From a virus, in the IMG/VR virus record IMGVR_UViG_3300037246_000681, positions 1 to 37,235 of that record: a stretch of DNA of 37,235 nucleotides. The stretch is one strand, 5' to 3'. Shown here piece after piece: positions 1-37,235 of the stretch. A program made the translations under genes and the position numbers. The stretch's first letter is position 1; each line of letters begins with the position of its first letter. The notes beneath the pieces are model-generated. The model saw only the letters and a program-made list of their open reading frames with translations. It was not told where the DNA came from and did not search any database.

Positions 1-26
1 GGATACTCAGCCGGGGTCACACAGTT

Positions 27-440
27 ATGGCTAGTCCGGTGCCCATGAGCGGATGGAAAGTCAACGGGGTCGAACAGACCCAAGAAGAATGGGACGCCCG
101 GCCCAAGCGGCTGGGTGCCATGCTGGAATCAGGCAGGGGCCCCATGCTTCGCAGTCCCGAGTGCTGGCCTATGCGTTCGGACGCGCTGGGCATCAACCCA
201 GAGCAGATACCGGAGCAGATGGCGGAAGACAAGCGCAACGGGCTGGATCTGGAATACGACAAGGTCACCGGCCAGTGCATCATCCCAGGTCCGTCCATGC
301 ACAAGAAGGCTTGCATCGCCAACGGGTTTTTCCAGAAGAACGCCGGGTATAGCGAAGCTACCCCGGACGACGTTAAGGCGGCAGAAGACGTATTGGATAT
401 GGACGATGCCGAAGCAGAAGAAGATTGGAGTGATCCATAA
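27..440 (+). CDS. Small conserved phage head-region protein (137 aa)
   Basis: Hydrophilic protein with a central stretch containing MRSDALGINPEQIPEQ followed by an YDKVTGQCIIP segment and an acidic tail. From memory, the pattern 'serine/aspartate, A-L-G-(I/V)-x-P-x-Q' followed by a G-x-(I/P)-I strand occurs in small proteins encoded just before scaffold and capsid genes of podoviruses, and this gene holds that position. The ATG at 27 is the natural start, but the frame is open to the left edge and the SD (a GGGG about 10 bases upstream) is poor, so a start outside the window is possible. No catalytic residues are evident; a head-assembly or packaging accessory role is inferred from position only. 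Confidence 0.7.
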   Translation: MASPVPMSGWKVNGVEQTQEEWDARPKRLGAMLESGRGPMLRSPECWPMRSDALGINPEQIPEQMAEDKRNGLDLEYDKVTGQCIIPGPSMHKKACIANGFFQKNAGYSEATPDDVKAAEDVLDMDDAEAEEDWSDP

Positions 441-448
441 GGTCGCGA

Positions 449-575
449 TTGTTCGCAACCGGCGAGACGAGCGAATACTGGGCGAACGATTTACTCGCTG
501 CGGAATACCCGTAGCGCCCGGTCGAGTGTCCCGCTGGTGGCGCAGGGTAACCTGCGGAAACTGTTTGAGGACTAG
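449..575 (+). pseudogene. Short ORF split over two frames (decayed or frameshifted)
   Basis: Between the genes ending at 440 and starting at 591 there is no intact gene, but two protein-like fragments abut. A TTG at 449 opens a frame that reads FATGETSEYWANDLLAAEYP and stops at TAG 512-514. One frame over, from about 513, the sequence continues SARSSVPLVAQGNLRKLFED to a TAG at 573-575. Both pieces look like ordinary protein and together would give a 41-residue product if one base were skipped at CCG-TAG. It may be a pseudogene, a sequencing indel, or a programmed +1 frameshift at a stop codon. An AAGG lies upstream of the TTG. Function unknown. Confidence 0.35.
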
Positions 576-590
576 ATCAGGGAGAATGAA

Positions 591-842
591 ATGGCTGAAG
601 AGGCCACGCTGAAAGAAGAAATCGATATGACTACTTTAGAAAAAATTGAACAACTTGCTGTTTGGATGATGGGTTCAGAGGGTATGCCCTCTCTTCTTAT
701 AAATGCCCCTGAAGACAGAGAGGATTTCTGGAGAGTCTATCCATCAAAACACCCTGCTATTGGGGTAGGAAAAACCCTTTCTGAGGCCGTCTCGATTGCT
801 CACGATACCATGACTCTCCATCAGGTATTAGGAAATGGATGA
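591..842 (+). CDS. Hypothetical protein (83 aa)
   Basis: Unrecognised small acidic protein. The start ATG at 591 follows a GGGAGA SD at about 579-584. The N-terminus is charged and helical (KEEIDMTTLEKIEQ), followed by a compact segment with DFWRVYPSKHPAIGVG and a final helix. Its codons are more AT-rich than those of neighbouring structural genes, which suggests separate acquisition. Its last codons overlap the next start by eight bases, so the two are probably translationally coupled. No function can be given. Confidence 0.6.
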   Translation: MAEEATLKEEIDMTTLEKIEQLAVWMMGSEGMPSLLINAPEDREDFWRVYPSKHPAIGVGKTLSEAVSIAHDTMTLHQVLGNG

Positions 843-1104
843 CACGACGGCTCAGATAGGAATGCCTCGGTACAGATGCCACAAGACGGTTTGTGCGCTG
901 AAGATCGCGAAGATCGAGCGCGGAGCGTCAGACGGCAGCGTGATGATAATTCCCGAGGAGTGCGGCTACGATCCGTTCGGCGTGACGGGGGAGTATATGG
1001 ACAAGCACCAAGTTGAAGTGGGTGGGTATTACATAGTCTACGACGATGGATACAAGTCCTGGTCACCCGCAAAAGCATTTGAAGAAGGCTATGAGAAAAT
1101 TTAG
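835..1104 (+). CDS. Conserved phage protein, 'HKTVxALKI' type (89 aa)
   Basis: The product begins with a CHKTVCALKIAKIE block and ends with VGGYYIVYDDGYKSWSP and KAFEEGY. From memory, this pair of blocks is typical of a small phage family of unknown function often found among accessory or structural genes. The likely fold is a compact beta-rich domain, because alternating hydrophobics flank the glycine turns. Start ATG 835 overlaps the upstream stop; an AGGA lies immediately upstream and close, so coupling to the previous gene probably helps initiation. It is followed after 9 bases by the scaffold candidate. Confidence 0.75.
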   Translation: MDDTTAQIGMPRYRCHKTVCALKIAKIERGASDGSVMIIPEECGYDPFGVTGEYMDKHQVEVGGYYIVYDDGYKSWSPAKAFEEGYEKI

Positions 1105-1113
1105 GAGAACACA

Positions 1114-2136
1114 ATGCCACCGCCGCAAGAAACCACGATGAAGGAAGAAATCGACGCTGCTTGGGACGAAGGCGTAGCGCCGGACTACCCAGTGCATAGC
1201 TTCGATGACGAAACAGCAGAAGACGACCCGGCCAACAGTGCCGGTTTCATTGGAGGAGAGGCTGATCTTCGCCCTCCTCTCGCAAAGGGCGCGAAGGAGG
1301 ACAATGCCGAGAAGCCCTCGACAGGTTCCGCTGCTGATGCTGCCGAGCAGACGGAAGAGGGCGACACTCTCGATGAAGACCTCATAACCCGCGCAATGGA
1401 CGCCGGATGGACGCGAAACGAAGTCTCCGGTTTCAACGAGGCACAACTGAAGCAGGTCTTGTCGGTGCATGATCGTTCTGCACCCAGGCCCGAGCCGCAG
1501 AGGGCCGTAGTGCCCGAGCCGAAGCAGGAGGAGCCCGAAGAGGAATTCGACATTGGGCTAGATCCCGAAATGCAAGACCCCGACGTCATCAAGGCCTTCA
1601 AGAACCTGGATGATCGGCACAAGTCTCGCAACGGGGTACTCCAGAAGCAGTTGGACGAGGTTACCGGCCACCTGAGAAGGCAGGCTGTTGAATCGTACCA
1701 GCAGGACTTCGACTCATGGATCGCACAACTGCCCGACGGGTTCAAGGAACACGTAGGCGAAGGTGCGACCAACACGATGGACGAAGGCGGCAGCGCCTTC
1801 AAGACCAGAAATCAGATTGCCATAGCCGCAAGTCATCTGACTAGCGGCATGGCCGGGAATGGACAGTCCGTCCCGAATCAATGGGCAATGTTTGAACGAG
1901 GCCTTTACGCCATTCTGGGCGAGAAGGCCGCGACGATAGGCCGAGAGCAAGAGAAAGAGAAGGCCAACAAACGAGGCAAGATGACCACCGCAATACCCAC
2001 CCACAAGAAGACCAAGCGGCCCGATGAGGGCACTGGCGACAGCGTGGCTAGAGACTGGGCTAATGGGTTCATTGCTAGAGAGGGTCTCGGCTCGATAACC
2101 CCGGACTACACCGGGGATGGGCTTGAAGGAATCTAG
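1114..2136 (+). CDS. Putative scaffolding protein (340 aa)
   Basis: Probable internal scaffold that directs capsid assembly. The call rests on position directly before the major capsid candidate, and on composition: residues 1-150 are very acidic and disordered-looking, rich in Glu, Asp, Ala and Pro; residues 160-210 are helical (DVIKAFKNLDDRHKSRNGV, then a Q/L-rich helix); and the C-terminal third has a basic run (KEKANKRGKMTTAIPTHKK) near residue 290, as expected for a capsid-contacting tail. Start ATG 1114 has AGGAGA upstream; an ATG at 1138 is an alternative. No protease motif is evident. Scaffolds diverge rapidly, so the assignment is positional. Confidence 0.6.
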   Translation: MPPPQETTMKEEIDAAWDEGVAPDYPVHSFDDETAEDDPANSAGFIGGEADLRPPLAKGAKEDNAEKPSTGSAADAAEQTEEGDTLDEDLITRAMDAGWTRNEVSGFNEAQLKQVLSVHDRSAPRPEPQRAVVPEPKQEEPEEEFDIGLDPEMQDPDVIKAFKNLDDRHKSRNGVLQKQLDEVTGHLRRQAVESYQQDFDSWIAQLPDGFKEHVGEGATNTMDEGGSAFKTRNQIAIAASHLTSGMAGNGQSVPNQWAMFERGLYAILGEKAATIGREQEKEKANKRGKMTTAIPTHKKTKRPDEGTGDSVARDWANGFIAREGLGSITPDYTGDGLEGI

Positions 2137-2143
2137 CTACCGG

Positions 2144-2165
2144 CCTTTCGCATAACCGTGAAAGG
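2144..2165 (+). promoter_or_regulatory. Hairpin enclosing the capsid-gene ribosome-binding site
   Basis: CCTTTC at 2144-2149 can pair with GAAAGG at 2160-2165 around a 10-base loop. The 3' arm is the SD (AAAGGA, 2161-2166) of the capsid gene starting at 2174, so the stem could modulate its translation or mark a processed 5' end. It is short, and function is inferred. Confidence 0.35.
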
Positions 2166-2173
2166 ACGCCTCA

Positions 2174-3217
2174 ATGGCAGCAACGCTGACAGACAAGTCT
2201 ATCGGTGATCTTGTAACAGGGACACTAGATCGGCTAGGTCGGCTCCGCTTCAACATGATTGCAACGAGGTTGCAGCACTACGAAGTGATGAGCCGGATGC
2301 TCAGGAAAGACAAACTGGGCTTTGCGGACGGCACTGGAATCCAGCGCCGTATTATGATCGACCACTCCAACCAAGCGCGGATGGTCGGCCTTCACTCAAC
2401 CGATAGCGTCAATATCGGGGACGTCCTCACCACGTTGGACATCCCTTGGCGCCACACCGAAGTCCCATACGGTTACGAGAGACGCGAATTGCTCGAAAAT
2501 CGCGGCATTTCTCGGATCGTGGACATCCTCAAAGTTCGGCGAATTGATGCGCTGGTTGCGCTGGCCGAACTTCTGGAGACCCAGTTCTGGAATAAGCCGA
2601 CCGACTCCAGCGACAAGTTGGACGTCTTCGGCGTTCCCTACTGGATCGTCAAGAACAACGGCGCTACCGCCGCGTTCCAGGGCGGAAACCCGTCCGGCTT
2701 CACTTCGGGCGCTGGAAACATCAGTTCCACCACAAACAGCCGATGGGACAATTGGGCTGGCGGCTACACTTTGGTGAATAAGACAGACCTGATACCCAAA
2801 TTGCGGACCGCATACCGCAAGGTCAAGTTCTATTCGCCAGTCTCCCTCAACGATTTCCGGCGCGGTCGCGGCGATCAGTACCGTCTGTACTGCAACGAAT
2901 CGACCATGCAGGATTTCGAAGACCTCGGCGAGGGTCAGAACGAGAATCTAGGTCGTGACTTGGCCTCAATGGACAACGTCATGACCTTCCGCAAGAACCC
3001 CTTGATCTGGGTTCCCAAGCTGGATTCCGATACCACGAACCCCGTGTACGGAATCAACTGGTCCTACTTCCAGATCGTCTTCCTATTGGGCGACTATCTG
3101 CGTGAGACCGATCCCCGTTTGGCTCCGAATCAGCACAACACTTGGCACGTTTGGATCGACCTTACGTGGAACGTGCTCTGTACTGATCGTCGAACCAATT
3201 TCGTTCTCAGTGTGTAG
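2174..3217 (+). CDS. Putative major capsid protein (347 aa)
   Basis: Best candidate for the main head subunit. It directly follows the scaffold candidate, has a length in the normal range and is soluble with no signal peptide or membrane segment. The N-terminal third is helical (ATRLQHYEVMSRML, then a basic GIQRRIMIDHSNQARMV segment), followed by a beta-rich body with many aromatic residues and a middle loop rich in Gly, Ser and Asn (GNPSGFTSGAGNISSTTNS, around residues 170-190). C-terminal motifs such as DPRLAPNQHNTWHVWIDL look structural. Start ATG 2174 has AAAGGA eight bases upstream, inside a small hairpin. I recognise the general podovirus capsid look but not the exact family, so an HK97-type fold is inferred. 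Confidence 0.65.
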   Translation: MAATLTDKSIGDLVTGTLDRLGRLRFNMIATRLQHYEVMSRMLRKDKLGFADGTGIQRRIMIDHSNQARMVGLHSTDSVNIGDVLTTLDIPWRHTEVPYGYERRELLENRGISRIVDILKVRRIDALVALAELLETQFWNKPTDSSDKLDVFGVPYWIVKNNGATAAFQGGNPSGFTSGAGNISSTTNSRWDNWAGGYTLVNKTDLIPKLRTAYRKVKFYSPVSLNDFRRGRGDQYRLYCNESTMQDFEDLGEGQNENLGRDLASMDNVMTFRKNPLIWVPKLDSDTTNPVYGINWSYFQIVFLLGDYLRETDPRLAPNQHNTWHVWIDLTWNVLCTDRRTNFVLSV

Positions 3218-3239
3218 GCGTCATAAACAGGCGTCTAGT

Positions 3240-3260
3240 GGGTGTAATAAACATGCACCC
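3240..3260 (+). other. Small hairpin between capsid and accessory gene
   Basis: GGGTG at 3240-3244 pairs with CACCC at 3256-3260 (extendable by two pairs) just upstream of the GAAAGGAGA SD of the next gene. No U-tract follows, so it is not a clear terminator; an RNA-stability or processing element is possible. A direct repeat of GGCGTC lies just before it. Confidence 0.3.
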
Positions 3261-3277
3261 TGAAAGGAGAGTTCCGT

Positions 3278-4111
3278 ATGGCTCTAATTACTGCCTATAA
3301 AGGCGACAACGCTCACAATGGCTTGTCCCAGTCAATCTGGGCTGATTTCCCGATTTCAGACAGCCTGAAAGACCCGACCTGTGTCAACGATGTTTTCGAC
3401 GACTTCGAGAACATGCCCACCTTCAATAGCGCTACCGCTGTTCTGAGCGACAAGTACGGGTACATTTCGGACACGGGAGTGGTCATCAACGGTCTGGCGA
3501 CAGTAGCCGACGCCGATAGCCTCACGACCGGCTACAAGGGCGCAGTCGAATTCAACATCGACTCCGACAACGACATCGCCGCAATCCAGTGGGGCGGTGC
3601 GTCGGTCTTCCTCAGTGATACGGCTGGCGACGAAAGGAAGATGTGGTTCGAGGCTCGCGTAGCGACGACTACGGTGGTCACTCAAAGCCTGTTCATCGGA
3701 CTGGCAGAGCGCGACATGACTGCTAGTGGAGACGTCGTGTTCAGTGACGGGGGCGCCATCGCCGACATCAGTTGCGTGGGTTTCCGTATCCTGGAAGCCG
3801 ACTCGGACGGCTGGGATGCCATCCACCAATTGAACGGTGGCGGCGGCGAAGTGGTCGTTCTGAACGAGGCCCAGGTAGGCGTAGCGACTACGTTCTACAA
3901 ATTCGGAATGAAGTATGTTCCGTCCGGCGAGGCCTTGGACAACAAGATCCTGACCTACTACGTGAATGGCGTGGAGGTTGCATCGGTAACGAGCATCGCC
4001 ATTGCGACGTTCCCGGATGCCGTAGGGCTCGCGCCGCTCTTCGTAATGAAGGCGCACGCGGCCACCCTCGACGCCCGAATGGACTGGTGGAGGTGCGCCC
4101 AGGTCCGTTAA
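3278..4111 (+). CDS. LamG/concanavalin-like virion accessory protein (277 aa)
   Basis: Probable capsid decoration or accessory protein. It is almost entirely beta-strand: residues 40-60 read DDFENMPTFNSATAVL, and later strands include KMWFEARVAT (about 125), FKFGMKYVPSGEALDNKIL and YYVNGVEVASV. The 'MWFEARV ... FIGLAE ... YYVNGVEV' series is the usual signature of a concanavalin/LamG jelly-roll in phage particles, which binds sugars or other virion proteins. Start ATG 3278 follows a strong AAGGAGAG. The gene sits right after the capsid gene, a common place for decoration proteins. Related folds recur in the proteins starting at 10132 and 12161. Confidence 0.6.
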   Translation: MALITAYKGDNAHNGLSQSIWADFPISDSLKDPTCVNDVFDDFENMPTFNSATAVLSDKYGYISDTGVVINGLATVADADSLTTGYKGAVEFNIDSDNDIAAIQWGGASVFLSDTAGDERKMWFEARVATTTVVTQSLFIGLAERDMTASGDVVFSDGGAIADISCVGFRILEADSDGWDAIHQLNGGGGEVVVLNEAQVGVATTFYKFGMKYVPSGEALDNKILTYYVNGVEVASVTSIAIATFPDAVGLAPLFVMKAHAATLDARMDWWRCAQVR

Positions 4112-4133
4112 AGAACTGTGTGGCAGGCGTTCG

Positions 4134-4166
4134 GGGGCGGATTTTGTTTCTCCTCAATCCGTCCCC
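4134..4166 (+). terminator. Intergenic hairpin, weak terminator or attenuator
   Basis: GGGGCGGATT (4134-4143) pairs with AATCCGTCCCC (4156-4166) around a 12-base loop, with one bulged T in the 3' arm. It lies in the 79-base gap after the gene ending at 4111. No T-run follows directly, so termination would be partial at best; it could set the ratio of head genes to tail genes. Confidence 0.4.
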
Positions 4167-4190
4167 GGCGCCACATTTTGAAGGTGACTT

Positions 4191-4595
4191 ATGCACGAAC
4201 AGGTGTGCGAGTATTACGAAAAAATGCTCAAGACCAAGGACTTTCCGCCCCTGCTGGAAGAGACCTACAACCGGGCCAAGATGATGTCCGATAGGCTCGA
4301 CGGGGGCGAATTCGATGCTCGCCAGCTTGCGATTATCGCCCTGGTAGCGGGATGCGATCCGTTCTCTCAAGGGGCCGAACCGCCCAGGGACATGGATTTC
4401 CTGCCGACGCCGGTCCCGGAAGAAGACGGAGAAGGATGGCAGCCGGGCGCGCCGGTAGAGGTTGATTGGAACGGCTCCAAGAATGGTACGTTCGTGTCGA
4501 TCCAGAAGGACGGGAAGATTCGAGTCAAATTGGATAAGGACCAAACCATACGTGCGTTTCGTCCAAGCCGGGTGAAAATGCTAGAGACCGCCTAG
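4191..4595 (+). CDS. Hypothetical protein with SH3-like C-terminal domain (134 aa)
   Basis: Two parts are visible. Residues 1-65 are helical and acidic (CEYYEKMLKTKDFPPLLEE, then a helix around LAIIALVAGCDPF). Residues 85-134 form a five-strand pattern, GAPVEVDWNGSKNGTFVSI then GKIRVKLDKDQTIRAFRPS, which resembles Tudor/SH3-like barrels found in small phage and chromatin-associated proteins. Start ATG 4191 has AAGGTG eight bases upstream. It lies between the capsid accessory gene and the tail adaptor, so a head-completion role is possible, but nothing in the sequence proves it. Confidence 0.55.
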   Translation: MHEQVCEYYEKMLKTKDFPPLLEETYNRAKMMSDRLDGGEFDARQLAIIALVAGCDPFSQGAEPPRDMDFLPTPVPEEDGEGWQPGAPVEVDWNGSKNGTFVSIQKDGKIRVKLDKDQTIRAFRPSRVKMLETA

Positions 4596-4607
4596 TAAGG
4601 AGGCGCT

Positions 4608-5666
4608 ATGCCCAATCTGCAACTTGTCGCCAATGACTTGTATAACGGCGTGGCGCACTACCTTGGGTATGGCGAAGAGGCTGACCCTCTAGGCACGCTC
4701 GCCCTATGGGATGCCGACCAGTTGGCCGACGTCAAGCGTACTGTCAATGCCGGATACCGGCAGTTTTTGTACCCCCCTCCGGTAGACGACGACAAAGAGC
4801 CCTACGAGTGGTCCTTCCTGACTCCGTTCTCTCAGTTGACATTCACTGCTGGTAGCCAATTCATAGCCCTGCCCCTGGATTTCGGAGGTTTTGTTCTGGG
4901 CGCCGTCTTGCAATCTAGCGGAACGCCCGATGATTTCCAGCACCAAAGGCTTGAGGTTATTTCGCAAGAACGCTTTGAGGCCATTGGCGGATCGACTTCC
5001 CTGACTAGCGGGACCATCAACTACATAACCGTCGTGCGCCCTGAGCAGAGCGGAGTAGGGGAATCCTTCTACAACCTGGGCGTCTATCCGGTCCCCGCAT
5101 CCGATTCGGTGGTCCGCTTCCGCTATATGCGCGAGCCCCTGATGCTAGACGATACGCAAACCATCCCATACGGGGGGGATCGGCACAGTGAAACCCTTAT
5201 GCAAAGCTGTTTGGCGGCTGCCGAACTTACTATGGATGACGAGCACGGCATTCATTGGGAGCGATTCCTTCACCGACTCCGCTTCTCCATCAAGATAGAC
5301 AAGAGAGAGAACGGGAATCTGATTGCGGAAAGCAATTGGCCGGTCGAAGAGTCTGAATCCGAAGAGTCTACCGCGCAGATCACCTATCAGGAACTTCGCC
5401 GGGAGTGCGGCGCTAGGGCCAATTTCGGAAGAGACTTTAAGGCATGGAACCACGAACAGTTCAAGCTGATCGATTTCTGCGTACAGCAGGGATACCGAAG
5501 GTTTTGGGCCCCTCCGGTCATGGAGGGCCAGAAGCAGGCCCATGACTGGTCGTTCAATAAGCCTATCGCCGAACTGATAACGGAAGCCAATATCCACATT
5601 TACGAACTGCCCGCAGACTGCGGCTCCATCGTGGAGGAGTACACATACAAGGGGTTCCTTCCCTAG
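4608..5666 (+). CDS. Head-tail adaptor repeat protein, first part of a split gene (352 aa)
   Basis: Likely ring-forming adaptor between portal and tail, comparable in role to T7 gp11 or P22 gp4. Repeat 1 (residues 1-240) has the order 'LxxxVNAGYRQFLYPPP', 'YEWSFLTPFSQL', 'LPLDFGGFV', 'ISQERFEAI', 'YNLGVYPVPAS..VRFRYMREP' and 'SETLMQSCLAAAELTMDD'. Repeat 2 starts near residue 262 (YQELRRECG...FCVQQGYRRFWAPP, then HDWSFNKPIAEL, then LPADCG) but stops at residue 352, just after the EEYTYKGFLP strand and before the expected I-x-x-V-x-E-x-x-I segment. That missing segment is found at about 8535 in the gene starting at 7878. Start ATG 4608 has AAGGAGG. The truncated repeat may fold only with its other half. 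Confidence 0.7.
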   Translation: MPNLQLVANDLYNGVAHYLGYGEEADPLGTLALWDADQLADVKRTVNAGYRQFLYPPPVDDDKEPYEWSFLTPFSQLTFTAGSQFIALPLDFGGFVLGAVLQSSGTPDDFQHQRLEVISQERFEAIGGSTSLTSGTINYITVVRPEQSGVGESFYNLGVYPVPASDSVVRFRYMREPLMLDDTQTIPYGGDRHSETLMQSCLAAAELTMDDEHGIHWERFLHRLRFSIKIDKRENGNLIAESNWPVEESESEESTAQITYQELRRECGARANFGRDFKAWNHEQFKLIDFCVQQGYRRFWAPPVMEGQKQAHDWSFNKPIAELITEANIHIYELPADCGSIVEEYTYKGFLP

Positions 5667-6805
5667 TGCCAACAACCACGAACATCTACTGCGATTTTGC
5701 TGCCGGAAACGATACTACGGGCGATGGCAGCATCAGCTTGCCCTACAAGACCTTCCAGAAGGGAGTGGATGCGGCCACAGGCGCAGTCCCCGGTGACGGG
5801 GCCGACAAGACCATCTGGCTGAAGAACACAGCCTCGTACACGGAAGAGGTCACAGTTACGGAAGCAGCGGTGGCCGCTCAAGCCGCTCCGCTGATCGTAG
5901 AAGGTTACACTACGACGCCGGGCGACGGCGGCATGGCCACTTTGGACGGGGAAAATACCCGCCTTGCCGGTTTTGCGCTGTTCGCTTCTGGTAACGCCAA
6001 TGTCTACTACTGGGTGTTCAAGAACATTTACTGGAAGAGGTACACCGATGCTGCCGTAGACTCAGTATTTGGGGCGGGAGGCGGTGGGTCGGCGCTAATG
6101 CAACAATTTCTCTTCAAGCATTGCCGATTTAGCGACAACCTAGTGGCAGTTTACGCTAATACCGATTTCTTGTTTGAAGATTGCTGGTTCCACGACAACG
6201 TCACCGCCGTAGATGGGGCTTGGTGGCTAGGTAGTGCGTTACGTTGCATTGTAGAGAACAACACCAACGGATTCCTTATGTCCAAGAACACAGGGGGTTC
6301 TATCTGGAACTCTCTGTTCATCGGGAACACTAACTACAACCTTTCGATAGAGCACGGTATCCCCGTCGTAAATTGCGTCATCGACGGAAGCAACAAGGCC
6401 AGCGCCATAGGCATTAAGTATCCCAATTCAACTTCGTGCATCCCCAAGATACTCAACACCATAATCATCGACTGCACGGTAGCGGTCGAGGGCTACGGGG
6501 CTGGAGCCGAAGAACTATCAGCCATCTTCAATAGCTGCTTCTTCCTGAACGGAAGCGACTTCACTAACGGTGCCGGGCAGAGAACCGGGTGCGTGTTCGC
6601 AGATCCCCTGTTCGTCAATAAGGCCATCAAGGACTACGGAATCGGAACCCTGTCTCCCTGCAAAGAGGCGGGTATGGACCTAAAGCTATTCGACTACCTG
6701 ACCAGCACGGCCAGCAGAGTGGACATCGGCCTACTGCAAGAGAACAGGGTTGGCTCGGGAGACGGAAGCATAGGGGCGCCCTTGCACTTTTCGGTGGAGC
6801 ACTAA
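5666..6805 (+). CDS. Right-handed beta-helix virion protein A (379 aa)
   Basis: Opens with NIYCDFAAGNDTTGDGSISL and YKTFQKGVDAATGAV, the standard entry of parallel beta-helix proteins of the pectate-lyase/tailspike type ('DxxxGNDxxxGTxxxPYxTxxKA'). Repeating short strands with N, C and aromatic ladders follow to the C-terminus (FKHCRF, FEDCWF, CIVENN, VVNCVIDG), ending in an 'FADPLFVNKAIKDYGIG' cap typical of this class. It probably forms a trimeric fibre or spike touching surface glycans; no catalytic pair can be assigned with confidence. The GTG start (5666) shares one base with the upstream stop (TAGTG). It is a paralogue of the next gene, and both lie inside the interrupted adaptor gene. 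Confidence 0.75.
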   Translation: MPTTTNIYCDFAAGNDTTGDGSISLPYKTFQKGVDAATGAVPGDGADKTIWLKNTASYTEEVTVTEAAVAAQAAPLIVEGYTTTPGDGGMATLDGENTRLAGFALFASGNANVYYWVFKNIYWKRYTDAAVDSVFGAGGGGSALMQQFLFKHCRFSDNLVAVYANTDFLFEDCWFHDNVTAVDGAWWLGSALRCIVENNTNGFLMSKNTGGSIWNSLFIGNTNYNLSIEHGIPVVNCVIDGSNKASAIGIKYPNSTSCIPKILNTIIIDCTVAVEGYGAGAEELSAIFNSCFFLNGSDFTNGAGQRTGCVFADPLFVNKAIKDYGIGTLSPCKEAGMDLKLFDYLTSTASRVDIGLLQENRVGSGDGSIGAPLHFSVEH

Positions 6806-6806
6806 G

Positions 6807-7877
6807 GTGAGTGATTATTACGTAGATGGCGCCGTAGGCAACGACAGCAACGCTGGTACCAGCGAAGGTGCGGGCAATGCCTGGGCCACCATCGGCAAGG
6901 CCATCATCGCTCCTATCGCACCCGGAGACCGCCTATTCATCAAAGCCAGCGCCAGCTATGCCGAAGACAACGACTTCTCTACCACAAGCGGAACGGCCAC
7001 CAGCCCTATTGTCCTGGAAGGATACACTACCACGGTGGGCGATGGCGGCAGAGCCACAATTCCGGGCAATGGGGGCTCACGAACCCTTCGGACCGGCGCA
7101 TTCTATTCGGTCAGAAACCTAGTAGTCACCAAGGATAATTCCGGGGGCTCCTCTGCTGGGATTTTATTGGAAGGTACGTCTATCGCTGAGAACTGCGAAG
7201 TAGATGGCCTGTCTACCAGCGGCAGGGGATTTGAAAACGCAGTAGGAACTTATCATGTGGGCTGCTATGCACACGATTGCAATACGGCTGGGTTCAGGTT
7301 CTTTGGAATAGGCGGAGCCTTTTCCTGCGTTACCGATACTTGCTCCGTCGGATTCGCTAATAACGTCGGAACGCTGGGGTACTTCTACTGCATAGCCATA
7401 AACAGCAACAGTACGGGCTTCCAGATGAATTCCAATGGCGACAACGAGCCCATGATTAACTGCACGGTTGATGGAGAAGACCTGGGCGGAACGGGGTACG
7501 TGAATGGGACATCCGGGGGAGTCTCCAAAGTGATAAACTGCGTGGCCACCCGCTGTAACGTGGGTATGCAAGGCAGCGCTTCGTCGGCCACAGAGAGAAC
7601 CTTATCGTCCAACAACTGCCTCTTCGGCAACACGTCCGATTATTCCGGCGGGCAAGTGGCCGCGCCTAACGAAATCACCACGGACCCTACCTTCGTGGAC
7701 CAAGACAGTAACGACTACGGACCAGACACGGGCTCCCCTCTGATATTCGGGGGCCTGGACATGACTGCGGCGACTTGGTTCGCCATGACCGGAGACCCTA
7801 TCGACGTAGGGGCCCTACAGTCCTTGCCGAGCGCGGCCAACATTGCGGGCGCCTTCTTGAATTGGGGAGTAAACTAG
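6807..7877 (+). CDS. Right-handed beta-helix virion protein B (356 aa)
   Basis: Same architecture as its upstream neighbour: YYVDGAVGNDSNAGTS, a WATIGKAI helix, an LEGYTTTVGDGGRATI block matching VEGYTTTPGDGGMATL of the previous protein, then a ladder of short strands with turn Asn and Cys, and an ITTDPTFVDQDSNDYGPDTG cap. Two divergent beta-helix copies in tandem suggest duplication followed by specialisation, for example for two receptor glycans. The GTG start at 6807 has GGAG at 6795-6798 and follows the preceding stop by one base. Tailspike-type adhesion or depolymerase activity is inferred from fold; substrate unknown. Confidence 0.75.
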   Translation: MSDYYVDGAVGNDSNAGTSEGAGNAWATIGKAIIAPIAPGDRLFIKASASYAEDNDFSTTSGTATSPIVLEGYTTTVGDGGRATIPGNGGSRTLRTGAFYSVRNLVVTKDNSGGSSAGILLEGTSIAENCEVDGLSTSGRGFENAVGTYHVGCYAHDCNTAGFRFFGIGGAFSCVTDTCSVGFANNVGTLGYFYCIAINSNSTGFQMNSNGDNEPMINCTVDGEDLGGTGYVNGTSGGVSKVINCVATRCNVGMQGSASSATERTLSSNNCLFGNTSDYSGGQVAAPNEITTDPTFVDQDSNDYGPDTGSPLIFGGLDMTAATWFAMTGDPIDVGALQSLPSAANIAGAFLNWGVN

Positions 7878-9797
7878 ATGGGCTTCAACATAGAACAGAA
7901 CGAATCCATCCCGGCCCGAAGGCGGGTTCCGATGTACGCCCTGGATGATTCGGACGGCAGGACGCCGATAACGAATCTGACCCTAACCACCGGGGACATG
8001 AAGGTCACCAAGAACGGCGGTACGCCCGCCAATCACCTGGGTACGCTGACTACCATTAGCGCCACCAATGGCCTGTACTACTATGAGGCGGAAGCGACCG
8101 AGGTAGATACCGAGGGTCCACTGGGTCTAGTCATCAATAAGACCGGGGTCCGCGACCTTGTCTGGGAAAGTAACATCGTCAATCGAGAGCCGTTCGGCGA
8201 TCTGGTTAAGAGTCAAACCACGGCCAGCAAGAGGAGAATCCTGTTCTATCTGGTGAGCAATGCCGACGCGATCACCCCGGTCACCGGCAAAGTGCTTGCG
8301 GATATGACTATCACGTACAGCAAGAACGGCTCTACGCTAATCGCTTCTGCTGGCACCGTTTCCGAACTGAGCGACGGTTTCTACTACTATGAAGCCACCG
8401 AGTCAGAGGTGGATACGGAGGGGTTCTTCCTTCTGTCCATCGTTCCGGTGACGACCGATGCCTTCAGAAACGTGGCGCGGTTCTCTCTGGTCGCAGAGGC
8501 GGATGGCGACGGCGGGGGCCCGGACGAAGGGGACAACAAGTATCTGATTCCGATTATCCCCGAAGTGCAAATGAGAGCCATGTTCGCCGCCAACCCGATC
8601 ACTGGGCCTCCGAAATTCGTGGCCGTTCGGCCCAAGCTGCTGGACCCCGAAGATTCCGGCAACGCCGGGCAGCGCTTCGAAGTCCTGTTCTACCCGGTGC
8701 CGGATAGAGCCTATACCCTGGAGTACCGATACAACCGGGAATGGCTCAAGCTATCGACCACTAACAAGTACCCTCCGGGCTCGGCCTATCACGGAGAGAC
8801 CATCCTCCAGTCCTGCCTTGCTATGGTGGAACAGCGCATCGAGGGTAAGCGCGGGGAAGATCACGAACTGTTCCTGGAACTACTCGGCGCCTCTCAGCAG
8901 ATCGACGCCAAGCACAAGGCCATAACGCGAACATCGGCGTGGCCGGTCAAGGAATTCGACCCGGAGACTGACGCGCTTCTTACCGGCAAGGGTGACGGGC
9001 CGCCTGGAGACTCCATTGAATCCCTACGCCGCGACGTGGGTATGTACCTCCAGTTCCCCAATAACCCGGACGAATGGTCTTACGATCAAGAAGGGATAGC
9101 CGATACGGTCATCCAGAGCGGGGTGGAGAACTTCCACCTTCCGCCTCTTGTGCCGATGCTAAAGTCGGAGACCCACGTTTGGACCTTCCTGATGCCCATA
9201 GCGACCCTGACCACCGTGGCGGACACCGAAGACTACGACGCGCCTACCGCGTTCGGGGGCCTGCAAGGCGACATGACCTATCAGACCTCTAACGAGGGGT
9301 ACGGCTCTATCCCGGTCGTGGGAGAGGAGCAGATCCGACGCATGAAGATGAACAGTCCCATAGGGACCGGAAAGCCTCAGTTCGCTTGCACCTTCGCCGA
9401 CATTGACAGCGTTCCCGGCTATCAGCAGAACGTCCAGGTCATCCGCCTCTGGCCGACCCCTGATGCGGTTTACGTGCTTGAGTACAAGTACCGACTGGTC
9501 ACCGACACCATAGGCGGACGTGGCTATACGCAAAGCGTAGCCCTGGGCGTTCCCATCCACCGGCAGACCATCCTGGCAAGCTGCTTGGCTGTTGCAGAGC
9601 AGAGGATCAAGGGCATAGCCAACGGGCCCATGTACCGCATGTTCATGGAGCGACTTGCGGCCAGCATCAGCTACGACAGTAACCTCAACAAGCCGGACTT
9701 CCTGGGCTACAACGGAGACAGGTCTAGTGTGAACGGCGGACGATATGCAAACTTCAATAGAGCAACAACTGTCACCGTTGGCGGTGTTCAGTATTAG
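7878..9797 (+). CDS. Ig/BppU-like fibre anchor fused to second part of adaptor repeats (639 aa)
   Basis: Three regions are visible. Residues 1-205 hold two similar beta-domains, recognisable by 'GLYYYEAEATEVDTEGPLGL' and 'GFYYYEATESEVDTEGFFLL', resembling N-terminal Ig/BppU-like anchors of phage fibres. Residues 206-219 are a Gly/Asp linker. From residue 220 the protein continues an adaptor repeat in mid-domain (YLIPIIPEVQMRAM, FEVLFYPVPDRAYTLEYRYN, HGETILQSCLAMVEQ), completing repeat 2 of the gene at 4608. A full repeat 3 follows (SLRRDVG, VWTFLMPIATLTT, IPVVGEEQIRRM, VIRLWPTPDAVYVLEYKYR, HRQTILASCLAVAEQ). Start ATG 7878 is adjacent to the upstream stop with a GGGGAG SD. It may dock the beta-helix fibres onto the adaptor ring. 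Confidence 0.7.
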   Translation: MGFNIEQNESIPARRRVPMYALDDSDGRTPITNLTLTTGDMKVTKNGGTPANHLGTLTTISATNGLYYYEAEATEVDTEGPLGLVINKTGVRDLVWESNIVNREPFGDLVKSQTTASKRRILFYLVSNADAITPVTGKVLADMTITYSKNGSTLIASAGTVSELSDGFYYYEATESEVDTEGFFLLSIVPVTTDAFRNVARFSLVAEADGDGGGPDEGDNKYLIPIIPEVQMRAMFAANPITGPPKFVAVRPKLLDPEDSGNAGQRFEVLFYPVPDRAYTLEYRYNREWLKLSTTNKYPPGSAYHGETILQSCLAMVEQRIEGKRGEDHELFLELLGASQQIDAKHKAITRTSAWPVKEFDPETDALLTGKGDGPPGDSIESLRRDVGMYLQFPNNPDEWSYDQEGIADTVIQSGVENFHLPPLVPMLKSETHVWTFLMPIATLTTVADTEDYDAPTAFGGLQGDMTYQTSNEGYGSIPVVGEEQIRRMKMNSPIGTGKPQFACTFADIDSVPGYQQNVQVIRLWPTPDAVYVLEYKYRLVTDTIGGRGYTQSVALGVPIHRQTILASCLAVAEQRIKGIANGPMYRMFMERLAASISYDSNLNKPDFLGYNGDRSSVNGGRYANFNRATTVTVGGVQY

Positions 9798-9808
9798 GAG
9801 AACGAGAC

Positions 9809-10120
9809 ATGGAATTCATCAGAATAGAAGCAATTACCGATGCCAGCGGAGACGCAACGGTCTATTCCAGAAACGAAGTGAAAGGAAAGTGTGTGCGAGT
9901 GTGGATCGACCTGGGAACCCTCACTACTGTGGACTTCACCGTTACGGGCGAGCGCACGGCGGAAGCCATCTATTCCGACACCGGACTCAGCGGCGACACG
10001 CTGGTAGATCCCACGACGGCGGCGGGAGTGTATGTTTGGCAGGAAAGGATAAAGGTTGTGGTAGCCAACGGCGGGGCCACCAAGACCGGACAGATTTGGT
10101 TCGCAATAGCTGACGGCTAG
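9809..10120 (+). CDS. Small beta-rich virion protein (103 aa)
   Basis: All-beta small protein: DASGDATVYSRNEVKGKCVR, then LTTVDFTVTGERTAEAIYSD, and TTAAGVYVWQERIKVVVANG. It is clearly homologous to the last 100 residues of the next gene's product, sharing the GERTAEAIY and TTAAGVY(V/I)WQERIKVV blocks. It is likely a fibre tip or decoration subunit, inferred from location among fibre genes. Start ATG 9809 has TAGGAGAACGAG upstream. The free-standing copy may be the ancestral domain, with fusion to a LamG-like head in the neighbour. Confidence 0.65.
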   Translation: MEFIRIEAITDASGDATVYSRNEVKGKCVRVWIDLGTLTTVDFTVTGERTAEAIYSDTGLSGDTLVDPTTAAGVYVWQERIKVVVANGGATKTGQIWFAIADG

Positions 10121-10131
10121 GAGCGAGAGGT

Positions 10132-11031
10132 ATGGCAACAGTATTCTCCGATGACTTTGAAACAGACCTGAGCGCATGGGACGTTGCAACGATGGACCTT
10201 GCAGCAGGCGAAGGCCTTAACAGTTCGCAGGCTGCAAGAGGAGACCTTGTTACGGAACGGTTGACGCATAATCTTGTCGTGAGTCTTACGAGCATTTGGT
10301 GCGGCTTTTGGTTCAGGCCAACAGGAACATCGTCGTCTAATGTGAATCTTGTAAACTACCTATCAGATGGAAGCAACTTGCAGTCAAGGATAGGGTACAA
10401 CAATTCTACCGGCAATATGTGGGTCTCCGATCAATCTGGTAGTGCCATAGATCAGGCGATTGTAAGTATTGCCGATGGGGACTTCCACTTCATCGAGTTC
10501 TTCTGTTTCTGTGACAACTCAGGGCAATCAATCGCACACATTGATGGCGTGGAAGTGCTAAATGGTTCGGGAGACACTAGGGGTACGGGCGGTCCACCGA
10601 TTGACCACGTGCAATTCCAGGGACACACTGGTATCAACGTAAGATACTTCGACGACTTCTATGTTGACGATACAGAATTCCACGGATTGCCCGCCACGCT
10701 TTCGACGGGCCGCGTCAGTGGCATGTCGGTTCACCACATCGACCTAGCGACGGACGCCGCTGGGGACGGGACTGCTTACAGCCGCAGCAAGGTCAACGGA
10801 AAGGTAGTTCGGGTCTTCGCGGAAGTGAACACCCTTGCCACTACAACCGATGTCGTGGTCACTGGGGAGAGGACCGCAGAAGCGATCTACACGGGCACAA
10901 ACCTTACTGCGAACACGCTGGCCGATCCGACTACGGCGGCAGGCGTGTACATCTGGCAAGAGCGAATTAAGGTAGTTACCGCTCAGGGCGGCGACACAAA
11001 AACTGGGAAATTATGGTTCATCGTAATCTAG
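10132..11031 (+). CDS. LamG-like domain fused to duplicated beta domain (299 aa)
   Basis: Residues 1-190 form a concanavalin/LamG-like domain: VFSDDFETDLSAWDVATMD at the start, a FGFWFRPTG-like strand, an IDGVEVLNGSG hairpin and the closing NVRYFDDFYVDDTEFHG strand. Residues 200-299 repeat the 103-residue protein encoded immediately upstream (TDAAGDGTAYSRSKV, GERTAEAIY, TTAAGVYIWQERIKVV). LamG-like folds in virions usually bind carbohydrate, so this looks like a glycan-binding module on a shared attachment domain. Start ATG 10132 has GGAGCGAGAGG upstream. Its LamG section has more AT-rich codons than the duplicated domain, which hints at separate origins. Confidence 0.65.
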   Translation: MATVFSDDFETDLSAWDVATMDLAAGEGLNSSQAARGDLVTERLTHNLVVSLTSIWCGFWFRPTGTSSSNVNLVNYLSDGSNLQSRIGYNNSTGNMWVSDQSGSAIDQAIVSIADGDFHFIEFFCFCDNSGQSIAHIDGVEVLNGSGDTRGTGGPPIDHVQFQGHTGINVRYFDDFYVDDTEFHGLPATLSTGRVSGMSVHHIDLATDAAGDGTAYSRSKVNGKVVRVFAEVNTLATTTDVVVTGERTAEAIYTGTNLTANTLADPTTAAGVYIWQERIKVVTAQGGDTKTGKLWFIVI

Positions 11032-11040
11032 GAGAATGAT

Positions 11041-11859
11041 ATGGCAGCACCGACTTATGGAACAGGCGTGGAGGCGGACCACAACATACCCGCCAAGCTG
11101 GAAGGCAGCGTTTTCCCGACCAACTTCGCGGGACTTTTCAGGACCGCGCACGGCCTGATGCTCGGCTGGGGCGACACCGTCCCCGCCGACGCGGACACCG
11201 GCTGGGGCAAGGCTGCGCTGTTCCTGCACACGGACGGCAGCGGGGGCGACACGCTGGTCTATCAGAACAACGGCAGCACTACTAGCGCCGCGTTCATCGA
11301 AATCACCAGCATTGCCGGGGCCGACTTCGAGGCGACCGGAATCCTATCTGACGTTGTCGCCGAATCGACTTCGGCAGCGGGCGTCACGGTTGATGGCGTT
11401 ATCATCAAGGATGGCGCGATTACGACGACTACTACTGCGAACGTCATGGCTGGGGGGGACAAGACGCTGATGATTGCAACCCCAGACACCGCCTACACCG
11501 TATTGGCGGTTAATTCTGGCAAGGTCCACTATGTACCCAACTTGTCTGCTGACAGGGTTTACACGCTTCCGGCCAACGAGGCTGGACTCTATTACGAGTT
11601 CTGGTCAACCCTTATCGCAGCAGACGGCCATGATTTGCAAATCGTTGCCGACAATGCTGCTGACTTCTACGAAGGGTGCCTGATGTGGACCGATTCAGAC
11701 CTTACCGTGGGGGCGGTCATCAGTGCGCCTGATGGTACGAGCGACCACACCCTCAACATCCTCTTGCCAGCCAACTTCTGTATCAAGATGTATTGCGATG
11801 GGACTAACTGGTTTATAACCGGAACTGTGTTCGCCTCAGGCACTCCGACCTGGACGTAA
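11041..11859 (+). CDS. Putative tail fibre protein (272 aa)
   Basis: Beta-rich, low-charge protein with fibre-like character. The N-terminal part (residues 1-90) contains TDGSGGDTLVYQNNGSTTSAAF, a motif style found in virion fibres. The middle (GVTVDGVIIKDGAITTTTTA, about residue 120) resembles short triple beta-spiral repeats of fibre shafts. The C-terminal 120 residues include VYTLPANEAGLYYEFWST and a final FCIKMYCDGTNWFITGT strand, an ending seen in many fibre tips ('DGTxWxxTG'). Start ATG 11041 has TAGGAGAATG. Receptor specificity cannot be inferred. Confidence 0.65.
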   Translation: MAAPTYGTGVEADHNIPAKLEGSVFPTNFAGLFRTAHGLMLGWGDTVPADADTGWGKAALFLHTDGSGGDTLVYQNNGSTTSAAFIEITSIAGADFEATGILSDVVAESTSAAGVTVDGVIIKDGAITTTTTANVMAGGDKTLMIATPDTAYTVLAVNSGKVHYVPNLSADRVYTLPANEAGLYYEFWSTLIAADGHDLQIVADNAADFYEGCLMWTDSDLTVGAVISAPDGTSDHTLNILLPANFCIKMYCDGTNWFITGTVFASGTPTWT

Positions 11860-11860
11860 A

Positions 11861-12148
11861 ATGGAAATCAAGGGCTGGATAAATATCATGACCAAGCGGT
11901 CTGAGATGATTGATCCTAAATCGCACTTAGCGACACAGGAACACTTTGGCTGGACGACCGGCGATCTGGCAGTATGGCGCGAATGGGACTGGGCCAAGGA
12001 TGACGGTGGCGAAACGCTTGTCGTGCGAACCGGACCGGATGACCCAGACACTATGGCAGATGATCTGCGGATGGATCTACTGGTGCGTTGGCCGACGCAG
12101 CAGGAGGCCAGGGTGGCGTTAAGCACGACCATCCCGACGTTCGCGTAG
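11861..12148 (+). CDS. Hypothetical protein (95 aa)
   Basis: Not recognised. Acidic and Trp-rich (TTGDLAVWREWDWAKDDGG), with a C-terminal helix around RMDLLVRWPTQQEARVAL. The ATG at 11861 follows the upstream stop by one base; an in-frame ATG at 11888 is another possible start, and neither has a strong SD, so translation may depend on coupling. It sits between a fibre gene and the large nozzle-like gene, so a tail accessory role is possible. Confidence 0.5.
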   Translation: MEIKGWINIMTKRSEMIDPKSHLATQEHFGWTTGDLAVWREWDWAKDDGGETLVVRTGPDDPDTMADDLRMDLLVRWPTQQEARVALSTTIPTFA

Positions 12149-12160
12149 CAGGAGGCCCTG

Positions 12161-14683
12161 ATGGGACAGCGTCGTGTACTGACTGTGCCCTTCCCCATGA
12201 AGGGTCTGAACAGGCGATGGGCGTATGGGCAGCAGCAGCCCGATACGTCCATCCACATGCTGAACATGCGCCCGGATGAATCGGCGGAAGATCGTACGCG
12301 CGGCGGCACTCGACCGGGAATCATCCGTCCCTACGTTACGCGAGTGGGGGCGGATGAGGTCCGTCTTCTGTCTCAGGTCAGGGCCGTGCCCACCAACCAA
12401 AACAGGTTCTTTTTCGACGACTTCAACGCTTTCCCGGACGGAGGGCTTTTCCAAAACGCGATATGGACGCTGCCAGAAGGAAGCAACAAGGAGCCCCAGT
12501 ATATCGTTATAGGGGGAGAGCCTGCCGTTCAGGACAATCTGGACTTTCCGCTGACAGATCAATTCAAGTCCTGTGCCGTCCTAAAACTTATAGCGGAGGC
12601 CGACCTGTCTCTTTCGTATGAAGTGGCCGTTACCACGGTAGGCAGGCTTGATTCCTCATTCCCTTATGGAAGATTGACGATCTATGCCGGGTTGGACGAC
12701 ACGACGCCAAGCCTGATAAGTGATTACGTGGCGCTGCATGTTTCTTGGCAAAGCCCCGCCTCTTTAAGTTTGAGCGTTTTTCAGGTGGCGGGCGGCGTCG
12801 TTGTGTTGACTGACGCGACTTCGGTGATTACGGGCATTTCGACAGTCTTACCCCACGCGATCAAAATGGAAGTGAATCCGTCCGCCCAAACTATTACTGG
12901 CTTCTTGGATGGCGTCCAGTATGCGCAGATAACAGGGGTCACATTCCCACTTGCTACCGGGGGCGGTCGGATCGGGTTCGATTTGTTTACCAGTGAGGTC
13001 TTGCAACGTGCAGCAATCGACAACTTCATTTTCACGTACTCGGTGGGGACCGCCTCGAACGCGCAAGCCAACAGGAACTACATGGTTGCCGGGGCCAATC
13101 AAGGACTAATGAGAGAGACTATCGAAGGCGACGACATCGAGACGGCGGCGGCGGGAAGTTCCGCCAACATCGTCCAAGTGCCTCCATTGCCGCAGCAGAC
13201 CATCCAGGCCCAGGACTATCTTGGTAAGCTATATATCGCCGACCATGATGAGCCCATAGCAACCGGAGACGACGGTGTGGCGGCAGGCAACACTCTGGTA
13301 AGCGGCTCAAACCTATCAATGGGGAATAGTGTTGACGCCGATAACGATGTCGTGGTTATTGCTGGTCCGATTACTTCGAAAATTCTGGGAACTTATTTGG
13401 TGGCGTCAGGGACAGGGGGGGTAATCACCTTGGTCGAGACGTTTGCCTTTGCCGAAGCAGGACTGACCTTCCGCGTCGAGCGGGCACCAAAGGTGTATGA
13501 CCCGATAGCGGATACCCTGGAAATTTGGTATGACCCTCTCGTTTCAGTCGGCGGGACCGGGGTAGTCGCCAATCAGCCTCCTACCGGCTGTATAGTGATA
13601 GGCACGTTCTTGGATCGCATTGCGCTGGCTGGCGGGAAGAACAACCCGTCCGTCTGGTTCCTGTCCGGTCGAGGGGATGCGCTTAACTGGAATTTTGCCT
13701 CTACCGGCGAAGGCGGCGCCGTCGCTGGCGATAACAGCAACGCCGGTCAGATCGGCGCACCAATCACCGCTATGGTCCCCAGCATTGAGGACTATCTGCT
13801 CCTGGGAAGCCTGGGAAGCCTGTATATCCTACGCGGAGACCCTACGGTTGGCGGTAGGCTGGACAACATGAGCCGCAGAATTGGGATTGTGGGCACAGAG
13901 GCGTGGTGCTATGGCCCCAACAGTAGCGTCTTCTTCTTGAGTCGCGACGGGCTCTATATGATTGCCCCCGGAGCCACGTCGTATCCGCAGAGCCTATCGG
14001 AAGAAGTCCTGCCGGGGCCACTCAAGAACGTCAACAACGTGAACACCCACGTCATGCTCGAATACGACGTTCTGAACAGGGGCATCCATATTCACTTGAC
14101 CAACGTCAATTCGGGCATTGCGCTAAGCTACTGGTACGACCTTGAAATTCCGGGCTTCTGGCCGTTCCGCTACGCCACAGCCAATCATCAACCGTTCACT
14201 ACGCTGCAATACGAGGCCGACAAGTCTACCTCTGCGGCGATGCTCATGGGCGGCAGGGACGGGTACATCCGCAAATACGCCAAGTCTGCTTCAGTGGACG
14301 ATAACATTGACCAGACCGCCATTTCGTCCAACATCGTTCTCGGACCGATCCCACTAGGAAGTTCCCCGGACGCTGAAGGGCTCTTGCAGCGGATCGAAAT
14401 AATCCTGGGCAGAGACAGTAACCCGGTGAACTGGAGAATGTACATCGGCAACACAGCCGAAGAGGCCATACACAATTGGCAGTTCAGCAATATCTACAAG
14501 TCCGGCGTTACTCGGGAACTAACGGAAGGCGAGAACCGCTCCCTGCTGAGCGTGCATCATCCAAGGGTTCGGGACTACTATGTTGTAATTCGCCTAAGTA
14601 ATGACGATGCTAATAGGTGGTGGTTTGAGCAGATGGTTGCCATCATCAAGGACGTGGGCAGGCACAGGAGCAAGACGGTCTAA
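12161..14683 (+). CDS. Large tail-nozzle/hub-like protein with LamG-like insertion (840 aa)
   Basis: Probable tail nozzle or hub, like T7 gp12 or P22 gp10 in role. It begins with FPMKGLNRRW and then MLNMRPDESAEDRTRGGTRP; an 'xRPG' strand after a short N-terminal loop is typical of nozzle proteins. A LamG-like domain interrupts the body at about residues 80-290 (FFDDFNAFPDGGLFQNAIW to RAAIDNFIFTYSVG). The rest is beta-propeller-like: IADHDEPIATGDDGVAAG, then LDRIALAGGKNNPSVWFLSG, MSRRIGIVGTEAWCY, SVFFLSRDGLYMIAPG and FTTLQYEADKSTSAAMLMGG. The 'IGIVGxxAWCYGPNSSVFFLSRDGLY' block is conserved in tail proteins of this type. Start ATG 12161 has AGGAGG. The C-terminus overlaps the next start (TAATG). 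Confidence 0.65.
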   Translation: MGQRRVLTVPFPMKGLNRRWAYGQQQPDTSIHMLNMRPDESAEDRTRGGTRPGIIRPYVTRVGADEVRLLSQVRAVPTNQNRFFFDDFNAFPDGGLFQNAIWTLPEGSNKEPQYIVIGGEPAVQDNLDFPLTDQFKSCAVLKLIAEADLSLSYEVAVTTVGRLDSSFPYGRLTIYAGLDDTTPSLISDYVALHVSWQSPASLSLSVFQVAGGVVVLTDATSVITGISTVLPHAIKMEVNPSAQTITGFLDGVQYAQITGVTFPLATGGGRIGFDLFTSEVLQRAAIDNFIFTYSVGTASNAQANRNYMVAGANQGLMRETIEGDDIETAAAGSSANIVQVPPLPQQTIQAQDYLGKLYIADHDEPIATGDDGVAAGNTLVSGSNLSMGNSVDADNDVVVIAGPITSKILGTYLVASGTGGVITLVETFAFAEAGLTFRVERAPKVYDPIADTLEIWYDPLVSVGGTGVVANQPPTGCIVIGTFLDRIALAGGKNNPSVWFLSGRGDALNWNFASTGEGGAVAGDNSNAGQIGAPITAMVPSIEDYLLLGSLGSLYILRGDPTVGGRLDNMSRRIGIVGTEAWCYGPNSSVFFLSRDGLYMIAPGATSYPQSLSEEVLPGPLKNVNNVNTHVMLEYDVLNRGIHIHLTNVNSGIALSYWYDLEIPGFWPFRYATANHQPFTTLQYEADKSTSAAMLMGGRDGYIRKYAKSASVDDNIDQTAISSNIVLGPIPLGSSPDAEGLLQRIEIILGRDSNPVNWRMYIGNTAEEAIHNWQFSNIYKSGVTRELTEGENRSLLSVHHPRVRDYYVVIRLSNDDANRWWFEQMVAIIKDVGRHRSKTV

Positions 14684-15093
14684 TGCCGGTACTCGGAGAC
14701 ATCCCTAAGCGAGCGCGATCCAACGTCGATAGCTGGCGAGAGACCCGCAACGCCGTTGACGTGCTCAATCAGCGCATCGACGAAATTATCGCCGCTGGCC
14801 CTATCACGGTAGATCCAGCCGTAGACCCCGATGCCGCCGTAACGACAGACAGCTTGGGGGCCGAGAAGTTCGTGTTCTGCCCCTCTGCTTGCACTGTTAC
14901 CCTGCCCCCAGTAGATGAGAATATCGGCAGAATCTATCACATCATTCGCTCGGGCAACCCTGGAGGCTCGAACAATGTTACCATTGAAGCTGTCGGGGAT
15001 GATTTGATAAACGGAGATCCTTCGGTGGTCATCAATCAGCAGAATGGAAGCATATCGCTGGTCGGGATCAATGATGAGTGGAGGATATTCTAA
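14683..15093 (+). CDS. Small tail/fibre-associated protein (136 aa)
   Basis: N-terminal helix (RSNVDSWRETRNAVDVLNQR, residues 10-32) suited to trimeric coiled-coil attachment, then a beta domain with FVFCPSACTVTLPP and GGSNNVTIEAVGDDLING. The 'CTVTLPPVDENIGRIYHII' pattern resembles small C-terminal domains of phage fibres, where a TLP strand is followed by a G-x-x-Y/I turn. The ATG overlaps the preceding stop by one base, so it is translated after the nozzle protein. A minor tail appendage is likely; receptor binding is unproven. Confidence 0.55.
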   Translation: MPVLGDIPKRARSNVDSWRETRNAVDVLNQRIDEIIAAGPITVDPAVDPDAAVTTDSLGAEKFVFCPSACTVTLPPVDENIGRIYHIIRSGNPGGSNNVTIEAVGDDLINGDPSVVINQQNGSISLVGINDEWRIF

Positions 15094-15254
15094 TGACGTA
15101 TCAGCCTAACCCCTTGGTGACTGATGGCGGACAAGAATTCGTGCGCACTTCTGACGCCGCCACAGAAGCCATGCTCACTAAGATTCTCGACGAATTGAAA
15201 CATCTAACACTCATGGTGTCGATTGCTACAGACACCAACACGCGGGAGGAATAG
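15093..15254 (+). CDS. Small helical protein (53 aa)
   Basis: ATG at 15093 overlaps the previous stop by one base (TAATG), and the frame closes at TAG 15252-15254, just before the next gene. It encodes 53 residues: a polar N-terminus (TYQPNPLVTDGGQEFVRTSD) and one amphipathic helix (AMLTKILDELKHLTLMVSIA) with hydrophobics at helical spacing, ending acidic. The overlap and tight spacing support a real gene. Similar tiny proteins with a single helix occur between fibre genes. It might be an oligomerisation or chaperone peptide; function unknown. Confidence 0.6.
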   Translation: MTYQPNPLVTDGGQEFVRTSDAATEAMLTKILDELKHLTLMVSIATDTNTREE

Positions 15255-15258
15255 TTCT

Positions 15259-15810
15259 ATGGGTTTTTTAATACAAGATGGAACAGGAACAGGGTTCCAC
15301 GCAAAAGTTACGTCGGAGAACCGCGTCAGGACGGACGGCGTGTCTGAGGGACCGCTGGAAGCTGCTTCTGACCGGGGCGACGCCGCGATCTTCTTTTCGT
15401 CTTACTCGGCTACGGGTGGCGATGAAATTATCAGCATCAAAAACGGCGAGCCCCTCAAGAACCTGCACATCACTCGCATCCTTGCTACAGCTACAGGCGA
15501 AGCCATCTTCACTCTGTTTGAGGTCACTTCAGGAACGGCAGCGGGCACCACCCTGACGTACCAGAACCCCAACCTTGACAGTGGCGTAACCAACAGCGGC
15601 ACGTTCTTCGGCAATGCCTCTGTGACGGGCTCGCTGTCAGGAAACACGCTCGCAGTTTTTGCTGTGTCTGGGGCCAGCGTGGAGACTGAAGTGTTCCTTG
15701 AGGGTTCTTTACAGCTTGCCAATGGCGACGAAATCGCCATCACTTGCGACGGCTCAGTCACGCCGTACATAACCATGCTCGGCTTCTGGAAAGACAACAC
15801 GGAGCAGTAA
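15259..15810 (+). CDS. Virion protein with 'DGTGTGxxAxV' leader (183 aa)
   Basis: Starts at ATG 15259 with GGAGGA 8-9 bases upstream; longer in-frame readings run into the previous gene. The leader reads GFLIQDGTGTGFHAKVTSEN, a form common at the start of phage minor structural proteins ('DGTGxGxxAxV'). The remainder is a beta sandwich of alternating strands (AIFFSSYSATGGDEIISIK, LHITRILATATGEAIFTLFE, VETEVFLEGSLQLANGDEIA), likely an exposed decoration or fibre domain. The next gene shares the leader motif in a diverged form. Confidence 0.65.
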   Translation: MGFLIQDGTGTGFHAKVTSENRVRTDGVSEGPLEAASDRGDAAIFFSSYSATGGDEIISIKNGEPLKNLHITRILATATGEAIFTLFEVTSGTAAGTTLTYQNPNLDSGVTNSGTFFGNASVTGSLSGNTLAVFAVSGASVETEVFLEGSLQLANGDEIAITCDGSVTPYITMLGFWKDNTEQ

Positions 15811-17093
15811 TGATCGACTCAAGGATAATGGATGGGATGGGCACGGGCTGTGCGGCCCACGTTCATGCTCTGCCCAATAACAAGTCCCAGCACAGCGGGC
15901 TCGTTGTGCTCCAAGAGAGGTTTGTGAACCTCAATCCCGAAGTCCACTTCTTCTTGCATGAGACGTTCGGCGCTGCCATGAATCAAGCCGTTGCAATTAC
16001 AGATGTTCCGCAAGTTATCCATGCGGGCGTCGATTCGGGCTCAGCCATTGCAGGAACAAATACGACTGCCGGGGCCAATGTTTTGATCGATTCCGGTGGT
16101 GGTTTTACTGCGGCGGTCGGAGAAGGCGCGAGCGTAGAGAACACTACTGACAATGCTTACGCAAGAGTCACTTCGGTAGATAGCGATACGCAATGCACTC
16201 TGGATGCAGATATATTCCCTACGGATACGGGTGACGGCTACACAATCAATCCGATTTGGACTGGGAATATCGTTGCAGGAACCTGGGACTTCGCCGCAAC
16301 AGGCAAGATCACCATTACCTCTGCAAACGACAATGATGAGGCAACATTCGATACTGATTCTTCGCGCATGTGGGACATGGCCAACTTCTCTACTATCACA
16401 GGGAAGGTTGATCTTGATACTTACGACTCAACGCAAAACAATATGCTGTTGTCGTTCGGACTCAACGGGGTGCTGGCCGGGAACAGCGTCAATCTTGACG
16501 ACCATATAGATGTTGGCATCTTCGACGAGCAAAGTTTCAGTATCCCCAAGGCAAACTTCGGCCTCTCCAATCAAGAAGTCAACGATATGAGCCTGCTCAT
16601 TACTAGATCAGGCGGAGTCAAGCCCACGATCAAGTTCGACGACTTTCATATCCAGGGCACTGGCGGGGTGGTTCCTGCCGTGTTCTACTCCAGAACACCG
16701 CTAGGGAGCATCTTCCATGTCCAGGAAATCAGAGCCCAGATAGCGGACGCTCTTACTGGGGCTGTTACTGACGGAACCATGCCAGGGCTCGGATACAGTA
16801 AGATTCTCGCTTTGAGCGCTCTGACAAATGGGATCGTAGTCAATCGAGTGCAAGACGGCGTCGTTAAGGATTCCTTTGTTCTTAGGCAACTGGGCGACTT
16901 CCTGACGGCAGGAGGAGAAATAGAGACTGCGATCAGCGATGGAACCAATACGATGATTACCGTGAACATCAAGTTCCCCGAGCCCATAGTTATGAACGGC
17001 AACCCCAACAGCTACATCAGTATCACAATCAACGATGACCTCAGTGGCTTGTTGCAGTTCACGGCATCGGCTAGAGGGGCGATTGAAATATGA
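15810..17093 (+). CDS. Virion fibre-like protein (427 aa)
   Basis: Start ATG 15810 overlaps the previous stop by one base (TAATG) and has GGAG at 15801. The N-terminus has a variant of its neighbour's leader (MDGMGTGCAAHVHALPNNK). Residues 90-165 form a Gly/Thr/Ala-rich module (NTTAGANVLIDSGGGFTA, then STVDSDTQ-like hairpins) resembling repeating beta modules seen in fibres and adhesins. Residues 165-290 look like a carbohydrate-binding or jelly-roll domain (AGTWDFAATGKITITSAND, then SRMWDMANFSTITGKV). The C-terminal 125 residues have SKILALSALTNGIVVNRVQDG and end in a beta-rich cap. It is probably a fibre or base-plate protein; no enzyme motif is seen. Confidence 0.6.
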   Translation: MIDSRIMDGMGTGCAAHVHALPNNKSQHSGLVVLQERFVNLNPEVHFFLHETFGAAMNQAVAITDVPQVIHAGVDSGSAIAGTNTTAGANVLIDSGGGFTAAVGEGASVENTTDNAYARVTSVDSDTQCTLDADIFPTDTGDGYTINPIWTGNIVAGTWDFAATGKITITSANDNDEATFDTDSSRMWDMANFSTITGKVDLDTYDSTQNNMLLSFGLNGVLAGNSVNLDDHIDVGIFDEQSFSIPKANFGLSNQEVNDMSLLITRSGGVKPTIKFDDFHIQGTGGVVPAVFYSRTPLGSIFHVQEIRAQIADALTGAVTDGTMPGLGYSKILALSALTNGIVVNRVQDGVVKDSFVLRQLGDFLTAGGEIETAISDGTNTMITVNIKFPEPIVMNGNPNSYISITINDDLSGLLQFTASARGAIEI

Positions 17094-17131
17094 CAAGTAG
17101 GGAGCCTAAAGAGGCAGAAGGGTAGGTTATT

Positions 17132-18211
17132 ATGGGACTTGGCGACCTTGGCATGGCTATGGACCCGCTTTCGTTGATTTTCAGCCTGATCGGCGCTGGC
17201 GATCAGCAGAACATGGACCGAGAGGCCATGGAAGAGAACATCAAGCGCTGGGAAGAAATGAAGGCCATCAACGCGGACACCCGATCCCGGGTAATGCCGC
17301 GCATACGAAGGAATAAGCAAGAGGAATTAGGACTACTCAAGGGTCGAGGCGCCTTCGAGCGAGAGGAAGTCGGGCGAAGGGCGGACGACCGGCTAGATAC
17401 GATTCAGGGTCGTCGGCACGCATCAGTGAGGGGGGCGACGGCGGCTAGTGACGTGCTCGCAAACAGCGGAGAGACCGCCCGGCAGTCCAGCGCGCTGGAG
17501 AGCAAATTGACTGGAGAGCGCCTTGGAGTCGTAAGAAACGCCAACGACACAGAGAACCGCTTTGACGTTGACCTCGCCGGGCAGCTTATGAATGTCACCG
17601 GCTCCCGGCAGGACGTCGCCGGTCAGTCTGGATGGCTGGCGCTTGCGTCGATATTTGGCGATCACGCGCCAGGCCCGCCGCCCCCGGAGGACAACAGCCC
17701 CAGCTTCGGTGAGCAGTTTGGGATGAACGCGGCCAATATGGGCCTACAATTAGGAGCAGGCGCCCTGACGGGGGGCTTTGGCGGGGGGGGCGGCTTCAGT
17801 CCCTTTGGGAAAATGAACCCGATGCAATGTATTGACGGCGCCGCGGAACTACAGACAGAGGGCGGGCATGTAACGCTGGCGAACGTGCCCATAGGCGCGA
17901 AGGTCATGTCGGCCAATGGGACATTCCAGTCTGTCGCAGACAAGGACTACGGAAAGCCTTGGGACAGCCGCAGGGATGATTTCGTCAAGATCGAGTCCGG
18001 GGGCCGTACTCTGATCCTCACCGAAGATCACGTTGTAGGCGGTAAGCCAGCGGGCGAATGGGATCATGAGGAAGTCGGCCCGGTGCATTGCGGCGACATT
18101 CTTCTGGCAGACGGCAGCGACTACATGGCAAACGGGTTCGTGGTGTCTACGCATCCGAACCTTGTGAACGCATCAGAAGAGGTAACGACCGATGCCACAA
18201 ATAATCGTTGA
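17132..18211 (+). CDS. Ejection protein (T7 gp14-like position) with C-terminal Hint domain (359 aa)
   Basis: First of three consecutive large genes in the order of T7 inner-core proteins gp14-gp15-gp16. Residues 1-150 are helical with many Arg/Glu (EENIKRWEEMKAINADTRSR), suited to a core or membrane-channel role. Residues 190-230 are a Gly-rich linker (ALTGGFGGGGGFSPFGK). From C233 the sequence matches a Hint fold: C-I-D-G-A-A-E-L then GGHVTLANVPIGAKVMSANG (block A), RTLILTEDHVVGG with T297-x-x-H300 (block B), and ILLADGSDYMANGFVV near residues 325-338. The intein-ending HN is replaced by STHPN at 339-343, so N-S acyl shift and self-cleavage after residue 232 are plausible but splicing is not. 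Start ATG 17132 has AGGGTAGG upstream. Confidence 0.65.
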   Translation: MGLGDLGMAMDPLSLIFSLIGAGDQQNMDREAMEENIKRWEEMKAINADTRSRVMPRIRRNKQEELGLLKGRGAFEREEVGRRADDRLDTIQGRRHASVRGATAASDVLANSGETARQSSALESKLTGERLGVVRNANDTENRFDVDLAGQLMNVTGSRQDVAGQSGWLALASIFGDHAPGPPPPEDNSPSFGEQFGMNAANMGLQLGAGALTGGFGGGGGFSPFGKMNPMQCIDGAAELQTEGGHVTLANVPIGAKVMSANGTFQSVADKDYGKPWDSRRDDFVKIESGGRTLILTEDHVVGGKPAGEWDHEEVGPVHCGDILLADGSDYMANGFVVSTHPNLVNASEEVTTDATNNR

Positions 18212-19733
18212 GCATGGTTTCGGCGCCGCTATGGAGCGGCACCTGCAACTGTCCGCGCGCCGCGGGGCGCAGCGGCGGCAGCTACAATTGCAGGCCGACC
18301 TAGCCGAAGCGCAGATCAAGGCCCGGCAGAACGAATTGCGCACGCGCATGATTAACGAGTCCATCGGCAAGGCCACCGACATGTTCACTGGCGAACTTCT
18401 CGCCGGGCGGAAGCATGCGCGGGATATGGAGAGTATGCGAGAGGGCGCTGTTCTTGATACCGAGAGGGATCTGGCTAAGCATGGACAGACGCTTGATAGG
18501 GATGCGGTTCAGTATGAGCAGTCGCTTGATAGGGATCTGGCTAAGCATGGACAGACGCTTGATAGGGATGCGGTTCAGTATGAGCAGTCGCTTGATAGGG
18601 ATCTGGCTAAGCATGGACAGACGCTTGATAGGGATGCCCTCGGAGATCAGGCGATATTCGATAGACAGGCCGCCAGGGATAAAGCGACGGATGCAAGGGA
18701 CCAAAACAGGCTAGACCACCCCCGCAAAACGGAAATCGAAAAGGCTCTGAATATGGCTGGTGTGCGGCATCATACCGCAACCCTGAAGGTTTTGCATGAT
18801 ACTGGCGTTGCTGGTTATATTGCGGCCAATTCCGCTAATATCAGAAATTCGCCGAACGAAATGACCCCAGGCGAAAAAACGACCCTTGGCATCGTAAACG
18901 AGGAAATCCGTAATTACACCAGCGGCTATCAGGATGGAACCGTCCCGGGGCCGGATTTCGTTGCCGCCATGACGAACGCCGCGATGAACCTCGCAGACAT
19001 AAACCCCAGCGGGCCGCGCAAGAAGACCCTGAAAGACGAGGTCCGGCACATAACGGGAACGGGCTTCGGTGAAGGAGGAAACATGATGCGAAAGTACGCC
19101 TCTTTCAGGATCAACAAGAACGGAGAAGCATTCCTGGCAGGATACCCTGATGACCACCTGTCTAAGCAACAGGATCGCATCGACGCAAAGGGGGACGCTT
19201 ACCACAAACCCTTGTTCGAAGAATACGATGTTATTCCCGCCGGATCACCAGCGCAAAAGAAATGGCTTAAAGAGCACGACGACAAGGTTCCCACGGACTA
19301 CACGCTCATAGACCGACAAGCCCAATCCATGAGGCTATATGAGGGTATGTGGTGGGACATCCGTAACGGCCAGGGGAACATCACGCAGGCAGAGAAAGAA
19401 GAACACATGAAGGTGCTGGCGCGGATCGCAGTAGAAGAGGCTTCGGATGACATTAAAGAGCCCACCAAGGAGGGGCAGGAAATAGCCAGCGAGAAAGAAC
19501 GATTCCAGGCCATGTCGGACGCCGCTGGTGGGGACTGGATTCCAACAGGCGTCCCTAAGACGATGGAAGACGGAACGAGGTTCCAGGCGTGGTTCAAGGA
19601 CGGAGAGGCCACATGGAGGCCGTGGCCGGTTGCGCGTGGCGGATACGGCTACCCGTTCCCTGGAGCCCAACGAGGCAAGGAAGGCTATATCGGCGGCTGG
19701 CCAATGGGACAGACGGACAAGAGACAGGAATAG
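18192..19733 (+). CDS. Putative ejection protein (T7 gp15-like position), coiled-coil (513 aa)
   Basis: Overlaps the upstream gene by 20 bases; start ATG 18192 has GAGGT at 18179-18183. Residues 15-60 are basic and alpha-helical (LQLSARRGAQRRQLQLQADL). Residues 93-149 are built from an 11-residue helical unit repeated (DLAKHGQTLDR / DAVQYEQSLDR). Residues 150-513 are mainly helical, soluble and mixed in charge, with KEEHMKVLARIAVEEASDD and a terminal YGYPFPGAQRGKEGYIGGWP. Helical, oligomer-forming proteins between gp14- and gp16-like genes form the DNA ejection conduit in T7-like phages. The assignment rests on order and composition, since sequence identity to a known gp15 is not visible. Confidence 0.55.
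   Translation: MPQIIVEHGFGAAMERHLQLSARRGAQRRQLQLQADLAEAQIKARQNELRTRMINESIGKATDMFTGELLAGRKHARDMESMREGAVLDTERDLAKHGQTLDRDAVQYEQSLDRDLAKHGQTLDRDAVQYEQSLDRDLAKHGQTLDRDALGDQAIFDRQAARDKATDARDQNRLDHPRKTEIEKALNMAGVRHHTATLKVLHDTGVAGYIAANSANIRNSPNEMTPGEKTTLGIVNEEIRNYTSGYQDGTVPGPDFVAAMTNAAMNLADINPSGPRKKTLKDEVRHITGTGFGEGGNMMRKYASFRINKNGEAFLAGYPDDHLSKQQDRIDAKGDAYHKPLFEEYDVIPAGSPAQKKWLKEHDDKVPTDYTLIDRQAQSMRLYEGMWWDIRNGQGNITQAEKEEHMKVLARIAVEEASDDIKEPTKEGQEIASEKERFQAMSDAAGGDWIPTGVPKTMEDGTRFQAWFKDGEATWRPWPVARGGYGYPFPGAQRGKEGYIGGWPMGQTDKRQE
18468..18637 (+). repeat. 66-bp in-frame tandem repeat (2.6 copies)
   Basis: A 66-bp unit starting GATCTGGCTAAGCATGGACA begins at 18468, 18534 and 18600; the first two copies are complete and apparently identical, and the third matches until 18637. 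Each unit encodes two 11-residue half-repeats (a hendecad coiled-coil period). The near-identity suggests very recent expansion or contraction by slippage or recombination. Confidence 0.9.
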
Positions 19734-19741
19734 GCTGTTTC

Positions 19742-22700
19742 ATGCCAGAGCAACAAACAATGCCTGAGAAGATGGGTGCCAACCAGCGCGGCGACGGCAC
19801 CGTGTCCCCTCCGCCCGACATGAAGTGGGAGGATGTGCATGACTATGTTTCTGGCGTGCAAGACATCCCGAAATCCAAGAGACCGCCGGACTTCTCTAAC
19901 TTTGAGGATTTCATCGAGTATACCGGGGGAACCCCGGAAGTGGCCCGAAGGCAGGAACTCATGTCTGCCGTTGCCGAGTCCGCCGCCACATCCGAGGCGG
20001 GATACTCTGATTGGGACGACGACACCAAGCTATTCGCCCAGAACGCCCACAGGGATCGAGCGGGGCTAGGCCCGCTCGAATCCCTCCCGGAGCAGCAGAC
20101 CTTCGGGGAATTCATTGAGGAAGACGTTGCCACCTGGGGCGGGTTGGTTAAGAGGCTCCCGTTCGTCGGCGCCGGAAAAGAGGCCTGGGACTTGAGTGAG
20201 GTTCTAATAGCAGCGAACCGAGCCGAGAAGGCTGTTGACTCGAACGCCAAGGTGAGCGAGGAGGACCAGAGGCTCCTGGAAGACTTCTTCGTCGCTACCA
20301 CCAAGGCGGCTCGCGGCAAGACATGGGGCGGAATGTTCTCCCAAACAGTCTCCGCTATGCCGACGTTCATGGCGGAAATGGCTCTATCGGGCGGTCTTGT
20401 TCCCGCTGCCAAGGCCGGGGTAAAGAAGGCTGTAACGACCGTAGCCAGGAGGAAAATTTCCGCCATCGTCTCGCGCATGATTGTGGGGTCCGCGCTGATG
20501 AGCAAGAATCTGGCGGTCAAGACTGCCGCCAGGGCCCCGTTCTTCGGCTTCACCGCGTCTAAAAACACCTTCGAGAGAATGGTTCCCGGATACACCTTCG
20601 AGCCTTCCGACATGCCGAACGAAGAAGGCTCCATGCAATTCATCATGGGCAAGAAGGGCGATTCTCTGCTGCGCTCGCTGCCGGGCGGGGTCTTGGACAC
20701 ACTGATAGAAGTAGCATCCGAGCAGCTTGGCGGGGAACTTGGCAACATACAGGCGCTCAGGCTGGCAAGGACATACGCTGCCGCTGGGATCGCCAGGGTG
20801 CTCAAGAGCGAAGGAAAAGACTACAGCATGACGGCGGTAGCCAAGCTACTGAAAGCCGGTCACTTCGACGGCGTGCCGGAAGAATTCGTCGAAGAACGGT
20901 TCGGCGGAGCCATGCGGGTTCTGGTGCAGGAAATTACTGGCGGCAAGGTGGACTTCGGCGCCACGGTGTTCCCGGAGACAATGAAGGATCTTACGGTAGA
21001 AGTTGCCAGTCTGGCTGTTCCAGGGGCCGCGCCAAGGGCGATAGGAACGGCAGTTGATTTTGTCAGGGATGCCAATGAGGCTGTTGGTGTTGGACAAGAA
21101 GGCCTACAGTCGATTCGCAAATTCCAGGAGTCGTCAAGCAGGAAGAACGCGGCTCGTGTGGGCCTGGACAGGCGCGGAGTAGACAAGGGCGCTAGAGACG
21201 AAATGGCGGAATCGCTATCCGAGGCCGACGCGGAACTGTCGGGCGAAGGCGGAGAGGGGCAGTTCTTAGAAGACACAGTAGGGCAGATACCAATAGACAG
21301 CGTTACAGCAGTAAAGGAGTCTCAAGATGATAAGCAAAGTGTTGATAGGGCAGAGCGGGGGACCGCTGGGGGGGTTCGCGGAGTCACAGCAGAAGGCGGT
21401 GGGGCAGGCAGCGTTGGAGAGCAGGCAGGCCAAGGAAAGGCGCCGGAAGCGGCAGCAGGCCCGCTACCAAGCGGAGCAGCAGGAAAAGGCACAGAAGAAG
21501 GCCAAGGGCGGGTTCATGGGGTTCTGAAGAAGGCTCCTCCTGGGATCACCGGGCCGATTGGGAGAAGGAGAACGAAGAAGCCCCGCGACGTGTCCGGCCC
21601 AATCGGCGTGGACATCAAGCGCCCTGGTAAGCCACCAGCGGGCCCCAGTAAGCCCAAGGAAAGTGCGGAAAGCGCGGAAAGTGCCGGGAAGGATTCAGCC
21701 CTAGCCACCATCCCCGTCGCCGACATCCAAGTAGACGCCGAGAGGTTCCAGTTCAAGATGGGGATGGACGCAGAGGGGGTGGGGCCGTCCTTGGCGGGCG
21801 CCGAGAAGTTCGATCCAGAACTAGCGAACGTCGTGGGCGTGTGGCGTGATCCTGCGGACGGCAATATCTACATCGTGAACGGGCACCAGCGCCTAGGCCT
21901 AGCGCAAAGGCTTGGCGTCGATAACATGAACGTCCTGTTCATTAAGGCTGACACGGCGGAAGAGGCCCGAGCCACCGGCGCCCTGATGAACATAACCGGC
22001 AACCAGGGCACGGCGATAGACGCTGGCAAATTCATAAGGGACAAAGGATACAACCAAGAGGAATTATCTAAGCGGGGCGCCAGTTTCTCGGACCCGCTAG
22101 TCCGACAAGGCATGGCGCTGGCCGCCCTGGAGAATTCTGTCTTCGCTAAGGTGGTCAACGGAACGATCACAGAGAAAATTGGCGTCACTATCGGAGAGAA
22201 CCTGCCGAACCACGCCGACCAGAAGGCGGTAATGGAGGCCATAGAAGTCAGGAAGTCCATCACTCCCCCTGTCCTAGCAGAACTGATACGTCTCGCCAAG
22301 GGCGCGCCGACGACAACCCAAACCCAGACAGACCTGTTCGGCGAAACAAAAGAAGAGAAGAACCTATTTATCACTAAGGCCGCTACGTCCAACTGGATAC
22401 GCAAGAAGCTGGCCAAAGAGGAAAAGCTATTCAAGTTCGTTTCGGACGAACAAAGGGCGGCGGTTCTGAGCGAAGAGAAGGTAGCCGATGTCGATGTCGA
22501 AAAGGGGGCGGAACTAGGCGAGCAGGCCGCGACCGCTATGTTCCTGTACGACAAGCTGACCGGCAGGGTCGGCGAAGTGTCCACAATACTAAACGAAGCC
22601 GCAGAGGCCATAGCCCGTGGCGAGAATCTAGAAAAGGTGCGCAAAGATGCCTACAAAAGAATCAAAGAAGCCATCCAGCGAGAGCAAGAGTCAGGAGGTC

Positions 22701-25700
22701 TTTTCCCGAGAAGTGACCAAGCGGATGATAGACCAAGCCCTGCTGATAGAGGAGAAGAATCCGGGGCCGAGACTGGTGACGAAAAACGGCAAGATTTACC
22801 AAGTGATAAAGAGGGGGAAAAAGAAGGAGTAGACAATCCGAAGCTACTCGTAGAGCACAACGATCTACTGGAGCAATCCCTCAAGGCGCTAAAGGAAGGC
22901 AAGCACGAAGAGAGCAATAAGCTGGCACAGAGGGCGCACTCAAAGGGTAAAGAATTTGGCAACGCAGTCCGCATCGCGGTCATGGATCAGACAGGCGAAA
23001 TAGACTCGCTAAAGCTGAAAGAAGTGGTGTCCCGCGTCAAGGACGGGTTCTTTTCAGGAAAGCACGCCGGCGCCAGCAAGACAGATATGAGCAACGCGGT
23101 CAAGGCCGAAATTGCGGCACTAGACGCGCGGACCGACGAACTTCTCGACAAGCCGAAGCCGGAACTAACCCCCAAAGAGAAAGCCCGCAAGGAACTGGAC
23201 GCGGCCAAGGCTGCCCTCAAGAAGAAGCCGGGCGAGGGGTTCCTTTTCGGCGAGAAGGGCGGGCAAGATCCTGACCTGCTTGCCAAGCTGCTAAGGCTGA
23301 TGAAGGCGTATATCAACCACGGCGTGACGTCCTTCCAAGAATTCATGGCTCACGTAAAGGAAGACGCAGAAGAGCAGATCGCCAATGAGGATATGGTGGA
23401 GGCGCTCAGGGAGGCCTGGAACGAAGAGGCCAAGGCGAACGACACTATCGACGAGGCCCCGCCCGAGACGCCCGAGACCCCGCCCGTCGCAACCGGGGGG
23501 CCGATCCAAAGCGACACCAGCATCAAGAACGCGGCTACCGACGCCATCAGAGAGGACTGGGGGCTCCCTCAAGTCCAGAAGCCCGGCGTAGAGAAGCATC
23601 AGGACGTCGCTGATCGCGCAGAACGAATCATGGAGGATGACCCCGGCAAAGCGCCGCGACTTGTTGATGAGATCCTACTGGACCCCGGCAAGATTCGTGG
23701 CACCCTGGACGAAATGATAGTTCAGCGCTACCTGACTATGCTACAAATGCAAGGGCGCAGGGCTAGGGCCCAAATGAGAGAAGCAGCCGACAAGGGGGAT
23801 TCTGCAAATGAGGCTATCCACAGGAACACAAATGAGGTTCTCGCCGGGCAAATAGGCTTGACCACGATGGCTGCTGATCGCATGGGAACCCCAATAGCCC
23901 AGGCGTTGAACATACGTCGCCGAAGAATGGACGACAACTTCGACCTTGTCGAAATGAAGATGCAGGCGTCCGAAGCGCAGAACGGCACGCCCCTGACCAA
24001 AGAGGAAGAGAAGGAAGTCGAGGCCCTCAACGAAGCCATAGAGCGGGCCCTTGAGGCCACAGAGAGGCACGCCAAGGCCCAGCAAGAGGCGGAGGGCAAG
24101 CTGGAGGCGGAGACGCGACGGGCAGCCGAATTAGAAATGCGCCTCATCCAGTCGGAAGTCGCGCTGGAGAAGGAGCGCAAGAAGAAGGCAGCGCCGAAGG
24201 CCGCACCGAAGAGTAAGCCTGCGCCCACGAAGCCCAAAACAAGGCCCAAGGAAGAATCCGCCCGCAAGATGATTAAGGAGGCGGAGGACGAAATAACTAG
24301 GCTCCTGTCAGGTCGCGTGGGCGCTGGTGTTGATCCGGCACTACTGAAGCCTCTCGTCAAGTACGTCCGGGGCCAAGTCGCCCTTGGTGTGGCCAAGTTC
24401 CAGGGCCTAATGGAGCGACTGACGGAGAAGTGGGGAGCCGAAAAGGCTACTCAAATCGAGGAGACCGCCCAGGCCGCATGGGACGAAGTCCATAGTGAAG
24501 AAGAGGCAGAGCCGGTCGAAGTTCCCAAGGCCCCCAAGAAGCTAAAAAACAACAAGCAGATTTCGCGCTACGCCAAGAAGCTGGCCAAGTATTTCATAGC
24601 CGAAGAGGGCGTTACCGAACTGGACGCACTAATCACGCAGGTGCATGGGGTTCTGGCCGAGGACATCCCCGACGTTACGTGGCGAGACACGCTCGACGCT
24701 ATAGCCGGGTACGGGCAGTACACGCTTCTTAATATGGAAGAGGCGGAAGTAGTCTATCGAGACCTAGTTGGGCAGTCCCAGCAAACCACCAAACTGGAGG
24801 ACATGAAGAAAGGAAAGGCGCCCCTCCTGTTCGGAAGAGAGCACCCCACGATGTCCGACGAAGAGCGCAGGCTCGTCAAGCTGGTGAACGAAGGCAAGCG
24901 CAAGGGCGGGTACGTTATTACCGACCCGGCCAAGCAGGCTCGTAGCCGCGAACAGCAACGGCTCACAACCAAGATCCACAAGCTGAGAGACCTGAAGAAC
25001 GCCATCGCGACCAAGCAGAAGCTACCAGAGAGGGGCAAGCTGGAGCCCACCCCAGAGTCTATCGCACTTGACAAGCAGATCGCCGAAGCCCAGGCCGAGT
25101 ACAACGCCATATTCAAAGACCAAGAGGCCGCAGATCGCAAGCAGACCGCGAACTACAACAAGCAACTGAAGCGCCGCATCGAAGACTGGAAGGCTCGCAT
25201 AGCCCGTAAGGACTTCTCTCCGAAGGCCAAAGTCGCCAAGACCAAGTTCAACAAGGAAACAGAGAAGCTGCGTTATCAGTTAGAGAAAGTTAAAGACAAA
25301 TGGCATGCGCGCAGACGACAGTTCAAGCTGGACGACAGGACCGTGGCACACAAAGCGGGGATGCTTGTGCCGGAAGCTATGAACACTCAGCGAGCATTGT
25401 TGACCGGCTTCGAATTCTCTGCGGCGGTCAGGCAGGGCGGCATAGTGGCGGTCTCACACCCCCGAGCGTGGGCGAAGGCCGTGCTGGAGACCATGTTCAA
25501 CAAGAAGTTCTCGCTCAAGAAGGGCGAGGTGAGCCTGACTCCGTTCATCACAAAAGAAGATGCGTCGCGCGTCGAGAACGAAATAGATCAGCGGCCCAAC
25601 GCGGGTCTATACAAGCTGGCGGACTTGGCCCGCACTATTGTCGGCGGGGCGCTCTGGCAACAGGAAGAAGTGTTTATGACCAGGATGGCCGAACTGATAC

Positions 25701-26854
25701 CGGGCCTCGCCGGTTCCGCTCGGGCCTATACTACGTTCCTGAACCGCATGCGCGCCGACCTGTTCGACATGATGGTGGTACACGCCACTAGGAACGGACA
25801 GCCAATCACACTCGCAGAGGCCAAGATAATCGCCAACTGGGTGAATTCTGCTACCGGACGGACGCAGACCAAGGGCTTCCAGCGCACCGGCGTGTTCCTT
25901 TCTACCGTGTTCTTCGCGATCCGATTCCAACTGAGCCGGTTCCAAATTCTCACCTTCCAGCCGTTCTGGGGAGGGCTGTGGCGCAAGGGAGAGGGCTGGA
26001 AGGACACCAAGCGAGCCCGCATGGCGGTCCTCCGAGAAAATGCCCGAGCGGCTGCCGGGATCGGCACATTCTACGCCGCAGCGGCATTTACGCTCTACAT
26101 GCTGATGGGCCCTCCGGGAGACGACCCCGAAGACGACTGGAGCATCACGTTTGATCTGCAATCCAGTGACGCCTTCAAGATCCGCATAGGGCGCACCCGT
26201 ATCGACCCACTCATGGGCCTCTCGCAGATCATGGTGGTGGTCACAAGATTGCTTTCTGGAGAGACCAAGACCCTCAAAGGCAAGACCGTTCCGATCCGCA
26301 AACCCTACTTCAGTGACGGGCCGGGTCCGGGGTACGGGCAGGCGACGGGCCAGACCGTGGCCGGACGGTTCCTGCGCACCAAGTTCGCCCCAGCCATCGG
26401 AAGCGGCATCGACCTCCTCTCTGGCGAGGACATCAGGGGCAACGAATTGGAACTAGGCACGTTCGCCGCAGGCCTTGTGACACCCATAAGCTACGCCGAC
26501 ACCCTGGCCGTTATGAAAGCCCACGGAATCCCCGCTGGCAGCGCCATGCAAGTCCTGGCGACTATCGGCATGGGCGTCGATTACTACGAGGAGAGGAGAC
26601 AGCCGTTCAACGCCAAGAAGGTCAAGTCGATGATGCACAGGCTTGGCCGAAATCCGCCGAAGGGTAACCGCAAGCGCCGGAAGTTCCGGGAGTCACAAAG
26701 AGACGCTAATGAATTCTTGCACGACAAGGGCTACTCCAGGTCGCAGGTCGAGCGAATATACCAGCGACATATCAACAAGCTGTACAAGACCCGCGAGACG
26801 CGCCGAGAGTATATGCGGCGGTTCAGAAAAGAGTACCGGCCACGGGGCCGCTAA
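19742..26854 (+). CDS. Giant polyvalent ejection protein with ParB-like domain (2370 aa)
   Basis: The third core-type gene, far larger than T7 gp16. It starts at ATG 19742 after CAGGAATAGG; the frame is open further upstream but overlaps the preceding gene. Regions: acidic N-terminus; helical, partly hydrophobic segment (about residues 190-270); disordered Gly/Ala section (about 525-600); ParB/DdrB-like domain about residues 650-760 with IYIVNGHQRLGLAQRL (GHQR at 714-717); long charged coiled-coils; two copies of a 55-residue motif near 1177-1230 and 1531-1583; a Lys/Pro-rich linker near 1480-1503; and a C-terminal module resembling the LPD38-type region of phage polyvalent proteins, with one membrane segment (FYAAAAFTLYMLMG, about 2110-2126). 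Such proteins are thought to enter the host with the DNA and counter host defences. No transglycosylase motif is evident. Confidence 0.75.
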   Translation: MPEQQTMPEKMGANQRGDGTVSPPPDMKWEDVHDYVSGVQDIPKSKRPPDFSNFEDFIEYTGGTPEVARRQELMSAVAESAATSEAGYSDWDDDTKLFAQNAHRDRAGLGPLESLPEQQTFGEFIEEDVATWGGLVKRLPFVGAGKEAWDLSEVLIAANRAEKAVDSNAKVSEEDQRLLEDFFVATTKAARGKTWGGMFSQTVSAMPTFMAEMALSGGLVPAAKAGVKKAVTTVARRKISAIVSRMIVGSALMSKNLAVKTAARAPFFGFTASKNTFERMVPGYTFEPSDMPNEEGSMQFIMGKKGDSLLRSLPGGVLDTLIEVASEQLGGELGNIQALRLARTYAAAGIARVLKSEGKDYSMTAVAKLLKAGHFDGVPEEFVEERFGGAMRVLVQEITGGKVDFGATVFPETMKDLTVEVASLAVPGAAPRAIGTAVDFVRDANEAVGVGQEGLQSIRKFQESSSRKNAARVGLDRRGVDKGARDEMAESLSEADAELSGEGGEGQFLEDTVGQIPIDSVTAVKESQDDKQSVDRAERGTAGGVRGVTAEGGGAGSVGEQAGQGKAPEAAAGPLPSGAAGKGTEEGQGRVHGVLKKAPPGITGPIGRRRTKKPRDVSGPIGVDIKRPGKPPAGPSKPKESAESAESAGKDSALATIPVADIQVDAERFQFKMGMDAEGVGPSLAGAEKFDPELANVVGVWRDPADGNIYIVNGHQRLGLAQRLGVDNMNVLFIKADTAEEARATGALMNITGNQGTAIDAGKFIRDKGYNQEELSKRGASFSDPLVRQGMALAALENSVFAKVVNGTITEKIGVTIGENLPNHADQKAVMEAIEVRKSITPPVLAELIRLAKGAPTTTQTQTDLFGETKEEKNLFITKAATSNWIRKKLAKEEKLFKFVSDEQRAAVLSEEKVADVDVEKGAELGEQAATAMFLYDKLTGRVGEVSTILNEAAEAIARGENLEKVRKDAYKRIKEAIQREQESGGLFPRSDQADDRPSPADRGEESGAETGDEKRQDLPSDKEGEKEGVDNPKLLVEHNDLLEQSLKALKEGKHEESNKLAQRAHSKGKEFGNAVRIAVMDQTGEIDSLKLKEVVSRVKDGFFSGKHAGASKTDMSNAVKAEIAALDARTDELLDKPKPELTPKEKARKELDAAKAALKKKPGEGFLFGEKGGQDPDLLAKLLRLMKAYINHGVTSFQEFMAHVKEDAEEQIANEDMVEALREAWNEEAKANDTIDEAPPETPETPPVATGGPIQSDTSIKNAATDAIREDWGLPQVQKPGVEKHQDVADRAERIMEDDPGKAPRLVDEILLDPGKIRGTLDEMIVQRYLTMLQMQGRRARAQMREAADKGDSANEAIHRNTNEVLAGQIGLTTMAADRMGTPIAQALNIRRRRMDDNFDLVEMKMQASEAQNGTPLTKEEEKEVEALNEAIERALEATERHAKAQQEAEGKLEAETRRAAELEMRLIQSEVALEKERKKKAAPKAAPKSKPAPTKPKTRPKEESARKMIKEAEDEITRLLSGRVGAGVDPALLKPLVKYVRGQVALGVAKFQGLMERLTEKWGAEKATQIEETAQAAWDEVHSEEEAEPVEVPKAPKKLKNNKQISRYAKKLAKYFIAEEGVTELDALITQVHGVLAEDIPDVTWRDTLDAIAGYGQYTLLNMEEAEVVYRDLVGQSQQTTKLEDMKKGKAPLLFGREHPTMSDEERRLVKLVNEGKRKGGYVITDPAKQARSREQQRLTTKIHKLRDLKNAIATKQKLPERGKLEPTPESIALDKQIAEAQAEYNAIFKDQEAADRKQTANYNKQLKRRIEDWKARIARKDFSPKAKVAKTKFNKETEKLRYQLEKVKDKWHARRRQFKLDDRTVAHKAGMLVPEAMNTQRALLTGFEFSAAVRQGGIVAVSHPRAWAKAVLETMFNKKFSLKKGEVSLTPFITKEDASRVENEIDQRPNAGLYKLADLARTIVGGALWQQEEVFMTRMAELIPGLAGSARAYTTFLNRMRADLFDMMVVHATRNGQPITLAEAKIIANWVNSATGRTQTKGFQRTGVFLSTVFFAIRFQLSRFQILTFQPFWGGLWRKGEGWKDTKRARMAVLRENARAAAGIGTFYAAAAFTLYMLMGPPGDDPEDDWSITFDLQSSDAFKIRIGRTRIDPLMGLSQIMVVVTRLLSGETKTLKGKTVPIRKPYFSDGPGPGYGQATGQTVAGRFLRTKFAPAIGSGIDLLSGEDIRGNELELGTFAAGLVTPISYADTLAVMKAHGIPAGSAMQVLATIGMGVDYYEERRQPFNAKKVKSMMHRLGRNPPKGNRKRRKFRESQRDANEFLHDKGYSRSQVERIYQRHINKLYKTRETRREYMRRFRKEYRPRGR
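21327..21527 (+). CDS. Nested basic ORF in +1 frame of the giant gene (66 aa)
   Basis: An ATG at 21327, preceded by AAAGGAG with seven-base spacing, opens a 66-codon frame shifted +1 from the giant gene. The product starts MISKVLIGQSGGPLGG, has a long charged helix (ESRQAKERRRKRQQARYQAE, then Gln/Lys-rich) and ends KKAKGGFMGF. In the host frame the same bases give Gly/Ala/Glu low-complexity sequence. The good ribosome-binding site, helical periodicity and defined ending favour real translation. A small basic virion or DNA-binding protein is possible. It could also be chance in a GC-rich region. Confidence 0.5.
   Translation: MISKVLIGQSGGPLGGFAESQQKAVGQAALESRQAKERRRKRQQARYQAEQQEKAQKKAKGGFMGF
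22647..22832 (+). CDS. Second nested ORF in the same +1 frame (61 aa)
   Basis: ATG at 22647 with AAAAGGTG upstream (about seven bases spacing) opens a 61-codon frame in the same +1 register as the nested ORF at 21327. The product is a plausible small protein: a Ser/Lys-rich start (MPTKESKKPSSESKSQEVFS), a helix (TKRMIDQALLIEEKNPG) and a beta-hairpin-like basic end (RLVTKNGKIYQVIKRGKKKE). The giant protein is disordered here (repeats of Glu, Gly, Asp), as expected where a second frame is under selection. Function unknown. Confidence 0.5.
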   Translation: MPTKESKKPSSESKSQEVFSREVTKRMIDQALLIEEKNPGPRLVTKNGKIYQVIKRGKKKE

Positions 26855-27150
26855 TTGAACGGTGGCCAGCGGGCAGCGTCCAGGTCTTGCTTCGCCCGAA
26901 GGGAATTGATTTCATCCTTGGCCCACTGATGCAACGCCCAGTGCTTCGCCATCGTTGCACGATCATCGGCAATCGCCCGGATGTCCAGTTCTATGGTAGT
27001 CAGGCGCTCGGCCAGCTTGATAGCCGCCGCGTGCGCCTCTTTGCCGTCGCCGTTACCAAGGATCGACACCGCCCCCGACCCGCCGCCCATGAGCAGCGCC
27101 AGCAACATGCCCACGGTGAGCACGGGGTTCTCTTTCAAGTCCTTCGGCAT
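26851..27150 (-). CDS. Small membrane-anchored coiled-coil protein, lysis candidate (99 aa)
   Basis: One N-terminal membrane segment (PVLTVGMLLALLMGGGSGAV, residues 9-28), then a helical, charged domain (KEAHAAAIKLAERLTTIELD, then a second helix). This topology suits an inner-membrane spanin subunit or an antiholin/haemolysin XhlA-like protein. ATG at 27150 overlaps the upstream stop by one base (TAATG on the minus strand) with AAAGGTAAG upstream. Its 3' end overlaps the giant gene's end by four bases, tail to tail. It is the last gene of a minus-strand run of tiny membrane proteins. No endolysin lies beside it, so the lysis role is inferred. Confidence 0.6.
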   Translation of the reverse strand: MPKDLKENPVLTVGMLLALLMGGGSGAVSILGNGDGKEAHAAAIKLAERLTTIELDIRAIADDRATMAKHWALHQWAKDEINSLRAKQDLDAARWPPFN

Positions 27151-27320
27151 TACTTACCTTTTGCGAAGGCGTGGCGCATCGCCACTCCGGTCCAAGCCGT
27201 TATCGCCATCGCCGCCGTTGCCGCTATCTGCTCCGATATGATCCCCTGAGTCCAGAGAATCCCACAAATGCCGCCCGCCACCAGGCCTATGTTCGTCTTG
27301 TTTCCGTTGAGAAATTTCAT
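27150..27320 (-). CDS. Small holin-like membrane protein (56 aa)
   Basis: A 56-codon frame from ATG 27320 with a strong GGAGGT eight bases upstream. The product has a hydrophobic stretch (IGLVAGGICGILWTQGIISE, residues 11-30) and a second (IAATAAMAITAWTGVAMRHA, residues 32-51), ending basic (FAKGK). Two short helices with a positive C-terminus and a 'TGxxxRHA' ending are found in small phage membrane proteins near lysis genes, so a class II holin-like role is plausible. It shares a TAATG junction with the next gene and overlaps the lipoprotein frame 27154-27471 out of frame. Confidence 0.65.
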   Translation of the reverse strand: MKFLNGNKTNIGLVAGGICGILWTQGIISEQIAATAAMAITAWTGVAMRHAFAKGK

Positions 27321-27471
27321 CAGTGAATACCTCCAACGGCTCAGTCGTCGAGCCGGGTAAATGAATGTGTGCGTGGAAGTGACACCCGGTAAGCGAGTAG
27401 ACCACCGCTATGGTCAAGACGGCCCACAGGAACACTATGAGCCCGGTCCGCCATCGCTCGATGTTACTCAA
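27154..27471 (-). CDS. Candidate small lipoprotein, overlaps holin-like gene (105 aa)
   Basis: N-terminal hydrophobic segment (TGLIVFLWAVLTIAVVYS) ends in a lipobox (SLTGC, Cys30), predicting signal peptidase II cleavage and lipid attachment. Residues after 50 lie over the 56-aa gene in another frame and are Gly/Asp-rich, so only the first half looks constrained. The first codon is TTG at 27471 with only a weak GGAA upstream, eight bases inside the preceding gene. It could be an outer-membrane spanin (o-spanin) nested over its partner, as in lambda Rz/Rz1, or a spurious extension of a short lipoprotein. Confidence 0.5.
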   Translation of the reverse strand: MSNIERWRTGLIVFLWAVLTIAVVYSLTGCHFHAHIHLPGSTTEPLEVFTDEISQRKQDEHRPGGGRHLWDSLDSGDHIGADSGNGGDGDNGLDRSGDAPRLRKR

Positions 27472-27706
27472 CGGGTTCCGGCCCGCTCTGATCGTCCTCG
27501 CCGTCGCCGTCCGAGTCGAACAGCCAAGTCTGGACGCCCTGGTCTACTTCGAGGATGACGCTGCCCTCGCCAGAGGTCTCTTTCGCTTCGTGATACAGTT
27601 CGATCCCGACCTCGCCAAGATTCACGCGGATGCCCATTTGGCTCCCGTCTTGGGTGGTGAATTGGCAGCCAAACAGCAGCGGCAGCACAAATAGAAGTCG
27701 TTTCAT
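27464..27706 (-). CDS. Small lipoprotein, spanin candidate (80 aa)
   Basis: Starts at ATG 27706 (GGAGA five bases upstream; an ATG four codons earlier would leave no SD). Signal sequence MKRLLFVLPLLFGC has a lipobox ending at Cys14. The mature part is acidic with beta-like stretches (GIRVNLGEVGIELYHEA) and an acidic DSDGDGEDD run that could bind calcium. Position in a minus-strand run with a holin-like and a coiled-coil membrane protein suggests an outer-membrane lysis function (o-spanin or accessory lipoprotein). Superinfection exclusion by a lipoprotein is the main alternative. Confidence 0.6.
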   Translation of the reverse strand: MKRLLFVLPLLFGCQFTTQDGSQMGIRVNLGEVGIELYHEAKETSGEGSVILEVDQGVQTWLFDSDGDGEDDQSGPEPVE

Positions 27707-27724
27707 CGGTGTCTCCAATACAAG

Positions 27725-27763
27725 AAAACGCCGGGTACTGCCTTGCGGGTTCCCCGGCGTTTT
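27725..27763 (-). terminator. Rho-independent terminator
   Basis: AAAACGCCGGG (27725-27735) pairs perfectly with CCCGGCGTTTT (27753-27763) around a 17-base loop. Read on the minus strand it ends GGCGTTTTC just after the 39-codon gene, so it should end much of that gene's transcript, with partial read-through into the lysis genes. The A/T ends are symmetric, so it could act in both directions. Confidence 0.75.
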
Positions 27764-27786
27764 CCGGAGGGGAAAGAAGCAACTTG

Positions 27787-27906
27787 CTACAGGGACACAG
27801 TCCCGAACACGCTGAACAAATCCATGATCGCCTGAAGAACCGCAAGGAAAGGGTTAAACAGTACGAGCAATGGTCCTAGTAGGTCCGTCAAGAAAGCAGT
27901 ATCCAT
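27787..27906 (-). CDS. 39-aa hydrophobic peptide gene
   Basis: ATG at 27906 follows AAAGGAGAAACTG, one of the best SDs in the window, and closes at TAG (27787-27789). The product, MDTAFLTDLLGPLLVLFNPF followed by LAVLQAIMDLFSVFGTVSL, is a single long amphipathic or hydrophobic helix with no basic residues, too short for a standard holin. It is the first gene after a near-consensus promoter and lies just before a strong terminator, so it may be made in excess. A pinholin/toxin-like peptide or an inhibitor of the host membrane is possible; no known family is recognised. Confidence 0.65.
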   Translation of the reverse strand: MDTAFLTDLLGPLLVLFNPFLAVLQAIMDLFSVFGTVSL

Positions 27907-27933
27907 CAGTTTCTCCTTTCGTGAGATCCTGAT

Positions 27934-27963
27934 ATTGTCCCAGCGCCCCGGAACCACTGTCAA
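27934..27963 (-). promoter_or_regulatory. Sigma70-type promoter for the minus-strand small genes
   Basis: Read on the minus strand: TTGACA (27958-27963) as -35, an 18-base spacer and GACAAT (27934-27939) as -10. Transcription should start near 27927, about 20 bases before the 39-codon gene. A perfect -35 and a good -10 make this one of the clearest promoters in the window. Confidence 0.65.
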
Positions 27964-27984
27964 AGAAAAATGACGGGTTTTCTG

Positions 27985-28012
27985 TTGCGTACCGCCGAAG
28001 TTGGTGTATAAA
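27985..28012 (+). promoter_or_regulatory. Candidate promoter for the early (replication) operon
   Basis: TTGCGT (27985-27990), 16 bases, then TATAAA (28007-28012), directed at the HTH gene starting at 28045. Divergent from the minus-strand promoter; the 138-base gap between the two divergent starts is the only visible control region for both operons, and the small HTH protein may act on it. Confidence 0.45.
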
Positions 28013-28044
28013 CGGGATCAAAGTCTATCAAAAGTTGTCAGGCA

Positions 28045-28296
28045 ATGAACGAACCACAGATTTTCACCCTCGCACAAGCCGCTGTAATCATGCAATGCTC
28101 CGCGCAGACCTTGCGGCGACATATCGACCAAGGGGCCCTGCGGAGCATCCGGCGCGGCACGGGGCAATACCTCGTCCACGCCTCTGATATTCGAGCGTTT
28201 TTAGGACTGGACCCAGACGACACCCTACTTCCGGTTGAAGGAGAAACAGATGACCACGGACCTAGCGAAGATGTCCCCGCTGCAACTGATGGCTGA
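28045..28296 (+). CDS. MerR/excisionase-type HTH regulator (83 aa)
   Basis: Residues 1-55 form a winged helix-turn-helix of the excisionase/MerR type: FTLAQAAVIMQCSAQTLRRH (helix-turn-helix), then IDQGALRSIRRGTGQYLVHA (wing with basic residues) and DIRAFLGL. The rest is an acidic tail. It is the first gene of the plus-strand early operon, and such proteins often control early promoters or recombination directionality; no integrase is in view, so regulation is more likely than excision. The ATG has only a weak AGG upstream. It overlaps the annealing-protein gene by 47 bases. Confidence 0.8.
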   Translation: MNEPQIFTLAQAAVIMQCSAQTLRRHIDQGALRSIRRGTGQYLVHASDIRAFLGLDPDDTLLPVEGETDDHGPSEDVPAATDG

Positions 28297-29083
28297 TCGG
28301 TGCAAGTACGACCCTGAACAGATGGAGAGGGTGCTGATGGGCACCGTCATCCGACCCGGCAAGAACGGGAGCGCCTCACCCGAAGAGGTCGTAGCCTTCT
28401 GTATCGTGGCCAACGAACTTGGCCTGAACCCACTCAAGAAGGAAATATATGCTTTCCCTAACAAGGGTACTATCGTCCCCGTAGTCTCCATTGACGGGTG
28501 GTGCAACATCGTCCACCGCAAAAAGGGATTCAATGGGGTTTCCTTCGAGGAGAACGAGAAGGACGGCAAGCTGGTTTCCACGACCTGCGCCATGCACGTT
28601 AAGGGCTTAGACATGCCCGTAATGGTCACAGAGCGACTAGATGAGTGTGTTAGGCCCACCGAGCCGTGGAAAACCATGCCCCGGCGCATGCTCCGCCACA
28701 AGTCGTTCATACAGGCTGCCCGCATCGCGTTCAGTATGGGCGGCATCTACGATGAGGACGAAGGCAAAGAGGTCTTCGAGCGTGAAGTCGATGTAACGGT
28801 CCTGAGCAAGCCGAAGGCTGTCGTGGAGCAGGCCCCCGCCAAGCCCGCAGCACCCCCTGTGCCCCCGGCGCCCGCCCCGACACCCACAAGGGGGTTCATC
28901 AGCGAGGCCCAAGTAAAAAGACTCTGGTCTATCGCCAAGGGTGCTGGCGTCTCCAATGCGATAGTTAAGAAGCACCTGACCACACAGTACGGGATCGAGT
29001 CGAGCAAGGGCATACCCAGGGAACTGTATGAGGAGATCTGCGCATGGTGCGAATGCAAGCCGCCACCCGAGACACAGGGCTGA
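28250..29083 (+). CDS. bet: Single-strand annealing protein, Bet/Red-beta family (277 aa)
   Basis: Recombinase that anneals complementary single strands in phage recombination. The core (residues 10-185) has the Bet signature: EEVVAFCIVANELGLNPLKK followed by EIYAFPNKGTIVPVVSIDGW, and then MPRRMLRHKSFIQAARIAFS. Residues 190-225 are a Pro/Ala-rich linker, and the C-terminus (ISEAQVKRLWSIAKGAGVSN) is a helical domain like that used for SSB or nuclease partners. Start ATG 28250 has GAAGGAG seven bases upstream; a TTG at 28235 is less likely. The next gene encodes the expected exonuclease, overlapping by 40 bases. Confidence 0.9.
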   Translation: MTTDLAKMSPLQLMADRCKYDPEQMERVLMGTVIRPGKNGSASPEEVVAFCIVANELGLNPLKKEIYAFPNKGTIVPVVSIDGWCNIVHRKKGFNGVSFEENEKDGKLVSTTCAMHVKGLDMPVMVTERLDECVRPTEPWKTMPRRMLRHKSFIQAARIAFSMGGIYDEDEGKEVFEREVDVTVLSKPKAVVEQAPAKPAAPPVPPAPAPTPTRGFISEAQVKRLWSIAKGAGVSNAIVKKHLTTQYGIESSKGIPRELYEEICAWCECKPPPETQG

Positions 29084-29670
29084 CCTTCGACGAAGAGTCA
29101 CACACGTATCGCATCAACGGGCAGGTAGTTCCATCAGTCACTCAGGTTCTATCTGGTGCGGGCCTGATCGACGGCAAGTGGTTCACTGAGGCCGGGCGCA
29201 CCAGAGGCAGCTATGTAGCGCTGGCCACGGAACTTTACGATAAGGACATCCTGGACTTCGACGCCCTGGACTTCGAACTACAGCAGTACGTTCGGGCCTG
29301 GGGCCGGTTCGTCATGGGGTTCGACGTGACGGTACTGGAAGTCGAGAAGAGGGTGTTTGACGCCACCCGCCGCTACGCCGGGACGCTGGACCGCGTCGTG
29401 ACAATCGGCGTGGACAGCACGCAGCGGATCGTCCTGGACATCAAGACCGGAGGCAAGGCCAAGTGGCATCCCCTCCAGACGGCAGCCTACGCCGCCTGCC
29501 TTACCGGCCTGCACAAACGAGCCTCGATCATACTGAAGGACGACGCCACCTTTCAGTATGTAGACCACGGCAACTGCCACACAGCCGACCGGGCCATGTT
29601 CTACTCGGCACTGAACCTGTATCACTGGAAGAAAGAGAAAGGACTGATTGATGAACGAAGAGAAGATTGA
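29044..29670 (+). CDS. RecB/Cas4-like PD-(D/E)xK exonuclease (208 aa)
   Basis: Nuclease partner of the Bet protein, expected to resect duplex ends and expose strands for annealing. Motifs: Glu at 99 or 101 (LEVEKRVF), GTLD at 113-116, DIKTG with D132 and K134, and Q145-x3-Y149 (HPLQTAAYAACL), the usual set for this fold. A YRINGQVVPSVTQVL hairpin near residues 22-36 matches the N-terminal domain seen in phage RecB-like nucleases. Start ATG 29044 follows GAGGAG with an eight-base gap, inside the 3' end of bet, so the two proteins are co-translated. Confidence 0.85.
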   Translation: MVRMQAATRDTGLTFDEESHTYRINGQVVPSVTQVLSGAGLIDGKWFTEAGRTRGSYVALATELYDKDILDFDALDFELQQYVRAWGRFVMGFDVTVLEVEKRVFDATRRYAGTLDRVVTIGVDSTQRIVLDIKTGGKAKWHPLQTAAYAACLTGLHKRASIILKDDATFQYVDHGNCHTADRAMFYSALNLYHWKKEKGLIDERRED

Positions 29671-30289
29671 GCGAGAAGTGGATCTGGCTGTAGCAGAGTC
29701 GAGAGACCTGGAAATCTGCGACGATGATAGCCTCCAGGCGGCGGGAGTGTTCCTGCGGCAGATCAAGACCATACTCAAGGAAATTGGAGACACGTTCGAC
29801 GAGCCTATCCAGGCCGCGCATCAGGCCCACAAGAAGATGCTGGCAGCCAAGAAGAAGCACACGGACCCCCTGCTAGTGGCCGAGAGGACCATCAAGAGCG
29901 GCATGTCGGTCTATCAGGCCGAGCAGAGGCGTGTGGCAGAGGCAGAGGAACGTAGGCTCCGGGACATCGCCCGCCAAGAAGAGGAGGAGCGCAGGCTGGC
30001 AGAGGCGGCGGAACTGGAGGCCGAAGGCAAGGGCGAAGAGGCCGAAGAGGTCATCGACGCCCCGGTAGAGACCCCGCCAGTCGTACTCCAGAAGGCCACC
30101 AAGGTTGAAGGCATCAGCACACGGAAGAAATGGTGCTGGCGACTGGACGACCGATCGAAGATCCCACCGGCCTACCTGATAGTGGACGAGAAGATGGTCA
30201 ACAAGGTCGTTTCCGCAATGGGCGCCGAGTGCCGGATACCGGGGATCATGGTCTTCTCTGAAGACGTCATTGCTGCGAGGGCGACGTGA
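29651..30289 (+). CDS. Coiled-coil protein of the recombination operon (212 aa)
   Basis: Residues 1-135 are a long helix with heptad-like hydrophobics: FLRQIKTILKEIGDTFDEPI, then a Glu/Arg/Ala-rich stretch. Residues 155-212 form a small conserved-looking domain (KKWCWRLDDRSKIPPAYLIV, then IPGIMVFSEDVIAAR) that accompanies Bet/RecT genes in many phages; its role is unsettled, with nuclease control or DNA end-handling proposed. ATG 29651 has AAAGGA upstream; a TTG three bases earlier is an alternative. It overlaps the nuclease gene by 20 bases. Confidence 0.7.
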   Translation: MNEEKIEREVDLAVAESRDLEICDDDSLQAAGVFLRQIKTILKEIGDTFDEPIQAAHQAHKKMLAAKKKHTDPLLVAERTIKSGMSVYQAEQRRVAEAEERRLRDIARQEEEERRLAEAAELEAEGKGEEAEEVIDAPVETPPVVLQKATKVEGISTRKKWCWRLDDRSKIPPAYLIVDEKMVNKVVSAMGAECRIPGIMVFSEDVIAARAT

Positions 30290-30891
30290 GTAAGAAGCCA
30301 AAGCCCAGTGCGGCAAAGAAGAGAGACAAGAAGAAGGAAAAGCCCGAAAATCCATTCGAGGCCATGGACAGGCACTACAAGGCTATGGCGGAGGATGTCG
30401 CCGCCAAGAAAGCAGCCAATAAGATGCTTCTGGCTAAGGAGGCTGAGTATCAGGAGACCATTGAATCGCTGGAAATCCAGTTCGTACTCCAAAAAGACTC
30501 ACTCAGGCACATCCAGGAAGAGAGAGAGTTGCTCAGGGTAGAACTAGCGAAAGCCTACAAGGAGGCCGGGAAGGGGAAGCAGGAGTGGGCAGAAGCCTTG
30601 GGGTGGCGAGAGGAATTAGAGAGAGAAAAAACCGAGAACTACCAGCTGCGCACGGAAGTGACGAAACTGAAGCGAGAGGCACCCTGGATGGGGGTACAGC
30701 AGATCAAGGACCATATCACCGTCCTGAACCGCGACGTCAACAAGGTCGCCCTCGCCTGCATGACAGCCGTCGAGGCCATGAAGAAGTGCGACGATAGGGA
30801 CACGGACCCCATGAGGGAATACCCGTACCACCAAACCCATATCCAGGCCATCGAGCGTATTATGCGTAAGGGACAACCCCTAGCCGACTAA
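30286..30891 (+). CDS. Basic coiled-coil protein, unknown function (201 aa)
   Basis: Starts with a GTG overlapping the upstream stop by four bases. Residues 1-20 are lysine-rich (KKPKPSAAKKRDKKKEKPEN), residues 30-130 are a long coiled-coil (LAKEAEYQETIESLEIQFVL, then EELEREKTENYQLRTEVTKL), and the C-terminus has a short helix. A basic head plus coiled-coil suggests DNA or RNA contact and oligomerisation. It sits between the recombination genes and the replication initiator. No family recognised. Confidence 0.6.
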   Translation: MSKKPKPSAAKKRDKKKEKPENPFEAMDRHYKAMAEDVAAKKAANKMLLAKEAEYQETIESLEIQFVLQKDSLRHIQEERELLRVELAKAYKEAGKGKQEWAEALGWREELEREKTENYQLRTEVTKLKREAPWMGVQQIKDHITVLNRDVNKVALACMTAVEAMKKCDDRDTDPMREYPYHQTHIQAIERIMRKGQPLAD

Positions 30892-30905
30892 GGACGGAGC
30901 CGCCC

Positions 30906-32015
30906 GTGAAGATTCCGCTGTATCGAATCGTTGATTGGGATCGCTACTACGAGAACAACCGAAGCCGGATCATCAAGAAGCTGAACTGGGTTCGGATCAG
31001 GACCAGCTTCCAGGGGAATAAGATCAAGCCGCTCATCGTGTTAGGTGGAGCAGAGGCATATGGGGTTTGGATTACTTTACCCCTCATTGCGTCCACCTGT
31101 GATCCACGCGGCACCCTAGTGACGTCCACCCGGCACCCTAGCGTCACTACGACGTCACCCGAACGTCACCACGACGTCACTAAGGTGCGCGTCCCGCATA
31201 CCCCATTTTCGCTGAGTATGAAATCCGGCATCCCGACGTCACTATACGAGACATGGCTTCCTCTGTTCGTAAAGCTAGGTTTACTCGAAATCGCAGAGGA
31301 AGTAGAGGTTGTGATTCCCGACATAGTGCCGCTCACGCGGCACAACGACGTCAATAGAGGAGAGGAGAGGAGAATAGAACAGCAACAGCATACTTCGGAC
31401 GTGGTACCACATCTGGGGGACATACCAGCGCTCGCGCCTACTGCTGCTGCTGTTGTTGTTAACCCTAATGAAGAAGAGGGAAAACCAACACTTTCGGATG
31501 TGTGCCGGGAACTTCGCCTACTAGGAGTCGATGGCAGGGTGTCCACGCAGATATGCCAAGCACACCCATACGACCGCGTCATGGGCGTCATCGAAATGGT
31601 GAAAGCCAAAGGCGCCGACGCCAGAAACCGGGCCGGGATGGTGGTCGTGGCGCTAAACGAGGGCTGGGACGTCCCGCCAATCGGCTCGAAGAAGGAAGAT
31701 CCGAACGTCGTTGCCGAACGTATGTACCAGCAGGAAAGGGCCAAACATGAGGCCGAGTACAAGCAAATACTGGAAGACCGGCAGACATGCTTGGACACCC
31801 TAGCCAAGCTACCACCGGCCCAATTCGAGAGGCTCGCCGGTCAGGCCTTCCAAGCGATCCCCCCAGGATTGAGGACCAATATCGACGAGGAAAACGACGA
31901 TCCAATCGAAAACAACCACTGGCGAGCCCAGATGTGGCTTTTGCACCAGAGGGGCCTTGCGTCCCCTCTAAGCGACGAAGATGAAAAAGTGGGGCAAGGA
32001 TCGCTTTTGAACTAG
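30906..32015 (+). CDS. Phage O-like replication initiator (369 aa)
   Basis: Putative origin-binding replication initiator. Residues 1-65 (YRIVDWDRYYENNRSRIIKK, then YGVWITLPLIAS) match the pattern of winged-helix N-terminal domains of phage replisome organisers. Residues 66-110 are His/Thr/Ser-rich and unstructured; in DNA they coincide with the iteron cluster 31090-31242. Residues 200-260 hold a second helical region (LSDVCRELRLLGVDGRVSTQ, then DRVMGVIEMVKAKGADARNR), probably a partner-interaction domain. GTG start at 30906 has GGAG at 30895-30898. No helicase, primase or polymerase gene follows in the window, so host enzymes are probably recruited. Confidence 0.65.
   Translation: MKIPLYRIVDWDRYYENNRSRIIKKLNWVRIRTSFQGNKIKPLIVLGGAEAYGVWITLPLIASTCDPRGTLVTSTRHPSVTTTSPERHHDVTKVRVPHTPFSLSMKSGIPTSLYETWLPLFVKLGLLEIAEEVEVVIPDIVPLTRHNDVNRGEERRIEQQQHTSDVVPHLGDIPALAPTAAAVVVNPNEEEGKPTLSDVCRELRLLGVDGRVSTQICQAHPYDRVMGVIEMVKAKGADARNRAGMVVVALNEGWDVPPIGSKKEDPNVVAERMYQQERAKHEAEYKQILEDRQTCLDTLAKLPPAQFERLAGQAFQAIPPGLRTNIDEENDDPIENNHWRAQMWLLHQRGLASPLSDEDEKVGQGSLLN
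31090..31242 (+). other. Iteron cluster, probable replication origin inside the initiator gene
   Basis: The core CGTCAC occurs at 31142, 31153, 31164 and 31175, exactly 11 bp apart, with further copies at 31237 and a variant CGTCCAC at 31090 and 31123 (33 bp = 3 x 11 apart). The flanking CGGCACCCTAG occurs twice (31109 and 31131). Four of the sites form GACGTC. Iterons spaced at one helical turn inside the initiator gene, followed by a purine-rich stretch at 31355-31375 and a more AT-rich region near 31455-31500, resemble the lambda ori in gene O. Confidence 0.65.
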
Positions 32016-32071
32016 ATCGTTCACTGGCGCGACCGCAAGGCCGCTTAATCGACAGATGAGGAGAACCAGCG

Positions 32072-32557
32072 ATGACTGAGCCGACGATTAGCAACGAAAA
32101 GGACCGATTGTACAAATGGCGGGAAATCGCAGGCATGTACGACACCTGGGGATTAAACACCAATCGCGAACAGATCGAAGCGGTATTCAAGGGCCAGCTT
32201 CCAGACCTGTGGATCAGCAAAATGATGCTGGCGAGACTGGGCGACCTTCTCTGCGAAGTCAATCGCGTTCAGTCCGACGTGTACAGAATCGAGCGGGTGG
32301 TGCTCAAAGATCATTACGCCAGAGAGGATCGCCGCTGGGCCGCGAAGGAAAAACTGATTGTCGCCTACTTGTATGACCTGACCCAGCAGTTCGGGGAGAT
32401 CCCCAAAAACGTCAGCACTAAACTGTTTCAGCAACTATGCAAGTGCAATGGCAAACTGACCCACCGCCCGACCGGCGGGCCCAAGACGAAAGTGCGCAGG
32501 GACTACGTCGCTTGGATTGAAGCAGCCGAAGTGGAGGCCGCAGATGAACCAGTTTGA
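32072..32557 (+). CDS. Hypothetical protein (161 aa)
   Basis: Not recognised. Soluble, helical, with aromatic and basic residues throughout (LYKWREIAGMYDTWGLNTNR; LGDLLCEVNRVQSDVYRIER; WAAKEKLIVAYLYDL), ending with a basic stretch (GGPKTKVRRDYVAW) and an acidic tail. It might be a nucleic-acid-binding accessory factor. Start ATG 32072 has GAGGAGAA. It follows the initiator gene and shares the operon, so a replication role (for example a helicase loader) is conceivable but not shown. Confidence 0.6.
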   Translation: MTEPTISNEKDRLYKWREIAGMYDTWGLNTNREQIEAVFKGQLPDLWISKMMLARLGDLLCEVNRVQSDVYRIERVVLKDHYAREDRRWAAKEKLIVAYLYDLTQQFGEIPKNVSTKLFQQLCKCNGKLTHRPTGGPKTKVRRDYVAWIEAAEVEAADEPV

Positions 32558-32978
32558 CGGATTGAGCAAGGAGGAACTGATCGCAGGGATTGAAGTGCTC
32601 GAAGCCGACAACGCCAGGCTGCGGGAGAGTCTCGGACTGCTCGGAGAATTGGTTGAACGCAATGACAACCGAGCGTGGGAACTTGGACGAGAATCTGTGC
32701 AAGCCGAGAACGCCAAGCTGCTGGAGGACAGGGTTCTGCCCTATAGGACACAGGAACGGATGCAAAAGCTGGAAGACGAGAACGCCAAGCTGCTGGCTTA
32801 CGTGAAGGAGCAGCGTTATGACGAGAGGGTGTTCCTTGCCATCAAGGCCGACAACGCCGCGCTGCGGGAATACGCCCGTCATAAGAACCGCTGCGCCGCC
32901 ACCTGCTTGCACGACCCCGGACCATGCTCCTGCGGACTCGGCGACTTGCTGAAGGAGGGCAGCGATGACACCACCTGA
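32544..32978 (+). CDS. Coiled-coil protein with C-terminal Cys/His cluster (144 aa)
   Basis: Leucine-zipper-like coiled-coil (residues 8-110), with the 'ADNARLRE', 'AENAKLLE', 'DENAKLLA' and 'ADNAALRE' elements recurring at heptad-compatible spacing; then a Cys/His cluster (CAATCLHDPGPCSCG, residues 122-136) that could bind a metal or cross-link two helices. This 'coil plus Cys cluster' arrangement is frequent in small phage early proteins without known function. Start ATG 32544 follows GGAGG; a GTG/TTG further upstream is disfavoured. It overlaps both neighbours slightly. Confidence 0.6.
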   Translation: MNQFDGLSKEELIAGIEVLEADNARLRESLGLLGELVERNDNRAWELGRESVQAENAKLLEDRVLPYRTQERMQKLEDENAKLLAYVKEQRYDERVFLAIKADNAALREYARHKNRCAATCLHDPGPCSCGLGDLLKEGSDDTT

Positions 32979-33225
32979 CCCGGAAGGCATGAACGATGAG
33001 CAGCTTGAGTACCTGATGTGGCTGGAGGCACAGTTGCAGACCGTCTGTGAAATGTCCCAGTTGGTCATGGCGGAACTGGCGGACCTGGCCGAGAAGCTAG
33101 GCCCCGATAAAGACATCCTCGAAGCAATGCAAGCAATAAAGGACAGATTCGATGAACACTCCAGACTATTCGAAACTGGTGGAAGCAAGTTGGACGTTGA
33201 GGATCACGGGGAAGCCGGGGAGTAA
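32965..33225 (+). CDS. Hypothetical helical protein (86 aa)
   Basis: Small acidic, mostly helical protein (DEQLEYLMWLEAQLQTVCEM, then AELADLAEKLGPDKDILEAM). ATG 32965 lies in the end of the previous gene with GAGGGCAGC upstream. It overlaps the RusA gene by 74 bases. No family recognised; its placement suggests a regulatory or accessory partner of the recombination set. Confidence 0.55.
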   Translation: MTPPDPEGMNDEQLEYLMWLEAQLQTVCEMSQLVMAELADLAEKLGPDKDILEAMQAIKDRFDEHSRLFETGGSKLDVEDHGEAGE

Positions 33226-33640
33226 AGGATCGTGGCGACCGATCAAGACTAAGGCCGGGGGAGTCTTCCTCAAAGCTATGGACAAGGGGATGTCAGAGTG
33301 GACGAATCTGCTGCGCATGAACTGGGATATGATGGCGGCAAAGCCAGCGGGCCCCACCGCTCACGCCTATCAAGTCTCCTTGGAACTATTCTACGTCAGA
33401 CCCAAAAATCACTTCGGCACAGGCCGGAACGCGAAAACCCTAAAGACTTCCGCCCCATTCCGCTGCATCACAACGCCGGATGTTGATAAAGTCGCCCGAG
33501 CCGCCTTGGACGCACTCACCGGCTACGCCTGGAACGATGACAAGCAGGTCGTGGCGCTGGGAGTATTTAGATCATGGGCCGATGACCCCTATACCAGAAT
33601 GACCATTATGCGCTTGCACGACGATCCGCCGCCCATGTAA
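33152..33640 (+). CDS. rusA: Holliday-junction resolvase, RusA family (162 aa)
   Basis: Endonuclease cutting four-way DNA junctions. The defining region is present: TPDVDKVARAALDALTGYAW then NDDKQVV, matching the RusA pattern P-D-x-D ... DAL-x-G ... D-D-x-Q-V; catalytic acids are likely D110, D112 and D129/D130. The N-terminus (WTLRITGKPGSKGSWRPIKT) resembles the start of RusA strands with conserved Gly and basic residues. ATG 33152 has AAAGGA upstream. With Bet and the nuclease it completes a recombination set able to process concatemers before packaging. Confidence 0.88.
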   Translation: MNTPDYSKLVEASWTLRITGKPGSKGSWRPIKTKAGGVFLKAMDKGMSEWTNLLRMNWDMMAAKPAGPTAHAYQVSLELFYVRPKNHFGTGRNAKTLKTSAPFRCITTPDVDKVARAALDALTGYAWNDDKQVVALGVFRSWADDPYTRMTIMRLHDDPPPM

Positions 33641-33666
33641 GATCATCGACTAAGGGAGAACCACCT

Positions 33667-34065
33667 ATGGCCCTAGTCGATAAGCTGTACAGGAATCAGG
33701 ACAACACCCAACTGCGAGTACGCGAAATCACCGGCCTGCTGAACGTGGCCAAGGTGATCGAAGTTGGCGCTTCCAAGATCGAGTCCGTCGTCGTTTCAAA
33801 CCTGCACACCTCGCTCAACTACGTGAAGTTCTACGATAAATCGGCCCCCACCCTCGGGACCGACGTGCCCAGACTTGTGCTGCCCATCGCCCTGTCTGAC
33901 GGAACCACCCCGAGCGTTAGAACCTTCCATTTTCGTGGTGGGACCAAGCAGATGTTCCAGACAGCGATGAGCGTCATCGCAACCGTTACGCTGGACAGCG
34001 AAACTAGCCAGGCCACACCAGTGGCCGATAAGGTTGACGTCTACGTGACTACGGAGGCAGACTAA
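33667..34065 (+). CDS. Virion-type beta protein, paralogue A (132 aa)
   Basis: Beta-rich small protein with 'LYRNQDNTQLRVREITGLLN', 'VVSNLHTSLNYVKFYDKSAP', 'TLGTDVPRLVLPIAL' and 'VRTFHFRGGTKQMFQTAMSV'. The 'KFYD...PTLGTDxPxLVLP' pattern occurs in phage structural (decoration/fibre-associated) proteins, which is unexpected between early genes. SD GGGAGAA precedes ATG 33667. The next gene is its paralogue, and the two share a one-base TAATG junction. Confidence 0.65.
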   Translation: MALVDKLYRNQDNTQLRVREITGLLNVAKVIEVGASKIESVVVSNLHTSLNYVKFYDKSAPTLGTDVPRLVLPIALSDGTTPSVRTFHFRGGTKQMFQTAMSVIATVTLDSETSQATPVADKVDVYVTTEAD

Positions 34066-34463
34066 TGGCCGTACTTGACGAGCAGTACATCGACCAGCCC
34101 GGCACCAACCAGATATTGCACAACATCACCGACCTGAGCGGGCTCCTGCAACTGAGCGCTTCGGCCCTCGATGTCCAGTCGATCAAGGTGGACAACAGCA
34201 GAAACAGTGTGCCCATAGCACTCAAATTCTGGAACGTGGCGTCGGGAAGCGTGACCTTCGGAACCACCGCGCCGAGCCTCGTGTTCGTAATCGGACCCAA
34301 CATATCGGGCAACACCGGCGCTGACGGTATCCAAGAAATACAGTTCCCCAAAGGCATGGCGTTCGCTACCGCCTGCACCGTGGCCGCAACACTCACCGCA
34401 GCCAAAGCCAACATCGCAGCACCCACAAACCAATTCGACGTAGAAATCGCGATTGATAGCTAA
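34065..34463 (+). CDS. Virion-type beta protein, paralogue B (132 aa)
   Basis: Same length and strand order as the previous protein: 'VLDEQYIDQPGTNQILHNIT', 'SIKVDNSRNSVPIALKFWN', 'VTFGTTAPSLVFVIGPN' and 'FPKGMAFATACTVAATL'. Common features are an N-terminal 'VxxLYxxQ' strand, a central 'xxxxKFxxxxxP' hairpin and 'G(T)(T/D)xPxLV(L/F)'. Low identity but shared pattern supports ancient duplication. It may form a heteromeric decoration or tail complex with paralogue A. Last plus-strand gene before a terminator. Confidence 0.65.
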   Translation: MAVLDEQYIDQPGTNQILHNITDLSGLLQLSASALDVQSIKVDNSRNSVPIALKFWNVASGSVTFGTTAPSLVFVIGPNISGNTGADGIQEIQFPKGMAFATACTVAATLTAAKANIAAPTNQFDVEIAIDS

Positions 34464-34487
34464 GGAGAAACGGCGGTAGATCGTGGC

Positions 34488-34543
34488 GACAGGCGGCGGC
34501 GTGGAGGAACGGTTGGTCCCGCTCTCCCGCCGTCAGCCTTTTT
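34488..34543 (+). terminator. Hairpin plus T-run at the convergent junction
   Basis: GAC-a-GGCGG (34488-34496) pairs with CCGCCGTC (34527-34534) leaving one bulged A, with a large possibly folded loop, and TTTTT follows at 34539-34543. It lies between the plus-strand gene ending at 34463 and the minus-strand gene ending at 34543 and would end plus-strand transcripts. Confidence 0.5.
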
Positions 34544-34782
34544 CAATCGCCTCCGATCAGAGCGTCGTGTGTGGTTCTGAGGTAAGTCACCGGAGCGTAG
34601 ACCCGCAGGCACTTGGGGCACTTCCAAATGCGCAGAGGATCACTAGAGACGATATTGCAGACCTCGTCGCACTTGGGGCAGCTATGAGCCTTCGGCTGGC
34701 TCATCAGACTGGTCGTCGTCAGCGACGTGTAATTGTTCGGCACGTTCTCCCTCGCCTTGTCTTGCGACGTTCCTAAGATCAT
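34543..34782 (-). CDS. Small zinc-ribbon protein (79 aa)
   Basis: Contains SCPKCDEVCNIVSS and WKCPKCLRVYAP, two CPxC knuckles about 20 residues apart that should bind one zinc ion. Zinc-ribbon proteins of this size often contact DNA, RNA or protein, for example as transcription modulators. The ATG at 34782 has GGGAG six bases upstream but overlaps the previous gene by about 100 bases; an ATG at 34704, just before the zinc part, has a weaker SD and would give 53 residues. The zinc module is unaffected by the choice. Confidence 0.65.
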   Translation of the reverse strand: MILGTSQDKARENVPNNYTSLTTTSLMSQPKAHSCPKCDEVCNIVSSDPLRIWKCPKCLRVYAPVTYLRTTHDALIGGD

Positions 34783-35104
34783 CCGCGACTCCCTTCGCCG
34801 TATGAGTAGGTACAGACGGTTCGGTCAAGCCGCGAATCTGCGGTAGCAAGTCCTTGTGGCAGGCGAACAGTTCGCGGACGTCTGCCGCATTATGCTGACC
34901 CATCAGAATTATACGCACCTCGTTAGTCACGCACTCGAACAAAGTCTCCAGGATGCGCAGCGCGGTAGCCTCTCCGTCGTCGTCCACCTTGCGCTTCTTC
35001 TGCCCGCACATATCAGCCAAGCCACAACACACGCCGGTAAACCCGCGTTCATGGACAATGGCCTCCATCGCCCCTAATTCCATAGCAGATAACATGTTCT
35101 TCAT
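34682..35104 (-). CDS. Hypothetical protein with Cys-rich N-half (140 aa)
   Basis: ATG 35104 overlaps the upstream stop (ATGA) and has AGGGGG before it; the longer frame upstream is shadow sequence. The protein has a CCGLADMCGQKKRKVDDDG segment (Cys pair, basic loop) and a helical part (ATALRILETLFECVTNEVRI), with an acidic tail (VADDDQSDEPAEGS). No family recognised. It is in the middle of the minus-strand accessory operon. Confidence 0.55.
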   Translation of the reverse strand: MKNMLSAMELGAMEAIVHERGFTGVCCGLADMCGQKKRKVDDDGEATALRILETLFECVTNEVRIILMGQHNAADVRELFACHKDLLPQIRGLTEPSVPTHTAKGVADDLRNVARQGEGERAEQLHVADDDQSDEPAEGS

Positions 35105-35370
35105 TTGTACGCCCCCTTGCCAGTTCCAAAACCGGAAACCAAAGCGCCAATGGCGGGCTCGGCGCCGTCCCAATGAGCAGCCGCGAACAGCATCGCATCG
35201 CGCCGACCGTGGCCGACAAGCAAACACTCCTCCACGCTGCGCACGTGCCATATTGCGTAGCAGTTGTTCTCCTCAGTTACAATTAGGTGGGGCGTGATAG
35301 CCTTCTCGCCGTCCTTGGGCAAATTCACCCGGAAGACCTCGTTCGCAAATATCGGCATCTTGCTGGGCAT
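35101..35370 (-). CDS. Hypothetical protein (89 aa)
   Basis: Starts at ATG 35370 with GGAGG eight bases upstream (an ATG five codons earlier has a poorer SD). Mostly beta/loop with 'NEVFRVNLPKDGEKAI' and 'IWHVRSVEECLLVGHGRRDA', ending Gly-rich. The 'HGRRDAMLFAAAHWDG' segment is polar and might be a binding loop. Overlaps the next gene by ATGA. Unknown function; typical of small phage accessory genes. Confidence 0.55.
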   Translation of the reverse strand: MPSKMPIFANEVFRVNLPKDGEKAITPHLIVTEENNCYAIWHVRSVEECLLVGHGRRDAMLFAAAHWDGAEPAIGALVSGFGTGKGAYK

Positions 35371-35695
35371 GGTCGTGGCCTCCATCTAAGAATTCTTCGA
35401 TTATCAATTCGGTACACTTGGGGCAAATCCTCATTTGACCAGAAATAGCGTCCTCGTACTCGTACTGGTCAGTAACCACAATCCCGCCATCCTCGCCATA
35501 CCCGAGCACTAGCAAGGTCGGGCCGTCAGAAAACAACAGAGACGTTTTCGGAGGGAACAAGCGCGCGAGCCGCACCACGCCAGGCGGCATACCAACCAGC
35601 CACCCGTAGAACAAATCCATCACGGGCACGGGCGCGGTAGGCAGGGAGACGCCTTCGAGAATCCTGGGGCGATCATCAACAGTGATCAACAGCAT
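35273..35695 (-). CDS. Hypothetical protein downstream of attenuator-like leader (140 aa)
   Basis: ATG 35695 has GGAGG six bases upstream; the frame continues upstream through the structured leader without a good start. The N-terminal half is beta-rich (LLITVDDRPRILEGVSLPTA, then LLVLGYGEDGGIVVTDQYEY). Residues 85-100 carry a CPKC pair (MRICPKCTELIIEEF), a half zinc knuckle; the polar C-terminus overlaps the next gene by about 100 bases. Function not recognised. A translational or transcriptional switch may control it and the genes that follow. Confidence 0.55.
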   Translation of the reverse strand: MLLITVDDRPRILEGVSLPTAPVPVMDLFYGWLVGMPPGVVRLARLFPPKTSLLFSDGPTLLVLGYGEDGGIVVTDQYEYEDAISGQMRICPKCTELIIEEFLDGGHDHAQQDADICERGLPGEFAQGRREGYHAPPNCN

Positions 35696-35709
35696 GGCGA
35701 TCCTCCATG

Positions 35710-35801
35710 AAAAATAGCAGAGCCCCGCCGACCGACCAGACGGTGACATGGCCGATCTAGCGTACAGGGAGGACCAGTCCCGCACTAGCGCGGGCTCTGC
35801 T
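35710..35801 (-). promoter_or_regulatory. Attenuator-like leader (terminator and alternative hairpin)
   Basis: On the minus strand, AGCAGAGCCCGC (plus 35790-35801) can pair with GCGGGGCTCTGCT (plus 35716-35728, one bulged base), followed at once by ATTTTTC (plus 35709-35715), a terminator with U-run. The first arm can instead pair locally as CCCGC-gctagt-GCGGG (plus 35779-35794), which would prevent the long stem. It precedes the gene at 35273-35695 by 15 bases. The switch partner is unknown. Confidence 0.55.
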
Positions 35802-35815
35802 TTCGTGTCTACTGC

Positions 35816-36043
35816 TCACGCTTCGATACCCTTTAGCCCTTCCTCGGCGTCCTCAATTTGGTTCTTGATACGCACGGCTGCCTCAAACGCCGTCGCCATC
35901 GTGAAGAACTGCCCGGATACGGGATCGAACTTCGACCTGAAAACCGTTGCATCGTTTTTTTCAATGTCAACAGTGTACTCCTCGTAATCAACATTTATTT
36001 CGACAATGATACGCCACGATCTAGCTACGGCGACTGGCATCAT
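35816..36043 (-). CDS. Hypothetical protein (75 aa)
   Basis: Starts MPVAVARSWRIIVEINVDYE, then a beta-hairpin region with YTVDIEKNDATVFRSKFDPV and a helical end (TAFEAAVRIKNQIEDAEEGL). A small alpha/beta protein, not recognised. ATG 36043 overlaps the preceding stop (ATGA). Last of the tightly coupled genes before the attenuator-like leader. Confidence 0.6.
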   Translation of the reverse strand: MMPVAVARSWRIIVEINVDYEEYTVDIEKNDATVFRSKFDPVSGQFFTMATAFEAAVRIKNQIEDAEEGLKGIEA

Positions 36044-36312
36044 GCGTCACCCCCTTCCGCCGCCGCGATTGCGGCTCGGGCTTGCATTAGTGCGTCGTCG
36101 TGCGCAAGCCCGCCCTTTGACCAGTCGATCCCGACTAGCCGCTTCAACCTGTCGAGCAGTTCAGGAGCCGCCGCGATGAGCCGGGCGTTGGCATGGGATT
36201 CGCTTCCAGGCACAGACCCGGTGCCCCAGCTTAGAGCGCAGATCGGGACTCCGTCGGCATATACTCGGTCGTTCGTGGCAGCCCACGGCCCAGGCGTGTG
36301 TTTGCTGCTCAT
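36040..36312 (-). CDS. Conserved phage 'HTPGPW' protein (90 aa)
   Basis: The HTPGPWAATNDRVYADGVPI opening and the NARLIAAAPELLDRLKRLVG helix are a characteristic pair seen in many phage genomes as a small protein of unknown function. The middle strand (YADGVPICALSWGTGS) is a short beta segment. ATG 36312 overlaps its upstream neighbour's stop (ATGA). Occurs typically in accessory early gene clusters, as here. Confidence 0.85.
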   Translation of the reverse strand: MSSKHTPGPWAATNDRVYADGVPICALSWGTGSVPGSESHANARLIAAAPELLDRLKRLVGIDWSKGGLAHDDALMQARAAIAAAEGGDA

Positions 36313-36497
36313 GTTTTCACCGGCTCTCTATTCAGCACATAATCGATCCAGGTGTCAATTTCCTTGCGGTTCTCGCGAATCCAAGAGGTCAGCGGCCTGC
36401 TTGAAATCCTCCACAAGTCGCGCAGCGCCTCGTCGTTCATCACCCAGAGCCGTCGCTCTCGGTCGTTTCTGTAGACTTGGTTTTTGTATCGCCGCAT
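36309..36497 (-). CDS. Hypothetical basic protein (62 aa)
   Basis: ATG 36497 has GAGGA four bases upstream. Short basic protein (RRYKNQVYRNDRERRLWVMN), then a helix (EALRDLWRISSRPLTSWIRE) and acidic end. Strong positive charge suggests nucleic-acid contact. It overlaps the previous gene by 58 bases in another frame and the next gene by ATGA. Confidence 0.55.
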   Translation of the reverse strand: MRRYKNQVYRNDRERRLWVMNDEALRDLWRISSRPLTSWIRENRKEIDTWIDYVLNREPVKT

Positions 36498-36619
36498 TGG
36501 TCCTCGTCTCCTACTTGGCGGTAGTCGTCCCGCTGTTTCTGTGTAAGCCAGTTGGCGAGGCACACCCCCGCCACGGCCACCACCCAAAAGATTACATATG
36601 CTATTGCGGGGCCGGTCAT
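36440..36619 (-). CDS. Small single-pass membrane protein (59 aa)
   Basis: ATG 36619 overlaps the upstream stop (ATGA), with GAGGAC as SD. One N-terminal membrane helix (PAIAYVIFWVVAVAGVCLAN), then a basic RDDY segment and a Thr/Ser/Glu-rich cytoplasmic or periplasmic tail. Could be a superinfection or membrane-remodelling factor; not recognised. Confidence 0.6.
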   Translation of the reverse strand: MTGPAIAYVIFWVVAVAGVCLANWLTQKQRDDYRQVGDEDQCGDTKTKSTETTESDGSG

Positions 36620-36840
36620 TCGTTGTCCTCGTCGTCGTGGGGCACGGGCAGATCTCCCCAATAGCGCCCCACCCTGTTGCCGTTGGCGTCCATAAGCCCT
36701 AGCGCTCCGTCGCGCTCGGGCGGTAGGTCAATATCGAAGGCGCGAAACTTGAACGCCAGCGCCTTTAGAATGCGCGATACCTCCTCGCTGGGATCATCGC
36801 TGAAGGCCGCGTTGTCTGTCTCGATTTCAACGTGAATCAT
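36616..36840 (-). CDS. Conserved small phage protein (74 aa)
   Basis: Opening HVEIETDNAAFSDDPSEEVS RILKALAF is typical of a widespread small phage protein of unknown function ('IETDNAAF...EVxRIL'). The rest reads as a compact alpha/beta domain with GALGLMDANGNRVGRYWGDL. ATG 36840 overlaps the upstream stop (ATGA). Part of the coupled accessory chain. Confidence 0.8.
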   Translation of the reverse strand: MIHVEIETDNAAFSDDPSEEVSRILKALAFKFRAFDIDLPPERDGALGLMDANGNRVGRYWGDLPVPHDDEDNE

Positions 36841-37127
36841 GTGGCCGCCCTTTCGTGTTGGGTAAAAATGTGCTCGATAGCTGACCAGACAAAGAAGATG
36901 CAGCGCCGCCCCTTGTATCGTCCCTTGTGATATGATACGTGCCAGTCTCCAGCCATCGTCAATCCCTGCGAAGGATGGGCGACGTATCCTAACGCTAATT
37001 CTGTTTCGCGCATACTATCGCGGTCCACATGCTTTAGAAACGTGCGCCTTGTGATGTCTCGACTTGAATCGAGCATATCGCCGATTGCCTGTGCGGTTGA
37101 ATTAACGCAGTCTGTTAGGAATGTCAT
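36837..37127 (-). CDS. Hypothetical protein, first of the minus-strand chain (96 aa)
   Basis: ATG 37127 has AGGACGGTG upstream. Residues 1-45 are helical (NSTAQAIGDMLDSSRDITRR), then a beta-rich half with YVAHPSQGLTMAGDWHVSYH and RRCIFFVWSAIEHIFTQHER. Not recognised. As the first gene of the chain it depends on a promoter that would lie upstream of 37127; none is convincing in the last 100 bases of the window. Confidence 0.55.
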   Translation of the reverse strand: MTFLTDCVNSTAQAIGDMLDSSRDITRRTFLKHVDRDSMRETELALGYVAHPSQGLTMAGDWHVSYHKGRYKGRRCIFFVWSAIEHIFTQHERAAT

Positions 37128-37188
37128 TGGTCACCGTCCTATTTCTCCGCCGATGTTGTGGCGGGGTCAACGCTCCGCAAAGCGCTGG

Positions 37189-37207
37189 CCCCGGCCACAA
37201 GCCGGGG
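37189..37207. repeat. GC-rich palindromic hairpin near the right edge
   Basis: CCCCGGC (37189-37195) and GCCGGGG (37201-37207) form a perfect 7-bp stem with a 5-base loop. The region 37136-37235 contains no other gene; a further inverted repeat (CCGCC/GGCGG, 37147-37164) lies closer to the minus-strand gene start and could be an operator. No U-run follows on either strand. Confidence 0.4.
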
Positions 37208-37235
37208 GTCTGGCCACTCCTGCTACCAGCCAGAA

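Follow-up and report, generated by a model that had tools for sequence, protein, structure and literature searches.

A tail-ring adaptor of an uncultured phage whose second domain copy is encoded in two genes, on either side of beta-helix genes and Ig-like domains

Organization of the adaptor locus

The window, that is, the whole stretch of 37,235 bases analysed here, carries four adjoining genes on its plus strand (Table 1), the first and last of which encode the adaptor (tail-ring) protein of an uncultured short-tailed phage with three copies of the PF24175 domain, R1, R2 and R3. R1 and R3 are complete, while R2 is divided between the products of the first and last genes: according to the alignment to R1 and R3, its N-terminal half (R2a) comprises helices 1-2 and the first strands of the dock, and its C-terminal half (R2b) comprises the remaining dock strands and helices 3-4. 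The C-terminal tail of single-copy adaptors is present, among the window copies, only on the last one, R3. The halves of R2 are separated by 2,871 bases (5664-8534; 957 x 3), which contain two beta-helix genes and two Ig-like domains, the latter fused to R2b. The initial annotation had proposed four ORFs at these positions, a break in the middle of repeat 2 between the genes at 4608 and 7878, its remainder after residue 219 of the 7878 product with a full repeat 3 next, and duplicated beta-helix genes and Ig-like domains within about 2.87 kb in between. All of this is borne out by the ORF list and BLASTP, and the fusion point can be refined to near position 8535, after a 12-residue, Gly/Asp-rich linker that joins the Ig-like domains to R2b in frame.

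Table 1. Genes, domains and translation signals of the split adaptor locus.
Feature	Coordinates	Strand	Product or residues	Remarks
First gene (P0001)	4608-5666	+	352 aa	R1 + first half of R2
R1, complete adaptor repeat	4608-5378	+	P0001 1-257	PF24175, AF2, Foldseek
R2a, repeat 2 N-terminal half	5379-5663	+	P0001 258-352, 95 residues	C-terminus of first gene
AAGGGG, Shine-Dalgarno-like site	5649-5654	+		Ahead of BH1 start; sequence
TAGTG, stop/start overlap	5664-5668	+		First gene/BH1; sequence
BH1, predicted parallel beta-helix (spike/fibre-type)	5666-6805	+		phrog_4577 tail protein, E 1e-5
BH2, second beta-helix protein	6807-7877	+		Disaggr_assoc, E 0.0017; BH1 paralogue
Last gene (P0004)	7878-9797	+	639 aa	Ig1, Ig2, linker, R2b, R3
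Ig1 + Ig2 + linker	7878-8534	+	P0004 1-110, about 111-207, 208-219	
R2b, repeat 2 C-terminal half	8535-8996	+	P0004 220-373, 154 residues	
R3, complete adaptor repeat	8997-9797	+	P0004 374-639	PF24175, AF2, Foldseek

The modules between the halves occur in pairs. BLASTP identifies BH1 and BH2 as paralogues (28%, E 9e-28), and likewise Ig1 and Ig2 (36%, E 7e-16). The Ig part of P0004 is a low-confidence region of the AF2 model, and its likeness to the N-terminal Ig-like domains of relatives (see below) is weak (hhalign probability 21%, E 0.001). BH1 and BH2, which are separate ORFs, probably supply subunits of a spike or fibre and are probably translated through coupled starts; attachment of their products to the ring would be hypothetical. 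Every start 3' of the split is preceded by a Shine-Dalgarno-like site, including GGGGAG ahead of ATG 7878, and the genes abut or overlap one another. Across the junctions, G+C stays within 0.54-0.59 and codon use is similar on both sides.

The locus is flanked by the major capsid gene (2174) and gene 12161, an order also found in L004, and by its position gene 12161 would be the nozzle gene. Since neither a terminase nor a portal is recognised anywhere in the 37,235-base window, the record is probably partial. Elsewhere in the window lie RecT and RusA genes (28235-29083 and 33152-33640), a gene (17132-18211) whose product resembles a Hint/intein-type domain in its C-terminal part (CIDGAAELQ..., TEDHVV) with no Pfam match, and another (18192-19733) whose product contains the short tandem repeat DRDLAKHGQTLDRDAVQYEQSL.

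Fold of the repeats and conservation of the divided copy

P0004 matches PF24175 (SU10_adaptor) with 33.4 bits, above the cutoff of 27, and P0001 scores just below it with 26.3; the E-values are 8e-8 for R3 and 1.2e-5 for R1, and 23 of 26 aligned family members match the same model. The AF2 models of R1 (pLDDT about 92; helix-helix-beta-helix-helix) and R3 (pLDDT about 90; two helices, beta strands, two helices) both show a bundle of helices in which a beta fibre-dock follows helix 2 and precedes helix 3. Searched by sequence against solved structures, the adaptor-family profile gave no match, and fold comparison alone found the relationship: Foldseek matches include the solved adaptor rings of SU10, VP1 and cyanophage A4 (probability 1.00) and also those of crAss001, with R3 matching SU10 7z47 at E 2e-5 and probability 1.00.

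R2 was modelled as separate halves, and the models put the split within the beta barrel that separates helix 2 from helix 3. R2b is predicted as a strand, a helix, three strands and two helices, with pLDDT mostly 80-93. In the single-chain model of P0001, the strand region of R2a has fair AF2 confidence and zero DSSP strands, which might be expected if the partner strands sit on the other chain and would also be compatible with an unfolded tail.

When R2a and R2b are joined, the resulting sequence aligns end to end with both R3 (32% over 227 aa, E 5e-32) and R1 (30%, E 2e-29), in agreement with the initial proposal that the three repeats be compared in this form. Each half matches only the corresponding half of the intact repeats in BLASTP: R2a is 33% identical to the N-half of R1 and 31% to that of R3, and R2b is 35% identical to the C-half of R3. 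The mutual identity of the three adaptor copies is 24-31%. Against a profile built from relatives only, with every window sequence left out, joined R2 scores 200 bits, R3 204 and R1 158, and the separate halves score 86 (R2a) and 106 (R2b); intact relatives scored leave-one-out reach 110-274 bits. Of 82 conserved columns, joined R2 keeps 69, R3 67 and R1 58, the average of the relatives being 83%. The break lies in a beta-hairpin turn of the predicted fibre-dock barrel, between the helix 1-2 and helix 3-4 halves, and removal of the insert restores a hairpin of 17 residues, the modal length (79 of 116 domains).

Adaptor rings are usually described with one intact domain per chain. Copies 1 and 3 follow this rule of the adaptor family, and copy 2, lying in two ORFs, departs from it. 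The conservation of both halves of R2 argues against decaying remnants and, as far as can be judged from sequence, suggests that both are in use. Homology further suggests that R2a and R2b fit together as one fold.

Relatives of the adaptor and a second split copy

Profile searches with the capsid protein and the adaptor gathered about 140 IMG/VR loci, and adaptor domains come from 108 sources (about 110 contigs), among which the window is counted and some represent the same phage from different samples. Plain single-copy adaptor genes are found in 79 of the 108. The copies per relative range from one to seven and are either fused or located in separate genes. For example, three separate complete genes are present in L040/L069 and two in L041, and fused copies number two, three, four and seven in L152, L155, L149 and L024, respectively. 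In the extreme case, L024:3208-8268 (also L007 and L010), seven uninterrupted copies form one frame of 1,687 residues; the middle copies 2-6 are most alike (59-75%), and the last is only 37-41% identical to them. Uninterrupted homologues, sought as the initial annotation had suggested, are therefore available as single genes, as separate genes and as tandem fusions.

Other domains are also attached to the adaptor. Inserted domains of 60-80 residues (about 260 in L018) recur in one dock loop, nearby but different from the turn split in the window (L004, L018, L028, L030, L037, L039, L042, L048, L150-L152 and L155). In 57 loci, an N-terminal stretch of about 100 residues that looks like an Ig domain precedes the adaptor domain, and an Ig-like-type domain is ahead of it in L004 and L152 as well. 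More than 50 contigs (L078-L142 and L145, e.g. L145:5707-6807) have a conserved domain of ~100 residues (MSFVRNEAVTGFTF...) before a single adaptor domain. Because such N-terminal fusions are common in the group, the attachment in the window, at first regarded as unusual, is only partly so: what sets it apart is a fusion inside the fold.

Single-sequence scans of IMG/VR with P0001, P0004 and the product of gene 12161 gave zero matches, and tblastn in INPHARED with P0001, P0004, the capsid protein and the L145 and L153 proteins found no cultured relative. In genome collections, adaptor relatives are mostly found in Phycisphaerae/Planctomycetes MAGs, a hint at the host group that may merely reflect binning. 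Contigs L156-L159 are adaptor relatives from such MAGs, and L156 is identical to L027 over the adaptor.

Homologues of the two genes are not always separate and complete. Among the about 110 related contigs, only one other, L153 (IMGVR_UViG_3300037628_000362), encodes three copies at 5980-8318, the second of which is broken at the same hairpin turn as in the window. Here, R1 is encoded alone, the first half of copy 2 forms a gene of its own, and the second half shares a gene with R3, to which it is fused; this last gene starts in an ATGA overlap with the stop of the middle one. No cassette lies between the halves, and R2b is preceded by a 28-residue extension. Each split case is known from one contig, so that the L153 split could be a frameshift error.

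Readings of the split gene

The explanation considered best is that the locus encodes a three-copy adaptor in two polypeptides, whose halves complete R2 and display the Ig arm at the fibre dock; its probability may be put at about 0.6. Product 1 (R1 and R2a) would meet product 2 (Ig1-Ig2-linker-R2b-R3), and R2 would be completed by fragment complementation, suggesting a ring domain that forms only when two proteins meet. Such complementation would lock both proteins together and interlock the copies of the ring. The Ig1-Ig2 arm would then project from the fibre-docking barrel, the position at which the adaptors of T7 and SU10 hold fibres, their beta part being the fibre dock (PMC6702177; PMC9509320). 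By analogy with crAss001, in which paralogous ring proteins are stacked in five rings (PMC10172136), stacked dodecameric rings are the most likely arrangement of the repeats. They are favoured because up to seven copies in relatives do not fit one 12-fold ring, and the seven copies of L024, with the middle ones most alike, fit stacking better than alternation. The seven copies in L024 led to the rejection of a model in which the repeats alternate in a single 12-fold ring (three copies x four chains). The C-terminal tail of R3, shared with single-copy adaptors, may hold the portal.

Other readings differ in how much of this they would remove. An assembly chimera or sequencing error would make the split an artefact, and it is true that the window comes from one metagenomic virus record (37,235 bases) and that no second copy of the locus was found. 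The coupled TAGTG and TAG-ATG junctions with their Shine-Dalgarno sites, the similar composition and codon use across the junctions, the in-frame fusion of the Ig domains and the existence of L153 as a second split case nevertheless make this very improbable. Still harder to credit is that an intron, an intein, programmed frameshifting or bypassing reunites the halves ahead of translation or in its course. R2a and R2b share a reading frame across the 2,871 bases between them, but rejoining would discard the Ig domains fused in frame to R2b together with genes that have their own starts. An Rfam search of the window gave zero matches, and, by inspection, TAG 5664 is not preceded by a slippery heptamer and the junction lacks intein motifs; the readings as a programmed frameshift, intron or intein were dropped on these grounds. 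It is also unlikely that R2a and R2b are leftovers of a rearrangement of two truncated genes that do not fold together, the ring using only R1 and R3. The separate-gene copies in L040/L069 and L041 could give broken ends by recombination, and many adaptors carry a fused Ig-like domain at the N-terminus. However, the breakpoints are exactly complementary and yield the modal hairpin length, both halves are conserved as well as intact domains, and L153 is split at the same turn.

A different question is the order of events, which would change the history and leave the function of R2 as it is. A cassette had been supposed to enter an intact structural gene. Of this supposition, the split of a real domain in mid-fold with its signatures kept is supported. 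The insertion history is less certain: as copy 2 of L153 is divided at this very turn although it lacks a cassette, the split may be older than the cassette. The origin could be insertion into an intact gene, or entry of a cassette at the junction of a split gene pair such as that of L153. That the split came first, with the cassette entering later at a coupled-gene junction, has a chance only slightly short of even. As in the window, R2b of L153 is fused to R3, and P0004 matches this R2b-R3 gene far better (E 4e-53) than the best other record tested (2e-34). A sister relationship of the two R2s is not rejected in an AU test (p 0.77). On the other side, one tree groups the R2 of the window with L155 copy 1 (bootstrap 93) and that of L153 with L152 copy 1 (87), pointing to independent splits, although the adaptor domain trees are poorly resolved; in addition, R1 and R2a are fused in the window and separate in L153. 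The broader proposal that a split middle ring domain on interlocking polypeptides is a fibre mount at the dock hairpin, arisen at least twice in the group and each time at this turn, is put forward tentatively, as the less probable outcome.

If fragment complementation in the ring is true, the locus would illustrate how changes to a structural gene, here with modules of fibre type sitting exactly at the break, allow a phage to modify the equipment with which it binds its host. It would also be a natural example of such complementation in a virion, open to experimental test. The survey itself reveals an adaptor family of unusual modularity, with one to seven copies, loop insertions and Ig fusions.

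Among known systems, SU10 gp11 (PF24175; PDB 7z47) resembles the window adaptor in profile match, predicted fold and a helix bundle with a fibre-dock barrel in the middle. SU10, however, has a single copy on one chain and separate fibre proteins, whereas the three copies of the window are spread over two chains, copy 2 being divided within the dock, where an Ig arm is fused to it. T7 gp11 (PDB 7box) shares the four-helix bundle, the five-stranded fibre dock and the C-terminal portal-embracing segment; it is one uninterrupted domain, unrelated in sequence at this level, and its fold match is weaker. Several diverged adaptor-fold copies in one genome, three in the window, recall crAss001, in which rings R1-R4 (PDB 7qoj), also matched by Foldseek, are several paralogous adaptor-fold proteins per virion; those ring proteins are separate and complete, whereas the window copies are fused and one is split. 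Within the group, L024/L007 likewise carry adaptor copies of this family in tandem, directly downstream of a fibre gene that bears an Ig domain, but all seven copies are uninterrupted in a single frame. The 57 N-terminal Ig-adaptor fusions are comparable in their general plan, but the Ig of the window is fused inside the fold and its profile similarity to theirs is weak. L153 is alike in its three copies, the turn at which copy 2 is split and the fusion of R2b to R3, and differs in having R1 in its own gene, neither cassette nor Ig between the halves, and the N-terminal extension.
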